Virus record (IMG/VR): IMGVR_UViG_3300048008_000449
Location: 140,773-204,772 of that record
DNA length: 64,000 bases
Reading direction: 5' to 3' (one strand)
Origin: a virus
Both the position numbers and the translations under genes were made by a program. The notes under the pieces are model-generated. The model saw nothing but the letters and a program-made list of their open reading frames with translations. It searched no databases and was not told where the DNA came from. Shown piece by piece: positions 1-64,000 of this stretch. Numbering within the stretch: the stretch's first letter is position 1; each line of letters starts with the position of its first letter.

Positions 1-706
1 CTTGTGCTTCTTTTACCATACGTAGTGCATTTAGATATGAATCTTCTTTCATCTCTCTGCCGTCTACATCGGTTTCAGCTGACGCTGCATCTGCACCTTC
101 AAAATCATCTTCTGCAGGCTCAACTGGTGCATCCGTGTCCATTGCTGGATCTGCTGGTGCATCAAGTTCAGGACCTGTGTCCATTGACATATCTGTTTCT
201 GGTGCTTGGCCTTGTGCTACTAAAACTGCATCAGCAACTTGCTGATTTGCTGTCTTAACTGCTTCAAGTGCTGAACTAATTGCTGTTTCAGCTGATACAT
301 TAAATGCATCTGCTTCTGCTACACCAACTTCTTCTTTCATTGCGTTAGTGATGCTCATTAATTCTTCTACTTGCATGCTAGCTAAATTTTCAGCCATTTT
401 TTGTAGATCGTCTGCCATTTGCTTTGCCGCTAGAAGTACTTCAGCTTGATCAAGTTCGCCTTCCATTACTGGATTCTTTTCCATAACTGTGTTTATACCT
501 TCTAATACTAACAATAACTTCTGATATTGTTTATCGTTAACCTCAACGCCGTTTTCACGTAATGCGTTGATTTTCTTTTCAGTAACTGTTTTTACTTTGG
601 TTAGTTTTGCATTACCTGCACCAAAGTCAAACTGCATACCGAATACTTCTTTTAGAACACTATCTAACTTGGTTAGTTTGTTCACTTGTAATTGTTTTAA
701 TTCCAT
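1..706 (-). CDS. Acidic virion-type protein, C-terminus off left edge
   Basis: The frame is open from an ATG at 706 to the left edge, so at least 235 residues are present and the stop is missing. The N-terminal ~150 residues are helical (MELKQLQVNKLTKLDSVLKE...), then an Asp/Glu/Pro/Ala-rich linker with many Met-Asp-Thr and Pro-Ala steps follows, then a basic/helical segment (MKEDSYLNALRMVKEA). An ATAAATAC late promoter lies 35 bases upstream, so it is expressed late. Late timing, acidity and helicity would suit a head-core or capsid-associated protein, but this is inference; I do not recognise the family. Confidence 0.75.
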   Translation of the reverse strand, partial: MELKQLQVNKLTKLDSVLKEVFGMQFDFGAGNAKLTKVKTVTEKKINALRENGVEVNDKQYQKLLLVLEGINTVMEKNPVMEGELDQAEVLLAAKQMADDLQKMAENLASMQVEELMSITNAMKEEVGVAEADAFNVSAETAISSALEAVKTANQQVADAVLVAQGQAPETDMSMDTGPELDAPADPAMDTDAPVEPAEDDFEGADAASAETDVDGREMKEDSYLNALRMVKEAQ

Positions 707-740
707 GTTCAATACCCCACTAGGTTTTTTATATTATATT

Positions 741-749
741 GTATTTATG
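741..749 (-). promoter_or_regulatory. Late promoter (CATAAATAC)
   Basis: Minus-strand CATAAATAC matches the ATAAATA core found before many late genes here and resembles the T4 late box TATAAATA. It lies about 35 bases before the ATG at 706. Confidence 0.6.
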
Positions 750-750
750 C

Positions 751-1368
751 TTAAAGGCTACTTTTGATTTGATTTTTGATACTTTTCATCTTTTGCAGTG
801 CAGATCCTTGTTTTGCCATAGCAATATCTATCTTACTTGACTCTGTTAGCGTTTTTGCCTTCATTTTAAACGTGGCTGCTTCTGCTAAAGCACTAGAATA
901 TCTGTTATCTAAATCCAATAATCTTTCAACCTTACTGTCTTTTTCAAATAATAAACCTTTTACAATACCCATCGCTGTCTCGAACAGTGCTATTTGATTG
1001 TATATAATTTCGTCACCTTCTTTAATATTATAGAACGTTTTTGTCATACCAGGAATAAGAGTAGCTTTTTCTAATACAACTTCATAATCACCTACTGTAA
1101 CACTATTACCTTTTTTAGTCACTGCTGATAATGTAATATCATTATGTGATTCTTGAATAACTTCTTCAGTAGCTTTATGTGTAGCTTCGTCAAGTTTTTG
1201 TAATATTTCTAGCATGCCTTGTGCGTCTTTGCTTACTCCTGCAATAACGTTTGGCGTTGGTGTATTTCTTTGTGATTTTAATTTTTGATGTGCTGTTGGT
1301 TCTTGATTTGCGGCTTCATTAAGTTTGTTAATGATATCCATCATTCCTTGTGTTTCTGGTGTTGGCAT
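751..1368 (-). CDS. Conserved-looking late protein, unknown function
   Basis: A 205-residue protein. Two short related segments near the N-terminus (MMDIINKLNEA around residues 9-19 and MLEILQKLDEA around 52-62) look like an internal helical repeat. The middle is beta-like, and the C-terminal ~60 residues are a Lys/Ala-rich helix (AEAATFKMKAKTLTES). Its ATG touches the stop of the preceding 69-aa gene, so it belongs to the late operon started at 2737. I do not recognise the family; a virion or head-assembly role is inferred only from position. Confidence 0.65.
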   Translation of the reverse strand: MPTPETQGMMDIINKLNEAANQEPTAHQKLKSQRNTPTPNVIAGVSKDAQGMLEILQKLDEATHKATEEVIQESHNDITLSAVTKKGNSVTVGDYEVVLEKATLIPGMTKTFYNIKEGDEIIYNQIALFETAMGIVKGLLFEKDSKVERLLDLDNRYSSALAEAATFKMKAKTLTESSKIDIAMAKQGSALQKMKSIKNQIKSSL

Positions 1369-1577
1369 TATAGGCTCCCTTTCATTCGTTCAAAATATAC
1401 TTTGTTATTCTCCACTATTTTCTTAACAATATTTTTGTTAACTAGGCTTTGAATTAGGTAACACTCACGTTCAGATAAATCTTCTTTGCATGTACGTTCT
1501 AATAAATTTTCGTACATCTCGCTTTCGTGAAGTGATAAAAATGTTGGGATTCCGCCTGGAGTTTCAATGCTTTTCAT
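1368..1577 (-). CDS. Small protein, possible winged-helix fold
   Basis: Sixty-nine residues, sharing single-base start/stop overlaps with both neighbours, which implies translational coupling in a late operon. The C-terminal half (ERECYLIQSLVNKNIVKKIV, then a beta-like NNKVYFER) has the helix-helix-hairpin spacing of a small winged helix, but this is pattern reading only. No family is recognised. Confidence 0.6.
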   Translation of the reverse strand: MKSIETPGGIPTFLSLHESEMYENLLERTCKEDLSERECYLIQSLVNKNIVKKIVENNKVYFERMKGSL

Positions 1578-2086
1578 TATGCTATCCCGGCTGCCTTTTT
1601 TAGGCGTTCAATTTCTTGTGCGTTATACGCTGACTGGTTACTGTTATTTGCAATACCTTGTGCGTTTTGATTTCTTTGATCATCATCTGGATCTGATTTA
1701 CTGCTAGTTCTTGGTCCAGGATCTCCTGTTGGTACTTTCCTAGAACCTGCTGTGTATCTCTGACTGCCTCTAGAATCTCTATTTGCATCTTGATTAGAAA
1801 TAGTTGCACGTCTTTGGTCTACACCTGATCCTTGTGATCTAATTGTTGCTCTACTTGGTTGGGCTGTTTGTGTTGTTCCATATGCTTCTGAAACTGCACT
1901 TAAATCTATAATTTCTGAAAACCCATCGCCGTCATCGCTTTTCATTGTGCTTAATAGTTTTAAAGTTTGTGAAAAAGATAAACCTTTTAGTTGACTAACA
2001 ACTTGTTCCTTTGTTAGTTCCATTCCAAATTTTACGTTTGCAAAATCTATTACTGTATCAATAGTACTGTTATTTAAAATATTCAT
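1577..2086 (-). CDS. Protein with disordered Ser/Gln/Asn/Asp-rich tail
   Basis: A 169-residue protein. Residues 1-70 look helical and ordered (ELTKEQVVSQLKGLSFSQTL). From about 75 to 150 it is low-complexity (Ser, Gln, Asn, Arg, Asp, Gly) and probably disordered, ending in a short helix (NAQEIERLKKAAGIA). The start overlaps the end of the basic 95-aa gene by 4 bases (ATGA-type coupling). The function is unknown; late-operon position suggests virion assembly. Confidence 0.65.
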   Translation of the reverse strand: MNILNNSTIDTVIDFANVKFGMELTKEQVVSQLKGLSFSQTLKLLSTMKSDDGDGFSEIIDLSAVSEAYGTTQTAQPSRATIRSQGSGVDQRRATISNQDANRDSRGSQRYTAGSRKVPTGDPGPRTSSKSDPDDDQRNQNAQGIANNSNQSAYNAQEIERLKKAAGIA

Positions 2087-2370
2087 CCTCTTGCCTTATT
2101 TAACCTTGCAACAATACGACTAGCTGGGCTAAGTCTTTTTGTTCTTTGCGCCTTTTTATTCATCCTAGCACCTTTGGCGGCTTTTGTTCTTTTTAAAATA
2201 AATCTCTTCTTAAGATTTATTGGGGCTGCACATTGACTAGGATTTGCAACAACCCTTCCTTTACGTGGACCTACAGTGCAACGAAACTTTCTCGTTACTG
2301 ATTTGCCACGTTTAGCAAAAACTACTTTTGCTTCTGTAACAACTGTATTATATGCCTCGTTCAGTAACAT
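2083..2370 (-). CDS. Very basic small protein, head-associated unknown
   Basis: A 95-residue protein rich in Lys and Arg, with CTVGPRKGRVVANPSQC and RTKRLSPASR motifs. Its two cysteines sit on either side of the GPRKGR stretch. Small basic proteins of this look occur in the late regions of T4-like marine phages, from memory. Nucleic-acid contact during packaging or head assembly is plausible, but I cannot assign a T4 gene number. Confidence 0.65.
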   Translation of the reverse strand: MLLNEAYNTVVTEAKVVFAKRGKSVTRKFRCTVGPRKGRVVANPSQCAAPINLKKRFILKRTKAAKGARMNKKAQRTKRLSPASRIVARLNKARG

Positions 2371-2373
2371 TTA

Positions 2374-2658
2374 CTATCCACCTACCAGTGGTGTTACTGT
2401 TTGTAAATTTAGTAGTAGTAATACTACAGTAGAAAGCAATCCTGCAATAACCGTAGCGGCAGCACCAATAACTAGTTTATTACTAGATAAGGTTGAAGCA
2501 GTTTGTTTTTCTGCCATCTTGCCCATTGTTTCTGTCAAAGAGTCTACTTTAGACTCTAGTCTATTTAATTTTTCTTCTAACACGCGATATCTCTCTGCAC
2601 ATAAATCTACATGTGCTTCTAGATTTTCACGCTCAAGTCTTGACTGGTTCATTGCCAT
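2374..2658 (-). CDS. Coiled-coil plus C-terminal TM protein (XhlA/holin-like layout)
   Basis: About 94 residues. An N-terminal charged helix with heptad-like spacing (RYRVLEEKLNRLESKVDSLT, then ETMGKM) is followed by one hydrophobic segment (VIGAAATVIAGLLSTVVLLLL) near the C-terminus. A coiled coil followed by a single TM span is the layout of XhlA-type and holin-accessory proteins, so a membrane or lysis role is possible. A TTG lies 15 bases further upstream, but the ATG at 2658 is preceded by a GAGAG-like ribosome site and is preferred. Confidence 0.6.
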   Translation of the reverse strand: MAMNQSRLERENLEAHVDLCAERYRVLEEKLNRLESKVDSLTETMGKMAEKQTASTLSSNKLVIGAAATVIAGLLSTVVLLLLNLQTVTPLVGG

Positions 2659-2728
2659 ATTTTGCTCTCGCAATCTTTAGCAGCGTCTTATAGAGCTGAT
2701 TTAATTATATACATTCGTTGTACATATA

Positions 2729-2737
2729 CTATTTATA
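2729..2737 (-). promoter_or_regulatory. Late promoter (TATAAATAG)
   Basis: Exact match to the T4 late box TATAAATA, about 70 bases upstream of the 2658 start. It overlaps the end of the preceding gene. Confidence 0.6.
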
Positions 2738-3188
2738 TGTTTTGGCGATAGTTAAAGTACGTGTTTTTACTTGCTGTACTTGTATCTACTATCTCAGGAT
2801 TAATATTTGCTGTTTCATCTAATATTGTATGAACTGGCATTTTATCAAAATCCTGTACTAACATATGAATACTGTTTTCTTCATATTTCCATGCATCTGC
2901 TGTTTCACTAGCAAACTTTAATACCCAAACATCCTGTACTCCAGAAAAGTTTGAACCAAAATCATAGTCATCTAAATTCTGTGCGTCTAAAAACTCAACT
3001 GAACTTAATACTGGTTGAGAACGTAAACTTATACTTTGAATGAAAGTATTTAAATTTTGTGCTTGATAGTATCCTTTTGCATCTACTTTAGGACTAACAA
3101 CACCTGAATCTGTGATATCTATTAATGTATAAACTGTATAGAAGTCAGTCGACCCTGTTAAAACCTCATTCGGTCTACTTACACCCAT
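2733..3188 (-). CDS. Late structural-type protein, unknown
   Basis: A 151-residue protein beginning MGVSRPNEVLTGSTDFYTVYTLIDIT, mostly beta-like and with no cysteines. Similar N-termini (M-G-V-x-R-P-N-E-x-L) occur in structural proteins of T4-like marine phages as far as I recall, but I cannot tie it to a T4 gene number. It lies two bases downstream of the preceding gene in the same late operon. Confidence 0.55.
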   Translation of the reverse strand: MGVSRPNEVLTGSTDFYTVYTLIDITDSGVVSPKVDAKGYYQAQNLNTFIQSISLRSQPVLSSVEFLDAQNLDDYDFGSNFSGVQDVWVLKFASETADAWKYEENSIHMLVQDFDKMPVHTILDETANINPEIVDTSTASKNTYFNYRQNI

Positions 3189-3190
3189 TA

Positions 3191-3946
3191 TTACATGCCT
3201 GTAAGTTTACCAGCAGTATAACCTGCCGCAAACGCCGCTGCACCACGTGCAATACGTTTCCCAATACCTGATTTTTCTTTATCACCAAGTTCTAATCCTG
3301 ATTCTGCTGAATATTTAGAAAATATAGGAAACAAGTCACTGCGTCTAGCATTTAGTCTAAAATGTTTATTAATTTGTGTTGCCGCTAATTGTTGTTGATT
3401 TGTTGTTAAATTAGTCCAGTCACCTACTAAACGTCTTGCCGCTCTTAGTTTAGGATCTTGTATTGCTAGATCCTTTTCTAATTTGTAGAAAAACGCTTGT
3501 GCTTGTCCTGGGTTAACTTTACCAGTTTCAATCTGCTTCATAAACATTCTAATTTTACGCTGATCAATATTTACTTTATTTAAAAGTAATTTATCAGCTT
3601 CTGAATTTACTAGTCCTTCTGGTTTTAAAATTGTATGTAATGACTGATACATATCAGTTCCACTTGGACTAGGTCTATTGTAATTTCCAAATCTATTTGT
3701 ATTTTTTGCATAATTTTTTGCAACAGGTGCATACTTGTAATCATTTGACATAGCATATAAACTTAACATGCTTACAAAAAAATGATCTGTAACTGTTCTA
3801 GCACCTTCTTTACTAATTTGATGTTTTGACTTAAACATACGTGCTTCACCTAGTGAATTCATAAATGAATATTGGTTAGTAGTATCATCCATTGTATGTC
3901 CGCCTTCCATAGCCGCATATTGTTGCAATGTATATTTTTTAGTCAT
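3191..3946 (-). CDS. Unknown late protein with hydrophobic Gly/Ala tail
   Basis: A 251-residue, mostly helical protein. Residues 60-100 carry a Tyr/Asn/Lys-rich stretch. The last ~25 residues (RIARGAAAFAAGYTAGKLTG) form a small-residue-rich, membrane-like or helix-packing tail. It overlaps the upstream DUF6356-like gene by 8 bases. No family recognised. Confidence 0.6.
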   Translation of the reverse strand: MTKKYTLQQYAAMEGGHTMDDTTNQYSFMNSLGEARMFKSKHQISKEGARTVTDHFFVSMLSLYAMSNDYKYAPVAKNYAKNTNRFGNYNRPSPSGTDMYQSLHTILKPEGLVNSEADKLLLNKVNIDQRKIRMFMKQIETGKVNPGQAQAFFYKLEKDLAIQDPKLRAARRLVGDWTNLTTNQQQLAATQINKHFRLNARRSDLFPIFSKYSAESGLELGDKEKSGIGKRIARGAAAFAAGYTAGKLTGM

Positions 3947-4139
3947 TTTTGTTCTCCGTTGCTATCATTAAACATGTTTCGCTTGCATAAGTTTTAAAAT
4001 AACGTGGAGCGAAAGCATGTACAAATACTGCCATTGATGCTCTTTTTAAACTCCATGCAATACTTATTGCATGTTTAAAATGTTGCCAACGTGTCATGTT
4101 AGCTTCTTCTAAATGTAGTTTACATTGTTTACTGTACAT
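3939..4139 (-). CDS. DUF6356-like small protein (copy 1)
   Basis: A 66-residue protein with the pattern HLEEANMTRWQHFKHAISIA and, further on, VFVHAFAPRYFKTYASE. This matches the layout I know for DUF6356 proteins: an aromatic/His-rich helix, a hydrophobic helix containing V-H-x-(F/I)-x-P, then a Thr/Ala-Ser step. A second copy is at 47664-47948. The single hydrophobic helix suggests membrane association. The ATG shares one base with the preceding stop. The molecular function is unknown. Confidence 0.55.
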   Translation of the reverse strand: MYSKQCKLHLEEANMTRWQHFKHAISIAWSLKRASMAVFVHAFAPRYFKTYASETCLMIATENKND

Positions 4140-5332
4140 TAATTATTCCTTGCCATGTTTGCCGCTGTAAAGCCTGCTCTATTAACAAGTTTAACATCTT
4201 TGTCAACTACATAACCTTCTCCGCCACGTTGTCCATTTGTATATGATTCTACATCTGCGTCTTGTGCGTCTAAAGTTTTGATGACTGTATTTTTAACTTT
4301 CATAATTCCTTTAATAAAATTAAAAGTTGCATTAAACCCATCTATGTTACTATTTATGTATTCTAAAAGACGAGCTTGTTTTGGTTTTGATAATTTACTT
4401 CCTTCAACATACTTTTGAAATGTACTTCCTAAATTATCTAAGTTACCTGCTTTTACACTATTATTAATATAAGCATAAAGTATCTTACCAAAGTCTGCCA
4501 TTTTTAATTCTGCTGGTACTGCAAACAATTTATCTATTGCTTGTGCATTTTTATCTAAATAATTCTCTAATTCGTCTATTGCTGGAATATCTACACCTGG
4601 TGATTTTTGTACCATTACAGGTGGCATAATATATGTTGGTCCACCTTGGAATTGTGACATATCAACTTTACTCTTTTCGCCATCAAGTCCAATTGACATG
4701 TGTACTACGACACCTACGTCACTGTCTGTTATTTTCTTTCCAACTTCGCTATCTACTTTAACCTGATATGTTGTTGTATTAGGAGTGAATATATATTTGT
4801 TTTCTTTTACGTCTGGCGTTGTAAACCATAGTAAGTCACCCATTACATATCCTCTAAAATCACTTGGTACAGTTGCTTCTACTTTATCCCAGATACTTCT
4901 CATTTTACCTGCGAATGCTTTATAGTTTGCCGCTTTAGTAGCATCAGGATTGCTTGCACCAGGACGATTGAATAACATTTTTTCTAAGCCTTCAGCACTA
5001 GTTGGTTTACCATCATATCCTTTAGCAGTAAATCCACTCTTATCTGTTAATATAAACTCGCCTTGTTCATTACGACCAAATATAACGGCCGGAGATCCAT
5101 CCCATTTAATAGTTACTGTGTTAGGTTGTTGTTCTACTTGATGTAGTGTAGCAATTGCTTTTCTTGCACCCGCTGAAGCATCCCATAGAATTAAGTCTTC
5201 TAAATGCTGAATACGTGCATCTTCACGTAGCTTTTTAGCTTCTGGTTGGAATAAATCTTTTCCAATTAATCTATGTAGTCTAGAATTTCTAGGCTTACGC
5301 TTTTTGCTTCCTACAATATCTGTTATTTTCAT
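4139..5332 (-). CDS. DUF6267-type protein with ligase-like KxDG motif
   Basis: A 397-residue protein. After a basic N-terminus it reads HLEDLILWDASAGARKA, then TIKWDGSPAVIFGR (about residues 73-86), a GYVMGDLLW segment (about 165-173) and DVGVVVHMSIG (about 205-215). HLED plus KWDGSPA is how I recognise the DUF6267 family of T4-like phages. K-W-D-G is also motif I of DNA/RNA ligases and mRNA-capping enzymes, and GDLLW and DVGVVVH sit where motifs III and IV would fall, so a nucleotidyltransferase fold is plausible but unproven. It is in the late operon, overlapping the 82-aa gene upstream by 4 bases. Confidence 0.65.
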   Translation of the reverse strand: MKITDIVGSKKRKPRNSRLHRLIGKDLFQPEAKKLREDARIQHLEDLILWDASAGARKAIATLHQVEQQPNTVTIKWDGSPAVIFGRNEQGEFILTDKSGFTAKGYDGKPTSAEGLEKMLFNRPGASNPDATKAANYKAFAGKMRSIWDKVEATVPSDFRGYVMGDLLWFTTPDVKENKYIFTPNTTTYQVKVDSEVGKKITDSDVGVVVHMSIGLDGEKSKVDMSQFQGGPTYIMPPVMVQKSPGVDIPAIDELENYLDKNAQAIDKLFAVPAELKMADFGKILYAYINNSVKAGNLDNLGSTFQKYVEGSKLSKPKQARLLEYINSNIDGFNATFNFIKGIMKVKNTVIKTLDAQDADVESYTNGQRGGEGYVVDKDVKLVNRAGFTAANMARNN

Positions 5333-5577
5333 TTAGGACCTCTAATCTTCTTAACTCCACGGTTAAAACGTTCTGCATCTCTATTCTTAATACTTAACAT
5401 AATACGTTTAGTAAGATCTTGAGCAGTATCTACATCATAATTAGAATCAATCATCTCAAGAATATTAATAATACTACTTATTGCATTATTACCTTTACTC
5501 TCCAGAATGCTAGTCTTGTCTTTTCTAGGGGCAAGTGAGTTAATTTCCTCTAATAGACTTCGAGTACGTTTTTTCAT
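5329..5577 (-). CDS. Small basic helical protein, unknown
   Basis: Eighty-two residues, Lys/Arg-rich at both ends (MKKRTRSLLEEIN, GVKKIRGPK) with an Ile/Asn-rich helical centre. It is the first gene of a late operon: a GATAAATAC box lies just upstream and a GGAG-type ribosome site precedes the ATG. No family recognised. Confidence 0.6.
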   Translation of the reverse strand: MKKRTRSLLEEINSLAPRKDKTSILESKGNNAISSIINILEMIDSNYDVDTAQDLTKRIMLSIKNRDAERFNRGVKKIRGPK

Positions 5578-5607
5578 TTTTTTTCTCCGTAATAAGTTTA
5601 CTTTGTA

Positions 5608-5616
5608 GTATTTATC
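5608..5616 (-). promoter_or_regulatory. Late promoter (GATAAATAC)
   Basis: Minus-strand GATAAATAC lies 31 bases before the ATG at 5577 and at the very end of the helicase gene. It separates the replication block from the late operon to its left. Confidence 0.65.
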
Positions 5617-7019
5617 TAACTATTACTTCTTTTGAGCATACTGCGAAGTTTATCATGCCCTGTTATAGTGTTTTCAACAACACTATTCTCAGCAATGTTC
5701 TTTTCTTGGTGTGTTGTTTTGTTTTGTGCCTTAATTTTCTCAAACATAGCACTAGGTTGATTCATTGTAGATCCTGCTTCATCGTCATCTAAGTCCTCAA
5801 TACGTAAGCCTGATATATCAAATTTTAAGTCTACTTTTTGTCCAACACCGCTACTACTACGTGTTTTCATAAACTGAATTTGATAACGCCCACGTTCACG
5901 CATAGCTTGGCTTGTAAAAATACCAATTACGTTATCCGCTGTTTGAATCTTACTTAAACCACCAGCAATATGAGAATGATCAAATTCTACTTCTTCTACA
6001 GCCGCTCTGTTTAGCTGTGATGCTGTAGCAAATAGTAAATCATGTTCTACTGCAAAGTTACGCAATTCTTCAGATACAAACTTATCTTTAATAAACAAAT
6101 CACTAGGATTAACTTTGCTCTGTGCTGGCATCATTAAGTCTAAGTAATCTATACAAATTGCATCAATTTTAATATCGTTCTTAACTTCATATTCACGTAA
6201 GTAACTAGTAATAGCATTGATTGTAATACCATTTGGTAATTGTACAATTTGTAATTTACCTGCATTTTTACCTTGCATACGTACTTTTAAATCTACGTCA
6301 TCTGCATTTTTAAATACGTCACGTGTATTCATTCCTGTTAACATACTATCTAATCGCATACTACATAGTTCTTCACTAAGTTCTAAACTAATGTATACAA
6401 CATTCAAGCCTGCTAGTGCCCAATTTAATCCTAAGTTTTGTAAGAACAAACTCTTACCACCACCTGATGGTGCAGCAAATATATTCAATTCACCTCTATT
6501 AAATCCACCATATAGTTTCTTATCAATTTCTGCCCAACCTGTACTTGTACCGCCACGCTGATTACGTACTCTTTCAATACGTTCTGCAGGAGATTCCCAA
6601 TAGTCTGTTCCCATATGTTTAGCAAGTCCAATTTGTACTGCTTCTTTTACCATACGTTCTACTGGTCCATAATCACCCTTTTCCAATAAATCTGCACTTT
6701 TTAAAATTGCCGCTTCTAATGCTTTATGTTTACAAAATACTTCAAACTCATCAATAAACCATTTCTTATGTCTATCATCTACGTCTTTTAATTCTTGTAA
6801 TTCTAATCCTGTTGTTGCTACAATTTGTTCTAATGTAGGTAATGCACTATATCCAGTTGCATGTTCTTTTATAAACTCTACACCTTTACGTAATTCTCTA
6901 TCAAAGTATTCAGGATCTAATATGCCGTTTACCCTAGCAAATAAGTCTTTATCTTGTGCTAAAAATTCTACAAACAATCGTTGTAGATCTATATTATATT
7001 CTTTTGCTTGTTCTGTCAT
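5616..7019 (-). CDS. 41: Replicative DNA helicase gp41 (DnaB family)
   Basis: Hexameric 5'-3' helicase of the T4-type primosome; it unwinds DNA ahead of the fork and works with primase gp61, encoded immediately upstream. At 467 residues it is close to T4 gp41 (475). Residues 1-140 are the helical N-terminal domain, followed by the RecA-like core: Walker A APSGGGKS (about 183-190), a Glu-containing YISLELSEE segment, Walker B IDAICIDYLDL, and the QLNRAA and KTRSS motifs. An upstream in-frame TTG exists, but the ATG at 7019 overlaps the primase stop as ATGA and is preferred. The C-terminal ~50 residues are probably disordered. Confidence 0.95.
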   Translation of the reverse strand: MTEQAKEYNIDLQRLFVEFLAQDKDLFARVNGILDPEYFDRELRKGVEFIKEHATGYSALPTLEQIVATTGLELQELKDVDDRHKKWFIDEFEVFCKHKALEAAILKSADLLEKGDYGPVERMVKEAVQIGLAKHMGTDYWESPAERIERVRNQRGGTSTGWAEIDKKLYGGFNRGELNIFAAPSGGGKSLFLQNLGLNWALAGLNVVYISLELSEELCSMRLDSMLTGMNTRDVFKNADDVDLKVRMQGKNAGKLQIVQLPNGITINAITSYLREYEVKNDIKIDAICIDYLDLMMPAQSKVNPSDLFIKDKFVSEELRNFAVEHDLLFATASQLNRAAVEEVEFDHSHIAGGLSKIQTADNVIGIFTSQAMRERGRYQIQFMKTRSSSGVGQKVDLKFDISGLRIEDLDDDEAGSTMNQPSAMFEKIKAQNKTTHQEKNIAENSVVENTITGHDKLRSMLKRSNS

Positions 7020-8029
7020 TTGCAATACTTTCTCATTAATAGTTCAATTTTAGTTGAATTCTTTTCAGCACTATCTATTATACTTGTTATTGTATACAAT
7101 CTTCCGTATTTTGTCAAGGCATCACTTGCATCTTTACAATCTTTCCACTCGGGAAATGCTACCATCCAACCATTTTTTATAGCTGATTTACACATTAATT
7201 TACCAGCTTCATCTGCGTCTGGTAATACTATAATTTGTTTTTCTAAGCTATGTAATATGTCTGCTTGTTCGTCATTTATATTATTACTACCAATTGCACA
7301 ACCATCTGTAACAATAGCATCAAGTTGGCCTTCAGTTACAATAACAAACTGTTTATCACTGGTTTGTTTATCTAACCCATATACAAAGTCTTTTTTAGGT
7401 TGCTGATTATAGTATTTAGGCATTCCGTCAGGAATATTGTTTCCTGCCCATCTTGCTGTATAACCAACTACTTTACCTTTATATGTAAATGGTAATATAA
7501 ATCTTTTATTTACTCTTCCATGCTGTTTACTAGGACTCCACATAAATCTAGAATCTGTTACATCGAATCCTCGATCTGTTAAGTATGCTACTGCTTCTGT
7601 CCAATCTGCATTTGGCTCTGTAAATTCCATAAAAGGTTTTGCATCATCAGGAAGTTTTTTCTCATCCCAATCAATAACTAAATTTTTACGTTTTTCAGTT
7701 TTTATTAATAATGTTTCTACGTCTTGTTCACGTAATAGTTCTAACTGTATACGTTGTATATCACTCTCATCAGCACCAAGTGTAACTAACAAGTTTTTTA
7801 ACCTTACTGTAATTTTACTTTGTGGACTCCAACCTGTTTTATAGTTGCAATTAAAACAATTATACTGAAATTTATCATCATCAAATAAGAACCCACCTCT
7901 GCCTTTCTTATCTGGTCTTGCTTGTCCATTACGTACACACATAGGACAGTTACCGCTAATCCAACCACTAGGGCTAGACCGCCAATTAACCGGAACCAGA
8001 GTTCTCACGTATTCATTCATTAAAGCCAT
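7016..8029 (-). CDS. 61: DNA primase gp61
   Basis: Makes RNA primers for lagging-strand synthesis with helicase gp41. Its 337 residues compare with 342 in T4. There is an N-terminal zinc ribbon (C28, C31, C58, C61) and a TOPRIM domain with the catalytic Glu in VTEGQLDAIV (about residue 232) and the metal-binding VLPDADEAGK. It overlaps gene 41 by 4 bases, so the two primosome subunits are translationally coupled. No clear ribosome site precedes the start; an in-frame ATG (MNEYV) lies 9 bases downstream. Confidence 0.92.
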   Translation of the reverse strand: MALMNEYVRTLVPVNWRSSPSGWISGNCPMCVRNGQARPDKKGRGGFLFDDDKFQYNCFNCNYKTGWSPQSKITVRLKNLLVTLGADESDIQRIQLELLREQDVETLLIKTEKRKNLVIDWDEKKLPDDAKPFMEFTEPNADWTEAVAYLTDRGFDVTDSRFMWSPSKQHGRVNKRFILPFTYKGKVVGYTARWAGNNIPDGMPKYYNQQPKKDFVYGLDKQTSDKQFVIVTEGQLDAIVTDGCAIGSNNINDEQADILHSLEKQIIVLPDADEAGKLMCKSAIKNGWMVAFPEWKDCKDASDALTKYGRLYTITSIIDSAEKNSTKIELLMRKYCK

Positions 8030-8038
8030 GTGTATATA

Positions 8039-8872
8039 TTACACTCTAACTATAACTTTGTCAAGTGTTCCTGTAGGTTGAGTGTGTTTTGTTCTAATAT
8101 ATTTGACATTTGTACGGAATGTCCATGGATCTATGCCAGTGTGCCCGTTATATGGGTAGAATGGTTGTGTATATGTACCTAATGTAATATCAAACCAATC
8201 ATCTTCTGTTGGGTTATCGCTTAATGCACCCTGTACCCAAAAGTTACCAGTATATCCTGTTCCGTAAACAGCAATAGTAATAAGACCGTTTGGCTTATTA
8301 TAATAACCAGTTGCACGTAATGCACTACTAAAGTAATATGTGTCTGTGTTGATTATTTGTGTAGTAAATGAATCATTAATTTGTGTAGTAAGTGGTAATG
8401 CATCGCCTTCTTCTGAACACTCAACTGTATAATTAGGTCTCATATTCAAATCACAATACATAGGAACTACTAAGCCCTTGTCAGTTGTGTAACTAAAAAC
8501 TAAGTCATATAACCCTTGTGAAAATAAACTACTTTCACCACTAGTTATTACTACTTTCACAGATCCTGCATCATAATCAGTTATTATTGCTTTTTTACTT
8601 ATTACTGTTGATCTATCGCCTCTGTCAATTAATGATACTTGCATTGTTGTACCATGAAGCATAATAGGTTTTCTATCTTGATTTTTTACAAAGAAGAAAA
8701 ACTCAGTATCAAACCCACGAAATAGTTTTAAAAATCTATAATTAACTGGACTATTAACGGCAGTACCTTTAGCACTTGCATATTTTCCTAATCCTGGTGC
8801 TGAACCATGATCCTCTAATGCGTATAATTCGCCTGTTTGGTTTATATTATATGTTGTTCCGTAATTTGACAT
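8039..8872 (-). CDS. Virion structural protein, baseplate/BppU-like N-domain
   Basis: A 277-residue, beta-rich, cysteine-poor protein. Residues 50-140 (MQVSLIDRG..., IITDYDAGSVKVVITSGE, GLYDLVFSYTTDKG) have the look of the BppU N-terminal fold of baseplate upper proteins. The C-terminal half has aromatic-rich beta strands (GNFWVQGALSDNPTEDDW). It has its own GATAAATAC late promoter, unlike the replication genes next to it. Structural assignment is by pattern; position in the particle is inferred. Confidence 0.55.
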   Translation of the reverse strand: MSNYGTTYNINQTGELYALEDHGSAPGLGKYASAKGTAVNSPVNYRFLKLFRGFDTEFFFFVKNQDRKPIMLHGTTMQVSLIDRGDRSTVISKKAIITDYDAGSVKVVITSGESSLFSQGLYDLVFSYTTDKGLVVPMYCDLNMRPNYTVECSEEGDALPLTTQINDSFTTQIINTDTYYFSSALRATGYYNKPNGLITIAVYGTGYTGNFWVQGALSDNPTEDDWFDITLGTYTQPFYPYNGHTGIDPWTFRTNVKYIRTKHTQPTGTLDKVIVRV

Positions 8873-8890
8873 GTGTTAGACTCCTGTATT

Positions 8891-8899
8891 GTATTTATC
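8891..8899 (-). promoter_or_regulatory. Late promoter (GATAAATAC)
   Basis: Minus-strand GATAAATAC lies 19 bases before the ATG at 8872, with an AGGAG ribosome site between. Confidence 0.65.
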
Positions 8900-8921
8900 A
8901 AATACTACCAGATTTTGAAAG

Positions 8922-8930
8922 CATAAATAG
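8922..8930 (+). promoter_or_regulatory. Late promoter, plus strand (CATAAATAG), leaderless spacing
   Basis: Plus-strand CATAAATAG ends five bases before the ATG at 8936. Transcription would start at or next to the start codon. It diverges from the minus-strand late promoter at 8891-8899. Confidence 0.5.
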
Positions 8931-8935
8931 ATGTA

Positions 8936-9307
8936 ATGCAAACGAAACATCAGAAACTCTTGGACGAATATCCGTTCCTTACTGTAGTAGAGTATGCTAG
9001 CAATGAGTATCTTGGTATAATTCAAAACATAGATAACCATGTTGCTAGTATGTATGTCTACGATCGATTAAACGAAACCTCAGAAAAAGCAAAGTTCTTA
9101 GCACTTGGCGAAGAATGGTGGTGGGAAACTAATAGAAAGTTACCTATTAATATTGCATTACTTAATAGATGGAATTTCCAATATTGTGTACAAAGTTTTA
9201 ATGTTAAACAAATGGACGTAATTGCAGGGCCTGAAGTAAGATTAAGTAATAGCATTACTAAACGTATCAAACGCAGAAGTATTAATCTTGTAAAGAAAAA
9301 CCAGTAG
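8936..9307 (+). CDS. Plus-strand protein of unknown function, conserved look
   Basis: A 123-residue protein, one of the few plus-strand genes. It is rich in aromatic residues (YPFLTVVEYASNEYLGIIQN, EEWWWET) and ends in a basic tail (TKRIKRRSINLVKKNQ). A late-type box sits directly before the ATG, with no ribosome site. Its last 26 bases run tail-to-tail over the end of the minus-strand gene at 9282. I recall similar small ORFs in T4-like marine phages, but no function. Confidence 0.65.
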   Translation: MQTKHQKLLDEYPFLTVVEYASNEYLGIIQNIDNHVASMYVYDRLNETSEKAKFLALGEEWWWETNRKLPINIALLNRWNFQYCVQSFNVKQMDVIAGPEVRLSNSITKRIKRRSINLVKKNQ

Positions 9308-9866
9308 CAAGCATATTTAATTGTAATACAATAGCCATTGCATATGCATGGGCATGTGCTTTCTTAAAATAGTAGTCGCCATTTGTAGGCTTTATCCATA
9401 CTTCATTATTAATGGTATTCCAATCTTTACCAATTAAATATCTTTTGGCTGGTCTAATTACTGCTAATACTGCGGCCATTTGTTCTACACTCTTAGGTTT
9501 CATCTGCCCAACAACACCAAAGTGTTTATGAATATGAAAACATTGTTCTACAACTTCTTTGTGTTCTAACAATTCCCACATTGGTTCCATTGCTAGTAAA
9601 TCATCTAATTGTTTCTTAGATTCAATCTTTTTATATAAGCCAACGTTAAGTATATCAATTTTAAAATATCCCATACTTTCAGCTTCTTTGTGATCAATTG
9701 TAGACATACCTGTAAATGGATTGCTAGGAATGTCATGGAAGTATATACCAGTATTGTGCTTAACTTGCTTGTTATCACGTGCAATCATTGCTGGTATTCC
9801 ATTAATAATATTAAGTAGCTTATCTCTATTTGCTACATCAATATCAATATCTGTGTTTACTATCAT
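9282..9866 (-). CDS. Mini-protein resembling the DnaE (Pol III alpha) palm
   Basis: A 194-residue protein whose landmarks follow bacterial DnaE in order: TDIDIDVANRD (cf. PDFDVDF, catalytic Asp pair; here D8/D10), KHNTGIYFHDIP (cf. the RHAAGVVI region), MGYFKIDIL (cf. VKFDFLGL, third catalytic Asp; here D71), AAVLAVIRPA (cf. ALxRPGP) and KKAHAHAYAMA (cf. NKSHAAAYAL). PHP, fingers-extension, beta-binding and OB domains are absent; DnaE is normally over 1100 residues. It is therefore a stripped palm-like remnant or a specialised small protein. It is translationally coupled (ATGA) to a tiny TM ORF upstream. Homology is read by eye; activity is unknown. Confidence 0.6.
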   Translation of the reverse strand: MIVNTDIDIDVANRDKLLNIINGIPAMIARDNKQVKHNTGIYFHDIPSNPFTGMSTIDHKEAESMGYFKIDILNVGLYKKIESKKQLDDLLAMEPMWELLEHKEVVEQCFHIHKHFGVVGQMKPKSVEQMAAVLAVIRPAKRYLIGKDWNTINNEVWIKPTNGDYYFKKAHAHAYAMAIVLQLNMLATGFSLQD

Positions 9867-9949
9867 TTTGGATCCTCGTTGTTCATTTTATACAATAAAA
9901 AAATTGGTATTATAAAACAACATAATACAAAAAGCAAAGACCATATCAT
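9863..9949 (-). CDS. 28-aa single-TM micropeptide
   Basis: A short ORF whose ATG overlaps the upstream stop (ATGA) and whose TGA overlaps the downstream ATG (ATGA), filling the gap between two genes exactly. The peptide has one hydrophobic span (WSLLFVLCCFIIPIFLLY) followed by a polar tail (KMNNEDPK). The double coupling and clean TM profile support translation. It could be a membrane-active or regulatory micropeptide; function unknown. Confidence 0.5.
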   Translation of the reverse strand: MIWSLLFVLCCFIIPIFLLYKMNNEDPK

Positions 9950-10617
9950 ATAGTTGCTTGCTCCATTATTTCTTTTACCCATTTAGTATCTTGTGGGTTT
10001 ACTTTCATTGCACGTTCCCAATAATCTATTTCTAAATAATCAGTAACCATTTTAATTTGTTCAGGATTAAATCTATCAATTAATCCTTGCGCCGCATTAC
10101 TATTAAATAGTACCCATGGCGAAATCTTTCCACTACAAATATGAAATACTGCTAAATTAGGTGATACTATTTCAAAATAATTATTATATGTTGTATTGTT
10201 TTCTTTTGCCCAGTTTTGTAAAAATAGTATTGTACGTTCTACTGCCCTATCTACTGTCTCAGTTCTTAAACGTTCTTTCATCCATGATGTAAACTGTTTA
10301 TCTTTACACCAATGGTCAAGTCTTACTTGGTTTCTTACTAACCAAGTTGCGTAAGCCGGAACATCATCGATACCAATGTCGCGACAATAATAACCAAACT
10401 TACAGAAGCCAATATAGTATTGACTCTTTGCAAAATCTTCGTAGCTTTTTTCATTCTTTGAATTTGTTCCTATTTTATAAAATAATTGAAATGCTCTAAA
10501 ACCAAGTTGAACATGTTGTTCTCCTTTTTGCATAAATCTACGTTTCTGTTCACACATATGAACAGCTAGTGTACTTTCTTTTTTAAATGTTTTAGAACAG
10601 TATCCGCATTTATACAT
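9946..10617 (-). CDS. Zinc-finger (C2HC-like) protein, unknown
   Basis: A 223-residue protein. The N-terminus is a C-x2-C-x12-H-x-C finger (C4, C7, H20, C22), followed by a basic stretch (EQKRRF) and a helical domain rich in Trp and Tyr. A one-finger N-terminus plus helical domain fits a nucleic-acid-binding protein. It overlaps the upstream oxygenase-like gene by 8 bases within the replication region. I recall similar proteins among T4-like cyanophages without assigned function. Confidence 0.65.
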   Translation of the reverse strand: MYKCGYCSKTFKKESTLAVHMCEQKRRFMQKGEQHVQLGFRAFQLFYKIGTNSKNEKSYEDFAKSQYYIGFCKFGYYCRDIGIDDVPAYATWLVRNQVRLDHWCKDKQFTSWMKERLRTETVDRAVERTILFLQNWAKENNTTYNNYFEIVSPNLAVFHICSGKISPWVLFNSNAAQGLIDRFNPEQIKMVTDYLEIDYWERAMKVNPQDTKWVKEIMEQATI

Positions 10618-11278
10618 TAACAGTTTCCTTTTTCCAGAAAGGATCAGTCCAATTCTCTTTTAAGTTTTCTGGTCTACTAACTTTCATAGTATATAACGAG
10701 TTATTAATCAAGTCAACATATTTTTCTGTTGGTTGTCCAGTCCATGGAGCACCTATACATAATGTGACTTTTTCTTCTGTACCTGGCTCAAGTGCATGTG
10801 GATGACTACCATCCAATACATATGTAGTATAATTTTGTGGAATATAAACTTTATTATCTTTCTTATCTATAAAATACAATTTATCAACATTACCGTTTAA
10901 CACGATTCTAAATTTATGTTGCAGTGATCCTATTTCATCAACCTTACTATCTAAATGTACATTTAATCCATAGTTTGCTGGCGTTCTTAAAATAGTAACT
11001 CTGCCAACTGGTTCCATCCATGGAAATACTTTTTCTTTTAAAAGTTTTTGTGTAAATGTCCAATTCTGTGCAGGTTTGGTATATGCAAACTCTCCATATC
11101 TTGTATTTTTGCCTTCTGCTTGTCCGCCAAGTTGACCTTCTGCATTAAATACAGGTAGCATCTTGCATCCACGAAATTCGTTATAATGCCAGTAACTATC
11201 ATCAACTGACATTACTTCATTATACATAGCTTTTCTATCTTCATCTGTTATATTTAGATCTAAAGCCGTAAACGTCAT
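10610..11278 (-). CDS. Fe(II)/2-oxoglutarate oxygenase-like protein
   Basis: A 222-residue protein with a double-stranded beta-helix pattern: NVHLDSK (H-x-D metal pair), LQHKFRIVLNG, and GSHPHALEPG (distal His). This resembles aspartyl/asparaginyl hydroxylase-type dioxygenases. The usual 2OG-binding Arg after the distal His is replaced by a Lys-containing segment (EEKVTLC), so cofactor use is uncertain. Substrate unknown. It sits among small conserved genes of the replication region and overlaps both neighbours. Confidence 0.65.
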   Translation of the reverse strand: MTFTALDLNITDEDRKAMYNEVMSVDDSYWHYNEFRGCKMLPVFNAEGQLGGQAEGKNTRYGEFAYTKPAQNWTFTQKLLKEKVFPWMEPVGRVTILRTPANYGLNVHLDSKVDEIGSLQHKFRIVLNGNVDKLYFIDKKDNKVYIPQNYTTYVLDGSHPHALEPGTEEKVTLCIGAPWTGQPTEKYVDLINNSLYTMKVSRPENLKENWTDPFWKKETVNV

Positions 11279-11733
11279 TTTAATAATTCTTTTATTTGTT
11301 TTTTATCTAGCCCGTACTCTTCAAAAAGATCTTTCCAATCATCTTTTGTTTTAGTACTAATAAATATCTCTACTTCATCATCATTTAAATGACTATAATT
11401 TTCAACTACCCACTTTTGAATCTTATTCTTTTTCATTGCCTTACCTGGTGGTAGCCATGGATGAAATGTAGTCTTACCTAATCCAACTAATTGCATCAGT
11501 TGATACTGCAATTGTGGATGTTTACGTAATTTGTTAAAGTGTACATTAACTACTTCATTAGTCCATTCTAAATAATGTTCAGTAAACATCTTGTCTCCAC
11601 AACTACTAGTATAACGCATAAGTAGCCATAAGCCAAGTTTGTTTTTCTCTTCATCAGTTAAACTATCATACCAAGTTCTATCTTTAGTATCAATAGATCT
11701 CATCTCTTCTTTGATGTTTAGTTTATTTGACAA
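11275..11733 (-). CDS. Conserved-looking helical protein, unknown
   Basis: A 152-residue, mostly helical protein, Trp/Lys-rich (EEKNKLGLWLLMRYTSSCGD, HPWLPPGKAMKK). The frame starts with a TTG at 11733 preceded by GGGGAAG, overlapping the previous gene by 11 bases. The next in-frame ATG is at 11703 and would give a shorter product, so the start is uncertain. Function unknown. Confidence 0.65.
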   Translation of the reverse strand: MSNKLNIKEEMRSIDTKDRTWYDSLTDEEKNKLGLWLLMRYTSSCGDKMFTEHYLEWTNEVVNVHFNKLRKHPQLQYQLMQLVGLGKTTFHPWLPPGKAMKKNKIQKWVVENYSHLNDDEVEIFISTKTKDDWKDLFEEYGLDKKQIKELLK

Positions 11734-11944
11734 TTATTACTTCCCCTTCAGTTTCTATCCAAACTTTTGCACCACACGGTAATGGTTTATCTGGACTATA
11801 AACAACTTTACTATCACCTTTAATATGTACTTCATGTGCATAGTCATTGCTCTTAGATGTTTTACATGTTAACACAGGCTCTCTATCACCAGACTTAGCG
11901 TTACGTTTAATTATATGCTGATTAACGTGTATTCTAGTTTTCAT
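11723..11944 (-). CDS. Small conserved phage protein (KTRIHVNQH family)
   Basis: A 73-residue protein starting MKTRIHVNQHIIKRN and containing LTCKTSKSNDYAHEV and DKPLPCGAKVWIETE. I recognise this sequence type as widespread in tailed phages, without known function. The ATG at 11944 begins the family-like MKTRIHVNQH; an upstream in-frame TTG at 11971 lies inside the previous gene and is rejected. Mostly beta-like. Confidence 0.7.
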   Translation of the reverse strand: MKTRIHVNQHIIKRNAKSGDREPVLTCKTSKSNDYAHEVHIKGDSKVVYSPDKPLPCGAKVWIETEGEVIIVK

Positions 11945-11948
11945 TGTA

Positions 11949-12449
11949 CTACCAAAGCTCGCTAATGTCAAGTACCTCAGGTAACTTGTTTGATTCTTTT
12001 ACAAATAATACACAAGGTGCATTTGGTCCATCATGTAGTGGTACATTTAGTAAATGGCCGAATTTAAGTTTAGGTGCATACCATTTAACATCAGTATAAA
12101 TGTTAGTAATGCTTACATCCAAGTACTTAGGTGTAAAACCAGTTACTGGATTAAATGCAAATACACTAAAACCTCTATCATTTAAACTCATTAAACTTAA
12201 TACTTCTGGATCTCCTACTGTAGGATCGCAAATTACAACACTCCAATCTAATGGCATAGTAATTTGATATTCACCAATTTTTAATACTGCCGCTGGTGCA
12301 TAAAAACTTTCCAAGAACACTAATGGGATGAAGTAGTAATCAATAAAACCTGGATTACTGTAATCTAAAATACTGTATCTTAAATCATCTATAGTATCTG
12401 GTATGTCATCTAGTTCATACGTTTCGTTTTCAACTGTTAATATTTTCAT
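11949..12449 (-). CDS. Unknown conserved-looking protein beside uvsW
   Basis: A 166-residue, acidic, beta-rich protein (MKILTVENETYELDDIPDTI at the start; hydrophobic aromatic core FIDYYFIPLVFLESFYAPAA). It lies 9 bases downstream of uvsW with an AAGGA ribosome site, so it is probably co-transcribed with it. No family assigned. Confidence 0.6.
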   Translation of the reverse strand: MKILTVENETYELDDIPDTIDDLRYSILDYSNPGFIDYYFIPLVFLESFYAPAAVLKIGEYQITMPLDWSVVICDPTVGDPEVLSLMSLNDRGFSVFAFNPVTGFTPKYLDVSITNIYTDVKWYAPKLKFGHLLNVPLHDGPNAPCVLFVKESNKLPEVLDISELW

Positions 12450-12458
12450 TATTTTTCC

Positions 12459-13910
12459 TTATTGCCAATCAACTTTTTCAATGCTGAATGGATAGTTTGC
12501 TTCTTTATAAAACTTCTTACGCTCTGTTAAGTGTTTTTTGCTAAATTTTGCTGTACTGGTGATGTCCCATATTTGAACATTATCTTTATCTTCTGCTTTA
12601 CGTATTCCACGACCAATACTTTGAATGACTCTAACAAAACTCTTTCCAGGTTCTATTAGTACCAGATTAAAAATACGTGGAATGTTAATTCCTACTGCCG
12701 CAACTCCATAAGTTGCTACTACAATTTGATTAGTTCCTTCATTAATATTATCATACTGATCTTTACGATCTGTAGTTTTCATTTCTCCACTAACAAAGTT
12801 AGCTTGTGGAAGATTATCACAAATTAATCCACCTGCTTTAATCCTATCTACTAATACAAGTGTATTGCCTGATGCTGATACTTTTTCAATTAATCCACTT
12901 ACATATTGCATACGATCTTTATCTGTAGTAAGATAAGTTAATTCGCTTTGATAATTATTATACTCTGCAAATTCTTTCATTTGCACAACGTTAACATGAC
13001 ATTGACTAAGCACATCCATGCCTTGTAGTTCGCTTGCACTAAGTTTATTAGTTACATCACCTAAGCATGCTTGCAAACTAACTTTCTCATGATCTGCTTT
13101 AGGTATAGTACCTGTTAATCCCCAACGTAGTGGAATGTTTGCAAATTCTTTAGTAAGTAATTCTTTTAACACATCTGCTTTTGCTTGGTGCACCTCATCT
13201 ACTATTACACATACAACGTCTTCAGCAAAGTCTGCTAAACTTAGGTCTGATTCACCTTCTCTAAATCTTTTCTTAATACTATTCAAACTTTGCCATGTAC
13301 AAATAGTATGAGTTTTTCCTAATTCTTTTTTATCGCCAAAGTAAACACCAACGTCTAATCCTAGATTGTTATAATCATCAAATGTTTGACGTACTAAATC
13401 TTTGTTTGGTACAATAACAATTGATCTTCCATATGTTTCCACACGTTCGCTAAGTGCCGCGGTTATTAATGTTTTACCTGCACCTGTTGCAATTTCTTGT
13501 AAACAATGTGGAGTCTCTAAAAACTTATTAACAATCTCAATCTGATAATCACGCAATGTTACTGGCTCACCTGCAACCGGATGTTTTTCTGGCCATAATT
13601 TATGTTGAAATGTAGTTTTATCAACTGTTGGAAAATTAAAATCAAACTTATTTCTTAAGTCATCAATATCAATTTCATATCCATTATCCATAATAGTAGG
13701 AAGTACTCTATCAAGTAAATTAATATAAGTAACACCACCTACTGTAAAGTAACTTTGACATCCATCCCATCTACCTAATTTATATGCTGGCACATGGTAT
13801 GCATATGGTAAAAAGAACTTTAATTCTTTCTCACATTTACGGCGGGTATTAACATCAAGACCTTCTATCTTGCAGTTAACTTCATCTTTTAAAACAATTT
13901 TACATTTCAT
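12459..13910 (-). CDS. uvsW: UvsW-like recombination helicase
   Basis: Superfamily 2 helicase that in T4 resolves R-loops and branched recombination intermediates. Residues 1-110 form a DNA-recognition domain (AYKLGRWDGCQSYF, cf. the RYGNWDGRIR segment of T4 UvsW). The motor follows: Q-like TLRDYQ, Walker A ATGAGKT (141-147), DEVH box, TGT (motif III), and motif VI QSIGRGIRK. With the start at ATG 13910 the protein has 483 residues and aligns with T4 UvsW from its first residue. A longer TTG frame (13937) would begin inside the promoter and is rejected. A TTGACT-17-TATTAT promoter ends six bases before the ATG, predicting a leaderless mRNA. Confidence 0.9.
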   Translation of the reverse strand: MKCKIVLKDEVNCKIEGLDVNTRRKCEKELKFFLPYAYHVPAYKLGRWDGCQSYFTVGGVTYINLLDRVLPTIMDNGYEIDIDDLRNKFDFNFPTVDKTTFQHKLWPEKHPVAGEPVTLRDYQIEIVNKFLETPHCLQEIATGAGKTLITAALSERVETYGRSIVIVPNKDLVRQTFDDYNNLGLDVGVYFGDKKELGKTHTICTWQSLNSIKKRFREGESDLSLADFAEDVVCVIVDEVHQAKADVLKELLTKEFANIPLRWGLTGTIPKADHEKVSLQACLGDVTNKLSASELQGMDVLSQCHVNVVQMKEFAEYNNYQSELTYLTTDKDRMQYVSGLIEKVSASGNTLVLVDRIKAGGLICDNLPQANFVSGEMKTTDRKDQYDNINEGTNQIVVATYGVAAVGINIPRIFNLVLIEPGKSFVRVIQSIGRGIRKAEDKDNVQIWDITSTAKFSKKHLTERKKFYKEANYPFSIEKVDWQ

Positions 13911-13916
13911 ACTAGT

Positions 13917-13945
13917 ATAATACATTAACTTAGACAAAAAGTCAA
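13917..13945 (-). promoter_or_regulatory. Sigma70-like promoter of uvsW, leaderless spacing
   Basis: TTGACT (13940-13945), 17-base spacer, TATTAT (13917-13922) on the minus strand, then six bases to the ATG at 13910. Start-point distance puts +1 at the start codon. Confidence 0.65.
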
Positions 13946-13955
13946 GTTAAAGCCT

Positions 13956-14288
13956 TTATAATGTTAAATATTTTAAGAGTAAAAATAGACATATCATAGT
14001 TACTATAATAGAAACTATCAATGATAACCAGAATCCTTGATGCATAATCAAATACGCAAACACAGGAAAGAATATTAAACTTACTAAAACAAAATAAACA
14101 GTTTCTTTTGCTAACTGTGAAAATACCTCAGGCTGAATTCCGCTATAATGCATAAAGAATATGCTTACAATACTGCTTAGTGGTATTCCTAATATAAGAG
14201 CACCAATAGTCGGGTTGCCTCGTTCTGCGGCAGTTACAACACCTGCTATTACTAGTCCACCTATAACTGCTTTAAGTAAGAATTCCAT
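13956..14288 (-). CDS. DUF3147-like integral membrane protein
   Basis: A 110-residue protein with about four membrane spans (LLKAVIGGLVIAGVVTAA; ALILGIPLSSIVSIFFM; VYFVLVSLIFFPVFAYLI; FWLSLIVSIIVTMICLFLLL). The G-N-P-T-I-G-A-L...G-I-P-L pattern and spacing match the DUF3147 family, small membrane proteins of bacteria. Function unknown. The gene stands alone between a strong terminator and uvsW, with a late-type box immediately before its ATG. Acquisition from a host is plausible. Confidence 0.65.
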   Translation of the reverse strand: MEFLLKAVIGGLVIAGVVTAAERGNPTIGALILGIPLSSIVSIFFMHYSGIQPEVFSQLAKETVYFVLVSLIFFPVFAYLIMHQGFWLSLIVSIIVTMICLFLLLKYLTL

Positions 14289-14292
14289 AATA

Positions 14293-14301
14293 TTATTTAT
14301 G
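14293..14301 (-). promoter_or_regulatory. Late promoter (CATAAATAA), leaderless spacing
   Basis: Minus-strand CATAAATAA reaches to within four bases of the ATG at 14288. The arrangement ATAAATA-ATATT-ATGG is identical to that before the large terminase gene. Confidence 0.5.
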
Positions 14302-14305
14302 TCAT

Positions 14306-14330
14306 AAAAAAAGCCCCGAAGGGCTTTTTC
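14306..14330 (-). terminator. Rho-independent terminator (UUCG tetraloop)
   Basis: GCCC-TTCG-GGGC hairpin flanked by A and T runs, 13 bases after the AAA+ ATPase stop. The flanking A/T runs make it potentially bidirectional. Confidence 0.85.
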
Positions 14331-14342
14331 TAAAATTTATTT

Positions 14343-15209
14343 TTATGCTCTTCGCATACATGTAACTTCTGCAGTACGTTTCCACTTATCAGCACCAAAG
14401 CTCTTTTTAAGATCTGCAAGTTTAGTTACCATTCTCAAACTAACTTCTCGCATTTTTTCTTTGTTAGAACACATGAAGTCCATTAAGTCATCTTGCTCTT
14501 CTGTTGTAAACTGATATTCATTAAGCATACCATCTGCAACAATCTGCTTACAACGTAGAACTTTTTCTCGCATTGTATCCATTGTAAGATCTAAGTAATG
14601 ACATCTTGACATAATAGCCGCTAAGTGATCAGCAATTTTACCACGCACATTATCAAACTTAAGGTTAGTAATAAAGATAACACTACCTTGGAATTCAAAA
14701 GTATCTGGAATACCTTCACGTCTTAGTAATGCACTATCTGTATTCCAACTTAGTTTACGTTTCTTACATGAATCAAGTGCCGCTTTAAGCAAGTTAAGAC
14801 TTGTCTCATCATACAATACTGTATCACAATCGTCTAACACAAGAACACTATTTTTGTCTGCGTTATTGTAAAGTACTTTGTACAAACCAATTGCACTAGA
14901 AGCACCTTTAATAACTTCATAACGTAATTTGTTACCTGCAATAGCATCAAACAAATTATTCTTTTCTAGAACTTGTTCAACACCAAAACTTTTACCAACA
15001 CCTGGAGGGCCTGTTACAACCATACCACGTACAACACCATCGATAGATGCTTGTGTCATATCGTCTAAGATGCTAAAACGCTCTCGCATACGTTCTATGA
15101 TCATCTCATCTGTTTCTTTTGGATTGTCCTTTGCCTTACTTGGTAGGACCTCAATAATAGTCTCGCCTTTAGTGTTTTTACGAGCTTGTTTTAGTTGCAT
15201 ATTAGCCAT
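14343..15209 (-). CDS. AAA+ family ATPase
   Basis: A 288-residue ATPase. Walker A GPPGVGKS (67-74), Walker B SVLVLDDCD (121-129), sensor-1-like VIFITNLKF, and an R-C-H-Y-L-D-L region with downstream Arg typical of AAA+ lid domains. Such single-domain ATPases occur in T4-like marine phages near the recombination genes; the remodelled target is unknown. It has a strong early promoter (TTGACA-17-TATACT) carrying operator-like palindromes and an AGGAG ribosome site, and is followed by a terminator, so it is a single-gene early unit. Confidence 0.8.
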   Translation of the reverse strand: MANMQLKQARKNTKGETIIEVLPSKAKDNPKETDEMIIERMRERFSILDDMTQASIDGVVRGMVVTGPPGVGKSFGVEQVLEKNNLFDAIAGNKLRYEVIKGASSAIGLYKVLYNNADKNSVLVLDDCDTVLYDETSLNLLKAALDSCKKRKLSWNTDSALLRREGIPDTFEFQGSVIFITNLKFDNVRGKIADHLAAIMSRCHYLDLTMDTMREKVLRCKQIVADGMLNEYQFTTEEQDDLMDFMCSNKEKMREVSLRMVTKLADLKKSFGADKWKRTAEVTCMRRA

Positions 15210-15242
15210 TTATAACTCCTGTTTTTTATTAACTATACTTAC

Positions 15243-15271
15243 AGTATACAGTAAGACTTCTTGCTTGTCAA
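15243..15271 (-). promoter_or_regulatory. Early sigma70-like promoter with palindromic spacer (P1)
   Basis: TTGACA (15266-15271), 17-base spacer, TATACT (15243-15248). The spacer holds AAGAAGTCTT (15253-15262) and the -10 starts a TATACTgtaAGTATA dyad (15234-15248). It drives the AAA+ ATPase gene. Confidence 0.8.
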
Positions 15272-15321
15272 CCTATATACGTCAACTTTTTTAATTTTTT
15301 TTTGGTTTGTTTATTCATAGA

Positions 15322-15349
15322 ATTGGGCCCAATATAAAAAGGGCCCAAT
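15322..15349 (-). terminator. Hairpin terminator after HTH gene
   Basis: Nine-base stem ATTGGGCCC/GGGCCCAAT around an A/T-rich loop, 19 bases beyond the stop of the 86-aa gene. There is no long T tract after the stem, so it may act as a transcript-stabilising hairpin as well. Confidence 0.65.
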
Positions 15350-15368
15350 AATGTATATTTTGTGCTAA

Positions 15369-15629
15369 CTACGCCGCTACTCTTTTTTTAGCGATTGTGT
15401 ACTCTACTGCTGGTCTGCCTTGCATGCCAGATTCGATCGCTGTAGCTTTGATGTTAAAGCCTTCAGCTCTTAATTCTGAAAGTCTTGCACCTGGAGATGC
15501 GATGTCTAATTTATCTCTTAGAACATCCATAGTAAACGTTTTACCAGTTCCCCAAAATTTAGCTAGGATTTGTTGATTCTGTGTTCCTTCTTTAAAGAAC
15601 TTAGTTCCTACTGCTTTTGCTTTTCTCAT
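15369..15629 (-). CDS. Small helix-turn-helix (winged) DNA-binding-like protein
   Basis: An 86-residue basic protein. The core QQILAKFWGTGKTFTMDVLR, then ...IASPGARLSELRAEGFNIKA, followed by a beta hairpin (GRPAVEYTIAKKR), is a winged-helix layout; S-x-G-A-R-L-S-E-L-R would be the recognition helix. It is a single-gene unit with its own sigma70-like promoter and a following hairpin. Sitting between two early promoters that share palindromes, it is a candidate regulator of them (inference). It could equally be an RNA- or DNA-binding accessory factor. Confidence 0.65.
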   Translation of the reverse strand: MRKAKAVGTKFFKEGTQNQQILAKFWGTGKTFTMDVLRDKLDIASPGARLSELRAEGFNIKATAIESGMQGRPAVEYTIAKKRVAA

Positions 15630-15673
15630 AATATAACTCCTTTTTTTATTATTGTTATTAGTTATTATTAAGT

Positions 15674-15703
15674 ATAATATATATGAGTTTTGCTATTTGT
15701 CAA
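15674..15703 (-). promoter_or_regulatory. Sigma70-like promoter of HTH gene
   Basis: TTGACA (15698-15703) with TATTAT at 15674-15679 (18-base spacer), or TATATT with a 16-base spacer. It lacks the spacer palindrome of its neighbours. Confidence 0.6.
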
Positions 15704-15717
15704 CCTTTAAAAAACCC

Positions 15718-16422
15718 TTATATTTCAAGGATTTTAACCCGGTTAACCATAGTTTCTTTAGCATTTGTGTACTTTGATAGCTCATGTTTGTTAACAGTAG
15801 CCCTAATTTTAATGTTTCTACCGTTTATAATGCTACTAATATCTGGCTGATCTCTCCACCAAAACTTAATTAAGTCTTTTTTAGCATATACAGTAGTAAT
15901 CATGTAAATATTGCTAGTTTGTATGAATTTAACATCCATTACTTCTACTGATAAATCGTAACGTTTACCTCTATCTCCAAAGTACTGGCTACTATGCTTT
16001 AGCGAAGATAACTTATCTTCAACTTCTTCACGTTTTTTGTCAATATTTACACTATGTGGTAAACTAGCTATAATACTAACAGTAAATTTGTTAACATTTG
16101 CTTCAGATAGAGATTTAACAACGTTAGCCTCAAAACTATTAAGGTTGTTAGTCATTTTCTTAATCATAAGTTTACCATTAATAACAGTAATCAAATCATT
16201 AGCTTTTGTAATTTGTTCTTCTGTAAAATTCATTTTAGGATTTTCAATAATATCAACAATACATGATTTATTATCTTCAATTATGACTGGATTTTCAGGA
16301 TCTGAGTGATCTGTATATCCTTGTCCACTTTTAATAAAACCCTGTGTTTCATGAACTTGTATAGCCGCGGCCATAACATCCACAACTGTAATACTTGGCC
16401 AAGGTGTTCTATTCTTAGACAT
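15718..16422 (-). CDS. Early protein of unknown function
   Basis: A 234-residue protein. The N-terminal half is helical and acidic; the C-terminal half is beta-rich (FTVSIIASLP, RYDLSVEVMDVKFIQTSNIY, RNIKIRATVNKHEL). It is a single-gene transcription unit with a strong early promoter (TTGACA-17-TATACT) and a GGAG ribosome site, next to the recombination genes. I recall similar proteins in T4-like cyanophages but no function. Confidence 0.65.
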   Translation of the reverse strand: MSKNRTPWPSITVVDVMAAAIQVHETQGFIKSGQGYTDHSDPENPVIIEDNKSCIVDIIENPKMNFTEEQITKANDLITVINGKLMIKKMTNNLNSFEANVVKSLSEANVNKFTVSIIASLPHSVNIDKKREEVEDKLSSLKHSSQYFGDRGKRYDLSVEVMDVKFIQTSNIYMITTVYAKKDLIKFWWRDQPDISSIINGRNIKIRATVNKHELSKYTNAKETMVNRVKILEI

Positions 16423-16453
16423 AATTGTTACTCCATTTAATTAATATACTTAC

Positions 16454-16482
16454 AGTATACGGCAAGAAGTCTTACTTGTCAA
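16454..16482 (-). promoter_or_regulatory. Early sigma70-like promoter with palindromic spacer (P2)
   Basis: TTGACA (16477-16482), 17 bases, TATACT (16454-16459). The spacer holds AAGACTTCTT (16464-16473), and TATACTgtaAGTATA lies at 16445-16459. Same architecture as P1. Confidence 0.8.
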
Positions 16483-16486
16483 CCTT

Positions 16487-16945
16487 TTAAAGTGAAATGT
16501 CTTCTAATCCTGCCGCTCTAAGTTTTACTACATTATTAATCTGAAACTGTTTAGCTTCTAATGCTTTAATCACGCCAATATACCTATTTCTAACCAAACT
16601 AAAGTCATTAATCAGATATTGTAAATCTACTACATTTTGTTCACCGTCAACATACTTGTCTGCATCACGTGAACTAAGTGCTTTATTGTAGTTTTCTAAA
16701 AACTTACGAAATGTTTGGGATCGTAATTTACGCATCTCAGTATTTAAAAACTCTAGTATAGCTTCAACTTCTTGTAATTGGTTAAATCTATGTTCTACAA
16801 TTCCTGGCATATCTCTACTTTGCTTTTCGAGGTTACCTTTCATACTGCATTCGAATCTTGCTTGATCAATTTCTTTTTCAAAGTGAGAGATAGCTGAAAC
16901 TATCTCTCCAAGATTTGCGGTTACTTTACGATACCATACACTCAT
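16487..16945 (-). CDS. uvsY: UvsY-like recombination mediator
   Basis: In T4, UvsY loads UvsX recombinase onto gp32-coated ssDNA. This 152-residue helical protein (T4: 137) shows the matching C-terminal pattern: a basic helix (RSQTFRKFLENYNKALSS), E-Q-N-V-V-D-L-Q-Y-L-I-N-D-F-S, then IGVIKALEAKQFQINNVVKL, corresponding to the LDAIKSRGFAIKH region of T4. Location downstream of uvsX and gp32 supports the call. Similarity is weak by eye, so the assignment rests partly on synteny. Confidence 0.75.
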   Translation of the reverse strand: MSVWYRKVTANLGEIVSAISHFEKEIDQARFECSMKGNLEKQSRDMPGIVEHRFNQLQEVEAILEFLNTEMRKLRSQTFRKFLENYNKALSSRDADKYVDGEQNVVDLQYLINDFSLVRNRYIGVIKALEAKQFQINNVVKLRAAGLEDISL

Positions 16946-17214
16946 TAGTAATCTTCATCCTCGTCGTCTTCATTATAGTCGCCGAAAATATCTTCATCTT
17001 CTTCTTCGAGCTCTAGATACTCATCAATTGCATCACTAAGGTATTCGCAATGATCAGCTATCTCTTTTACTGCTGGTTTAATATCAAATCCATGATCAAC
17101 TAGAGCCGCAATTACTTTACTTGCAAATTCAGGTTTATCTTTATCATTAATTAAAACAGTTGCTTCATCGTAAATATTAAAAACAAACTCAAAATCTCCA
17201 TCAGTTAGATTCAT
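16945..17214 (-). CDS. Small acidic protein between uvsX and uvsY
   Basis: Eighty-nine residues with a strongly acidic C-terminus (YLELEEEDEDIFGDYNEDDE). It overlaps uvsX by 14 bases and uvsY by one base, so all are co-translated. Acidic tails of this type mimic DNA or bind ssDNA-binding proteins; a modulating role in the UvsX/UvsY system is inferred from position only. Confidence 0.65.
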   Translation of the reverse strand: MNLTDGDFEFVFNIYDEATVLINDKDKPEFASKVIAALVDHGFDIKPAVKEIADHCEYLSDAIDEYLELEEEDEDIFGDYNEDDEDEDY

Positions 17215-18310
17215 TAACAGCCTCCGGTGTTGTTATAGTTTCATTATTAGCCATATCTTCTTCTGCCGCATCAGCAATTTCATTGTTGTATTCATTCATT
17301 ACAACATCCAATGCACCGTCTTTGTTTGCATTCCAAGGTTTACGGAACATTTTAATTACTTCGCCTGTTGTTGGGCTAGTGTATTCTAAACTGTTTCCAC
17401 TTTTCTTTAGCAAACCTTTTGCTTCAAAGAATTCAGTTAAGCCACTGTATGGACTCATACCTGTTTCATATGGGATTTCTACTTGCACACTTTCAAAGGG
17501 CTTAGAATATCTTGTTTTCATTACTTTACAAGCCGCTCTAATACCAAATACTTGTGATGTTTTATTACCATCTGCATCAACTTTTAATTTAAGTTTACGC
17601 ATTGCAATAACAATACTACTTGCATAGATAAAGCCTTGTCCACCTGAGATCTTATCATCTGGATCAAACATATCTTGCGATGCATATGTATGGTTAGTTG
17701 CTAGTAATCCTACATTATATTCACCAAACATGTTAACTGTGTTACGTACTAATGATGTTAGTGCTTTAGGCTTACGACCCATGTCACCTTTCATGTCACC
17801 TTTTTGAAACTGATCTACATCAGTAGGTGTTAGTAGCATACCCAATGAATCTACTACAAATAATACTTTAGGACGCTCATCTGGTTCTTTTTCAGCATAT
17901 TCTGCTTTGTAGTCTTTCATGAAATCACTAATAGTTCTAGCAACGTCATCAATCATTGACATGTTTAGTTTAAGTAGTTTTTCTGGTGTTGTGTCTACAT
18001 CTAATGCATGTAGCCAACTTTCATCTAGTGCATTTTCACTATCAATAAGGATAACAAAAATACCTTGATCTTGTGCCGCTTTAACTACGTTACCTGCGGC
18101 AATGTAACTTTTACCTGCACCGGACTCTCCGGCTAGTACTGTTACTTTACCTAGTGGAATTCCTTTATTGAAATCATCACTAATTAGTTTATTTAATGTG
18201 TAATTTCCTGTACTAATCCATGTATCAGGGTCGTTGAATCCAACACTTAAACCTGGTACACTTTTTGTAATACTTTTACGGAATTTACTTACGTCAAATG
18301 GTCTTGCCAT
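17201..18310 (-). CDS. uvsX: RecA-like recombinase UvsX
   Basis: Strand-exchange protein of T4-type recombination-dependent replication. 369 residues (T4: 391). Walker A GESGAGKS (61-68), Walker B VLFVVDSLG (about 148-156), the L2-region-like GNVGLLATNH/KISGGQGF segment, and an acidic C-terminal tail. The N-terminal helix DVSKFRKSITKSVPG resembles the T4 subunit-contact segment. It sits between gp32 and the acidic/uvsY genes; a hairpin (18334-18360) separates it from gp32, and a CTCC-complement ribosome site (GAGGAG) precedes the ATG. Confidence 0.95.
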   Translation of the reverse strand: MARPFDVSKFRKSITKSVPGLSVGFNDPDTWISTGNYTLNKLISDDFNKGIPLGKVTVLAGESGAGKSYIAAGNVVKAAQDQGIFVILIDSENALDESWLHALDVDTTPEKLLKLNMSMIDDVARTISDFMKDYKAEYAEKEPDERPKVLFVVDSLGMLLTPTDVDQFQKGDMKGDMGRKPKALTSLVRNTVNMFGEYNVGLLATNHTYASQDMFDPDDKISGGQGFIYASSIVIAMRKLKLKVDADGNKTSQVFGIRAACKVMKTRYSKPFESVQVEIPYETGMSPYSGLTEFFEAKGLLKKSGNSLEYTSPTTGEVIKMFRKPWNANKDGALDVVMNEYNNEIADAAEEDMANNETITTPEAVNESN

Positions 18311-18333
18311 AATGTTTTTTCTCCTCTGTTATA

Positions 18334-18360
18334 AGTGAGGGCACTAAGGACACCCTCACT
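18334..18360 (-). terminator. Hairpin between gene 32 and uvsX
   Basis: Eight-base stem AGTGAGGG/CCCTCACT with an 11-base loop and no T tract. It could attenuate read-through from gene 32 into uvsX, giving more gp32 than UvsX, or protect the gene 32 mRNA end. Confidence 0.55.
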
Positions 18361-18373
18361 CAATTTATATTAC

Positions 18374-19387
18374 TTATTGTTTACGGTTTCTAATTGCCGC
18401 TAAAATGTCCTGAGCACTCGGTGCATCACCTGCAGGTGCGCCGGCTGTTGCCATTTCTGGTTCCGCTGGTGCTTGTGCTACTGGTTCCGCTACTGTCTCA
18501 GTTACAACTGCCGCTTCAGCCACTGGTGCCGCTGGTGCTGGCGCCGGAGTTGGTGCAGGTGTAGGAGCAGGAGCTGGTGTTGCGCCTGTTGCTGGTGCAT
18601 CTACGCCATATGGACGATAGTATTGACCAAAACGTGCAGGATCATATAATTGACCATCAACACTTGCTTCAAACATTTCAAAGATTGCGTTCAATGCTTC
18701 TGCATCTGGTTTCTTAGGCAAGAAGTCATTTAGATTAAACAAGCCATGTGTTGCAATTGCATCACGCTCTGCTTGATCTAATCCACGTTCTCTACGAGCC
18801 CAATTTGATGTAGAATAATCTGCATACTGACCTTTTGTAGATTTTACAATCTTAAAGTCTGTACCAGCTTCATAATCAGTAGGAATCTCTTGAAACTCAG
18901 GATCCATAAGTGCTGAACTAATGATTTTATAAATTTGAGGTGAAATTACAAAACGTCTGATAGGATTCTCAGGTACTGAGTCTTCCTGCATTTCGCTTTG
19001 TGCTACAAATCCTTGAAAAATGTATGAACGTTTTTTCCAATACTTACGTCCCATATCTTCCATAGTAGGATCTTTAAACCAAGGACGAATTTCAGCATGT
19101 ACTGGGCATTGCTCTCCCCACATTTCCACACATGGAACTTGTACTGTTACTGGTTTGTTTTCGTCTTGACCTTTTACTCCTGGAAATTGAAGACGGATCA
19201 TTTGACGCTCTTTCCAAAAGAACGTATTGTTCTCGTCTGCGTCTGGTAAGAATCGTAATGTTGCTGATGTGCCTTCTGGAATATTCCAGTGTGCGAAGAT
19301 GGCGTTGTCGCCTCCTTGACTGCTAGAGCTTGAGCCCTTTGTTTCTTGTGCCTGCAGTTTTGCACGGATTTCTGCTAAAGATGCCAT
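18374..19387 (-). CDS. 32: Single-stranded DNA-binding protein gp32
   Basis: Coats ssDNA in replication, recombination and repair. 337 residues (T4: 301). The basic N-terminal helix (MASLAEIRAKLQ) drives cooperativity; the OB core includes WNIPEGTSATLRFLPDAD and aromatic strands. Zinc ligands visible as C86, C94 and H97 (T4 uses three Cys and one His), so the site is slightly rearranged. A Pro/Ala/Thr repeat linker (about 262-310) replaces the usual short linker before the C-terminal tail. The strong TTGACA-17-TATACT promoter fits its abundant early expression. Confidence 0.93.
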   Translation of the reverse strand: MASLAEIRAKLQAQETKGSSSSSQGGDNAIFAHWNIPEGTSATLRFLPDADENNTFFWKERQMIRLQFPGVKGQDENKPVTVQVPCVEMWGEQCPVHAEIRPWFKDPTMEDMGRKYWKKRSYIFQGFVAQSEMQEDSVPENPIRRFVISPQIYKIISSALMDPEFQEIPTDYEAGTDFKIVKSTKGQYADYSTSNWARRERGLDQAERDAIATHGLFNLNDFLPKKPDAEALNAIFEMFEASVDGQLYDPARFGQYYRPYGVDAPATGATPAPAPTPAPTPAPAPAAPVAEAAVVTETVAEPVAQAPAEPEMATAGAPAGDAPSAQDILAAIRNRKQ

Positions 19388-19498
19388 AATAATTTTCTCC
19401 TATATTAGCCTTTATTAGTAGTAGAACATAAGCTCTACTTTGTGTTAACAACTAACCTCTCGTTAGTTATTTTTGTTTTTGCCTTTGTTAGCCTTTAC

Positions 19499-19527
19499 AG
19501 TATACATTTTATAGTACTTACTGTCAA
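19499..19527 (-). promoter_or_regulatory. Early sigma70-like promoter of gene 32
   Basis: TTGACA (19522-19527), 17 bases, TATACT (19499-19504). It leaves a leader of about 100 bases before the ATG, containing a CTAACGAGAGGTTAG hairpin that may be regulatory. The AAGAnnTCTT palindrome is absent. Confidence 0.75.
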
Positions 19528-19545
19528 GTACTTTTTACCGAAAAA

Positions 19546-20826
19546 TTATGAAATTTTTCTACGTAAATCATTTACAACTGATTCAGCAATATTTTCTACT
19601 GGTTCAGATTGTTTTGCTGGCATTTTATTGTTCTTATCTAAATAAGTTACAATTTTTGCCAATAACATAACAGTCTTTTGTGGCATGTTATGTAATTCTG
19701 TTCCTAAGTGACTTAGCAAGTTAAATGCTTCGTCGTTCTTGCTAGACATAGCAAGATAAGATAGCATGCTACTTAATTTTGCCATAGCTCCCATTCCACC
19801 TGAATATTTAATTGGATCTTCGTTATCTGGGTGTTCTGGATCGTTAGGGTCAATATTAAGTTTAAAATCTTCTTTATTTTTGATCATATCATACAGTCTG
19901 CTAAGATGTTCTTTTGTTAGATCTGTCATACTATCTCTCTCCTTCACAATACGTGCTACGGTTTCTAATACTGCTTCCATATTTGCAGTTTCGAATGTAT
20001 TGTACATGAATTTTTCAGTAATGTCAACCTCTTTATCTGAATTTTCTACAATCTTAGTAGAAGAACCCTGAAAGTTGTTATAACCTCTAGAGGTTTGAAG
20101 ACTGTGTACTGTTTGTTTTAATTCTTTTAATTTTAATTTAACGGTTTCAACAATATCAATGTTTCCTTCGTTAACTAATTTATTCGTACGTACATGACGT
20201 ACAAATTGATTGCATTCTGCTACTTCTTTGCAGATACCTAAAATGGACTCACCTATTGTGTCATAAGGATTCCCGCCCATACTTACATGTTTAGCCATTG
20301 CCTTAGCACCAGCTAAATATTTGTGTGGAAAGCTAAATCTTTCACCTGCAGAGTTCTCAATAAAGAGTGCTTTGATATTACGTGATCTGCTTCCACGTAC
20401 TTCTTCATTAACACCTTTTGAATGTTTAATGATGAGTCTAGTTGACTCTGGTAATTGTATATAACTTGTTTTTAAACTTCCTGTTGCACGTGAATAGCCT
20501 TCTTTAACTGTTTCACTTGCGAAGTCTTTTGGTGCTATATTTTTATCAAATTTTCTTATTGTATATTCTGCCATAGCGTTATGTCCTGCTTTCTTAATAC
20601 TATCTAAAAGATCTTTGTGCTTATCAAAACTAAAATCTGCTCCTGCTTGTACAACAACTTCCACGTCATCATTTTCTGTTCTTATAGTGACTAGAAAATC
20701 TTGATCGTAAGCGTAAAATCTCGCTGACTGATCTGCGTCTAAAGTTTTGTTACCTTCAAAATCAAACAAACGTAACTTAATATTTGCTCCTTTGATAATG
20801 TTAAAAATTTCTGTTGATAATTGCAT
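19546..20826 (-). CDS. Unknown late protein after terminase
   Basis: A 426-residue protein. The N-terminal ~110 residues are beta-rich (IKLRLFDFEGNKTLDAD), the middle contains IENSAGERFSFPHKYLAGAK and KHVSMGGNPYDTIG, and the rest is helical. It has its own GATAAATAC promoter downstream of gene 17, so it is a late gene lying directly before the early gene 32. I recall similar proteins in marine T4-like phages, function unknown; a virion or head-maturation role is a guess. Confidence 0.65.
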   Translation of the reverse strand: MQLSTEIFNIIKGANIKLRLFDFEGNKTLDADQSARFYAYDQDFLVTIRTENDDVEVVVQAGADFSFDKHKDLLDSIKKAGHNAMAEYTIRKFDKNIAPKDFASETVKEGYSRATGSLKTSYIQLPESTRLIIKHSKGVNEEVRGSRSRNIKALFIENSAGERFSFPHKYLAGAKAMAKHVSMGGNPYDTIGESILGICKEVAECNQFVRHVRTNKLVNEGNIDIVETVKLKLKELKQTVHSLQTSRGYNNFQGSSTKIVENSDKEVDITEKFMYNTFETANMEAVLETVARIVKERDSMTDLTKEHLSRLYDMIKNKEDFKLNIDPNDPEHPDNEDPIKYSGGMGAMAKLSSMLSYLAMSSKNDEAFNLLSHLGTELHNMPQKTVMLLAKIVTYLDKNNKMPAKQSEPVENIAESVVNDLRRKIS

Positions 20827-20846
20827 CTTTATAGTATTCCTTTAAT

Positions 20847-20855
20847 GTATTTATC
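20847..20855 (-). promoter_or_regulatory. Late promoter (GATAAATAC)
   Basis: Minus-strand GATAAATAC, 21 bases upstream of the ATG at 20826, with an AAGGA ribosome site between. Confidence 0.65.
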
Positions 20856-20864
20856 AAATAAGTG

Positions 20865-22421
20865 TTATAGTAAGCTAAAAGGCATGGGTTCCATACCGTC
20901 ATCATCGTCAAAATCTTCGTTTAAGTACTCAAATGCACTTTCTTCATATTTTGATACTTCCATACTCATTCTTACTATTAAAACTAGTGCCATTACAAGG
21001 TCATCGTTTTCACCATCTTTGGCTGCATAACTATTGCCTCTAGCGATAAATGTTTTTAATTCTCTTAATAGCGGTTTACTTGCTATTTCTAATTTTTCTG
21101 TTTCTACCCAATGCTTTAATTTACTACATGCTGATATTTTACTTTTGTGTGTAGTAGTAAATCCTCGTCTATAACGTTTAGCATTACCATGTGATTTTGT
21201 TTCACTTAAAAATGTACCTGGAAAGTTTTCTTCTCCAGTTTCTTCAACAACTACTAATGCTGCTTCTCCTAGTGTATTGTTTTCCATACTGTAATATATT
21301 TCACAATCACCGTTTGTTTCACTTTCAATATATTGTGATATTTCTCTTAATATTTTTACTTGACCTTGAACCGTAGTTCTGTTATGCATCCACTCTGCAA
21401 CTTGTTTCATTCCTGGCATACTGTATACTTGAATAGCACTATTGTCGCCGCCGGTACCTAAACTAGGATCTAATGCTATTATATATAGTTTTCCTTTTGC
21501 TACCGGTGCATACCAACGTACTTGTCCTGCTTTAGCATAAGGATCACGTGCTTCCATATTACTAAGTCTAATACTATCAATAAGTGTTTCATCAAACGCA
21601 ATAAATTCACAGTTATGTTCACGTCTAAATCTTTCTTCACCAATTTTACCTTGTTCAATTTCTGCCCATTCCCAATCTCTATCTGGATGTACTTCCCATG
21701 AAGCTAGATAATGTGCAAATCCGTTAATACCTTGTTTTGTTTCATTTCCATGTTCATCTTGATTTTTATTAGCATCTCTCCAAATTTGTGCAAATTGATC
21801 ATCATCCATGTTTGGTGTTGAAGTAATAATACATTTACCACCTGTTGCTAGTGTAGGTGAAAGTGAAGTCCAAAATTCTTTAGCAATATTTGGTCTAACA
21901 AATGCAAACTCGTCTAAGTATGCTAACGATATAGATAAACCACGTCCAGTATTTTCTGTTGTTGACTGTGCTACAATACGTGAGCCGTTATCAAATTCCA
22001 ACGATCCTTTGTTATATGCAGTAACACCAGCTCTAATAAAATCAGGCAGTGTTTCGTATGCAAAACGTATACGTTGCATAATTTCACTTGCACCTGAATA
22101 TTTGTGTGCCGCGATAAGAATAGTTTGATCTGGATTAAACATTGCATACCATAGCAAGTATCCTGCCGCACAGGTACTTTTACCTGTTTGTCGTGCAAGC
22201 ATACTAATACTATATCTATTATTATGATATGTATCTACTAGTTCTTCTTGGAAATCATATAGTGCAAACTTCATACGACCTTTAGTAGGATGCTGAATAT
22301 AACAGTGTTCCTTCATAAAGTGTTTAGGATCTTGAGTACATAGAGCAAGTTCTTGAATTTGCTCTTCTGTGTAACGTTCTTTTCTATAAGGGGTTTTGGT
22401 TAATTTTGTATCTACTGCCAT
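20865..22421 (-). CDS. 17: Terminase large subunit gp17
   Basis: ATP-driven DNA packaging motor and headful nuclease. 518 residues (T4: 610). Walker A ARQTGKST (76-83), Walker B LAYLDE (166-171), coupling motif ITSTPN (199-204), then an RNase H-like nuclease domain with IIALDPSLGTGGDNS and an acidic ENNTLGEA segment. It starts at the ATG at 22421 with no ribosome site; a GATAAATAA late box ends four bases upstream, predicting a leaderless mRNA. A terminator separates it from the gene before. Confidence 0.95.
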   Translation of the reverse strand: MAVDTKLTKTPYRKERYTEEQIQELALCTQDPKHFMKEHCYIQHPTKGRMKFALYDFQEELVDTYHNNRYSISMLARQTGKSTCAAGYLLWYAMFNPDQTILIAAHKYSGASEIMQRIRFAYETLPDFIRAGVTAYNKGSLEFDNGSRIVAQSTTENTGRGLSISLAYLDEFAFVRPNIAKEFWTSLSPTLATGGKCIITSTPNMDDDQFAQIWRDANKNQDEHGNETKQGINGFAHYLASWEVHPDRDWEWAEIEQGKIGEERFRREHNCEFIAFDETLIDSIRLSNMEARDPYAKAGQVRWYAPVAKGKLYIIALDPSLGTGGDNSAIQVYSMPGMKQVAEWMHNRTTVQGQVKILREISQYIESETNGDCEIYYSMENNTLGEAALVVVEETGEENFPGTFLSETKSHGNAKRYRRGFTTTHKSKISACSKLKHWVETEKLEIASKPLLRELKTFIARGNSYAAKDGENDDLVMALVLIVRMSMEVSKYEESAFEYLNEDFDDDDGMEPMPFSLL

Positions 22422-22425
22422 AATA

Positions 22426-22434
22426 TTATTTATC
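22426..22434 (-). promoter_or_regulatory. Late promoter (GATAAATAA), leaderless spacing
   Basis: ATAAATA-ATATT-ATGG arrangement before gene 17, the same as before the gene at 14288. It leaves no room for a ribosome site. Confidence 0.55.
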
Positions 22435-22448
22435 TACGTAGTTAACAA

Positions 22449-22480
22449 AGAAAAACAGCGTAGACTAGCTACGCTGTTTA
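22449..22480 (-). terminator. Rho-independent terminator before gene 17
   Basis: Ten-base stem AACAGCGTAG/CTACGCTGTT with a five-base loop, followed by a T-rich run on the minus strand, 18 bases after the 563-aa gene. Confidence 0.85.
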
Positions 22481-22497
22481 AAGGGGATGTTATATTA

Positions 22498-24189
22498 TTA
22501 TTTTTTATTTTTAGACGCTTTATATGCTTCTTTGATATCTTCAACTTTATGTTCTTTTAAGCCTACTTTCATATCTTCTGCATCTAAGTATCTTTTTAAA
22601 CTTAGGTTCACGCTTTGTGCAAAGTTTTCGTATGGCTCACCATGTGATGTAGCTTCTTCTTCAGCTGCGCCTTCTGGTGTGTTTGCCCATTCGTTTAATT
22701 TTTCATTAATTTTTTCTTCGCTTAATCCTGCGTTCTTTAATAAGTTTATTAATTGTGTCGTGTCCATAGTTGGTGCCTCATTAACTTGTTCTTCTTTAGA
22801 TTCTTTCATTTCGCTCATGCATGCCTCACACATTTCTTTTAGTTTGTCTTGATCACAATCTGAATATTTTTTGCAAATTTCTGTTAGTGTCATTCCATCT
22901 TTACAACATTGCATTACGTCTGCTTTTAATGGCATTTTGTCGTCTGCTTCATTTACAGATTCATCTGCTTTGTCGTCATCTTTAGAACCTTTTTTCTTAG
23001 CTAACATTTTTTCGAATGCTGCTTTTTGTGCTGGGCTTTGTGCTTCATTAACTTCTTCTTCTTTTACCCAATGATCGCCTGCCGCATCATGTGAATCATG
23101 TGTGCATTCACAACCTGGTTTAGGAGCATCAATTTTACATCCGCAATCACTGCATACGCCTGATGCTTCAGTTACTTCCGCTTCCATTAAACCTAGCTCT
23201 TTTAATCTAGCTTCAATTGCTGGTCTTGCGTCTGCATCTGGTCCCATGTCAACTGACATTTGGTGGAATGTATCAAATAACTCATCGTCGCCTAATAAAC
23301 CATACATTACATCACAAGCATTGTCACCGTCTTCACCTACTAATAATGGTTCTGCCATTATTTCTTTTAATTTTTCTACTTGTTCTGGTGATTCTGGAAC
23401 TGCCCATGTACCTTCTTTAACAGGAGTTTGTTTTGCACCTGTTCCTGATAGATCTAAAATTCTACCTAATGCTTCTGCAAACTCATCATTTACTGAGTCA
23501 GATAATTTGTCTCTGCCCCATTTAAATTTACCGTCTTTTGGATTTGGTTTCATCCTAGTAATAATATCTTTGTTTACACCTAATCCATCATTTTTACGTG
23601 CATCTGCTTTTGCTTGATAAAATGGATTGTCTGCATGTGTGTATGAACTATCGCCTGATACTTTACGTACTGCATCTTGTGGCATTGTAGCATTACTCTT
23701 GCCCACTTTAATAGCGTTTGCTGTACTTGCTACTTTATTGTAACGATCCTGATAATTTTCTACTTGGTATGTTTTACCATCTACTTTAAATTCTTTTTTA
23801 CCAGCTTTTCTAGCTTTTTCTAATTCACCTGAAAATTCGTTGCCTTCATCTACATCTGCTTCATCAATTTCTGCTTCATCAATTTCTGCTTCTACAGATT
23901 CTTCTGGATTTTCTACACCATTACCAAAATCATGAACTCTACGATACTCGTCTACAAAGTCCTTAATCGTATCACCGTCTAAATATCTAATTAGATCACT
24001 GTATACTGGATGCTCTGCTTCACAACCTAATTCATCACATAAATCATAAATTGGATCTGCAAACTCGCCTACTGCTTCTGTTGTTGGTATATTTTCTTCT
24101 GGTATGTTTTCTTCTACTGCTGGAGCCTGGCTTTGAGCTCTGTCTGTGCCGTGGCTAGCAAGTTTTAATATTCTGTCTAAATCACTCAT
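22498..24189 (-). CDS. Large acidic protein with Cys/His cluster
   Basis: A 563-residue, very acidic protein with many Glu/Asp and E-A repeats. Near residues 345-375 there is a Cys/His cluster (GVCSDCGCKID, then GCECTHDSHDAAGDH), and near 430-465 more cysteines (MQCCKDGMTLTEICKKYSDC, EMCEACM). Several V-N-E-A steps look like repeated boundary or cleavage sites. Acidity, length and position between the terminase subunits suggest a head-internal or packaging-associated protein. The ATG overlaps the upstream gene by 8 bases. No family recognised. Confidence 0.65.
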   Translation of the reverse strand: MSDLDRILKLASHGTDRAQSQAPAVEENIPEENIPTTEAVGEFADPIYDLCDELGCEAEHPVYSDLIRYLDGDTIKDFVDEYRRVHDFGNGVENPEESVEAEIDEAEIDEADVDEGNEFSGELEKARKAGKKEFKVDGKTYQVENYQDRYNKVASTANAIKVGKSNATMPQDAVRKVSGDSSYTHADNPFYQAKADARKNDGLGVNKDIITRMKPNPKDGKFKWGRDKLSDSVNDEFAEALGRILDLSGTGAKQTPVKEGTWAVPESPEQVEKLKEIMAEPLLVGEDGDNACDVMYGLLGDDELFDTFHQMSVDMGPDADARPAIEARLKELGLMEAEVTEASGVCSDCGCKIDAPKPGCECTHDSHDAAGDHWVKEEEVNEAQSPAQKAAFEKMLAKKKGSKDDDKADESVNEADDKMPLKADVMQCCKDGMTLTEICKKYSDCDQDKLKEMCEACMSEMKESKEEQVNEAPTMDTTQLINLLKNAGLSEEKINEKLNEWANTPEGAAEEEATSHGEPYENFAQSVNLSLKRYLDAEDMKVGLKEHKVEDIKEAYKASKNKK

Positions 24190-24679
24190 TGCCTTTTTCC
24201 TTTTCTTTTTTGAGTTTCGCTAACTCTTTAATAAATTTGTTGTTATATGCATCTCCAAAATGATCTTCAGCTTTGATTCCTGCTTTTTCATCTTTGCTGT
24301 ATTCTGGCTCTGCTAATACACTCTTAACTTCACCACCTTGTGGCGGTATTGCTTCATCTGGCTCATGTTCGCCTTTTACTTTAAGTACGCCATCAGCTAG
24401 ACCAATCATATTACGGATGTCATTTTGTATTTGCCATCCACTTGCAATAATGTTAGTTTCAAATTCGTATGTAAATACTTCGTACCCTCTAGCTTTAGGA
24501 AAATCACGTGGTGTACTTTGTAACATTGTTTTCTTCGCAGCACCGAGTCCTTTAGAGTCGTATTTTCCGAGGTGCTTCTCTATACGATCTTGTTGATCGT
24601 TGTTAAGTTCATGAATAGTTTTAATTTTAAACTTCCATGTTTTTTTAGCTTCCGTTAAGTATTCTGTGTACGATTTCAT
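24182..24679 (-). CDS. Late virion-type protein, MKSYTEYLTEA N-terminus
   Basis: A 165-residue protein. The N-terminal MKSYTEYLTEA resembles the short leader found on several T4-like head proteins processed by the prohead protease (a hydrophobic-x-Glu site is present as L-T-E); this is inference. The centre is mixed alpha/beta, and the C-terminus is a Lys/Glu-rich helix. It has its own GATAAATAG promoter and an AGGAG ribosome site. Confidence 0.6.
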   Translation of the reverse strand: MKSYTEYLTEAKKTWKFKIKTIHELNNDQQDRIEKHLGKYDSKGLGAAKKTMLQSTPRDFPKARGYEVFTYEFETNIIASGWQIQNDIRNMIGLADGVLKVKGEHEPDEAIPPQGGEVKSVLAEPEYSKDEKAGIKAEDHFGDAYNNKFIKELAKLKKEKEKGNE

Positions 24680-24702
24680 TGCTGTGTATTCTCCTATTAA
24701 TA

Positions 24703-24711
24703 CTATTTATC
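24703..24711 (-). promoter_or_regulatory. Late promoter inside the gp16 stop (GATAAATAG)
   Basis: GATAAATAG encodes the last Asp-Lys-stop of gp16 and acts as the late box for the gene at 24679, 24 bases downstream. Confidence 0.6.
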
Positions 24712-25248
24712 TTTTTCGGGCAAGTTCTTCATGATTTCGGCTAACATATCTGTTCTATTGCCGATAATACGCCCTTCTGCACCTTCTTCTTCGTCTAAGC
24801 CTAATTCACTGTTTTTTTGTGCTACATATGCATCAATTTTTTGACTGTCTTTTTCAAGTCTAGCTTGTCGCATTTGTAACTCAATCATTTTCATTTTTTT
24901 ATCCATTTTAGCTTGTTTTGCTTGTAACGCTGCTGATATCATTTTTGCCGCACTATCAAATATTGGAGCAGCATGTCTATCTTCTACATTCTTACCTAAA
25001 TCAACTAATTCGTCAAATGTTTCCATAGCTTTTGTAGCATATGCGTCCATTTCTCTATCTAATTGTTCTAAACCCTCAACTGTAGGTAATGCAACATTAG
25101 CACGTTCTACCATGCTCATTTCGCCTTTATATTCAGCTATTTCATTTTTAATATCTTCAGTTGTAGGTTCTGTATGCTCTGCTTCTTCTTCAGGCATTAG
25201 ATCATCTAAATTAGGTAAATTTAGTTCTTCTTCTAATTTTTTTGTCAT
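24703..25248 (-). CDS. 16: Probable small terminase subunit gp16
   Basis: A 181-residue helical protein (T4 gp16: 164). An acidic N-terminus (LEEELNLPNLDDLMPEEE) is followed by a long central helix pair (ALPTVEGLEQLDREMDAY...MISAALQAKQAKMDKKMKMIEL) and a C-terminal tail with R-T-D-M-L-A-E-I-M, resembling the S-P-T-E-L-M-D-E-I end of T4 gp16. Regulatory small subunits bind the DNA or ring up to stimulate gp17 ATPase. Sequence similarity is weak; gene order near gp17 and gp4 supports it. Confidence 0.65.
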   Translation of the reverse strand: MTKKLEEELNLPNLDDLMPEEEAEHTEPTTEDIKNEIAEYKGEMSMVERANVALPTVEGLEQLDREMDAYATKAMETFDELVDLGKNVEDRHAAPIFDSAAKMISAALQAKQAKMDKKMKMIELQMRQARLEKDSQKIDAYVAQKNSELGLDEEEGAEGRIIGNRTDMLAEIMKNLPEKDK

Positions 25249-25289
25249 ATTAAGTTTCCAATTATACTAGTACTTATCCTTTTAAAATT

Positions 25290-25739
25290 CTACTTTTTTC
25301 TCTTTTTCTTAGAATTTTGAGGCTTGTTAAATATCTGATGTTCAGTTATAACTCTAAAGCCCATGCCTTGTGATTTACACCAAGCATGACACGCTGCCCA
25401 TTTTGCTTGATTAACTACGGCAGCAGCTTTCTGTGCTTGTGTTCTTGCTTCTGCTATTGTTTGACTAGCAGGTTTTATTTCAACCATTTCAGCATGATTT
25501 TTTCCATTCTTATCTTTATATACAATAAGTAAATCAGGAACATATGTTGTTTGTTTTCCTGTTAATGGATTCTTATATGGAATTCTATGTGTTTCACTTC
25601 CCCAACCTAATATAGCTGGATGATTATCACACATACGCATAACTGCAAGTTCCCATCCACTTCTATATTGTGGTGCTCTTTTACCTATATACTTGTCTGG
25701 CTGTTGTGGAACAAATTGTCCCCTTTGAAATTTTGGCAT
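25290..25739 (-). CDS. 4: Head completion nuclease gp4
   Basis: A 149-residue protein (T4: 150). YRSGWELAVMRMCDNHPAIL, E49, Y-V-P-D69-L-L-I, and EMVE87-I-K89-P give the restriction-endonuclease-like PD-(D/E)xK order, as in T4 gp4 (gp50), which is packaged at the head-tail vertex and trims or stabilises packaged DNA ends. The basic C-terminus (NSKKKRKK) would bind DNA. It shares one base with the upstream tail-tube-like gene. Confidence 0.88.
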   Translation of the reverse strand: MPKFQRGQFVPQQPDKYIGKRAPQYRSGWELAVMRMCDNHPAILGWGSETHRIPYKNPLTGKQTTYVPDLLIVYKDKNGKNHAEMVEIKPASQTIAEARTQAQKAAAVVNQAKWAACHAWCKSQGMGFRVITEHQIFNKPQNSKKKRKK

Positions 25740-26584
25740 TAACCTGCGCCGTTTGTAGGAGCAGGTACTTTATAAGATACACCATCAATATTTCTAATTT
25801 TTTCACCTTTTTTCAAAGTGCCGTCCCATCTTTCTAATTGTGGCTTATTAGATAAAACCTTTGGTTTCTTTTCTTTTGGTACTTGAGCTGTATCAAGTTT
25901 TTCAAGAGACTGATCAATTACATAATTATTTTCAGTTGTTTCGGATTCTGGAACGTCATTAAAACCAGCGTCTGGTGTTACAGTGTCATCCATAACAGGT
26001 GGTGGTGGAGATGTTCCATCACTTATAATATTGTAACCTTCATATGCAAACGATACTCTAAATACCGATGCTGAACTATCAGCATAGTCAAGTGTATCAG
26101 TGTCAACGTTTGTAATGTATGGATTAAATATTTCTATTATGTTTGATCTATTAGCCGTATCTTTTCTTTTAATTGTTAACGTAGTAATAAAATTTCTACT
26201 CTGTGGTAATTCTAATCCTTTTGGAGATTGTAACCAAGAAGCATAATCATCTTCATTCATTGGACCAGCAAAATAATATCTTGCATAGTCTTTTAGAAAG
26301 TCTTCCATATAATGGTCTTTAGTATCATACGCTGTTAGAGTAATAGGAGTATAATCTATTCCAGTCTGTACAATATTTTTACTATTATATTTGTTTAATG
26401 TCTGCGTTCTGTATGTAAACGTAGGCATTTGAATGTTAGCAATTCGTGTTAAATCTAGAGGTTGTGGACTTCCTACATAATTCAAGGATACAGTAAACGA
26501 ATACTTGTTTCTTGGTATTGCGTCTATTTCACCTTGAGCTGAAGATTGTCCATATAAGTAATAACCTGCGTCACCGATTGCCAT
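25739..26584 (-). CDS. Tail tube-like protein, gp19 paralogue (gp54-type?)
   Basis: A 281-residue relative of the gp19 gene just upstream: both have a F-x-V-x-(F/L)-N strand near residue 30, an I-N-I-Q/T-V...T-R-T-Q segment, and an I-T-N-V-x-Y/T-x-D-(L/T)-x-Y-A-D-S-S block. The extra C-terminal 80 residues are Pro/Thr/Glu-rich. In T4 the gp19 homologue gp54 starts the tube on the baseplate, so this could be the gp54 equivalent; that is inference from paralogy. Confidence 0.75.
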   Translation of the reverse strand: MAIGDAGYYLYGQSSAQGEIDAIPRNKYSFTVSLNYVGSPQPLDLTRIANIQMPTFTYRTQTLNKYNSKNIVQTGIDYTPITLTAYDTKDHYMEDFLKDYARYYFAGPMNEDDYASWLQSPKGLELPQSRNFITTLTIKRKDTANRSNIIEIFNPYITNVDTDTLDYADSSASVFRVSFAYEGYNIISDGTSPPPPVMDDTVTPDAGFNDVPESETTENNYVIDQSLEKLDTAQVPKEKKPKVLSNKPQLERWDGTLKKGEKIRNIDGVSYKVPAPTNGAG

Positions 26585-26602
26585 TTTAGAGTCCTTTACT
26601 TA

Positions 26603-27211
26603 TTAAAGAGTAGAACCAGTATTGCTAATATCGTTTGATGCTGATCCACTACTTAACTGGTCTGAACCATCAATAGTATGCAGTGCGTTATCAAAACGAA
26701 CTGATAGTGTAACTTGTACCATGCTTGAATCTGCGTAGTTTAAATCACCATACTGTACGTTAGTAATAAAGCAACCTTGTAATTCCCATGCATCAAAAGT
26801 TGCTGGTGATGTACTACCATTTGCACCATCTAGTGTTTCAATCTTAACACCAAATTTGTATGCACTACCTGAGATTGCACTTGATTGATCTGCATGATCA
26901 ACTTGTTTGTTTAGTTGGTTACCTAGCTTTTTAATAACATTTGATTTCATATCATCACGGAACACAATTGTTACTGGATCCCATGTATGCTTACCTGCAA
27001 GGTATATCTTTGAGTTGTACGAATCAACTACAACTTCTTCATGTGTTAAATTTGGTCTGCCTGTGCTAATAACATTTTGTGTAACTTCATCAGTTCCACC
27101 TGTTCCACCTAAGTTACTAAATGTAACTCGGAAACGATATTGTAGCTTTGGCATAAGTGTAGTTCCTGAACTTGCATCAGTTGGTACACCAAAATTTGTA
27201 ATTACGGCCAT
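26603..27211 (-). CDS. 19: Tail tube protein gp19
   Basis: Major subunit of the inner tail tube. 202 residues (T4: 163). N-terminal MAVITNFG...KLQYRFRVTFSNLG, central TWDPVTIVFRDDMKSNVIKKL and C-terminal YGDLNYADSSMVQVTLSVRFDNA match the gp19 tube fold. It lies three genes downstream of sheath gp18, near the usual T4 order, with its own GATAAATAC promoter. Confidence 0.9.
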   Translation of the reverse strand: MAVITNFGVPTDASSGTTLMPKLQYRFRVTFSNLGGTGGTDEVTQNVISTGRPNLTHEEVVVDSYNSKIYLAGKHTWDPVTIVFRDDMKSNVIKKLGNQLNKQVDHADQSSAISGSAYKFGVKIETLDGANGSTSPATFDAWELQGCFITNVQYGDLNYADSSMVQVTLSVRFDNALHTIDGSDQLSSGSASNDISNTGSTL

Positions 27212-27258
27212 TTGTTTTTCTCCTATAATACTATACTGTAGTATCTTCTTGTTATATT

Positions 27259-27267
27259 GTATTTATC
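27259..27267 (-). promoter_or_regulatory. Late promoter (GATAAATAC) of gene 19
   Basis: Minus-strand GATAAATAC, about 48 bases before the ATG at 27211, with AGGAG next to the start. Confidence 0.65.
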
Positions 27268-27281
27268 AAATCAACACTCAA

Positions 27282-27315
27282 AAAGATAGGTCACTTCTAA
27301 AAGTAACCTATCTTT
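27282..27315 (-). terminator. Rho-independent terminator
   Basis: Stem AAAGATAGGTxACTT/AAGTxACCTATCTTT with a short loop and a following T run, after the 99-aa gene. It insulates gene 19. Confidence 0.8.
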
Positions 27316-27334
27316 AGTATTTTTTATTGGTTGA

Positions 27335-27634
27335 TTAAACAACCCAGCCTTCTTGAGCGATAGTTTCGCCTAGTTGACCTGCTGATTGTCCTAAATGGAC
27401 ACTTGAATCTGATGCTAAAATATACTCTTTGAATTCTGCAACTTTTTCTGCAGTTTCAAATTGATATTTAATCCATATTTTAGTGTCAATTAGTTTGTAT
27501 TCCATAACGACATCAATTTCACCTGGTGTGAAACCTAAAATTGCGTCAGAAATAGCTTGGTGAGCTGAAGATGCTTTGAACTGCTCTATTGAAGTCCAAT
27601 CACCTGGTACTCTTCTAATTTTATTAGTTTCCAT
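27335..27634 (-). CDS. Small protein, unknown, between gp19 and oxygenase gene
   Basis: A 99-residue protein (RVPGDWTSIEQFKASSAHQA..., VVMEYKLIDTKIWIKYQFE). Mixed alpha/beta with a W-T-S and a hydrophobic beta strand. It shares a transcription unit with the oxygenase-like gene upstream and ends at a terminator. No family recognised. Confidence 0.6.
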   Translation of the reverse strand: METNKIRRVPGDWTSIEQFKASSAHQAISDAILGFTPGEIDVVMEYKLIDTKIWIKYQFETAEKVAEFKEYILASDSSVHLGQSAGQLGETIAQEGWVV

Positions 27635-27645
27635 AATAGTTCTCC

Positions 27646-28311
27646 TTAGTTACGGCTACAATCAACACCTTTACGGTCGCCCGCTGGGTGTGAGTATGGT
27701 AGCACATCAAGTAACCATTTTACTGTTTCTTCACGCTTGTCGTCATCGAGACTTAGTGCCGCACTTAAATGATATACTCCGTCAACAAAAGAAAATCCAT
27801 AATGAACTTTTCTTGTGTTAATTGCGTACCATCTACGTGCTTCTGGTTTAAAAATTTTACCATCTACAACAAAATGAAATTCTGCTGAGTTAGTGTGGTT
27901 TAAGTGACAAATCATTCTAAATGAATCACCTGTGATTCCGTCTGGAGTAACTTGTCTCCATTTATCTCTGTGAGGAGCTAAGAAATCACCTTTATCGTAT
28001 ATTAATGAACCCAATGATTCAGTGTGTTCTGGTATGTTCCATGATTCTGGAATTACATTATATTCGTATCCTGCTTTAGGACCGTTATAATCATCGTTCA
28101 CACGTGAACGTAGGATTTTTGATGGATCAGCATTTAGTGTGTCAATTTGTTCAATTGCATTATCTGGCACCCATGCATCTAGTTCGATGATGTCGCCTGC
28201 TGCGCCAAAAAGAAAATTAGTATCAAATTTCATGCTAGTAGTTACTTCAGGGTTAAATCTGTGTTCACTCATGTTAGTAGCAATGATTTTAGCTTGTTCT
28301 AGTTTTACCAT
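27646..28311 (-). CDS. Fe(II)/2OG oxygenase-like (Asp/Asn beta-hydroxylase type)
   Basis: A 221-residue protein with the double-stranded beta-helix landmarks LAPHRDKWRQV (H-x-D), FRMICHLN, WYAINTRKVHYGFSF (distal His) and DGVYHLSAAL. This pattern matches aspartyl/asparaginyl beta-hydroxylase-like dioxygenases. The C-terminal segment contains a H-P-A-G-D-R-K-G-V-D-C motif. Late promoter GATAAATAC lies about 65 bases upstream. Substrate unknown. Confidence 0.75.
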   Translation of the reverse strand: MVKLEQAKIIATNMSEHRFNPEVTTSMKFDTNFLFGAAGDIIELDAWVPDNAIEQIDTLNADPSKILRSRVNDDYNGPKAGYEYNVIPESWNIPEHTESLGSLIYDKGDFLAPHRDKWRQVTPDGITGDSFRMICHLNHTNSAEFHFVVDGKIFKPEARRWYAINTRKVHYGFSFVDGVYHLSAALSLDDDKREETVKWLLDVLPYSHPAGDRKGVDCSRN

Positions 28312-28377
28312 GGTGTTATCCTTTTTTATATAAATTATAGCTCATTAGCTGAACTATGTGCATTGCAATGTGCAACT

Positions 28378-28386
28378 GTATTTATC
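28378..28386 (-). promoter_or_regulatory. Late promoter (GATAAATAC)
   Basis: Minus-strand GATAAATAC upstream of the oxygenase-like gene. The leader to 28311 is unusually long and contains a TTGCACATTGCAATGCAC near-palindrome. Confidence 0.6.
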
Positions 28387-28401
28387 AGTTAATGTTAAAT
28401 T

Positions 28402-28432
28402 AAAAAAGGCTACTATATCTCTATAGTAGCCC
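28402..28432 (-). terminator. Rho-independent terminator after gp18
   Basis: Ten-base stem GGCTACTATA/TATAGTAGCC, four-base loop, then TTTTTT on the minus strand, about 29 bases after the gp18 stop. Confidence 0.88.
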
Positions 28433-28460
28433 TTAATATTATTAGTTATGTATTAACGTC

Positions 28461-30878
28461 TTACGAAAGATCGCCAGTGTTTACAATTCTAATTGGAATG
28501 TAAATAAATTCTGCTGATTTTGTAGGCTCAATTGCTACGTCAACATAAAATTCATTTGCATCAATTCTTGCTGGTGTGTTATTTGTTGTATCACACACAA
28601 CTGCAAAATCGTAAATACCACGCTGTTGTAAAATGTTAGCTAGGAAACCATCAAATACTGCTTTAGCATTTGCACGTGTTCCTGCATCATTTGGTTCAAA
28701 TAAGAACGGTCTTGAAATAACTGCAAAACGCTCTCTTAGATAAGCTGTAAGTCTAGCTACGTTCACTCTGTCTAATGCTGAAGCAGTTGTATGAAGTGAT
28801 TTTTGACCAAATACAACAACGCCCTCTGCCGGGAATCTTGCAATTGGGTTCAATTTGTTATCATACATTGCATCTCTAGAACCTTGTGTTAGTGCTACTT
28901 TAACGAACTCGTCTTCGCTGTTTAAGTAACCAACGTTTGATGCGTTTTGTACAACACCACGTGTTAAACCTGCTGGTGCAAACCATTGGAATGACACATT
29001 ATCACTGTATGCATATGTGTATAATGCAATGTGTGATGCTGGTGCAACAACGCTATCGCCTGTTACTGGATTTGTAGTTAATGCGTGTGGGTAGTAAACT
29101 GCTGAATAAGTATTCTTAGTTACTAGTCCTTTTTCACCATTTTCAGTTGCCGCTGTTCCTTGAATCCAAGAAACTGCTTCTGTTGCATTTAAACGGAATG
29201 GAGCATCAACAATAACAAATGCTGTTTCGTCTTTGTCGCTGTTTAGTGTTACCATTTCGTCGTATAGTTCTGGATATGCTGGAGCTGCAATTAAACGGAA
29301 TTGAACTGTGTCTTCACGTAGTTCTGGTTTAGCTGCTGATGCTTGCATAGCTGTTGTGACAACTTTACGCTGAGCTAATCTACCAAATGAACCACTGCCA
29401 TCGGCTGCATTGCTTGCTTTGTTACGCCATTTCCAAGGTGTTGCTAGTGAACTATCATATTCTCTAACTGTGCTTGAAGATCTACACATGTTAATACCAG
29501 TTATTCCAACTGGATGTATTAGTGGATCTGGAGCACCTGCTAATAGAGTTGCTTCAAAGGCACCTGCTGCTGTAGCGTTGGCAGTAATGTCGCCAAATAC
29601 TATACCTGCACTTGTGCTTTGATCTGTACCATCTTTTAATATCCATGCTGTACCGTTATGTCTGTAAATTACAGGATAACCGTCTGCATCTGTATCTACC
29701 CAGTAATCACCATCTGATAGTGATCCACCGGATCCGTCTGTAGTTGGAGCAATAGTTACATACTGTACATCAGAAACTTTTTGCCATTTCTGTGTTCCAC
29801 TATCGCTTACTACTTCGTAAATTGCTAAGTCGTTAACATCTGGATCAAACCAAAGTGTACCATCTACTGGAGCACCTGTTGGTTGAGTTACTGATGCGTT
29901 CATTACAAATCCGCCTGTTGCTGTAGTTGGGTCTGTTGAGATGTCATCCCAATCATTACCAATACTGTCATAACGTTTAATTGAAATGTCTGAAGTAGCA
30001 GTGTCTAGCCAAATGTCGCCATCTGTTAATGTACGTGATGTTGCTGATGAACCATCTGCAAACGTATCACTTGTAGCACCAGTTGGTGCTGAAGCTTGTG
30101 CGTATGTTGCTTTTTCAGAAACAAATGCGTCAGCTACTGTTGTAAATAATTTAAGATCTACATTTAATCCGCTACCCGGTGTTGTTGTTTTAATCCATAC
30201 ATCACCTACTGATGGGCCTGCTGGCGCTGAGTAGTGTGGTGCGAATGTTGGTGTAACTGCTACCCATGCTGGGTTAGAGTCACCTACATAGTATTCAATT
30301 TTTGTGTCTGTTGTAGAATTTGCAACTGCTACAAGGTATTCACCTTGAGTTGCTGATGTGCTTGGAGCACTTCCATCTGTAAGTTCTACTGTTGGAGTTT
30401 TTTCTACCCAGCCTGCTGCTGAATATTCGAATATACCCCAACTTGAAGTTGAAGGGCTTACCCAATATGTATTATTTGCAGGATTACCTGTTGGTTCTGC
30501 TGAAAGTGGTCTCAATGCTGTTAAGTCTACATCAGAACGTACAATGTACGCCGCTGAACTTTGACCTAAAAATGAGTATGCTGCCAATAAACCGTATTCG
30601 TTAGTTTCATCACCTTGTGATACTGTGCCACTTACCTTACGGAAGTCGACATTACCAAAATATTGAGTTAATTCTCTTTGTGATGTAACTAGAACAGGTT
30701 GGTTTGAATTTGCAGACTTTGTAAATTTTGCAATACCATCGGTTTCAGTTAGGGTTGGATCAACCTTGTCCTGACCAGTGGCAATGAAAATCATTGGTAC
30801 AGTACCGGCACCGGCTGGACCGTAAACTGATTCGTCTGTTACTGTTACCTGGACGCCAGGTGAAACAAGATTTGCCAT
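28461..30878 (-). CDS. 18: Tail sheath protein gp18 with inserted repeats
   Basis: Contractile sheath subunit. 805 residues versus 659 in T4. The N-terminus MANLVSPGVQVTVTDES and the C-terminal block (NPIARFPAEGVVVFGQKSLH, RLTAYLRERFAVISRPFLFEPN, IPIRIVNTG) are sheath-like. Residues ~145-440 hold about six copies of a 40-50-residue module of the form G-D-x-W-x-D-T...I-Y/R-x-Y/H...W (for example DGDYWVDTDADGYPVIYRHN and DGTLWFDPDVNDLAIYE). These are inserted into the sheath and probably face outward. AATAAATAC promoter and GGAG site upstream; terminator downstream. Confidence 0.9.
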   Translation of the reverse strand: MANLVSPGVQVTVTDESVYGPAGAGTVPMIFIATGQDKVDPTLTETDGIAKFTKSANSNQPVLVTSQRELTQYFGNVDFRKVSGTVSQGDETNEYGLLAAYSFLGQSSAAYIVRSDVDLTALRPLSAEPTGNPANNTYWVSPSTSSWGIFEYSAAGWVEKTPTVELTDGSAPSTSATQGEYLVAVANSTTDTKIEYYVGDSNPAWVAVTPTFAPHYSAPAGPSVGDVWIKTTTPGSGLNVDLKLFTTVADAFVSEKATYAQASAPTGATSDTFADGSSATSRTLTDGDIWLDTATSDISIKRYDSIGNDWDDISTDPTTATGGFVMNASVTQPTGAPVDGTLWFDPDVNDLAIYEVVSDSGTQKWQKVSDVQYVTIAPTTDGSGGSLSDGDYWVDTDADGYPVIYRHNGTAWILKDGTDQSTSAGIVFGDITANATAAGAFEATLLAGAPDPLIHPVGITGINMCRSSSTVREYDSSLATPWKWRNKASNAADGSGSFGRLAQRKVVTTAMQASAAKPELREDTVQFRLIAAPAYPELYDEMVTLNSDKDETAFVIVDAPFRLNATEAVSWIQGTAATENGEKGLVTKNTYSAVYYPHALTTNPVTGDSVVAPASHIALYTYAYSDNVSFQWFAPAGLTRGVVQNASNVGYLNSEDEFVKVALTQGSRDAMYDNKLNPIARFPAEGVVVFGQKSLHTTASALDRVNVARLTAYLRERFAVISRPFLFEPNDAGTRANAKAVFDGFLANILQQRGIYDFAVVCDTTNNTPARIDANEFYVDVAIEPTKSAEFIYIPIRIVNTGDLS

Positions 30879-30928
30879 ATTATAGCTCCTTTTCTATTTT
30901 AGAATATTATCTAAATTGTTATCTACAT

Positions 30929-30937
30929 GTATTTATT
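30929..30937 (-). promoter_or_regulatory. Late promoter of gene 18 (AATAAATAC)
   Basis: Minus-strand AATAAATAC, about 50 bases before the ATG at 30878, with AAAAGGAG near the start. Confidence 0.6.
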
Positions 30938-30972
30938 TAGATTTTGGAAAAACAGCGGTTTATAGAGTTAAC

Positions 30973-31755
30973 TTAGCCTTTAATTTCAGCTAAAAGCTGA
31001 TCAAAACTTTCACATAGAATGTTTTCAAAATTATCACCCCAATGACCGTGAATAATCATATGAATTCTGTTTTCTGTACCAGTATTATGAACAGAATGCA
31101 ATCTACCTATATCGATTGCTCTAGCATCACCTGGTTCCCAAGGTACCATTCCTGCATCTTGCATGCAAAACTTTACTCCTGGTGGATTACTAAGTGCTAC
31201 GTTAAAGGCTGCTAAGTGTCTTTCTTTATAATCTAGATGTGGACTAATAAATCCACCCGGTTCTAGTAACATAAATCTAACTCTTTGATATTTTTTAAAA
31301 GGCCAGTGATTTTTAAGCCAATTAACTGTTACTGGGCACTTGTCTGCGATTTCTGTCCAACCAAATTCTGGTGCTTCGTCTTCTTTCCAAGCACCTTCTT
31401 CAACATAGTAATCATTGGGTTGTGTTTTATCCCATCCTTGACCATGTACAACTATACTGCTCCAACCGGGATTTATATCGCCTCGGTGTTTTACATACTC
31501 ACCTAAAAATTGCTCTGCTTCTTTTGCCATTTGGTAGTATGGTACATCTAATTGCATTTTTAATGTAGGACAATTAGCTTGTTTCATTATCCATCTAGAG
31601 TATGGTATTTTTTGTTTTTTATCTGTTTTCCAATTTAAGAATTCTTCAGGAGGTAATGCCATATTTTCATAGTGAGAAATATCGCCATTCTCTTCAAAAA
31701 ACTTTGTTACTTTTGCTAATTGTCTAATTCTTATTTCTTCTTTGTCTTGTTCCAT
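30973..31755 (-). CDS. Fe(II)/2OG oxygenase-like (Asp/Asn hydroxylase type)
   Basis: A 260-residue protein. FMLLEPGGFISPHLDYKE gives the H-x-D, then AFNVALSNPPGVKF, EPGDARAIDIGRLHSVHN (distal His) and ENRIHMIIHG, where the Arg would bind 2-oxoglutarate. The set is complete for an aspartyl/asparaginyl beta-hydroxylase-type enzyme. It lies downstream of the tandem paralogues and overlaps the nearer by 25 bases, so it may act in the same process. Substrate unknown. Confidence 0.78.
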   Translation of the reverse strand: MEQDKEEIRIRQLAKVTKFFEENGDISHYENMALPPEEFLNWKTDKKQKIPYSRWIMKQANCPTLKMQLDVPYYQMAKEAEQFLGEYVKHRGDINPGWSSIVVHGQGWDKTQPNDYYVEEGAWKEDEAPEFGWTEIADKCPVTVNWLKNHWPFKKYQRVRFMLLEPGGFISPHLDYKERHLAAFNVALSNPPGVKFCMQDAGMVPWEPGDARAIDIGRLHSVHNTGTENRIHMIIHGHWGDNFENILCESFDQLLAEIKG

Positions 31756-33182
31756 TTAAATAACTTTCCTATATTCCACGGTGCAATTTTATCCCACTCT
31801 GGCATTCTATCAATGTGATGTTGTATCCAATTATATCCACCAGCTTCTGTAGCTGGACAAGTTGAGTACACTAACATATCGTTATCACTGTTATAATTAT
31901 ATTTATATATAGCATGTAATAATTCTCTATGGATTTTATATCTTTCTTCTAATGTATACCATTTAGCTGTAACTTCATAATGAAATATATTACTTAGGTG
32001 TACATAGGTTGATCCTTGTCTCTGTGGTCGACATTTTATTGCAAATTTATCATGCTTATGTGTATTAAGCAAATTCTGATGATAATAATTTATGTTTAGT
32101 TTTGGAAATACTGTGCGATACCATTCTAGAAATCCTTCTTTATATATTTCATCTAGATGTTCTTCTGTATATTTTATTTGCTTAATACCTTTGAAGTATT
32201 CAAATTTACTATCATACTTTCCTACTCTACTATCCATAAAGTTATTTGCAAACTGCGTAAAGTTAGTTCCATCCCATTCTTCAATTATCTGTTGCATACA
32301 CCCTAGTGCATGTCTACTTACATCATATATCCATAATGTATCACCTTCTACTAATCCTTTGTCAAATGCAAAGAATATAGGAGATATTCCAGATGCTGGA
32401 GCAACTACTTTAGTAAATTTCTTAACTGGTGTGTCTTTTGGTGGTACAACATTTCTTCCATTTTCTGTATTAGCTATAAAGAAAATGTTTGGATTTGAAA
32501 TTGTTAATGTTTCATGTATATTTCTAAAACCGTCTTGCTTAACTTCACCATATGTATAACCTTTTGATGACCTTACATCTTCATTCCATGATATTATTTT
32601 GTGATTATCTCTTAGAAGGTGTTCTATTATATTCCACCCGCCTTGTTTTCCTGTATATGTTCTTAAATTATTACCAGGTCCTATCCAATATGGTGTATAT
32701 CCATCATGATGATTGTTTTCACTACGTATTGGTTCTGGAAGTTGATATGGTTCAACATTATCTTCATGATTACCCCACTCTGGCTTACCTGCTGACTGCC
32801 ACCATTCTAAGTCAATTAAAAAACATTGTGGATGTATTGAATAATAATCATCTCCTTTATCTAATACATGTCCAATAAGTTTAGCATCTATATTTTCTTC
32901 GTAAAATTTAGGAAATCTTTCTTCAAAGTCGTGTAATATAACACCCTGTTTAAATACAACCATCTTTTTAAAACCATTGCTAAGTGCTTTTTCAAATAAA
33001 TCTACAATTTTTTCTTCTGCATATTGTTTATTACAAAAGAATGATAATTCTATAGACCAAAAGTCAAGTGTTGCTTTTGAAAAATGCGTTAAATAGTCAG
33101 ACTTTATATTATTATTGTAAAGCCAACCTATACATAATTCATTGCTTTCAGTTTTTTGTCTCCACCAATCTTTTTTAAACAT
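31731..33182 (-). CDS. Large paralogue B, unknown (methyltransferase-like motif)
   Basis: A 483-residue protein paralogous to the gene directly upstream throughout: shared W-W-R/Q-x-K, GWLYNN, VFKQG, IGPGxNxxTYxxKxxGW, NPNIFFIANTE, and a TKVVAPASGISPIFFAF / LWIYDVSRHAL block. That last block (G-x-S/L-x-P-x-x-x-A-F...Y-D-(V/I)-S) reads like the Rossmann motif I and acidic end of strand 2 in SAM methyltransferases, with YVHLSNIFHY as a later motif. Function unknown; a methyltransferase-like fold is inference. It overlaps its paralogue by 8 bases. Confidence 0.6.
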   Translation of the reverse strand: MFKKDWWRQKTESNELCIGWLYNNNIKSDYLTHFSKATLDFWSIELSFFCNKQYAEEKIVDLFEKALSNGFKKMVVFKQGVILHDFEERFPKFYEENIDAKLIGHVLDKGDDYYSIHPQCFLIDLEWWQSAGKPEWGNHEDNVEPYQLPEPIRSENNHHDGYTPYWIGPGNNLRTYTGKQGGWNIIEHLLRDNHKIISWNEDVRSSKGYTYGEVKQDGFRNIHETLTISNPNIFFIANTENGRNVVPPKDTPVKKFTKVVAPASGISPIFFAFDKGLVEGDTLWIYDVSRHALGCMQQIIEEWDGTNFTQFANNFMDSRVGKYDSKFEYFKGIKQIKYTEEHLDEIYKEGFLEWYRTVFPKLNINYYHQNLLNTHKHDKFAIKCRPQRQGSTYVHLSNIFHYEVTAKWYTLEERYKIHRELLHAIYKYNYNSDNDMLVYSTCPATEAGGYNWIQHHIDRMPEWDKIAPWNIGKLFKWNKTKKK

Positions 33183-34641
33183 TTTTATTCCACTTTAATA
33201 ACTTCTGTAAGTAATTATCAGGAATTTCTGTAAATTTATCCATTTCTTGTTTATCAATCCATACTAGATTTGGATGTGTAAGAGTTCCACGTGATGATAA
33301 CACTAAAACGTTATTCTGATATGAGCTATCTTTAATCTTGCCCATTAATTCATTATGTAATTCCCATCGTTGCTGTAAACTATAATAAAACGAAGTAGGT
33401 AAGTAATGAAATATGTTACTTAGATAACAAAATGTTATTGGATGACGTAATCTATCTGTTTTAAAAGAATTAACAAATCCTTGATATGTATTTGGATCAA
33501 AAATGTTAATTGGCAAATAAACTACTTCAATCTCTGGTAATACTTCAGTTATCCATTTTTGAAATCCACGTTCATTTAATTTATCAAATACTTCTTGTGT
33601 ATGTGGTAACTTATTTTTTCCTCTAAATATATCTCTTTGGTATTTTTCATCTGGTGCTAATTTATTCATTAAGTCAGTAGCAAATTTTTCGTAATTAGTA
33701 CCGTCCCATTGTTCAATAATTGTTTTTGTAATATTAATAGCAAATTTACTAATATCGTAAACAAGTATCTTACTGTATTTGTCACATCCTAGTTCAAATG
33801 CATATATTAATGGTGTTAATCCTGCGGCCGGTACAACTAGTGTATCCCATTTTTCGTCCCATTCTGGATATTGTAATTTTCTTCTTTCAACTTCAAGATG
33901 AATATCTCTCAATGGCTCAGTATTAGCAATAAAGAATATGTCTAAATCAATCTGTTCCATAACACCTGATAAATGTCTTGGTCCATCTTCTTTTACTTCT
34001 GGATAAGAATAATGTTTCTCATCTCTAATATTTTTATTCCACGATAGAATTCGTTGTTGGTCATCTAATAAAGACTTTACTAAATTCCAACCTGTATGTT
34101 TTGCATTATATGTTTTAGTATTTTTACCTGGTCCAATCCAATGAGGGGTATAATCATCATGCCAATTTGATATACTTCTAGCAGGTTCAATTGTTTCTAA
34201 TGATTTAGCTTCTGGTGAACCCCAAGCTGGCTTGCCTGCTTTTACCCACCATTCAACATCAAGCATAAATGCTTGTGGATGTAAAGAATAATATTCATCG
34301 CCTTTATCAACTATATGTCCAATAAATGTTGCATCTTTATTTTCTTCATAAAATTTTACAAACTGTTCTTTAAAATTAGATAAAGGAGTTGTTCCTTGTT
34401 TGAACACTAATATCTTTTTATATTTCTTCTCAACTGCATCTTCTAACAAACCTTCTATAGTATCATTGGCCATTTGTTCGTGGAAATAGAATCCCAATTC
34501 CATTGACCAATAATCTGTTAAGTTTTTAGTGTATCCTCGAGCGAAGTCATCTTTAATGCTATTGTTATATAGCCAGCCAAACCCTAATTCTTTTGATTTA
34601 CTTTTATGTTGCCACCATTGATGCCCAAACATGTTTAACAT
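33175..34641 (-). CDS. Large paralogue A, unknown (methyltransferase-like motif)
   Basis: A 488-residue paralogue of the downstream gene, with MFGHQWWQHKSKSKELGFGW at the start, DYTPHWIGPGKNTKTYNAKH, DLDIFFIANTEPL, LVVPAAGLTPLIYAFELG and ILVYDISKFAINI. The pair probably arose by tandem duplication, then diverged. Expression is from an AATAAATAA box overlapping the end of gene 1. No homologue is recognised by eye; it could also be a glycosyltransferase-like or sugar-modifying protein. Confidence 0.6.
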   Translation of the reverse strand: MLNMFGHQWWQHKSKSKELGFGWLYNNSIKDDFARGYTKNLTDYWSMELGFYFHEQMANDTIEGLLEDAVEKKYKKILVFKQGTTPLSNFKEQFVKFYEENKDATFIGHIVDKGDEYYSLHPQAFMLDVEWWVKAGKPAWGSPEAKSLETIEPARSISNWHDDYTPHWIGPGKNTKTYNAKHTGWNLVKSLLDDQQRILSWNKNIRDEKHYSYPEVKEDGPRHLSGVMEQIDLDIFFIANTEPLRDIHLEVERRKLQYPEWDEKWDTLVVPAAGLTPLIYAFELGCDKYSKILVYDISKFAINITKTIIEQWDGTNYEKFATDLMNKLAPDEKYQRDIFRGKNKLPHTQEVFDKLNERGFQKWITEVLPEIEVVYLPINIFDPNTYQGFVNSFKTDRLRHPITFCYLSNIFHYLPTSFYYSLQQRWELHNELMGKIKDSSYQNNVLVLSSRGTLTHPNLVWIDKQEMDKFTEIPDNYLQKLLKWNKNV

Positions 34642-34665
34642 ATATATTTCCTTTATAGTATATGT

Positions 34666-34674
34666 TTATTTATT
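34666..34674 (-). promoter_or_regulatory. Late promoter (AATAAATAA)
   Basis: Minus-strand AATAAATAA overlapping the end of the dNMP kinase gene, about 25 bases before the 34641 ATG. The match to the core is exact but the flanks are less typical. Confidence 0.5.
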
Positions 34675-35302
34675 CTATAATTTTTTGCAGAGTTTGAGAC
34701 TTAAAATTTTCTAATGTAGATGTGTTAGTTAAGTTAATATCAAAATTCCAACCTGCCCAACTCCATTCGCTTTTATGTACATCAGGAAAAACAACAGACA
34801 TACTGTTATGTTCAACATTATTTGCACCTGCTTGATTAATACTAGAAGCAGTAGCCCACCATAATGGTTTCTCATTTCTCCAAACAACTGCTGTTGTTCC
34901 ACCTAATTTTTTAATTGCTTTAAGTTCATTAAAAAATCTACAGTCACTAATAACAACATTTTTTGTACACATCTCAATTTGACGTTCACATGCCGCAACC
35001 CAGATATCTGGATGGAAATGTGTTCTCAAAACATCAGTGCCTACGTGTTGTAATGCAAATCTTGGAGTAAAATTAGGAATATCTAAACGCTCAGCCCACC
35101 ACTCATCAACAGTTTCTCTCCATACTCTACTTTCTGATGTATTTCCTTCTAGTAGGATTCTGTCCCAACCAAATATATTTGCACATGCATCTTTTAATAC
35201 TCCTGCAAAACTAATACGTTGAAAGCCTTCTTCGATGAGAAAACCTGCGGCGGTGTCTTTTCCGTGACCAATAAGGCCACATATACCAATTACTTTTTTC
35301 AT
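34670..35302 (-). CDS. 1: Deoxynucleoside monophosphate kinase gp1
   Basis: Phosphorylates dNMPs for phage DNA synthesis. 210 residues (T4 gp1: 241). P-loop GLIGHGKDT (9-17), then RISFAGVLKDACANIFGW, RFALQHVGTDVLRTH and VVISDCRFFNEL, the family's usual landmarks. The promoter TTGACA-17-TATAAT ends six bases before the ATG, with no ribosome site, so a leaderless early mRNA is predicted. Confidence 0.9.
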   Translation of the reverse strand: MKKVIGICGLIGHGKDTAAGFLIEEGFQRISFAGVLKDACANIFGWDRILLEGNTSESRVWRETVDEWWAERLDIPNFTPRFALQHVGTDVLRTHFHPDIWVAACERQIEMCTKNVVISDCRFFNELKAIKKLGGTTAVVWRNEKPLWWATASSINQAGANNVEHNSMSVVFPDVHKSEWSWAGWNFDINLTNTSTLENFKSQTLQKIIE

Positions 35303-35308
35303 AAATTT

Positions 35309-35337
35309 ATTATAGTGGGTTTTTAATTATTTGTCAA
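35309..35337 (-). promoter_or_regulatory. Consensus sigma70 promoter of gene 1, leaderless spacing
   Basis: TTGACA (35332-35337), 17 bases, TATAAT (35309-35314), then AAATTT and the ATG. Both hexamers are the perfect consensus. Confidence 0.8.
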
Positions 35338-35962
35338 TAACAAAGTTATTGTTTCTAAGTTTTTCAACTACGTCTTCAAACTTCTCACCTAATACTTTAA
35401 TTCTTAGGTAAATTCTTTCTCTTTTAATAGTAGGTACACCGTGTACAGTCATTCCATTAAATAATGTAGGGTGCTTATTGCTATAGTAGTGATTATATTC
35501 AATATCTAAATCATTCCATCCATATTTCTTTTCATAGTTAACATTTCTTTCTGGGGTAACTCCAACTCTACTATAAAAACTAATTGGTTCGCCTGCATCT
35601 TCTGGCATAATAGGAAACATTATTCCACACCACATGTAATGATCAGTATGAGGGTGAAAGCTATAACCTGGATCGTAATGTAATAAATCAATGTCACGTG
35701 GAGCAATAGGTTGTTTGAAGTTAAACATATTAACGTATTTTTCTATTACTGGATAATCAAGTAAGTTTTTGCCTTCAGTTTTTTGTACTGCAATAGCGTT
35801 CATACCTGTTCTGCCTTTGAACTCTCTCTTTTCTGGAGAAAGGTATTGCATATAATCTCCAAATTGCATTATATTATGTTTATGTTGATTTACAAAATCT
35901 AATAGTTCTAACCTATCGTATGTTACTTCGTCGATAGTACAGTGGTGATTACCAAGTTGCAT
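35327..35962 (-). CDS. Fe(II)/2OG oxygenase-like (prolyl hydroxylase type)
   Basis: A 211-residue protein with YSFHPHTDHYMWCGIMFP (H-x-D), PTLFNGMTVHGVPTIKRERIYLRI (distal His and Arg) and a M-N-A-I-A-V strand. It looks like a 2OG-Fe(II) oxygenase of the P4H/prolyl hydroxylase type. The gene runs together with gp13: 3-base gap. Substrate unknown; its C-terminus overlaps the gene 1 promoter. Confidence 0.7.
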   Translation of the reverse strand: MQLGNHHCTIDEVTYDRLELLDFVNQHKHNIMQFGDYMQYLSPEKREFKGRTGMNAIAVQKTEGKNLLDYPVIEKYVNMFNFKQPIAPRDIDLLHYDPGYSFHPHTDHYMWCGIMFPIMPEDAGEPISFYSRVGVTPERNVNYEKKYGWNDLDIEYNHYYSNKHPTLFNGMTVHGVPTIKRERIYLRIKVLGEKFEDVVEKLRNNNFVIDK

Positions 35963-35965
35963 TTT

Positions 35966-36703
35966 TTACCCTATTACAAAGCCAAGTCCTGTACTTCCAT
36001 CGTTGTATAATGTTAGTTCAGTTTCTAATTTATCAATTTCTGCTTGTGCGTCTGCTCTAAGTTGATCTGCGTTCATTGTAGTACCACCTTGTGGTCCTGC
36101 AATCTGTGTAAATTTACCACGTGCTTCTGATAAGATCATTTTAGCATGAGCAAATGCATAATCTTTTAACCAAGGTCCTGCATATGTATCTTCTAATAAA
36201 CTTTCTGTTGGTCTATAATTGTAGCAATGCAATACTGCATTGTCATTTGCTTTAATTTTACGCTGTAAAATTAATTTTTTATCTTGAGGTCTCCAAGTAA
36301 ACATTATTTCAGCACCAAATAGTCTACCCATTGTTTCTCTATTCTGTTGTAAGAAATCAAATGATGCTAATCCACCATTTCTACTACTTCCTAATAGGTA
36401 CGTATTAATGTAAGCGGCTTGGAATGGTTCTATATCGTTACCTGTTCCACTACTTACACCAGTTGTTCTACGATAAATGTCACGAACTTCCATTACTTCT
36501 TCAGGTAAAGTATATTCACTTTGATCCTTTATCATATCTAATATAATAAAGCTCTCCTCAACTGCGTTTTCTGCACGTTGTCTATACTTTGATAAAGATT
36601 TGTCTATTGCTAGCTCATAATGTTCCGGATCTAGCTCAACATCAATCATTCCACCACCTAGGCGAAGTTCTATTTCTTTTTGAAGTTTGTTTGATGCACT
36701 CAT
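35966..36703 (-). CDS. 13: Neck protein gp13
   Basis: Head-tail connector protein that closes the filled head before tail joining. 245 residues (T4: 309). The N-terminus (KLQKEIELRLGGGMIDVELDP) matches [21 protein letters not shown] of T4, and the C-terminus (GPQGGTTMNADQLRADAQAE...LGFVIG) matches the LPGGVTIDGQRL...FGILVG end. GATAAATAC promoter and AGGAG site upstream. Confidence 0.88.
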   Translation of the reverse strand: MSASNKLQKEIELRLGGGMIDVELDPEHYELAIDKSLSKYRQRAENAVEESFIILDMIKDQSEYTLPEEVMEVRDIYRRTTGVSSGTGNDIEPFQAAYINTYLLGSSRNGGLASFDFLQQNRETMGRLFGAEIMFTWRPQDKKLILQRKIKANDNAVLHCYNYRPTESLLEDTYAGPWLKDYAFAHAKMILSEARGKFTQIAGPQGGTTMNADQLRADAQAEIDKLETELTLYNDGSTGLGFVIG

Positions 36704-36725
36704 TTACGTTATTCTCCTGCTGTAT

Positions 36726-36734
36726 GTATTTATC
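36726..36734 (-). promoter_or_regulatory. Late promoter of gene 13 (GATAAATAC)
   Basis: Minus-strand GATAAATAC, 23 bases before the ATG at 36703. Confidence 0.65.
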
Positions 36735-36741
36735 ATAACAA

Positions 36742-37461
36742 CTAGAAATTTATTGTACGTTTACCAATCCTGACAGGGTTATTTAAACACTCTTCTAGAT
36801 ATTTTCTAGCTACATTTTGCCATATTGGGTACTGCTCGTCTTTAATATCATCAATAAACAGTAATTGTTCAAAATTTGTATCTTTATATAATGAACAATA
36901 ATGTTTAATATATGTAGTGTCTACTAGTTTAAGTTCGTCTTTAAATGAACTTGTATTAATTATGCCAGGTGTGTGATCGGTATATGTTAATCCATTCCAA
37001 GCATCATTGACATTTTGAAAACGAGTATATGGCTGATCAGCATCTGGATAATTATAGTCTATGTATATAATTTCATTTACTGCTTGGCGTTGTGCCCATC
37101 TTGCAAACAGTCTGCTTTTACCAGGATGAACATTAACTCTACCAGGAATCCAATATGCAACTGGCTTGTAAATTATATCTTGATCTGCCATATGCAAATT
37201 CTGTACTACATATCTGCATTGCTGTCCTGTCTGCATATGGAAAAAATTTTTACTATTGTTAATATAGTATTCGTAATGTTCATCTATTTCTTTCCAATTT
37301 TTTCTTACAAACCTTACCCAAGGTGCAAGAGTAGAGTATAATATTTCTGGAATACTTAGACTATAATTTCTAATATTAGATGCGTCGAAATAACCTATGT
37401 TTCCGCCGCATTCTATATGATTGTCATACCATTTTACAAAGTCATTATATGCATTATCCAT
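36742..37461 (-). CDS. Unknown late protein, Tyr/Asn-rich
   Basis: A 239-residue protein rich in Tyr, Asn, Asp and Trp (NDFVKWYDNHIECGGNIGYF, VNVHPGKSRLFARWA). It begins at the ATG at 37461, directly behind an AATAAATAA late box with five bases between, so it is another leaderless candidate. V-H-P-G-K-S-R is a conserved-looking cluster. No family is recognised. Confidence 0.6.
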   Translation of the reverse strand: MDNAYNDFVKWYDNHIECGGNIGYFDASNIRNYSLSIPEILYSTLAPWVRFVRKNWKEIDEHYEYYINNSKNFFHMQTGQQCRYVVQNLHMADQDIIYKPVAYWIPGRVNVHPGKSRLFARWAQRQAVNEIIYIDYNYPDADQPYTRFQNVNDAWNGLTYTDHTPGIINTSSFKDELKLVDTTYIKHYCSLYKDTNFEQLLFIDDIKDEQYPIWQNVARKYLEECLNNPVRIGKRTINF

Positions 37462-37465
37462 GCAA

Positions 37466-37474
37466 TTATTTATT
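37466..37474 (-). promoter_or_regulatory. Late promoter (AATAAATAA), leaderless spacing
   Basis: ATAAATA-ATTGC-ATGG arrangement before the 37461 ATG. It overlaps the stop of the upstream gene. Confidence 0.5.
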
Positions 37475-38758
37475 AAATGTTGCTAGTAGTATAACTTCGC
37501 CGTTTACTCGACCGTTTAGTTTAGTTTCTGTTGTCTTTAATGTTTCGAACAACTTTTCTGTTTTAGATCTTGTAGCTTTTTTAACTTCTGGTAAGAATTC
37601 AGCAGGTTTACGAACAGTACGTTGTACACTTTTGTCTTCATCGTAACCTATTATAGTAGTTCCTTTAACACTTAGTCCACTACCTTCACGTTTTAATCCC
37701 ATAGGATCTACATTCTTAGCATAATACATTCCTATCTTACGGTTCTTAGTGTTAAAAACCACCAGTATTCGGGCGTAAACAATATCTGCTGGTGTTATGC
37801 TACCTAAACCATAATCAGTGTCTGTTTGCTTAAATTTGAGCTTCTTAACAATATCTTCTGGACTCTTTGTACGAGTCTTACGTGGCTTACGATTTGCTTT
37901 ACTTTCTGCTTCAACAATATCACATGCATCTACTATTTTACGATATACTTCTAATAGTGCTTTTTTCTGTTGAGCATTAAGGTGATTATATCCTTCTTCT
38001 AATTGTTCACGCCAGTCATCAATTTTATCTTTAGGAATTTTAGTATTAAGTTCTGTGTATTCTTCTAATCCGTGAATATACCCTTTACGTATAATACGTG
38101 CATGAGCTTGCTTAACACCTGCTCTACGAAACATCTCAACTGGAGCAAAGTCTTTTACAAATTTTAAATCATAACCTGAGTTAACCCAGTCGTCTAAAAA
38201 TTGTTCAACTTCATCAGTCATTTGCATTGCGGCTTTATGAAGCAAATCTTGTATTGTAGGTTTATATACATTCGCTGTTCGTTTAGCTTCTGCTTCTGCT
38301 AATTTTTCAGCTTCTTCTACAAACGTTGAACCTTCTTCAATTGCATTAGTAATACGTGATTTAATATATGTAGAAATTGGCTGAGGTGTACCGCCTGTAC
38401 CAGGAAGACTTTCCCAATATGCATTCCATGCTAGGTGTATATCAGGACAACCCATTGTAAGCATACGACAGTAATATCCTGTTACTGCACTAAGTGATTG
38501 GCTTTTTGCTGCCTTTACACATTTAATATCTTTTTTTGTATAATCATTTGCAAGCATCCAATCATATGCATACTCAACTAAATCGCTTGCTTTATAATTA
38601 CGATAATAATATTCAGTTGCATGTTGTCTTTTAACATGATATTCTTTACCAGACCAACCGTCTGCACCCTCCCATGAAGGATCTTGTAATGAACCTTTAC
38701 GGATTCGTTGTGAAGGTGCTCTTGCTTTTTTCTTTTTAGTAGCTTTGGGTAATGCCAT
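37466..38758 (-). CDS. Lys-rich conserved-looking protein, unknown
   Basis: A 430-residue, very basic protein: N-terminus MALPKATKKKKARAPSQRIRK, a helical centre with WMLANDYTKKDIKCVKA, and a C-terminal beta-rich domain (ITPADIVYARILVVFNTKNR). The long basic N-terminus suggests nucleic-acid contact. It is preceded by a 45-aa ORF in a unit with an early promoter. I recall similar proteins in T4-like marine phages, function unknown. Confidence 0.65.
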   Translation of the reverse strand: MALPKATKKKKARAPSQRIRKGSLQDPSWEGADGWSGKEYHVKRQHATEYYYRNYKASDLVEYAYDWMLANDYTKKDIKCVKAAKSQSLSAVTGYYCRMLTMGCPDIHLAWNAYWESLPGTGGTPQPISTYIKSRITNAIEEGSTFVEEAEKLAEAEAKRTANVYKPTIQDLLHKAAMQMTDEVEQFLDDWVNSGYDLKFVKDFAPVEMFRRAGVKQAHARIIRKGYIHGLEEYTELNTKIPKDKIDDWREQLEEGYNHLNAQQKKALLEVYRKIVDACDIVEAESKANRKPRKTRTKSPEDIVKKLKFKQTDTDYGLGSITPADIVYARILVVFNTKNRKIGMYYAKNVDPMGLKREGSGLSVKGTTIIGYDEDKSVQRTVRKPAEFLPEVKKATRSKTEKLFETLKTTETKLNGRVNGEVILLATFNK

Positions 38759-38761
38759 TGC

Positions 38762-38899
38762 TTATACTCCGTGATAATCTTCGAACATATGACGATCTAG
38801 TTCGTCTGCTTTATTTTGATACTTATCAATTAAAGACAAAACTTCGTCGGTTTGAGGTAATTTTTTTAATTCTTCGATGAATTCTAACAACTCCATCAT
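38762..38899 (-). CDS. 45-aa protein, first gene of an early unit
   Basis: A short ORF beginning ATGATG and reading MMELLEFIEELKKLPQTDEV..., ending two bases before the ATG of the next gene. An AGGAG ribosome site and a TTGACA-17-TATACT promoter lie directly upstream, which strongly supports real expression. The peptide is a helical, charged protein. Function unknown. Confidence 0.65.
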   Translation of the reverse strand: MMELLEFIEELKKLPQTDEVLSLIDKYQNKADELDRHMFEDYHGV

Positions 38900-38926
38900 A
38901 GTATGATTACTCCTGTGAATGTTCTA

Positions 38927-38955
38927 AGTATACGGCTTCTAGTTTATAGTGTCAA
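38927..38955 (-). promoter_or_regulatory. Early sigma70-like promoter inside gene end
   Basis: TTGACA (38950-38955), 17 bases, TATACT (38927-38932). The -35 and most of the spacer lie within the last codons of the 119-aa gene upstream. Confidence 0.75.
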
Positions 38956-39298
38956 CCGGTTTGAATCCAAAATTAGCAACTACATGTTGAGAACCCGATG
39001 AATCTTCAACAATATCTCCAACACTAACACTATACATACGAGATAAACGTTCTATATTTTCTTCAGGACCCATGTTACCTGTGTGAAACACGCCTTCTAA
39101 TCCATCAGCGGTAATGTTACTAACATGTGTATAGTAGCCTCGGTTAAAAGCATCAGCGGCAACTGTACCAATTTCATTTTTACTAAAGTTCATGTCTAGC
39201 TTTAATGATTGTTTATGAACAGCATCGTGTCCTTCAGCATTAACTAGATCTATTTCGGCATCTGTTAAATGAATTTGGTATAATTTATATGTTTGCAT
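38939..39298 (-). CDS. Early protein, possible YodL-like C-terminus
   Basis: A 119-residue protein. The C-terminal region (MYSVSVGDIVED, then VVANFGFKPV) resembles the L-S-V-G-D-V...D-x-x-G-F end of YodL-type domains, weakly. It is driven by the palindrome-bearing early promoter at 39328-39356 and a GGAG site. Function unknown; the early position suggests host-takeover or regulatory use. Confidence 0.6.
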   Translation of the reverse strand: MQTYKLYQIHLTDAEIDLVNAEGHDAVHKQSLKLDMNFSKNEIGTVAADAFNRGYYTHVSNITADGLEGVFHTGNMGPEENIERLSRMYSVSVGDIVEDSSGSQHVVANFGFKPVDTIN

Positions 39299-39327
39299 TT
39301 CTGACTCCTTTAATTAACTATACATAC

Positions 39328-39356
39328 AGTATACGATAAGACGTCTTGGTTGTCAA
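39328..39356 (-). promoter_or_regulatory. Early sigma70-like promoter with palindromic spacer (P3)
   Basis: TTGACA (39351-39356), 17 bases, TATACT (39328-39333). The spacer holds the perfect palindrome AAGACGTCTT (39338-39347); a TATACtgtatGTATA dyad spans 39319-39333. Same design as P1 and P2, 23 kb away. Confidence 0.8.
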
Positions 39357-39370
39357 CCTTTAGTCGTCAG

Positions 39371-39396
39371 AAAAAACCCAATAAAATCAATGGGTT
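39371..39396 (-). terminator. Rho-independent terminator after halogenase
   Basis: AACCCA/TGGGTT stem followed by TTTTTT on the minus strand, about 16 bases after the halogenase stop and just before P3. Confidence 0.8.
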
Positions 39397-39411
39397 ATAA
39401 TTTTTTTAAAT

Positions 39412-40617
39412 TTATTTTGATTTATAGTGAATTAATTTGTCATAATATAGTGCTAAAGTAGCCCATATTGCGTCTGGGTACAAGTTAGTATATTTGTTTC
39501 CCATTTTATGATAATTTTCCCATACTGTTTTACTTACATCAAACTTACTGTAATATTTCCAAAAATCAGTATCTGTTCTATCACTTAACATGTAATGATG
39601 TTTTATATATGTACTATTATCATTCCAAACATTACGCATTGCTCTATTGTAAGTTTTAGCCCCATATCCACGTTTTAAGCACCGTACAAGCGTTGTTATA
39701 CTGAATTGCGTCATAAACAGTGCATTACTTTCTAAAGGGTCTATAAAGCCGTTACTGAGCCCTACTGCAACTACATTATTGTGCCAGGGATTAGCTAAGA
39801 CACTAGGATTCCATTTTAACAGTCTAGGTGTTTTTCCCATAAAGGGAGTTCTGTGTGCATTTACTTTATTAAACTCTGCAAGTGCATCTTCGTCAGTTTG
39901 ATGTTTGCTACTAAACACATATCCTGTTCCAATTCTATTTGTTAAATCAATTATAAATTGCCAACCATTACTACGTGCTACGCTTTGAGTGTATCCTTGT
40001 ACATCATTATCTTGCAATTCAAAAGGACAAACCCATGCTCTATCTACTAAATGATTTTCTAATTGTACTTCAGTATTGTCTTTTACAAATTTTCTACGAA
40101 ACCCTGTGCAGTCTATATATAAATCATATCCCTCTGGTAACTCGTCTAATGTGTCTATAATGTGAGTTACATTTTTACAATTATTTTTAACTATGTCTCC
40201 GGCTTTTTCAGCATCTAAGTGATATGCAGTTGCTTGCCAGCCACCTTTGTGATATAGTTGATCATTAATGTTATGCTTATCAACAATACCACTATCGTAT
40301 TGTTGTTTCCATTTATCAAAAACATTATTATCATTAAACCAAAAGGTGAATGCAAACGGATCGCCATTTGGCTTATTCCATTGACTCTTTATGTTTCCAA
40401 ATTTCTTTTGTGCATTACTTTTTTCCATCCATTCGTCTTCTGACATTCCCATGTCTTCAAAGAATTGTGCAATCTGTGGTAATGTACTTTCGCCTACGCC
40501 TATAATAGGAATATCACTACTTTCAATAAGTGTAATATCATAATCTGGAAATTGTTTTTCTAAGTATCCTGCGGCCCACCATCCAGTAGTTCCGCCTCCA
40601 ATAATACAAATTTTCAT
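39412..40617 (-). CDS. Flavin-dependent halogenase-like protein
   Basis: A 401-residue protein of the tryptophan-halogenase family (PF04820 type). Rossmann FAD motif GGGTTGWWAAG (7-17), GVGESTLP (40-47), a candidate catalytic Lys (K71/K72) where PrnA/RebH have K79, and a G-F-I-D-P-L-E-S motif near residue 288. The W-x-W-x-I-P halogenase signature appears as GWQFIIDL, altered at the second Trp and the Pro. Marine cyanophage Syn10 encodes a characterised relative, VirX1 (iodinating halogenase). Substrate here unknown. T4-type TATAAATAA box and AAGGAAC site upstream. Confidence 0.85.
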   Translation of the reverse strand: MKICIIGGGTTGWWAAGYLEKQFPDYDITLIESSDIPIIGVGESTLPQIAQFFEDMGMSEDEWMEKSNAQKKFGNIKSQWNKPNGDPFAFTFWFNDNNVFDKWKQQYDSGIVDKHNINDQLYHKGGWQATAYHLDAEKAGDIVKNNCKNVTHIIDTLDELPEGYDLYIDCTGFRRKFVKDNTEVQLENHLVDRAWVCPFELQDNDVQGYTQSVARSNGWQFIIDLTNRIGTGYVFSSKHQTDEDALAEFNKVNAHRTPFMGKTPRLLKWNPSVLANPWHNNVVAVGLSNGFIDPLESNALFMTQFSITTLVRCLKRGYGAKTYNRAMRNVWNDNSTYIKHHYMLSDRTDTDFWKYYSKFDVSKTVWENYHKMGNKYTNLYPDAIWATLALYYDKLIHYKSK

Positions 40618-40635
40618 AGTTGTTCCTTATATGTA

Positions 40636-40644
40636 TTATTTATA
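40636..40644 (-). promoter_or_regulatory. Late promoter of halogenase (TATAAATAA)
   Basis: Exact TATAAATA core touching the 3' stem base of the preceding terminator (they share one base). Confidence 0.6.
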
Positions 40645-40674
40645 ATAACGCAGGCGTATTTTACCTGCGTTATT
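40644..40674 (-). terminator. Hairpin terminator after SbmA-like gene
   Basis: Eleven-base perfect stem AATAACGCAGG/CCTGCGTTATT, nine-base loop, seven bases after the stop. Only a weak T run follows. Confidence 0.75.
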
Positions 40675-40680
40675 AAATTT

Positions 40681-41652
40681 TTATTTTTCTTCAATTAGTC
40701 TTTCAAACTCTCTCAAACGTTTATATACGCTTGCTAGTTCAATAATAGTAGGCCATGCTTTAAGTATATATTGCATTGAACCTTCTACTCTACCAAAAGC
40801 TCTAATAATTTGTTGCATCACACCTAGTGTTACAACACCTGCTACAATAGCTGGTGCTAAAAATACATAAGCTGATAATACATTTGCTTGTAAATATGAA
40901 ATTCTACCTATATTAAAATACAAGTATCTAATATAAGATTTAAAGTGAATACTTCTTACATCTTGAAATAATTCATCAATTCTTTTAGGACGAATTGTCA
41001 CATCATCTTCTGCAATTACAAGTATTTTTCTGTAAGCTGCTTCTTTCTTTTGTAAATCATATTCTACTCCAACTAGACGTAATAACCAACCTAATCCAAT
41101 TAAGAATATTGTTCCTCCAATACTCCAAATTAACGCACCAGTTACTAGTCCATATTGCCAATCACCAAAGAAGAAGATTGGAATACCAACTGATAGTCCT
41201 AATAGAATAGGAACAAATTGTACTAGAACCATTACTGATTCAATTAAACTTGTACCAAGTCCTTCCATGATACGACTAAACTTAATAGTATCTTCTTGTA
41301 CACGTTGAGCTGCACCTTCAATAGTACGTGCTTTGTCGTATACACTATGATACCATTCAACCATTGCTGCTCTCCATCTAAACAAATAGTGTGCAGTAAA
41401 GTAACTAACAACTACGGCAATCAAAACATAAATTGCAGCCAAGTAAATAAAAGTTCCTAAACTACTCCAATATTCTGTAATTGTAATAGCGTTTGGTGCA
41501 CCAAGTGCTTTTTGAATCATATCGTAAAACTGCCCAAACCATTCATTAATTTTAACGTCAATTTGAACTTGTACCCATAATGAACTTAGGATAATAGCTG
41601 AACCCAGCCACGACCACAATGCCCATTGTTTTTGTGTGAAAAATCTAAACAT
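40681..41652 (-). CDS. SbmA/BacA-family peptide transporter
   Basis: A 323-residue integral membrane protein closely resembling E. coli SbmA (406 residues), from its residue ~85 on: WSWLGSAIILSSLWVQVQID, INEWFGQFYDMIQKAL, YLFRWRAAMVEWY, IEGAAQRVQEDT (111-122; near-identical in SbmA), LVTGALIWSIGGT, AAYRKILVIAEDD, YFNIGRISYLQ, and the C-terminal YKRLREFERLIEE. SbmA/BacA proteins import antimicrobial peptides and some antibiotics using the proton gradient. The N-terminal ~80 residues of SbmA are lacking. CATAAATAG late promoter upstream. Role in infection unknown. Confidence 0.88.
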   Translation of the reverse strand: MFRFFTQKQWALWSWLGSAIILSSLWVQVQIDVKINEWFGQFYDMIQKALGAPNAITITEYWSSLGTFIYLAAIYVLIAVVVSYFTAHYLFRWRAAMVEWYHSVYDKARTIEGAAQRVQEDTIKFSRIMEGLGTSLIESVMVLVQFVPILLGLSVGIPIFFFGDWQYGLVTGALIWSIGGTIFLIGLGWLLRLVGVEYDLQKKEAAYRKILVIAEDDVTIRPKRIDELFQDVRSIHFKSYIRYLYFNIGRISYLQANVLSAYVFLAPAIVAGVVTLGVMQQIIRAFGRVEGSMQYILKAWPTIIELASVYKRLREFERLIEEK

Positions 41653-41695
41653 TTTCTTTTCCTTATATAAAATGCAGAATTAACTACATACATAT

Positions 41696-41704
41696 CTATT
41701 TATG
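41696..41704 (-). promoter_or_regulatory. Late promoter of SbmA-like gene (CATAAATAG)
   Basis: Minus-strand CATAAATAG, about 44 bases before the ATG at 41652. Divergent from the late promoter of gene 14. Confidence 0.6.
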
Positions 41705-41727
41705 GCAACTATAGTATGACTAATTTG

Positions 41728-41736
41728 CATAAATAC
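41728..41736 (+). promoter_or_regulatory. Late promoter of gene 14 operon (CATAAATAC)
   Basis: Plus-strand CATAAATAC, 20 bases before the ATG at 41757, with an AAGGAA ribosome site. Being on the other strand it independently confirms the consensus. Confidence 0.7.
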
Positions 41737-41756
41737 AATATAACAAGGAAACCTGC

Positions 41757-42824
41757 ATGCCAAGATTAAGTTTATATAAACCATTTAAAGGTAACGACTA
41801 TAAGTTTATGGATCACGCAATACGTGAACAATTCGATATAGGTGGTACTGGAATACACGTACACAAATACCTAGGACCGGATCCTAAGAACGATAGTAAA
41901 GATCCTAGCGAGCCTAATTATGGCAGTGGTATGGAAATAGATAATATTACAGGAGAAGAAATTAATCCTGAAGGTTTAATTGACGAAACAAACATACAAG
42001 ACTTATTGTTTATGGAAAACAGAGATCGTAAATACGATCCTGACGTATTTGAACTACGTGGTGTATATAATGTTAGTGATAATGATTTTGATTTAACACA
42101 ATTTGGTTTATTTTTAACAAATGATACATTGTTTATTAGTTTTCATATTAACGATATGGTAGAACGTTTAGGGCGTAGACTTATGCCAGGTGATGTAATT
42201 GAATTACCACATTTACGTGATGAACTTTTACTTACTAACGCTAGAGATGCTATTAATAAATTTTATGTAGTGCAAGATGCCGCTAGAGGAAGTGAAGGAT
42301 TTTCACAAACTTGGTATCCACACATTTGGCGTGTTAAAGTAGCACCATTAACAGATACACAAGAATACGCAGATATACTTGGAACTGCTAATGATCCAGA
42401 TAGTCTTAAAAATGATATAAGTGCATACAAAACAGAACTTAACATTAGTAATGCTATTGTAAAGAGTGCTGAAGCTGCTGACCCACTAGGATTACCATTA
42501 GCTGACCATTTATTTGGTGTAGAGACTGAAGATAAAACATATAAGCATGGTGAGACATTAGAACAAGGCGATCAGTTTCCAGTAAGTCCAAACGAAGGTG
42601 AGTATTTTGTAAGAACAGACTTTACACCTAATAGACTTTTTGTCAGAAGAGGCAATAAATGGCATAGATTATATGATAATGTTACTGATCAAACATGGAG
42701 TGATAGAACATATAATGCTAGTAGCTTTATTAATAACAATGCTACTACAGTTATCGACGATAAAGAGTTTCCTGAAAAGCAAGCACTTAGTCAAGTTATT
42801 AAACCAAAGAGTGATTTTGAATAA
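41757..42824 (+). CDS. 14: Neck protein gp14 with C-terminal extension
   Basis: Head completion/neck protein joining the head to the tail; 355 residues (T4: 256). The central region DLTQFGLFLTNDTLFISFHINDMV, PGDVIELPHLRDELL and INKFYVVQDAARG matches the gp14 pattern (P-x-x-G-D-x-I-x-x-P...F-Y). The extra C-terminus (from ~280) has a fibre-type module, GEYFVRTDFTPNRLFVRRG. The gene 14-15-Nudix operon is on the plus strand, opposite to most of the window. Confidence 0.78.
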   Translation: MPRLSLYKPFKGNDYKFMDHAIREQFDIGGTGIHVHKYLGPDPKNDSKDPSEPNYGSGMEIDNITGEEINPEGLIDETNIQDLLFMENRDRKYDPDVFELRGVYNVSDNDFDLTQFGLFLTNDTLFISFHINDMVERLGRRLMPGDVIELPHLRDELLLTNARDAINKFYVVQDAARGSEGFSQTWYPHIWRVKVAPLTDTQEYADILGTANDPDSLKNDISAYKTELNISNAIVKSAEAADPLGLPLADHLFGVETEDKTYKHGETLEQGDQFPVSPNEGEYFVRTDFTPNRLFVRRGNKWHRLYDNVTDQTWSDRTYNASSFINNNATTVIDDKEFPEKQALSQVIKPKSDFE

Positions 42825-44179
42825 TGGCACAACAATATTTTTACGATAAACAAATTAGAAGATACATTCAACAGTTTATAAGACTGTTTAGTGGATTCAG
42901 TGTTGAAATGGGTAAAAACGAAGAAGACTTATCTGTATTTCAACAAGTTCCTGTACGTTATGGAGACATTAATAGAATGGCTGCACACATAACAAGAGAA
43001 AACAGTGAAAACATTATTAATACTGTTCCGTTTATAAGTTGTTACGTAACTTCATTAGATATGTTACCAGAAAGACGTACATATCAAGATCATGTTGATA
43101 AAGTTCAAGTATTTGAAAAGAAATACGATGACACAACTGGTGAATATATAAATGAAAGAGGAAATAGTTATACTGTTGAAAGACATGCACCTGTTCCTTA
43201 TATGTTACAAATGAATTGTGATATTTGGACTTCAAACACAGACCAAAAATTACAATTAATGGAACAAATACTAGTATTATTTAATCCTACACTAGACATA
43301 AGAACAAACAATAGTCCAATTGACTGGACTGCATTGAGTCATGTAGAATTAACTAATACAACATGGAGTACAAGAAGTGTGGGATCAAGCATAGATGATA
43401 TTATTGATGTTGCTACTTTAAGTTTTAATATACCAGTACATATTAATCCTCCAGCTAAAGTTAAACAGCAAAAATTAATTCATACAATTATAAGTGAACT
43501 GTATAACTTAGACGATACAAATTTAGATTTGTTTAGAGAAGAGCAATCCTTTGATAAACAAACGTTGCAATATACAATTGTAACATACGAAGATAGAAAA
43601 GTGAAATACGAAGATGGTAATTTACAATTATTAAACGCTAATGGGCAAAAACTTGATAACGATGGTTTAATACTAGACTGGTCTAAAGAGTTAAAACCTT
43701 TTGGTGAATTACGAACTGGAATAAGTCAATTAAGACTTAGAAAAAATACAGACGTAAGTGACAAATCAGATGATATAATTGGTAAACTTGATTTCCATCC
43801 TAGTGACTCAAATCTATTAACAGTTGACGTAGATCAGTCAACATTACCAACAAATACACTCACAGCCGTAAATGCTATTTTAGATCCAGTTAAAAATTAT
43901 CCTGGAGATGGAACAGTTCCAGCCGCATCATTAGGACAAAGATATATATTAATTAATGATGTACCTAGTAATCAATGGTTAAATGTTGTTGCCCACAGAT
44001 ATGATATTATTGAATATAATGGATCAACTTGGAATGTAAGTTTTGATTCTTCTACAAATACAGATACTCAATATGTAACTAACGTAGCAAGCAACGACCA
44101 GTTAGAATGGAACGGTAAAGAGTGGGTTAATAGCTATGAGGGAATTTACAATGCAGGATTCTGGAGACTCTATCTTTAA
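42824..44179 (+). CDS. 15: Tail sheath terminator gp15 with C-terminal extension
   Basis: Caps the tail tube/sheath and joins the tail to the neck. 451 residues (T4: 272). The N-terminus YFYDKQIRRYIQQFIRLFSG corresponds to YFYNSSFRRYATLMGDLFSN of T4 gp15; VPVRYGDINRM and MNCDIWTSNTDQKLQLMEQI, followed by LVLFNPTLDI, continue the match. About 170 extra residues follow, including fibre-like DIIEYNGSTWNVSF and QLEWNGKEWV segments. The ATG overlaps the gene 14 stop by one base. Confidence 0.85.
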   Translation: MAQQYFYDKQIRRYIQQFIRLFSGFSVEMGKNEEDLSVFQQVPVRYGDINRMAAHITRENSENIINTVPFISCYVTSLDMLPERRTYQDHVDKVQVFEKKYDDTTGEYINERGNSYTVERHAPVPYMLQMNCDIWTSNTDQKLQLMEQILVLFNPTLDIRTNNSPIDWTALSHVELTNTTWSTRSVGSSIDDIIDVATLSFNIPVHINPPAKVKQQKLIHTIISELYNLDDTNLDLFREEQSFDKQTLQYTIVTYEDRKVKYEDGNLQLLNANGQKLDNDGLILDWSKELKPFGELRTGISQLRLRKNTDVSDKSDDIIGKLDFHPSDSNLLTVDVDQSTLPTNTLTAVNAILDPVKNYPGDGTVPAASLGQRYILINDVPSNQWLNVVAHRYDIIEYNGSTWNVSFDSSTNTDTQYVTNVASNDQLEWNGKEWVNSYEGIYNAGFWRLYL

Positions 44180-44228
44180 TATCGACGACCCGTGTGACGA
44201 TGTAAGTCATTGGATAGGAAAAATATGA
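44151..44228 (+). CDS. 25-aa ORF bridging gene 15 and Nudix gene
   Basis: A short ORF in another frame: it starts inside the end of gene 15 behind a GAGGGA ribosome site (eight bases before the ATG) and its TGA overlaps the Nudix ATG as ATGA. Peptide rich in Asp, with one Cys and one Trp. Coupled spacing suggests translation, perhaps only to couple Nudix expression to gene 15. Confidence 0.4.
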   Translation: MQDSGDSIFNIDDPCDDVSHWIGKI

Positions 44229-44659
44229 TAATAGCAAGTGGTTGTTTATTTTTAAGCACAGACACAGGAAGAATAATGCTTCAACAACGAAGCGGTGAAG
44301 TTAATCACCCACGAACATGGGGTTTCTTTGGAGGCAAGGCTGAAAAAGGTGAAAGACCAACTGAAGCACTATTGCGTGAAATAGAAGAAGAGCTTGGATT
44401 AGTTCCAGATATAAAAAAAGTTATTCCTGTTAATAAATTTACTAGTCCTAATAAGAAATTTGTTTACCATACATTTTTAGTCACAGTTGAAGAGGAGTTT
44501 ATTCCTGTTCTTAATAACGAAAGTGATGGTTATTGCTGGATTAAAATTGGCAACTGGCCTAGACCGTTGCACCCTGGTGCAAAAATACAATGTAATTCAA
44601 AACAGTTTGTTAAAAAAATAAAAACAGTATACGAACAGTTTACTACATCGCTGGATTAA
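44225..44659 (+). CDS. Nudix hydrolase
   Basis: A 144-residue Nudix enzyme. The complete box G-x5-E-x7-R-E-U-x-E-E-x-G-U runs at residues 37-59 (GKAEKGE...REIEEELGL). Substrates could be nucleoside diphosphate derivatives such as modified or oxidised nucleotides, ADP-ribose, or capped ends; the sequence does not say. The ATG at 44225 is preferred over an upstream TTG at 44210. Its end overlaps the minus-strand sulfotransferase-like gene by 17 bases. Confidence 0.88.
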   Translation: MIIASGCLFLSTDTGRIMLQQRSGEVNHPRTWGFFGGKAEKGERPTEALLREIEEELGLVPDIKKVIPVNKFTSPNKKFVYHTFLVTVEEEFIPVLNNESDGYCWIKIGNWPRPLHPGAKIQCNSKQFVKKIKTVYEQFTTSLD

Positions 44660-45359
44660 TAATACCCATTTCTTTTCTACTGAATATATTATTTAAAAAT
44701 GAATTAAATACTTCTTCACTATCATATTGATGAATATCACTAAAATCTGGATCAATTTCATACATTTCAGAATTTGTTCTCATGCTATGTGAGAAACCCA
44801 ATGCAGTTGCAGTTTCTTTCCAACCATAATAACGTTTTAAATTAAAATTATTTTTTATTTCATTACATTCTATAGTAATTTGTTGTAGCATTCTTTCGTC
44901 ATTTTTATACCAAGTATATATTGGATATGTAATATCCCACCCACCTACATGTTTCCACCAATTAAAGCATTCTTGTGGTGTATCATAAAAAGACCAAAAC
45001 CTTGCTTTTGGAAATAGTTGTTTTAATAATGGCAAATGATAGCTAAACCAATGACTTTTAATAATTTTAGTTCCATAATTCCAATCAGTAAATGGTGCTT
45101 TAAATTCTTGTATTATTTCTTCTTTAGTTAATGTATCTAATATATCAAACTTATGTCCTACTGGATTATCAGGACCCCAATAAGCACCTCGATGCCATCC
45201 AACAACTTGTCCGTCAACTTTTTTTCTATATACAAAGTTATTCTTATTATCAGACAAATTAATATCTTTACATATAAGACTAAGCATACGAATTGCTCCA
45301 CTCCATCTAGATCCTGGAGCTCCTGTAACTATAATTAAATCTTCACCTTGATATTCCAT
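44643..45359 (-). CDS. Sulfotransferase-like protein
   Basis: A 238-residue protein. TGAPGSRWSG (12-21) at the N-terminus matches the 5'-phosphosulfate-binding loop of PAPS-dependent sulfotransferases, and SYHLPLLKQLFPKARFWSFY, then DTPQECFNWW, corresponds to the following Ser/Arg-type substrate helix region. Last gene of the surface-modification operon. The substrate would be sulfated sugars or lipids (inference). Converges on the Nudix gene. Confidence 0.65.
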   Translation of the reverse strand: MEYQGEDLIIVTGAPGSRWSGAIRMLSLICKDINLSDNKNNFVYRKKVDGQVVGWHRGAYWGPDNPVGHKFDILDTLTKEEIIQEFKAPFTDWNYGTKIIKSHWFSYHLPLLKQLFPKARFWSFYDTPQECFNWWKHVGGWDITYPIYTWYKNDERMLQQITIECNEIKNNFNLKRYYGWKETATALGFSHSMRTNSEMYEIDPDFSDIHQYDSEEVFNSFLNNIFSRKEMGIINPAM

Positions 45360-46168
45360 TAGTTTCCTTTATTAATTTCTTTTAAAATTTTGTTTGTAAG
45401 GTATTCATGTGTCTTAGGTCCTGGGTGTGTTTGGTCTCTTCCTAAATCTATCATTTCTTCTTTACTGTACTGTATTGATTTAATGTGTGTTGGTTCATAA
45501 TCATAAAACCAATGCTTTCTTCTTTCGTTTGGTTCTAATATATAATACTGTGCATTTGGAAATGATTGTAGTAACGCTAGTTCAAACATTTTAAATATTT
45601 TACCATTGCTTTGTTTAAAAGTTTCTCTAACAAGTTTTCTAACTTTTTCATCTTTTTCTTTTCTTAACCAAAATCGCATAAGCCAATTAGTATCATTAAC
45701 ACCCCAAAAATCAGTAAGTATAACATATTTTGGATTAAGTTTAAAATCAAATAGATTATCTGCCATATCAGTTAATGTATCAAAATCACTTATATTAAAA
45801 TGATTTAATGATAATTTTTTAGAAAGCAAATATGGTATACTCATTTCATATGGTATTCCAGTTCCTAATAATAAACTTCCGCCGGCAAATACTATACCAA
45901 CATCAGTTAAATCATCTGGACCTCTATATCCATATTTGTTCCATTTATAACTAAAGTCTAAATTAGTATCATTATCCCAATCAAGTTCTTGTATTGCATT
46001 AAAAGTAAAATGATCAGTTCCATTTTCTCCTACTTTGCATTTGTTTCCTGTATCATGCCGGCCATAATATTTTATTGTTTCATTTGGCAATCTTGGCTGT
46101 TTTTCAGCTTTTTCTTTTTGATTATAAAAGAACTTTGGATCTACCTCAGGAAAGTCGTTTTCTATCAT
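45359..46168 (-). CDS. SGNH-hydrolase-like (GDSL type) protein
   Basis: A 269-residue protein. VFAGGSLLLGTGIPY provides a G-G-S nucleophile elbow (about 96-98), ILTDFWGVNDTNWL a G-x-N-D block, and GRDQTHPGPKTH a D-x-x-H dyad, all in SGNH order. SGNH enzymes remove acetyl or acyl groups from sugars and lipids. Position between sulfotransferase- and oxygenase-like genes fits glycan decoration. Four-base and one-base overlaps with its neighbours. Confidence 0.6.
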   Translation of the reverse strand: MIENDFPEVDPKFFYNQKEKAEKQPRLPNETIKYYGRHDTGNKCKVGENGTDHFTFNAIQELDWDNDTNLDFSYKWNKYGYRGPDDLTDVGIVFAGGSLLLGTGIPYEMSIPYLLSKKLSLNHFNISDFDTLTDMADNLFDFKLNPKYVILTDFWGVNDTNWLMRFWLRKEKDEKVRKLVRETFKQSNGKIFKMFELALLQSFPNAQYYILEPNERRKHWFYDYEPTHIKSIQYSKEEMIDLGRDQTHPGPKTHEYLTNKILKEINKGN

Positions 46169-47118
46169 ACTTTAATAACTCTATTAGGATCTGGATTATC
46201 AATCATGTGTTGTACTTTATCATTAATGAATCCAGTAAATTGGAAAGTAACTCTTGGTGTATATCCAAAGTTAGCTGTTCCATGTGGCATATTACACCAA
46301 TCGTATGTTATACATTCGCCTGCTTTATACTGATGATAATATGTATTACCAAATTGCCATACATGTCCATAATCCCAATCTTGTAGCATAACTAAAAACC
46401 TTCTTAATTTTAAAGGATTTTTATCAGCGCCAGCTTTAGTCCATACTTCACGCCATCCTGGTCTTGCATATCTCATTTGTTGATCAATATGAATAGGAGT
46501 AACTTGTCCTAGTCTTTGAATATGTAATCTGGATTGATGAACATCTACTCCTAATGCATCTATCATTCTAAGTAGTATTGCATACTCTGGTGATTCATTA
46601 CGCTTTGCGAAATAGTTTTTTCCATCTTTATCAAATCTTGCTCTAACAACCATGTCATGATACATACTACTTACGTCTTCTTTACCAGAAGCAAGTAGAA
46701 CGTCTTGTATTTCTCCGTCATGTAAATCTTTATCTTGTTTACTTAGATTACGCTGTCTATAATTTCCTATAGTCATTTCTGTTGCAGTTTTTAGTGCATG
46801 CTGTACTGCTTCACTAAAATCTCCTTCAAATCTACAAGGTACTACAAATGTTTCTTCATGTGGATCAGCAAAAGTATCAAAGTGCCAATCGGCACGTAAT
46901 TTATTATGCTCCCATCTGCTTGGAACTCCATCTACTTTAAAAATGTTATCCATTTTGTCATGTTTTTCCATCTGTTCATTACTATACATTTCATCTTTAT
47001 ATGCTGAATCAATTTGGGTATTACCTTCTTGATGTTTATGTTCTGCTTTTTTAACTGCATCTACAAGGTCATCTATTTTATCGCCACTATAATAATTTTT
47101 ATCTGTTTTTTGTTTCAT
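46165..47118 (-). CDS. Fe(II)/2OG oxygenase-like protein
   Basis: A 317-residue protein with a Lys/Glu-rich N-terminus. The C-terminal domain has LGQVTPIHIDQQMRYA (H-x-D), VMLQDWDYGHVWQFG, CITYDWCNMPHGTANFGYTPR (distal His and Arg) and VTFQFTGF, the double-stranded beta-helix order. Related by pattern to the adjacent 192-aa oxygenase-like gene. Substrate unknown. Confidence 0.72.
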   Translation of the reverse strand: MKQKTDKNYYSGDKIDDLVDAVKKAEHKHQEGNTQIDSAYKDEMYSNEQMEKHDKMDNIFKVDGVPSRWEHNKLRADWHFDTFADPHEETFVVPCRFEGDFSEAVQHALKTATEMTIGNYRQRNLSKQDKDLHDGEIQDVLLASGKEDVSSMYHDMVVRARFDKDGKNYFAKRNESPEYAILLRMIDALGVDVHQSRLHIQRLGQVTPIHIDQQMRYARPGWREVWTKAGADKNPLKLRRFLVMLQDWDYGHVWQFGNTYYHQYKAGECITYDWCNMPHGTANFGYTPRVTFQFTGFINDKVQHMIDNPDPNRVIKV

Positions 47119-47119
47119 G

Positions 47120-47698
47120 TTAATGTTCTTTACAGTTTGGTAACATACTAATAATTGTCTTTAAGTTATTTTCAGTTAAAAACACACTCATCAATATATG
47201 ATATATGTCGTCTGACATAGCAAAGCTACCGTGTTGTTTTCTTGTATTTAATATATATGGAACACCAGGTTTAAAATCTATACGTTTGTTTTCGTATATA
47301 AAATTCCATTGACTAACATCTGTTTTATTTAATGGAATGAAAATTCTAATTTGTGGATTAAGTCTATATGCATCTCTATGCATACTAAAGAACGAACCTG
47401 CATTCATGTGTGCAGCTCTACATCTAGCTAAATTTTCCCATTTAGTAAAAAAATCAATAATTGATGGGCAATTGTGTGTATTAACATTTGGCTCTTGGTA
47501 TTCTGCATGTTTGCCTTTATGGTCAAGTGTTAAATCACCAACTGGTCCTGTTAAATTTACTCCACGTTTTCCGTTAGGTCCTTGTTCCCATTCTAATTGT
47601 TTAAGTTCGTTGATAGCTTCGTCTGAATTAAACTTATAATCTAATTCAAATATATCTCCGTAACTATTCAGTAGTGGTAGTAGATTTATATCTTTCAT
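47120..47698 (-). CDS. Fe(II)/2OG oxygenase-like protein
   Basis: A 192-residue protein of minimal size: FFSMHRDAYR (H-x-D), IRIFIPLNKTD, GVPYILNTRKQHGSFAM (distal His), then DIYHILMSV. The pattern is that of aspartyl/asparaginyl beta-hydroxylase-like dioxygenases. Overlaps the DUF6356-like gene upstream by 35 bases. Confidence 0.7.
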   Translation of the reverse strand: MKDINLLPLLNSYGDIFELDYKFNSDEAINELKQLEWEQGPNGKRGVNLTGPVGDLTLDHKGKHAEYQEPNVNTHNCPSIIDFFTKWENLARCRAAHMNAGSFFSMHRDAYRLNPQIRIFIPLNKTDVSQWNFIYENKRIDFKPGVPYILNTRKQHGSFAMSDDIYHILMSVFLTENNLKTIISMLPNCKEH

Positions 47699-47948
47699 TT
47701 TTTGGTTGCTTTCTTAATTCGTCCATATCTTTTATATGCTGAATACGCATAATTTGATGATACATTCTAATTACACCTTTAGGTGCATCTGCTTTCCATA
47801 AGAAAGGAAATATTCCGTGTGCAATACTTTTAAATGCAATTATAATAAGTGACCAGCTATTTTTAAAACTGTGCCATAAATGATACCAGTAACCCCATCC
47901 TGTTTCTACTTTAAGATGATGTACTGATTCCTTGAACCATTTTAGCAT
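47664..47948 (-). CDS. DUF6356-like small protein (copy 2)
   Basis: Ninety-four residues. VHHLKVETGWGYWYHLWHSF, then SLIIIAFKSIAHGIFPFLWKA, reproduces the DUF6356 layout (G-x-x-Y-x-x-H-x-x-x-(A/S)-F, hydrophobic helix, x-H-x-x-x-P). The first copy is at 3939-4139. Probably membrane-associated. Located in the glycan-modification operon between glycosyltransferase-like and oxygenase-like genes. Confidence 0.62.
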   Translation of the reverse strand: MLKWFKESVHHLKVETGWGYWYHLWHSFKNSWSLIIIAFKSIAHGIFPFLWKADAPKGVIRMYHQIMRIQHIKDMDELRKQPKNERYKSTTTTE

Positions 47949-47951
47949 TTA

Positions 47952-49049
47952 TCATTCCGTCACTTTCTTTTTCATACTTGCAACAAATTGTTCACGTAAC
48001 CATTCATAGTCATTAATTTTGTTAAGAGCATCAACATCTTTTGCATGTTCTTCGCCATACAATTTTCCTTCTAATGCACCTTTAATACAATAACGTCCAA
48101 ATCTTGCACCGTTGTCTAATGTACACCATGCTTCTAATCTGTCTACTGTATCTTTTCTAGGACTATCTGTTTGCTGAATTCCACTTGAAAGTTTTACACA
48201 TTCACGGAATGCACTACGCCATGTTCTATATGGATCTTTGTTAAATCTTGTGATGTTTGATACATCTGTAATTGGTTGATAAAAACTAACACCTGTTGTA
48301 AAGTCTGGAAGTATATGTCCTAACTCTAACAATTGTTCTCTTGGAAATAATTTTACACCTCCATATCCATATTCTAAATCATTAATAGGATTTTTAGCAC
48401 TCCACACATATGTTGTATTTTTACGTTTACTCATTGGTGGAATATAATCAAAACTAAAATGCGACATTACGTCTGCATCTGCGTCAACAATATATACCAT
48501 TTCTGATTTAGCTAATTCTGCAACTTTTCTGTGTGCATTACCAATGCCTTCAACATTCTTAACATGTTGTGCATCTTTAAATCTATTTCTTAGTTTTTGG
48601 AAATTTTCGTCTGCTTCAGCTTCATGGAAACTAATCATAAAAATATCAAATTCTGCTACATGATAACTTGAAACAATTTTATTTTGTACTGTAGTGTGTG
48701 ATACACCATTTGTTGGAACTAAATGAATATCTCCCCAACTAACTGGTCTGTTTGTTCTTTTAATTACTCTAGGAAATGTGTGTATTACAGATTTTGCAAT
48801 ACGATCGGTTGGTCTATATTGCCAAGGAAAGTTAGGATTAATTTCAGTTTCATCAAATACTACCCAAGCCATATCAGCTGTATCTTTGTATTGTGATGCT
48901 TCTTTTAGTAATTCTGTTTCTTCTGTAATTTTTGTAGCAGTTCTAATTATTGGATATGATTCGAACATAAATCTTTTTAGTCTATCCCAAGGCGTTACTA
49001 CATTTTGTCCTTGGAACTCTTTACCTTTGTTATTAATTAAATTAATCAT
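47952..49049 (-). CDS. Glycosyltransferase-like (GT-A) protein
   Basis: A 365-residue protein from the ATG at 49049, which overlaps the upstream stop by 8 bases; an earlier in-frame start at 49076 lies deep in the upstream gene and is rejected. NAHRKVAELAKSEMVYIVDADADV has the Ala-Lys-x-D/E...D-x-D order of GT-A glycosyltransferases, with a Trp/Tyr-rich acceptor side (YGYGGVKLFPREQL). Adjacent to a clear GT2 gene. Sugar and acceptor unknown. Confidence 0.65.
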   Translation of the reverse strand: MINLINNKGKEFQGQNVVTPWDRLKRFMFESYPIIRTATKITEETELLKEASQYKDTADMAWVVFDETEINPNFPWQYRPTDRIAKSVIHTFPRVIKRTNRPVSWGDIHLVPTNGVSHTTVQNKIVSSYHVAEFDIFMISFHEAEADENFQKLRNRFKDAQHVKNVEGIGNAHRKVAELAKSEMVYIVDADADVMSHFSFDYIPPMSKRKNTTYVWSAKNPINDLEYGYGGVKLFPREQLLELGHILPDFTTGVSFYQPITDVSNITRFNKDPYRTWRSAFRECVKLSSGIQQTDSPRKDTVDRLEAWCTLDNGARFGRYCIKGALEGKLYGEEHAKDVDALNKINDYEWLREQFVASMKKKVTE

Positions 49050-49692
49050 TGCAATCGCCTTTAACTGTAAATGCACGTGTTCCTATATGTGCAATTCTGT
49101 CACTTAATTCGTGACTAATATTTACTTCATATCCTGCATTATTTGCAAGGCTACAAAAGTATATATCTTCTCCTACAAGGCTAGTATATGTTTCATTATA
49201 TTCTATCTTATAGTGAGGTAGAGGAATATTTTCGTATACTTCTCTTCTTACTAACATCATTCCACTACCAACTGCCCAAACTTTTTCAATTCCTGTACCT
49301 GTTAATACTCTACTATCTAAGTTTGTTTTGCTTTTAAAAGCAACAGGCCTGTGTGGTGGTACTCTTGTTGCATAATTACCAGCAATAATATCTTTATTGG
49401 CTGCTAATAATATATTTAGCGTATCTACCGGAAACTGCATATCAGCATCTATCCACATAATATGTGTACAATTTGTTTCTAGTGCTTCAGTTACAAGTTG
49501 CTGACGTTGCATAGCTACTTCGCTTCCCATATTAAAATGTAAGCTAGTAGATAGTCCAGTCTCACCACACTTTTTTTGAAGCATGGCAAGGCTGTACGCA
49601 AAGACCGCGGTAACATTATCTCGCACAGGAACACATATTGCTACATTTGCGGTATTGTTATTTTTGTGAAAATAATTAGGTACGCTAACCAT
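49042..49692 (-). CDS. Family 2-like glycosyltransferase
   Basis: A 216-residue GT-A fold protein: NVAICVPVRDNVTAVFAYSL at the N-terminus, THIMWIDADMQFP with the D-x-D nucleotide-sugar motif (81-84), and VGSGMMLVRREVYENI and GEDIYFCSLANNAGYEV (acidic catalytic region). Phage GT2 enzymes decorate phage DNA, host surface or virion glycans. It is second in the operon from the 50118 promoter. Confidence 0.82.
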   Translation of the reverse strand: MVSVPNYFHKNNNTANVAICVPVRDNVTAVFAYSLAMLQKKCGETGLSTSLHFNMGSEVAMQRQQLVTEALETNCTHIMWIDADMQFPVDTLNILLAANKDIIAGNYATRVPPHRPVAFKSKTNLDSRVLTGTGIEKVWAVGSGMMLVRREVYENIPLPHYKIEYNETYTSLVGEDIYFCSLANNAGYEVNISHELSDRIAHIGTRAFTVKGDCND

Positions 49693-49695
49693 TAA

Positions 49696-50118
49696 TTATT
49701 TTTCAGAAGCAAGTTCTGTTTGAAGTTCTGCTTCTACTTGCTGTACTTCATAATTAAGTTGTTTAGCAATAGCTGTAGCTTGTTTAACACATGCGGCAAA
49801 TGCTTCATCTTCTAAAGCTACCATATAGTTCATATGTTCAGGCTGTACTTTACCAATTGTTAAAATATCAATAGCCGCTAATTTTGATAAACGTGCTACC
49901 CAATATTCTTCTTCAGACTCTTCAATATTTGCTAATAGTGCATCAATATCATGCTCAGCTGCAAAATCTTTGTGGATTGCTTCTAAAACTGGTAAGTCTG
50001 GATGTTGTTGTTCACGTGCTTGCATAAGCTCCGTGGTTAATACTTGTGCTTTACGTGACGCTGTTGGATGTGCGCCAAGCACGAACGTTTCGATCTCAAA
50101 TCGTGTTCTTATACTCAT
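49696..50118 (-). CDS. Early protein heading the glycan operon, unknown
   Basis: A 140-residue, all-helical, acidic protein (MSIRTRFEIETFVLGAHPTA..., EESEEEYWVARLSKLAAIDI). I recall similar sequences in T4-like marine phages, with no function. It has a sigma70-like promoter and AGGAG site and leads the operon of sugar- and oxygenase-type genes. Confidence 0.65.
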   Translation of the reverse strand: MSIRTRFEIETFVLGAHPTASRKAQVLTTELMQAREQQHPDLPVLEAIHKDFAAEHDIDALLANIEESEEEYWVARLSKLAAIDILTIGKVQPEHMNYMVALEDEAFAACVKQATAIAKQLNYEVQQVEAELQTELASEK

Positions 50119-50168
50119 TGTTTTCTCCTGTGTTGAGTTTACATTTTTTGTAAATATAATTAGTTACT

Positions 50169-50197
50169 ATTTTACAATAAAACGATGATGTTGTCAA
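50169..50197 (-). promoter_or_regulatory. Sigma70-like promoter of the surface-modification operon
   Basis: TTGACA (50192-50197), 17 bases, TAAAAT (50169-50174). It heads genes 50118 to 44643 without another promoter seen inside. A hairpin (50184-50217) overlaps the -35. Confidence 0.65.
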
Positions 50198-50217
50198 CAA
50201 GTAACAACACCATCATT
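50184..50217 (-). terminator. Imperfect hairpin overlapping an early promoter
   Basis: ATGATGGTGTTGT...ACAACATCAT, with a small bulge, followed by CGTTTTATT. It can terminate the late transcript of the 73-aa gene and also contains the -35 of the next early promoter. Confidence 0.45.
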
Positions 50218-50227
50218 AAATTAATTC

Positions 50228-50449
50228 TTATGGATGTGTTGGTTCGTCAGTTGTCGGATCTACTCCGGAACTCGTACCCCACGTGTTAGGGTTCTGCCAT
50301 CCGCCAAACGTAGCCGATAAACTAATGTTTGATGTTACTGATGGTGTAATAAACGCACCTAATTGACTTAGTGTTACTGTTCCACTTAGTCCAAAGTAGT
50401 TACGTACTTGTCCCATGCTGATTGCTGAACCTGTTGCTGGTAATGCCAT
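50228..50449 (-). CDS. Small fibre-associated structural protein (73 aa)
   Basis: Begins MALPATGSAISMGQVRNYFGLSG and has ATFGGWQNPNTW. The M-x-L-P-x-T/S-G...I-S-(M/F)-x-x-(V/I)-R-x-(Y/E)-(F/L)-G start is typical of small marine phage virion proteins attached to tail tips or fibres. Late promoter GATAAATAG and GGAG site upstream. Role inferred from family look and neighbourhood. Confidence 0.65.
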   Translation of the reverse strand: MALPATGSAISMGQVRNYFGLSGTVTLSQLGAFITPSVTSNISLSATFGGWQNPNTWGTSSGVDPTTDEPTHP

Positions 50450-50503
50450 TTGTTGACTCCTTGCTTATAATTAACGTTAATCACAAGCATATTGCTTGCT
50501 TAA

Positions 50504-50512
50504 CTATTTATC
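50504..50512 (-). promoter_or_regulatory. Late promoter (GATAAATAG)
   Basis: Minus-strand GATAAATAG. The leader to 50449 contains a CAAGCA-ATA-TGCTTG hairpin (50484-50498) and a TTAACGTTAA palindrome. Confidence 0.6.
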
Positions 50513-50562
50513 TATATGTCTCATAACATATAAGAGTATATTATTTTTTCTTTAATATAATA

Positions 50563-51924
50563 TTAAGGTGTTATTTGTAGTGTAGATGGTACTAATTGTA
50601 TCCAATTTGTTCCGTCATATCCTTCAAATATTTTAGTATCAGTATTAAAATAAAACTGTCCTTCTACCGGACTAACCGGTCTTTGTGCTTCTGTACCTTT
50701 AGGTGCTACAAACGTAGTAGGTGCATTAGCATAACTTTGTAAATTAGCTGTAACTGTAGTTATCTGCCCATCTGTATACGAATTTGCTGTATTTACGGCT
50801 GCTGTTTTAGTTATTAAATCTTGTTGTTGTGCAAATAAATTAGATACTGCTGTTGTTGAATAATTTGATAAATCATTTGGCTGTATTACATTATTAGCAT
50901 CAGTTAAATCACTTATATCTAATCCAGTTATTGTTGCATTAGTAACATCCATTGTATCATTAACTGTTAACTCATCTATTGATGCTACTGTTACTGCTAA
51001 CTGTGAATCGTTGTTGCCAGTTCCTACTGTAAGTACTGGGTTATTTGCTAGTGTATCGCCAAGGTCACCATATAGTGTTCCTGTTAAATAAGCATTGTGT
51101 CCAAAAAATGTATCTGCTCCAGTAGTATTAACTATTGTTGCTCCGCCTGATGATGATGGTGCTTTTAGTTTTTCAACTTCAGCATCGTGAATTGTTAATG
51201 TATCTCTTACTGCTCCAGTAGTAATGATTGGAACTAGTGAAGTTGGAGATGTTACATCACCATGCACATCACCATAAAGTCTACCTGTTACATTACCATT
51301 TAAACTACCAGTAAGAGAGACTGTATTACTTAGTGCTACACTAACACGAGCGTCTGCATAAGAATTAACTTCGGTTGCAAAATCTACAAAGGCAAATTTA
51401 CTTGTGCTACTGTCGTATAAAAGAAAATCTCCATTTGCTACAGTATCACTAGTATGTCCAACATCTGATAATCCAATTAGTGATTGTGAATTTTGTGATG
51501 CTGTAATGCGTGTGTTAATTTCACTTTCAAGGTTTACATAACTCCATGTTGAACCATCATATAAAATTAAATCACCAGTTGTAGCTGATCCATTATCAAT
51601 ATCAGTTAAATCAGATAATGTGGAAGGAATATTTCCTGCAATAATTATATCTGCAGTAAGTGTTCCTACTGATAAATTTCCTTTTTGTGTTATTTGTGCT
51701 GCTTCAATTTGGTTACTTGACTCTGCTCCAATGTATCCATCAATTACATAAAATGTCTGTGTTTCTGCGTCTCTAACAAATCCTGCATAATTGTTAATAC
51801 CAATTTTTCCTAAGAAGCCTATATCAGATATACCTGAATTATCCTTTCCTAAAATTAGGATAGGATCGGAAAAAGCAGCATCACTAGTGTCAATGTTTGA
51901 CGTTTGAATTTTTCTAAAAGACAT
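50563..51924 (-). CDS. Tail fibre-like structural protein
   Basis: A 453-residue, Ser/Thr/Asn/Asp-rich, Cys-free beta protein. The N-terminal ~60 residues (MSFRKIQTSNIDTSDAAFSD) look like an attachment segment; then repeats with L-x-D-L-T/S-D-x-x...G-D-(L/F)-L-L-Y-D-(G/S)-S-T appear at least twice (around 105-130 and 152-175). The C-terminal ERPVSPVEGQFYFNTDTKIF, then EGYDGTNW, is the same module as in gp18. Single late unit. Confidence 0.75.
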   Translation of the reverse strand: MSFRKIQTSNIDTSDAAFSDPILILGKDNSGISDIGFLGKIGINNYAGFVRDAETQTFYVIDGYIGAESSNQIEAAQITQKGNLSVGTLTADIIIAGNIPSTLSDLTDIDNGSATTGDLILYDGSTWSYVNLESEINTRITASQNSQSLIGLSDVGHTSDTVANGDFLLYDSSTSKFAFVDFATEVNSYADARVSVALSNTVSLTGSLNGNVTGRLYGDVHGDVTSPTSLVPIITTGAVRDTLTIHDAEVEKLKAPSSSGGATIVNTTGADTFFGHNAYLTGTLYGDLGDTLANNPVLTVGTGNNDSQLAVTVASIDELTVNDTMDVTNATITGLDISDLTDANNVIQPNDLSNYSTTAVSNLFAQQQDLITKTAAVNTANSYTDGQITTVTANLQSYANAPTTFVAPKGTEAQRPVSPVEGQFYFNTDTKIFEGYDGTNWIQLVPSTLQITP

Positions 51925-51949
51925 TTTTGTGTTCCTTACGTATATAGTA

Positions 51950-51958
51950 GTATTTATC
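51950..51958 (-). promoter_or_regulatory. Late promoter (GATAAATAC)
   Basis: Minus-strand GATAAATAC, 26 bases before the ATG at 51924, with an AAGGAAC site between. Confidence 0.65.
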
Positions 51959-51982
51959 TATTACGTAATTATATTTAGCCAT

Positions 51983-52013
51983 AAAAAAAGCAGGGTAAAA
52001 ATACCCTGCTTTA
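51983..52013 (-). terminator. Rho-independent terminator after S74 fibre gene
   Basis: AGCAGGGTA/TACCCTGCT stem, AAAA-type loop, followed by TTTTTTT on the minus strand. Confidence 0.9.
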
Positions 52014-52032
52014 GTTTAATTAGTAATTTAAA

Positions 52033-53181
52033 TTACTTTTTAGCTTTAAGTTCTTCTACTTGAGCTGATAATTCTTTAACTGCTTCAATTAGTAGACCTG
52101 TGATGTTTCCGTATGCTACTGAATGAACACCTTCTGCATCTGTGTGTACTGCTTCTGGAAGAACTGCTTTTAGTTCTTGGGCGATAACACCAGTTGAAGT
52201 TGATCCATCTGAGATACGATCAAAAGTTACACCACGAATTGCTTCAACTTTACCTAAAGCACCGTCAATTACTTGTACGTTTGTTTTTAGAGTATCGTCT
52301 GAGTAAGCTGTAATATCACCAGTTGCTGTAAAGCTACCTGTGTATGAACCACTCATTGCAAACGATGTACCAGTTAATGATAAACCGTTGCCTGCAGTGT
52401 AAGTTGTATCTGCATCACCATTATCAGCATATACTTTTGCTGCTGCTAGTGCTGCGTCTGCTTTAGATGTTGCGTCTGCTGCCGCTGTTGCTACTGCGTC
52501 TGCTTCTGCTGTATCTGTGTAAGCATAAGAGATAGTAATTGCTTCAGCTTTTTTAGCATCAGCATATGTATTAGATGCTGAAATAGCTGCTGCTTCTGCC
52601 GCATCTGCTTTAGTAGTTGCGTCTGCTGCCGCTGTAGAAGCCGCTGATGAAGTAACACTAGCGATTGCTGAACTTAGTTCTGAATCTGTTGCCATTGCAT
52701 CTTGGATTTCTTTCAATGTATCAAACGCTGCGCCTGCACCGTTAGTTACTGTTGAAACTGCTGCCGCTTGTGCCGCATCAACATAAGTTTTGTTTGCCGC
52801 ATCGTTACCTGATGTTGGTGCTGCTAAATCAGTAATTTTCTTGCTGTTCATGTCGATGGTTTCTTTCATGTCCAGTGTATCGTCTATACGAACACCTTTT
52901 TTGAAACGTGTTGTGTTGTTTACGTTAGTACCAAAACTTGCGTTGTTACCATCGTCAGCTGCACCATCTGTAGTTGTTAGTTTTGTTGCTAGAATTGAAA
53001 TGTTACGTTCCATGTCCGCCATACGTCTTAGAGACGATTTTGAACCTGAAATTGTAATTTCTTCTGCACCTGGATCACCAGTAAACTCTGTTAGTGTACC
53101 AGTTGAATCGTACTTATATTTCTTTGATTTATCGAATGAAAAGGTACCTGTAGCACCATTACTTCTTACTTTTCTTGCCAT
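52033..53181 (-). CDS. Tail fibre-like protein with C-terminal S74 chaperone domain
   Basis: A 382-residue fibre-like protein. The N-terminal region is followed by a NSKKITDLAAPTSGNDAANK, then YVDAAQAAA shaft with heptad-like Ala/Asp repeats (ADATTKADAAEAAAI). The last ~95 residues (YSDDTLKTNVQVIDGALGKV... FDRISDGSTSTGVIAQELKA ... LIEAVKELSAQVEELKAKK) match the Peptidase_S74 intramolecular chaperone, which trimerises the fibre and then often cleaves itself off. Terminator follows. Confidence 0.82.
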   Translation of the reverse strand: MARKVRSNGATGTFSFDKSKKYKYDSTGTLTEFTGDPGAEEITISGSKSSLRRMADMERNISILATKLTTTDGAADDGNNASFGTNVNNTTRFKKGVRIDDTLDMKETIDMNSKKITDLAAPTSGNDAANKTYVDAAQAAAVSTVTNGAGAAFDTLKEIQDAMATDSELSSAIASVTSSAASTAAADATTKADAAEAAAISASNTYADAKKAEAITISYAYTDTAEADAVATAAADATSKADAALAAAKVYADNGDADTTYTAGNGLSLTGTSFAMSGSYTGSFTATGDITAYSDDTLKTNVQVIDGALGKVEAIRGVTFDRISDGSTSTGVIAQELKAVLPEAVHTDAEGVHSVAYGNITGLLIEAVKELSAQVEELKAKK

Positions 53182-53254
53182 TTTAATTCTCCTTTAGAGT
53201 TGTTTAGCCACGTAGTAGAACTCTGTTCCACCATAGCACTTATTAAGTGCCTAA

Positions 53255-53277
53255 GTAGGGGGTTTGGCTCCCCCTAC
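53255..53277 (-). terminator. Hairpin between fibre genes
   Basis: Eight-base GTAGGGGG/CCCCCTAC stem with a seven-base loop, 17 bases after the 480-aa gene. It lacks a T tract, so it may only reduce read-through to the S74 fibre gene, which has no late box of its own that I could find. Confidence 0.55.
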
Positions 53278-53294
53278 CTTTGGACTAATCTTTA

Positions 53295-54737
53295 TTAGCT
53301 AACTAATTTCCATCCTTTGACTTCAATTTCGTCGCCTACTTCAATAACATTCGAGTTGAATGTTACTACACCTGTTGATGTGTTAACTGAACTTAATTCA
53401 GCTGGTCTAGCCAGTTGTCTGTTAACGTATACTGTGTAATCATCTGCTCCAACAACATCAGTAAATGTATATGCTAGTGTTGCCGCATTAGTTACATCAG
53501 TTACTGAACTGTGGAATGTTGAAGTTGAAATATTTGCTTCAATTCCTGCTACTGCTGTTGCAATTGCTGCATCACGTGCTGTTGCTTCTGATGCTACTTT
53601 AGAAGTTGCATCTGCACTTGCTGTAGCTTCAGCCGCTGATTGAGCTGCGTTTGCTTTAGCTGTTGCATCTGCTGCCGCTGATGCAATTGCATCTGCTTCT
53701 GCTGTATCTGCATAAGATTGTAATGATGTAGTTACTGTAGCAATCTCTGTATCAGTATATGTATTTGCTGACGTTCCACTTGACGAAGCACTTGATGCAA
53801 TCGCTGCTGTGTAAGCTGTAGTAATTGCTGTTTCACGTGTATCAGTGTAAGTGCCTGCTGCTGAAATTGCATCTGCTTCTGCTGCATCTGCTTTAGTAGT
53901 TGCATCTGTAGCCGCTGTAGTAAGTGCATTAGATACTGTGTTGTCAGTGTAATTACCTGCTGATGCAATTGCCGCTGTATCACCTGCTACTCTGTTTGAT
54001 GTTTCTGTTGATACTAGTGTGTTAAGAGCTGCTACGTCTGCTACTCTTGCCGCATTAGCTGAAACAATCGCTGCTTGGTTAGTAGAGATATCAGCTGCGT
54101 TAGTTGCAATGTTTGTATTAGCTGTAGTAAGTGCAGTTGTGTTAGTTGCAATATTAGCTGTTACTGTTGCACTAAAGTTAGCGTCATCGCCTAAGGCGTT
54201 AGCTAATTCATTTAATGTATCTAATGCACCAGGTGCACCGTTGATAACATTTGCAACTTGCTGGTCTACATATGCTTTGTTTGTTACGTCAGTTGTATCT
54301 ACTGGTGTTGAGACATTAACGATTCTGTTTGAATCCATGTCAATTTTATCACCAAATGTTACGGCTGCGCCGCCAGCGTCAGTAATTCTTTTACCAGACG
54401 CCATTTGTAATGTTGCGTTTATTGCTAGTGGTACCTGAGATGATAAAGTTAAAGCACCAGTACCTTCTGTCTTAATGGTAAGTCCTTGGTCAGTGTCAGA
54501 TCTAACAATAATAGTTCCAGAATCGTCTTCCAAAACTTTTTGGTTGTTAATGAATAGTGATCCTTGTGAAAGATATAAGTCTCTCCACTTGAATGAAGTA
54601 GAACCTAAATCGAAACCTGTTGTACCATCTGAATCAACATTAGGTAGGATTGAACCACCCATTGTTAAGTTTGCTAATAATTCAGAGGCGTCATCAGTTT
54701 TGAAACCACCATCAATTATAAATTTTCTTTGTGCCAT
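53295..54737 (-). CDS. Tail fibre-like protein with shaft repeats
   Basis: A 480-residue protein. N-terminal MAQRKFIIDGGFKTDDASEL and FDLGSTSFKWRDLYLSQGSL, then INNQKVLEDD, are head-on modules seen in phage fibre proteins; VDTTDVTNKAYVDQQVANVI then GAPGALDTLNELANAL begins the coiled shaft of N-x-A/T-A-D-I-x-T-N-Q/x repeats. The C-terminal ~90 residues are globular (TYTVYVNRQLARPAEL). It is closely related in design to the 1588-aa fibre upstream. Confidence 0.78.
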   Translation of the reverse strand: MAQRKFIIDGGFKTDDASELLANLTMGGSILPNVDSDGTTGFDLGSTSFKWRDLYLSQGSLFINNQKVLEDDSGTIIVRSDTDQGLTIKTEGTGALTLSSQVPLAINATLQMASGKRITDAGGAAVTFGDKIDMDSNRIVNVSTPVDTTDVTNKAYVDQQVANVINGAPGALDTLNELANALGDDANFSATVTANIATNTTALTTANTNIATNAADISTNQAAIVSANAARVADVAALNTLVSTETSNRVAGDTAAIASAGNYTDNTVSNALTTAATDATTKADAAEADAISAAGTYTDTRETAITTAYTAAIASSASSSGTSANTYTDTEIATVTTSLQSYADTAEADAIASAAADATAKANAAQSAAEATASADATSKVASEATARDAAIATAVAGIEANISTSTFHSSVTDVTNAATLAYTFTDVVGADDYTVYVNRQLARPAELSSVNTSTGVVTFNSNVIEVGDEIEVKGWKLVS

Positions 54738-54787
54738 TTTATGACTCCTTTTTGATCAAAAAAGTTATTGCTACATTGAGTAGCAAT

Positions 54788-54796
54788 GTATTTATT
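54788..54796 (-). promoter_or_regulatory. Late promoter (AATAAATAC)
   Basis: Minus-strand AATAAATAC upstream of the 480-aa fibre gene. The predicted transcript would begin with an ATTGCTAC/GTAGCAAT hairpin. Confidence 0.6.
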
Positions 54797-54841
54797 GCTT
54801 TTTTTTAACTATTAACTGCTTTTATAACAATTTTTAGTTAA

Positions 54842-54875
54842 AAGAGGCATACCCTGTTACCAAGCTATGCCTCTT
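54842..54875 (-). terminator. Rho-independent terminator after long fibre gene
   Basis: Ten-base AAGAGGCATA/TATGCCTCTT stem with a 14-base loop and trailing T's, about 31 bases after the long fibre stop. Confidence 0.8.
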
Positions 54876-54905
54876 AATTTAGGTTATTAAGAAGCGTTAT
54901 GTTTC

Positions 54906-57900
54906 TTAAACATCAATGTAAGTTGCAATAACTTTCACGTCTGCTGAACCTGATGTTGGTGTATAAGTTAGTTCTACTGTGTTACCATTCATAGTCACAC
55001 TTGCATCACCAATTAAGTCGTTTCCGGTATAAACCATCGCGTACTCTGTAATGTATGCAGTTGTTCCATCATGTACAACTAAAGCTTCACGTGTCTCATA
55101 GTTACCATTTGCGTCACCCACTTGGATAACATACTTAGCTGAACGATACAGTGTACCGTTAAAGCTGTCTACAGTTGTAGCACCAGTTGCTGAAACTGAT
55201 GATTTCTGTACGTATGCTTTAATATCCGCTGAGAACTTATCAAACGTTACCTGACCTGCAACAAGTACTGGCTGTAAGCCTGAAATGTGTGCAACAACTA
55301 CTGCCGCAGTTCCTACTGGTAGGGCACTGTTGAATGTAATTGTTTGTGCAGATGAGTTGATAGTATAGTGAGTTACTGGATCCTGAATAACACCGCCAAC
55401 AAATACCATGCTGTTTGCTTGGTCTGTTACGAAGTTAAGTGAATAAGTAGTCGCTACACCGTCACCTGGGATAGTTTGACGTTGGTTACTTGTAAAGATA
55501 TCTAATGGGCTTACTAGCTCCATTCCATCTTCAGTTGAGTTAACACGTAATACAAAGTCTTCTTTACCTGTGTAATCTGTGTCTGAGACATCAGTTAAAT
55601 CAAGTACTGATTCATTTGTATCAATGCTAATAACACCTGTTGCACTATCGTAAGTTGCTAGGCCGTTGCCTGCTGTATCTGTTACAGATATAGCTGCTCT
55701 TGCTTTTGCTGGTGTGTAGTATTCGTTGCTACCTTCAGTTAAGTCATCTGTAGTGTAAACTGAGATGTCTTGTGACTGAATTGCTGCATCTAATACTGCT
55801 TTAGAAACTGCGTCACCTGGGTTGGCTGCTGTTCCTAAACCTGATACCATGTTACCGCCCATAGCTACATCACCGCTCATTGTTCCACCAGCTAGTGGTA
55901 GTTTAGTTGCGATTACTGTATCTTGTGCTGAGTCAGCTGCTGCAAACTCTGAACGAATTGCCGCTCTGTCTGTAGTTGCTGCTGCATGGTCTGTATCATT
56001 GTCTGATACTTCAGTTGCTAGTGCTTGTGATAGTGCCGCTTCAGCTGCCAATGCACGAGTTTCCTCTGCACCAATTGCTGTTGAGTTGGCTGCTACCGCA
56101 CCAGTTAACGTACTGTCTGCGTTTTGGAATGCTGTAACGATTTCTGTTAAAGAATCCAAAGCTGCTGGGTCAGTGTTACTGATGATGTCATTAACAGTCG
56201 ATGTTAAGTTTGTGATTGCTGTTGCATTTGCGCCTTCAGCTGCTGTTGCTCTAGTTACTTCAGCTGTTAAGTTAGTAGATACAGTAGAAATTGCTGCTGC
56301 ATTTACGCCCTCTGCCGCTGTTGCTCTAGTTACCTCATTTGAGATTGCTGTTGCGTTTGCTGCTTCTGCATTCGTTGCACGTGTTACTTCATTTGCTAAA
56401 TTAGCAGTTAATACACCTTCTGCTGCTGTTGCACGAGTTTCCTCTGCATTTACTGCTGCATCTAGTTTGTCATCTGCGTCTTTTAGAGTTGAAGCTGTAC
56501 TGATGTAATTAGCTGAACCATTAGCTGTGTAAGTACCGTCTGTTGCCAAACCTGCACCTGCTTGTGTAGCTGTAATTTCAGTTAAGTTATTTGCGATATC
56601 AGTTGCGTTTGCACCTTCTGCCGCTGTTGCTCTTGTTGTTTCCGCCGCAATTGCGTTTGCATTTACTAATTCAGCTGCTCTTGCTGTTGTTGCTTCTGCT
56701 GTAATTGCGTTTGCATTTACACCTTCAGCTGCTAAAGCTCTTACTGTTTCTGCTTGGATAGCAGATGCATTAGTTGCAATATCAGTTACGTTGGTTGCAA
56801 TGTTAGTTGCGTTAGTTGCGATATCAGTTACGTTACTTGCAATACCTGCCGCATTAGTTGCTACATTAGTTGTTAATGTTGCTTCTGCTGCTTCGGCACG
56901 TGTTTTTTCAGCTAAGATTGCCGCATCCAATTTGTTGTCAGCATCTTTTAAAGATGTTGCACTATCAATTGCATGTGAACCTGTTGCTGCTGTATACGTA
57001 CCATCTGCATTTAAGCCTGCGCCTAATTGCGATGCGTCAACTTCAGTTTGTAAGTTTGCAATACCTGATGATGAACCTGTGTTCAATTCATTAATTGCTT
57101 CTGTTACAGTTTGTGCTGTAGTTGTCATTGTTGCAGAACCCATTGTTGCTTCTAAAGCATCAATATTACCTTCTTCAGTTGTTAAACGTGTGTCTAACGC
57201 TGTATCAGCTGCTGCAAATTCAGTACGGATTGCCGCTCTGTCTGTTGCCGCTGTAGATGATAACGAAGTGATCGCACCGTTAATTGTGCTATCAGCACTT
57301 TGGAATGCACTAACAATTTCTGTTAATGAATCTAAAGCTGCTGGATCAGTGTTAGTTAGAATTGAATCAATTCTAGCTGTTTCAACATCAATGTTTGATT
57401 GTAAAACACCTTCTGCTGATTGTGCTCTAGCTATTTCAATGTTTAGGTTTGAAACGTTAGTTGCGATATCAACAACATTTGCTGCGATAGCATTTGTATG
57501 TGTTGTATCTGCTGTAGTTGAACGTGATACTTCATTAGCGATTGCTGTTGCATTTGCACCTTCAGCTGCTAAAGCACGAGTTTCCTCTGCTGTAATAGCA
57601 TTTGCATTTGCTAATTCAGCTGCTCTTGCTGTTGTTGCTTCTGCAGTAATTTTACCATCTAATGTTGTATCAGCTGCTGCTCTGTCTGTTGCTTCTGTAG
57701 AAATTGCAGTTGCGTTAGTAGCAATGTCTGCTGTATTAGTAGCAATATTGCCTGCATTAGCTGTAATGTTTAGAGTGTTAGCACCTTCTGCCGCTAAAGC
57801 TCTATTTTTCTCAACTAGTACTTCTGCATCTGTGTAAGTTTCTGCTGATGCAATTGCATCTAGTTCAGCTTGGTCTGCATATGCTTCTGCCGCTGCTGCT

Positions 57901-59672
57901 CTTACAACGTCTTTTGCTTCTGCCGCTGTAATTGCATCTGCTTCTGCTGCATCTGCTTTAGATGTTGCGTCTGCTGCCGCTGTTGCGATTGCATCTGCTT
58001 CTGCTGTATCTGCGTATGCTTGTGCTGCCGCTAGTGTTTGAGCATCACCTGTAGTTCTATTAGTTACTTCATTTGCTAACCCAGTTGTTAGAATGCCTTC
58101 AGCTGCTAAAGCACGAGTTTCCTCTGCCGCAATAGCTGTTGCATTAGTTGCGTCACCGTTTGTACGATCACTTGTTTCTGTTGCCAGATCAGTGATTACT
58201 GTGTTAAGTGTTGCAGTTAATACTGAGTCACCATTTTGAAATGCTGTAACGATTTCTGTTAATGAGTCTAAAGCTGCTGGATCAGTATTGCTAATAATGT
58301 TAGCAATGTCTGCTGTGTTGGTTGCAATATTAGTTGCGTTAGTTGCGATATCAGTTACATTAGTTGCAATGTCTGCTGTTGCAGTTGTTACTTCTGTATG
58401 TAGTTCGTTAATCGCTGCACCTAATGAAGTTGCAGTTGTATCAAGTGGTGTATTTGCGATATCACCAACAGTGTCTTCTAGTGCTTGTACTTCTGTTTCC
58501 AGTGTAGTTGCACGTGCTGCCAATGCAGTATCTGCCGCATCACTTGTTGCTGCTCTTGCAACGTCTTTTGCTTCTGCTGCCGCAATTGCGTCTAGCTCAG
58601 CTTGGTCTGCTTTAGCTGTTGCATCTGCTGCCGCTGTTGCGATTGCATCTGCTTCTGCTGTATCTGCGTATGTTTCCATTGCAGTTTGTAGGGCTGTATC
58701 TGCTGCTGCAAAATCAGTTCTGATACTTGTATCAGCTACTGCTCTAGCATTTGCTTCAGTGTTAATGTCTGCCGCGTTAGCTGCTTCAGCGCCTTGTGCT
58801 CTAGTTACTTCAGCTGCTAAGTCAGTTGTTAGCGTTGAAATTTCACCGTCTGTAGTGCTGATTTCAGTTGCTAAACCACTTTGTAGTGTGCTGATGTCGC
58901 CTTCGTTAACTGTAACTCTTGCGTCTAATGCATTGTCGTCAGCTAAACGTGTAGCTGCTTCAGTTGAAATAGCTGCCGCATTTGCCGCTTCAACACCTTG
59001 TGCTCTAGTTGCTTCAGTTGAAATTGCTGTTGCATTTACACCTTCTGCTGCTGTTGCACGTGTTACTTCTGCTGTGATAGCGTTAGCGTTAGCTGTAATA
59101 GCCGCTGTTAATGCACTATCTTGACTTTGGAATTCAGCAACGATCTCACTTAGTGAGTCAAGTGCTGCTGGATCAACGTTTGATACGATGTTATTAATTT
59201 GTGTTTGTAAACCAGCGTCTGCCGCTTTATAAGCTGTGTCAAGTGCAGATTCTGCGCCTGTTGCACGACTTACTTCGGTAGCTAGATCAGTAGTTAATAC
59301 ACCTTCTGCTGCTGTTGCACGAGTAATTTCAGCCGCAATATCATTTGCGTTCTGAGTTTCTGCTGCACGTGCTATAACTGCTTCTGCTGCCACTGCATCA
59401 GAAATATCTGTTGCAACTGCTGCCTGTGCTCTTGCATCTGTAAAATACTTAAACCCAGCATTTTCTGCTAAATCTGAAGTATCAAATGATCCAATTAAAT
59501 CACCAGCTGTTACTTTAGCTAATGATGATGAAGCGTTTGTGTGTACTAAAAGAGTGTCTAGACTGTCGAGAGATACAGAAGCAGTTTGGCCTGAAACTGA
59601 ACTTGCATCTAACTTAGTGTTAAGGACCGACTGATCCGCTAACGCTGGACTCTTAATTTGTCTAAAAGCCAT
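54906..59672 (-). CDS. Long tail fibre-like protein, repeat-rich shaft
   Basis: A 1588-residue protein starting MAFRQIKSPALADQSV, from the ATG at 59672 behind GGAGAAATCTCT; a TTG 18 bases earlier is rejected. The shaft contains many heptad-like A-x-A-E-x-x-R-A-x-x-A-E-G-A/V-N/L repeats and four copies of a (N/S)-(T/V)-D-P-A-A-L-D-S-L-(T/S)-E-I-V module. C-terminal ~180 residues form a beta domain (VTYSLNFVTDQANSMVFVGG type). Likely a trimeric receptor-binding fibre; receptor unknown. The gene has a long structured leader. Confidence 0.82.
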   Translation of the reverse strand: MAFRQIKSPALADQSVLNTKLDASSVSGQTASVSLDSLDTLLVHTNASSSLAKVTAGDLIGSFDTSDLAENAGFKYFTDARAQAAVATDISDAVAAEAVIARAAETQNANDIAAEITRATAAEGVLTTDLATEVSRATGAESALDTAYKAADAGLQTQINNIVSNVDPAALDSLSEIVAEFQSQDSALTAAITANANAITAEVTRATAAEGVNATAISTEATRAQGVEAANAAAISTEAATRLADDNALDARVTVNEGDISTLQSGLATEISTTDGEISTLTTDLAAEVTRAQGAEAANAADINTEANARAVADTSIRTDFAAADTALQTAMETYADTAEADAIATAAADATAKADQAELDAIAAAEAKDVARAATSDAADTALAARATTLETEVQALEDTVGDIANTPLDTTATSLGAAINELHTEVTTATADIATNVTDIATNATNIATNTADIANIISNTDPAALDSLTEIVTAFQNGDSVLTATLNTVITDLATETSDRTNGDATNATAIAAEETRALAAEGILTTGLANEVTNRTTGDAQTLAAAQAYADTAEADAIATAAADATSKADAAEADAITAAEAKDVVRAAAAEAYADQAELDAIASAETYTDAEVLVEKNRALAAEGANTLNITANAGNIATNTADIATNATAISTEATDRAAADTTLDGKITAEATTARAAELANANAITAEETRALAAEGANATAIANEVSRSTTADTTHTNAIAANVVDIATNVSNLNIEIARAQSAEGVLQSNIDVETARIDSILTNTDPAALDSLTEIVSAFQSADSTINGAITSLSSTAATDRAAIRTEFAAADTALDTRLTTEEGNIDALEATMGSATMTTTAQTVTEAINELNTGSSSGIANLQTEVDASQLGAGLNADGTYTAATGSHAIDSATSLKDADNKLDAAILAEKTRAEAAEATLTTNVATNAAGIASNVTDIATNATNIATNVTDIATNASAIQAETVRALAAEGVNANAITAEATTARAAELVNANAIAAETTRATAAEGANATDIANNLTEITATQAGAGLATDGTYTANGSANYISTASTLKDADDKLDAAVNAEETRATAAEGVLTANLANEVTRATNAEAANATAISNEVTRATAAEGVNAAAISTVSTNLTAEVTRATAAEGANATAITNLTSTVNDIISNTDPAALDSLTEIVTAFQNADSTLTGAVAANSTAIGAEETRALAAEAALSQALATEVSDNDTDHAAATTDRAAIRSEFAAADSAQDTVIATKLPLAGGTMSGDVAMGGNMVSGLGTAANPGDAVSKAVLDAAIQSQDISVYTTDDLTEGSNEYYTPAKARAAISVTDTAGNGLATYDSATGVISIDTNESVLDLTDVSDTDYTGKEDFVLRVNSTEDGMELVSPLDIFTSNQRQTIPGDGVATTYSLNFVTDQANSMVFVGGVIQDPVTHYTINSSAQTITFNSALPVGTAAVVVAHISGLQPVLVAGQVTFDKFSADIKAYVQKSSVSATGATTVDSFNGTLYRSAKYVIQVGDANGNYETREALVVHDGTTAYITEYAMVYTGNDLIGDASVTMNGNTVELTYTPTSGSADVKVIATYIDV

Positions 59673-59701
59673 AGAGATTTCTCCAATCAAATATATTTGA
59701 T

Positions 59702-59724
59702 TTGCATGTAATCTTTACATGCAA
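59702..59724 (-). repeat. Leader hairpin 1 of long fibre gene
   Basis: Perfect 10-base stem TTGCATGTAA/TTACATGCAA with a 3-base loop, in the 5' leader about 30 bases from the start codon. Too strong to be chance decoration; regulatory role inferred. Confidence 0.7.
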
Positions 59725-59725
59725 A

Positions 59726-59755
59726 AGTATAACCACAGCTTAACGAGGTTATACT
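59726..59755 (-). repeat. Leader hairpin 2 of long fibre gene
   Basis: Nine-base stem AGTATAACC/GGTTATACT with a 12-base loop, immediately upstream of hairpin 1 in the same leader. Confidence 0.65.
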
Positions 59756-59782
59756 ACATAAGGTCATTACAACCTATGCAAT

Positions 59783-59791
59783 GTATTTATT
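59783..59791 (-). promoter_or_regulatory. Late promoter of long fibre gene (AATAAATAC)
   Basis: Minus-strand AATAAATAC, about 110 bases before the ATG, giving one of the longest predicted leaders in the window. Confidence 0.6.
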
Positions 59792-59826
59792 AGATTTGGG
59801 AGTTTATTAAGTAATATGATTATTAT

Positions 59827-61032
59827 TTAGATTGGCATATATCTGAAATCAACAACTGAATTTGCACCTGGTGCTGTTGTGATTGTTAGTGTTGTTCCAT
59901 TTATTGTATATTCTGTTGTTGGTAAAATTGAACCATCAACAATAACTAGAACACTATGTACGCTATGCCCAGCAGGAACTAGATAATCTGTAGTTGTACT
60001 ATCTCCTGTGTATTGACTACTAGTATATATCAAATTTAAATGCTTATTCTCAATACAGTTATTTGGAAATGCTGTAATATTTGCAAAAGAATATCTATAT
60101 TTTACATAAATGTCTGCACCAACATGAGGAGTTACACTAAATGTTAATACTGCACCATTAAGTGAGAACACATCTGGTCTTTGTAATACTTCATCGACAT
60201 AAACATCAATTGCTTCTTCGGTTGCTGGAGTACTATTTAAGGTAAAATCTACTTGTATTCCATCACCTGTAAATTCTTGTGCTGGTTCAATACTTGTAGA
60301 AGGTAATGCTAAATCATTTCTTAGTAAGTTTTCTAAGTTTGTTAATTCTGTACTTGTAGCAAACGCTGTATCTGCATTTTGAAACGCATTAACAATTTCT
60401 GTTAATGAGTCAAGTGCGGCAGGATCTGTATTTGTTAATATGTCTGCTACTTGTGTCTGTAGTGTAGCAATGTCACTATTAATATTAGCAACAACATTTG
60501 GATCACTAACACCAAATTGCCCTGTGTAGACTGCACCACTTATATAAACACTTTTTCCTGTAAAGTCTTTTCCATCTGGTAAGTTATCACCAATAAAGTT
60601 TAATACACCTGATTGATAATCAAAGAACCATTCATCATTATTACCACTACCAGTAACAAATACTTTATTTGCTAAACTTTCTGCATTAGCTGAATCATTG
60701 CTATCATGAATATAAACACTAACAAGATATGTACTACCAAATTCTGGAGTAACCCAATCAGTAACTCCTGTTTTCCAAGTTCGTTTACCTGTTGCTGTAA
60801 TATCTTCAGTTGCTTCAACTGCTGAGTATATGGTTAATACACCCGCTGATGTTGTTGGTTTAACACTTGGTATATCACCAGATTCTGCCCATACTTTATC
60901 ACCACGTAATAAAAGTGGACTTGGAATACTTTCATTGGCCGCTAATTTATTAAATATGGTATCTGTTTTAGTTGCACCATATCCTAACTTTTTAAATAGG
61001 TAGTCAATTTTTTGATTGTCGGAAATAGCCAT
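59827..61032 (-). CDS. Virion structural protein of the fibre cluster
   Basis: A 401-residue beta-rich protein, MAISDNQKIDYLFKKLGYGA at its start, with TGKRTWKTGVTDWVTPEFGS and DEWFFDYQSGVLNFIGDNLP in the first half, one PAALDSLTEIV module (about residue 205), and two repeated C-terminal beta units. The start overlaps the preceding stop (TAATG). A baseplate or fibre-base role is inferred from its neighbours. Confidence 0.7.
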   Translation of the reverse strand: MAISDNQKIDYLFKKLGYGATKTDTIFNKLAANESIPSPLLLRGDKVWAESGDIPSVKPTTSAGVLTIYSAVEATEDITATGKRTWKTGVTDWVTPEFGSTYLVSVYIHDSNDSANAESLANKVFVTGSGNNDEWFFDYQSGVLNFIGDNLPDGKDFTGKSVYISGAVYTGQFGVSDPNVVANINSDIATLQTQVADILTNTDPAALDSLTEIVNAFQNADTAFATSTELTNLENLLRNDLALPSTSIEPAQEFTGDGIQVDFTLNSTPATEEAIDVYVDEVLQRPDVFSLNGAVLTFSVTPHVGADIYVKYRYSFANITAFPNNCIENKHLNLIYTSSQYTGDSTTTDYLVPAGHSVHSVLVIVDGSILPTTEYTINGTTLTITTAPGANSVVDFRYMPI

Positions 61033-64000
61033 TAACTAGCTTCTCCTATTTGCAAGTTTGTTATTTCTTGACCACTCGTAAGTGCTATTCTAACTAACAC
61101 AACATTATTAGTTGCATTACTCATATTTTCACTACCTAAAGTCATTGTATAACTATTATCGTTTATTGTACTGTTTGTAGGAATAACATCTGCGCCTGTT
61201 AATGCACAACCGTCAGCACCGTTACCTCCTGTTCCAGTATTACTACCAGGAACACCTACACCTGCATATTGACTTGTACCTTCTAGCCAACCACTTAATC
61301 CACTTGCAGTATCTATACCAGTACCAGGAGATGCAATCCACATACCTGCAATACCATTAGGAGCTGTAAGTCTAATATCAAAGTTAGCAACAACCTGTCT
61401 TTGGAAAGCAAAAGTAAAATATTGTGTTCCAGTATCAGCACTTCTATCTGGACCAACTGGTAAAAATCCTGTGCTATAGTTTGTTGTATTGTGTTCTAAT
61501 TGTCCCCAACGTACTGTTGCTTCTTGTGTTCCACTTACTGCTATTGCACCAGTGAACGGTGTTGCCATATAATCAATAACACTATTAATAGTAGGGGTAT
61601 TTGTATTACCATATGCTACAAAGTCTGCAATACGTATTGCATTGTTTGTGATTACTCCATTACCTAGTGTTGTTGCTACTGGTATATCGTCTTCTATTAC
61701 ACCGCTAGGATTAGCTGTATGTACCTGTACAGAGGTGTTTGTTAGTTCTACATAGTTAGAGCTACCATTAACATTATTTGCTTTAAATTTAAGCGTTTCT
61801 ACTGCCGCTATATTGGATGTAGTAATGTTAATAAGTTGATCTGCTATATTATATGGAGCTGTAAATCCTGTGTTTGAGTTTGGTATACCATTTGTTAAGT
61901 ATGGTGTTGTTCCACTTTCAAGTTCTGCATAGTCTTTGTACTGTGTACTAATTGTTGCACCACTTGTTCCTTCTGAGTTAGTTCCATTAGAAATTTCAAA
62001 TACATTATTTGTATCTCTATATGCTTGACCAATCCAGTCAGTAAGCAGTGCACCAGTTAGTACCAACTGTGGACCACCGGTGTTATAATATGGAATTCCA
62101 GATATGTATCTGTACGTTCCAGGATTATTCTCTGAGAGGATAGAACCAGCAAGGTCAATAGTAGGAACGTTAGTTAAGTCATCACAAATAACTGTTACGT
62201 AATTAGTATTTCCTGTTTCTGTATGCTCTATCCTCTGATCATTTACACCTAGTGAGTATCCACTGAAGTTGTTAGTAATCTTTGAATCAAATGTTTGGTA
62301 AAATCCTGTAGGATAAGTTGACGAACTAATTGTATTATTTGCATCATCTTGTCCACTAATAACTAAGCTACCAAATGTACCGTTTTCGTTTAGGGAAGTA
62401 GTAAAAGATTTTGATCCGCTTGATACTCCGTTAATAATTGCACTAGCTTCTCCACTTAATCCATTATAAGAATTTTGTGCAATTGTTGTGTCAATTGTAC
62501 CATTTGTGTATCTTCTTGCTGTATATGTATCTAAGTCATCACCTGCTGTTAAAGGAGATGTTGAACTATTATCTATAAAGCCGTTAGCTAATTTTGGATC
62601 TATACCTTGCCAAGGGTCTGTTAGTTGAATTGTTTTAGATCCTAATCCTTGTGGAGCTGCTGGTACTGCATTAACTTGGAAAGTTAAACTAGCTGTATCT
62701 GTTTGTGCAGTTATATCCGGTGTTCCACTTGCTGTAAAGTCTAATGTATAATTACCCGGTGCTACTCCTGTAAAGTCATGTTGTACGCTGTTTAGTCCTG
62801 CTTCAACATCATTTGAACTACTGTCATTCCAATTGTATTCGTGACTGTCTCCATTTTGAGTTGTATTGTTTACAGTAACTAATGCTCTGTTTACACCATT
62901 ATAATCTACGCTATCATATACATCGTAAATGTTATCGCCATTGCGATCTGAAACTGTGTTTGCACTACCTGAGATGTTTGCTCTAACATCTGGTTCAACA
63001 TGTATTGTAAATGGTGAACTAGTAAATGGACTGTTTGTGTGTGAACTGATTACTTTTAAGTTTCCTGTGTAATCTCTAGCTACGCCATTTGCTTGGTCTG
63101 AAGCTGATAATGTATATTTGTGATTTATTGTAGTTCCTTGGTCTCCTGAATTTCCAGACCCAGAATTTACTGTTTGAATACTTCCATCACCAAAGTCCCA
63201 TTCATATGTTATTCCATAGTTGTTATAACTTCCTACAGTTGCTTCTGTATTATTTGTAAATGTTACGTTTAATCCATTAACTGAATCTTCATTAATACCT
63301 GTTGTTATATCAGATGTTGTATCTGGTGTATGTGTATCATAAATTTTAAATGATGCTGTATCATCTAATGGTAATATACCTGGTGTTGCTGAACTATGTA
63401 CATCTAGTGTTAGTGTTACGTTACGAGTAACATCAATTTCTGTGCCGGGCTGGAATGTGTGAGCTATTCTAGCACCGGCACTACCACCTGTGACTGTGTC
63501 GTCATTAATAACATCATCTGCAAGACCGTCACCCCAGGACCAAGTATATTGGACTGTTGCCGCGGTTGCATTTGTTGTAGTATTTTGGAAGTAGACAGTA
63601 TCACCGTCATTCCAAGTGGTAATCTGATTTCCGCCTGTAAGTGAATCCCATGCTTGAAAACTTACTGCTGGGTCGGCGGTAAAAATTGTTATATAATCTT
63701 CTTTTGTTTTGCTTATAGTGCTACCTGCACCAGTACCATTATTATTAAATGCTGTTACTGCTACATCAAAAGGAGATCCTGAATTTGTTGCGTATGTATG
63801 TGTAGGTGTGCTGTCGGTTGTCGCTGTAGTTGTATTTCCATCTCCCCAACTAATAGTATATCTATTTGGGTTACCTTCTGTACTAATAACTAGAGTTGTT
63901 GTTAAGCCTGCTCCACCTGTTGTTATGTTTGCGTTAAAATCAATAGACTTAACATAAGTATTATTTCTTACGTTTTCAATTGTTTCATAAACATCTGTTA
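61032..64000 (-). CDS. PKD-domain virion protein, start off right edge
   Basis: An open frame runs from the right edge to a stop at 61032 (988 residues visible), with no break. It has several PKD-like beta domains marked by S-W-G-D-G-N-T (about 63830), W-S-W-G-D-G (about 63530) and E-W-D-F-G-D-G (about 63200), each followed by a H-T-Y/F or H-K-Y step. The C-terminal 340 residues are Thr/Asn/Gly-rich and end in a globular domain (FAFQRQVVANFDIRLTAPNG). A TTG at 62066 is internal, not the start. Likely adhesin or decoration protein. Confidence 0.8.
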   Translation of the reverse strand, partial: TDVYETIENVRNNTYVKSIDFNANITTGGAGLTTTLVISTEGNPNRYTISWGDGNTTTATTDSTPTHTYATNSGSPFDVAVTAFNNNGTGAGSTISKTKEDYITIFTADPAVSFQAWDSLTGGNQITTWNDGDTVYFQNTTTNATAATVQYTWSWGDGLADDVINDDTVTGGSAGARIAHTFQPGTEIDVTRNVTLTLDVHSSATPGILPLDDTASFKIYDTHTPDTTSDITTGINEDSVNGLNVTFTNNTEATVGSYNNYGITYEWDFGDGSIQTVNSGSGNSGDQGTTINHKYTLSASDQANGVARDYTGNLKVISSHTNSPFTSSPFTIHVEPDVRANISGSANTVSDRNGDNIYDVYDSVDYNGVNRALVTVNNTTQNGDSHEYNWNDSSSNDVEAGLNSVQHDFTGVAPGNYTLDFTASGTPDITAQTDTASLTFQVNAVPAAPQGLGSKTIQLTDPWQGIDPKLANGFIDNSSTSPLTAGDDLDTYTARRYTNGTIDTTIAQNSYNGLSGEASAIINGVSSGSKSFTTSLNENGTFGSLVISGQDDANNTISSSTYPTGFYQTFDSKITNNFSGYSLGVNDQRIEHTETGNTNYVTVICDDLTNVPTIDLAGSILSENNPGTYRYISGIPYYNTGGPQLVLTGALLTDWIGQAYRDTNNVFEISNGTNSEGTSGATISTQYKDYAELESGTTPYLTNGIPNSNTGFTAPYNIADQLINITTSNIAAVETLKFKANNVNGSSNYVELTNTSVQVHTANPSGVIEDDIPVATTLGNGVITNNAIRIADFVAYGNTNTPTINSVIDYMATPFTGAIAVSGTQEATVRWGQLEHNTTNYSTGFLPVGPDRSADTGTQYFTFAFQRQVVANFDIRLTAPNGIAGMWIASPGTGIDTASGLSGWLEGTSQYAGVGVPGSNTGTGGNGADGCALTGADVIPTNSTINDNSYTMTLGSENMSNATNNVVLVRIALTSGQEITNLQIGEAS

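Follow-up and report, generated by a model that had tools for sequence, protein, structure and literature searches.

Fibritin (gp wac) of phage T4 has a trimeric helical shaft whose coiled-coil segments are broken by small loops, as set out in the passages on this protein in PMC3797505 and PMC3004832, and by analogy with what those passages describe we regard it as the nearest known design for the long phage fibre examined here. Two further components of T4 bear on the comparison; the portions of PMC3004832 concerned with them give the proximal half-fibre a length of about 70 nm and name the C-terminal domain of gp9, the long-tail-fibre connector, as the attachment site of the long tail fibres. 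Judged by that account of fibritin, our long fibre resembles it in its proposed segmented coiled-coil design and in a conserved N-terminal domain, probably for attachment. It differs in having two conserved ends with a variable shaft between them, a single recurring motif as its joint, a count of four and a far greater length. None of the family matches of the long fibre up to an E-value of 1 names fibritin.

The named phage C48C1 (Kyanoviridae, OQ984149) carries an orthologous gene with four real copies of the recurring motif, hereafter the unit. The ends of the two fibres are orthologous (51.5% identity over 97 aa at the N-terminal domain and 49.7% over 333 aa at the other end), the spacers between units differ, and one gene lies between the C48C1 long fibre gene and a head-tail adaptor gene. 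The unit itself has described relatives, its profile matching 9d93, 'Tail collar fibers, gp4', at E 7.7e-10 and 6v8i, gp68 of phage 80alpha, at E 0.0098. The latter was considered as a structural template and set aside, since the unit at 270-297 is beyond the resolved part; the relevant passage of PMC7048315 reports no density for FibU beyond residue 123 in 6v8i. In a mixed alignment with 24 members, 14 match phrog_4757 and 13 match phrog_454 (tail fibre family), and there is no credible Pfam match for any of the 24. Our comparison of the long fibre with its orthologues indicates that the unit behaves as a conserved joint and not as a copy-number repeat.

The fibre cluster and its recurring unit

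The window, the whole stretch of 64,000 nucleotides that was analysed, is the terminal part of a 204,772-base virus record in IMG/VR. It encodes a tail sheath (28461-30878; phrog_10581, E 3.4e-196) and the head-tail adaptor Ad2, and is therefore from a contractile-tailed phage. The fibre cluster consists of six minus-strand ORFs running from 63998 to 50563, which encode proteins of 988, 401, 1,594 (the long fibre), 480, 382 and 453 aa; the 988-aa protein, of family phrog_8578, is cut by the record end. All features described below lie on the minus strand. The 401-aa protein (59827..61032) carries one unit and has an N-terminal domain of phrog_9417. In the ORF list the long fibre gene (54906..59690) begins at TTG and encodes 1,594 aa, but translation probably starts at the ATG of codon 7 (first base 59672), for a product of 1,588 aa, because the orthologues in C48C1 and in contig L014 (L numbers denote related contigs throughout) start at the identical MAFRQIK. 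The distal fibre genes D480 (53295..54737; 480 aa) and E382 (52033..53181; 382 aa) are downstream, the first belonging to tail-fibre PHROGs and the second encoding a Peptidase_S74 chaperone domain near its end (E 3.3e-13). In the related contig L028 the fibre cluster comes after the genes for the head maturation protease and the major head protein.

The probable attachment end of the long fibre is its conserved N-terminal domain (aa 7-98; 59397..59672), which blastp finds in orthologues with and without units. Towards the other end there is a small beta domain (about aa 1399-1472; 55275..55496) whose fold resembles domains of CBA120 TSP4 and of the T5 and DT57C neck/portal-complex proteins (Z 8.8-9.1, 64-68 residues), and then a conserved C-terminal beta domain (aa 1486-1594; 54909..55235) with the fold of the T4 gp9 C-terminal domain. 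The last 109 residues match the latter with Z 13.7 and rmsd 2.0 over 105 residues, a likeness to gp9 that is limited to this domain in a modelled portion comprising the last 462 residues. The same fold resembles tailspike domains too (6e1r, Z 10.1); because similar domains occur in tailspikes and a fold shows no function, the connector role is not proven. With modest confidence, we suggest that the long fibre may be a proximal rod, with an end that would carry the distal fibres encoded next.

An earlier note on this DNA had described four copies of a strict unit, PAALDSLTEIV, in the long fibre and one in the 401-aa protein, and leave-one-out profiles bear this out. Unit 1 (NVDPAALDSLSEIVAEFQ) occupies aa 161-198 (59097..59210; core aa 175, 59142-59168), unit 2 aa 458-495 (58206..58319; core aa 472, 58251-58277), unit 3 aa 770-807 (57270..57383; core aa 784, 57315-57341) and unit 4 aa 1162-1199 (56094..56207; core aa 1176, 56139-56165), while the copy in the 401-aa protein occupies aa 191-228 (60349..60462; core aa 205, 60394-60420). 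Each strict copy was recovered at i-E 1.5e-17 to 5.6e-23 (52-69 bits), against a top score of 6.1 bits when 1,200 shuffled proteins were compared with the profile of all five copies, and the unit therefore stands far above chance. The consensus ending x-A-F-Q given in that note was inexact, since copy 1 reads IVAEFQ. An arrangement in tandem array was considered and rejected: Tandem Repeats Finder returned 11 rows in the window, none of them built of the unit, and the tandem repeats of the long fibre have periods of 5, 7, 14 and 18 aa.

Looser forms in the two shorter fibres do exist as the note had claimed, but they lie downstream of the interval (54906-61032) to which it referred and, against the five-copy strict profile, score at shuffle level. 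These are the form in D480 (GAPGALDTLNELANALGDD; 54159..54272; core aa 170, 54204-54230), at 6.3 bits, and that in E382 (GAGAAFDTLKEIQDAM; 52660..52773; core aa 151, 52705-52731), at 4.3 bits and close to a homology switch discussed below. The D480 form belongs to a B type, GAPGALDTLNELA, which is present in many tail-fibre PHROGs; the E382 form is a further variant. Kinship of the looser forms with the strict unit is indicated by a profile-profile match between strict and B-type units (hhalign E 4.6e-5, probability 68.6%, 30 columns, in a comparison that left out the form in E382) and by intermediate forms occupying slots 2 and 3 in orthologues of the long fibre. On the same two grounds the unit is homologous to the ALDTLNEL tail-fibre motif. 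This motif, GALDTLNELAAALGDD, which is carried by tail-fibre PHROG families and by the chains 9d93 and 6v8i, has the D-[ST]-L-x-E core and the P position in common with the unit, whereas its turn is one residue shorter, with NELAAALGDD where the unit has TEIVxAFQxAD. Literal strings of the strict unit and of the ALDTLNEL motif were not found in a full-text search of the open-licence literature.

Unit number and shaft length among orthologues

Relatives were collected through two scans of IMG/VR, one with the 401-aa protein, which gave 80 loci and used six patterns of which one was derived from the unit, and one seeded with the unit, which gave 75 loci. We took as an orthologue any ORF in which the two conserved ends of the long fibre were both present. 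ORFs with more than half of their 6-mers in common were treated as the same, so that 66 ORFs were merged to 19; ORFs cut at the 3' end, those below 300 aa and those whose C-terminal match spanned no more than 200 columns were excluded, and L029 was dropped in this way. Four units are present in 16 of the 19 distinct orthologues, one B-type unit in two and no unit in one, and counts of two, three or five do not occur among the 19. Unit number does not vary among the unit-carrying relatives, in that every orthologue with the strict unit (16/16) has exactly four matches, those in slots 2 and 3 being of an intermediate form in some genes. The C-terminal identity of these 16 is 43-91% (median 55%). 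Two contigs near-identical to the window, L006 and L007, have equal gene length and unit positions.

Half of the four-unit orthologues (8/16) stem from the unit-seeded scan, which cannot reveal fibres without the unit and is biased to unit carriers; four units occur in 9 of the 12 orthologues without unit-seeded loci, or 9 of 13 with L029 included. This bias leaves the main point untouched, namely that all strict-unit orthologues have four. L029 encodes a protein of 1,511 aa with no unit and a weaker C-terminal match, and joins the exceptions at a looser cut-off. Together with L029, the two one-unit orthologues and the one without a unit mean that four joints are not indispensable. In a tree inferred by maximum likelihood from the final 330 residues of all 19 orthologues, from which L029 is absent, the three exceptions form a single clade (support 100/100); they would accordingly appear to represent one change, to which the tree gives no direction.

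C48C1 was considered as a copy-number variant, having five profile matches, and rejected. Two of these matches fall within a 75-aa stretch that is repeated exactly at either end of the circular record, and because the last 225 bases of the record equal its first 225, the extra copy reflects an assembly overlap that was left untrimmed. Across protein families the picture is different: among 67 complete ORFs of the unit-seeded loci, distinct only in being non-identical, 28 have four units, 25 one, ten two and four three, and unit number therefore depends on protein family. Among 65 distinct homologues of the 401-aa protein (from the loci of the 401-aa scan and the window), 24 have the strict unit; 40 of the 65 were aligned, and in 17 of these 40 the unit is visible by eye.

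Shaft length does change, but not through gain or loss of units. Among the 16 four-unit orthologues the long fibre is 1,260-1,918 aa in length and its spacers measure 169-328, 197-495 and 341-543 aa respectively; the window gene is set apart from that of L025 by spacer differences of 128 and 104 aa, without the loss of a unit. To the 16 genes we added three close relatives, compared all 19 and kept edges with an identity of at least 0.6, which left 17 genes joined by 13 edges, L141 and L035 being lost at this step. Within the shaft alone, from aa 110 to 40 residues past the last unit, 1 of 57 indels in these 13 close pairs falls within a unit against 6.2 expected (binomial P 0.011), where the positions are approximate, coming from pairwise alignments of repetitive sequence, and P assumes independence. 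The commonest indel size is 7 residues (12/57), followed by 4 (7/57) and by 1 and 11 (4/57 each); sizes of 14, 15 and 18 are also seen and the largest is 133 aa. Seven residues are one heptad and 11 one hendecad, steps by which a helical coiled coil stays in phase. In all 13 pairs the units are more alike than the spacers, by 0.03 to 0.27 in identity, the smallest margin being exemplified by 0.90 versus 0.87. Hence, of what the earlier note had proposed, the change in shaft length is real, but it takes place in the spacers, and the idea that gain or loss of repeats produces it is contradicted by four units in 16 of 16 strict-unit orthologues. Of the contrary outcome that it had named, conserved copies with no length variation, the first half holds, since number is conserved, and the second does not, since length varies around the copies. 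The tuning of host range that the note had also suggested finds no support in these results, in which the units are placed within the shaft.

Age of the copies and recombination

If the units were cassettes for recombination, they would serve as patches of homology through which shaft segments are gained, lost or swapped. Codon identity at identical residues speaks against a recent origin of this kind. In the window it is 7/23 for the 401-aa copy and copy 4, against 12.0 expected, and 15/21 for copies 2 and 3, the highest pair, against 10.8 expected; across 114 slot pairs in 22 genes, which are non-independent, the median ratio of observed to expected identical codons is 1.14 and only four pairs have p<0.01. 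Such near-random identity argues against recent DNA duplication. A few slots nevertheless look, from their sequences, as though copied from another slot: slots 1 and 2 of L106 have 22 of 26 codons in common (13.4 expected), slot 2 being of the strict form, and in L108 and L098 slot 2 has the form of slot 3. When each unit was matched without gaps to the units of another phage, its best partner had the same ordinal position in 192 of 360 comparisons, against 90 by chance, in 10 of 11 genes (L043 was dropped, as a weak fifth match spoiled its numbering). Gene conversion as the general cause of this blurring of ordinals was considered, and the codon statistics support it at most occasionally.

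Exact repeats within the gene are divided. The window gene has ten exact DNA repeat pairs of at least 20 bp, of which eight, including the seven longest, are in spacers, and two, of 23 and 20 bp, touch units. The longest, of 49 bp, bounds the stretch 57970..58672, with copies at 58624-58672 and 57970-58018 that are both in spacers and have unit 2 between them. In L008/L010 and L025, by contrast, the longest exact repeat of the gene lies in units (33 bp and 26 bp respectively). The longest exact match between the 401-aa protein gene and the long fibre gene is 19 bp.

The distal fibre genes are shuffled among relatives, and here a unit may have been involved. Compared in steps of 20 residues, E382 shares 55-100% identity with the E genes of L016 and L020 as far as about residue 180. 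The D genes of L008 and L033 do not align with its first 120 residues but do so from there on; over residues 140-180 it is closer to those D genes (75-90%) than to the E genes (60-65%). Since its closest relatives change at about residue 140 and its unit spans residues 139-179, the switch is near the upstream edge of the unit. E382 thus looks chimaeric in sequence, with a switch near its unit, and recombination at a distal fibre unit is plausible. Several further homology ends in D480 and E382 sit away from the unit, however, and clustering at units is therefore not established.

The earlier suggestion that the repeats favour recombination survives in part: it draws on the repeats that touch or lie in units, the slots that look copied and the apparent chimaera, while the near-random codons and the eight of ten repeats in spacers go against it. 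As a general account of the unit, with the same four present in all 16 strict-unit orthologues, we consider recombination cassettes unlikely.

The unit as a candidate joint

A profile of 92 non-redundant units, whose selecting pattern had determined positions 0-3 and 5-7 in advance, has hydrophobic maxima at -30, -26, -23, -19, -16, -12 and -9 before a break, S-N-T-D-P, that is poor in hydrophobic residues (N-6, D-4, P-3), and at 0, 3, 7, 10, (14), 17, 21, (24) and 28 after it. The core-to-core step at the break is nine residues and not four, and the heptad register is therefore reset, although this heptad reading is not unique because hydrophobicity is strong at -8 and +6 as well. Outside the selecting pattern the conserved polar residues are N-6 (92%), D-4 (91%), Q11 (88%) and D14 (100%); D14 and N24, the latter in 48% of the units, are both at core positions. 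Asparagine in a d position of the core is compatible with a trimer.

AlphaFold models place a break at the same point. The monomer of the last 462 residues of the long fibre has helices at 2-40 and 43-131 with the break at T-D before the P of unit 4, and in the monomer of the 401-aa protein helices 178-200 and 210-220 flank the unit, the one stopping just before its N and the next running from the first core residues. Confidence at the break is low (block pLDDT 53-62; pTM 0.28 and 0.37), and both models are of monomers only. Helical heptad segments with short non-helical breaks are thus found in the profile and in both models, in the models with low confidence at the break. Units were also considered as the top amphipathic windows of the shaft, which would suit a role in nucleation. 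They are high and not top (median coiled-coil window percentile 0.88, with 16% of 79 units above 0.95), and since they fall below the strongest coiled-coil windows a nucleation role is weakened.

We think it rather probable that the unit serves as a structural joint in a fibre built as a trimeric, segmented alpha-helical coiled coil. The number of strict units is constant, indels are depleted within the unit, the register of the profile is broken and the helix of the monomer models is interrupted; the trimer, a role in folding and the place of the long fibre as a proximal rod are what we infer beyond this. In such a fibre a long helix would end at N-[TV]-D and the proline would begin a new one, with the heptad register reset at the break and a conserved L-L-V-F core past it starting the next three-stranded bundle in register. 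Four joints would divide a very long Ala/Thr-rich shaft into segments able to change length without disturbing the fold elsewhere, and selection would maintain the number and order of the joints while the spacers gained or lost helical repeats. A stronger version, that the four joints are a selected, fixed architecture, a register-resetting clutch letting the rods lengthen while a trimer of 1,300-1,900 residues folds in register, we hold only tentatively; under it each joint could possibly be a set bend or a docking node.

Docking might also be the whole function, each joint binding a partner (another fibre, the tail or a chaperone like T4 gp57A) and four joints making four contacts. A fixed count with variable distances agrees with this, as do N-6, D-4, Q11 and D14, conserved polar residues that exceed the needs of a helix break. 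No partner is known, however, spacer 2 varies 2.5-fold and would shift the docking points, and the unit is found one to four times in other ORFs, so that we give this explanation little credence. That the four units are merely inherited, their number under no selection, would suit 16 orthologous four-unit fibres and three exceptions forming one clade with one change, but is improbable given C-terminal identities down to 43%, units left intact beside the large spacer differences between the window gene and L025, and indels that avoid units.

The joint reading bears on the way in which trimeric fibres of great length keep their register during folding, and on how phages adjust the reach of their fibres. 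A motif of fixed number between variable rods marks where segments start and predicts which indels are tolerated, and the unit can serve as a landmark for annotation and structure prediction in low-complexity shafts; it is also a warning that a count of such motifs is no gauge of length change. With a helix rise of 0.148 nm per residue, a fully helical shaft of about 1,160 residues would form a rod of some 170 nm, to be compared with the T4 proximal half-fibre of about 70 nm mentioned above. The four-unit fibre is present in many uncultivated myophage-like contigs.

Reading frame of the long fibre gene

The long fibre gene probably starts at an ATG at codon 7 (MAFRQIK) rather than at the called TTG (start region, window 59672-59690), and the long fibres of phage C48C1 and of the related contig L014 also start at MAFRQIK. 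The circular record of C48C1 (OQ984149.1) ends in 225 bases that are the same as its first 225, and as a result of this end repeat the fibre protein, whose annotation runs through the origin, shows a spurious duplication of 75 aa. A single long fibre is replaced in the related contig L013 by two ORFs of 91 and 1,483 aa (L013:10322-15069), a split that is probably due to a frameshift or an assembly error.

Arrangement of the distal fibre genes

The distal fibre genes, D and E (window 52033-54737), occur in two arrangements: the end resembling the Peptidase_S74 chaperone domain is carried by the E gene in the window and in contig L020, but by the D gene in L008 and L033.

Other proteins of the window

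Upstream in the cluster lies a 988-aa protein (61032-63998; phrog_8578), whose PKD-domain matches are weak (E 2.7e-4, under the Pfam cut-off). Elsewhere, a tryptophan-halogenase-like protein of 401 aa (39412-40617; phrog_2928, E 4.5e-83) has no relation to the fibre-cluster protein of the same length.
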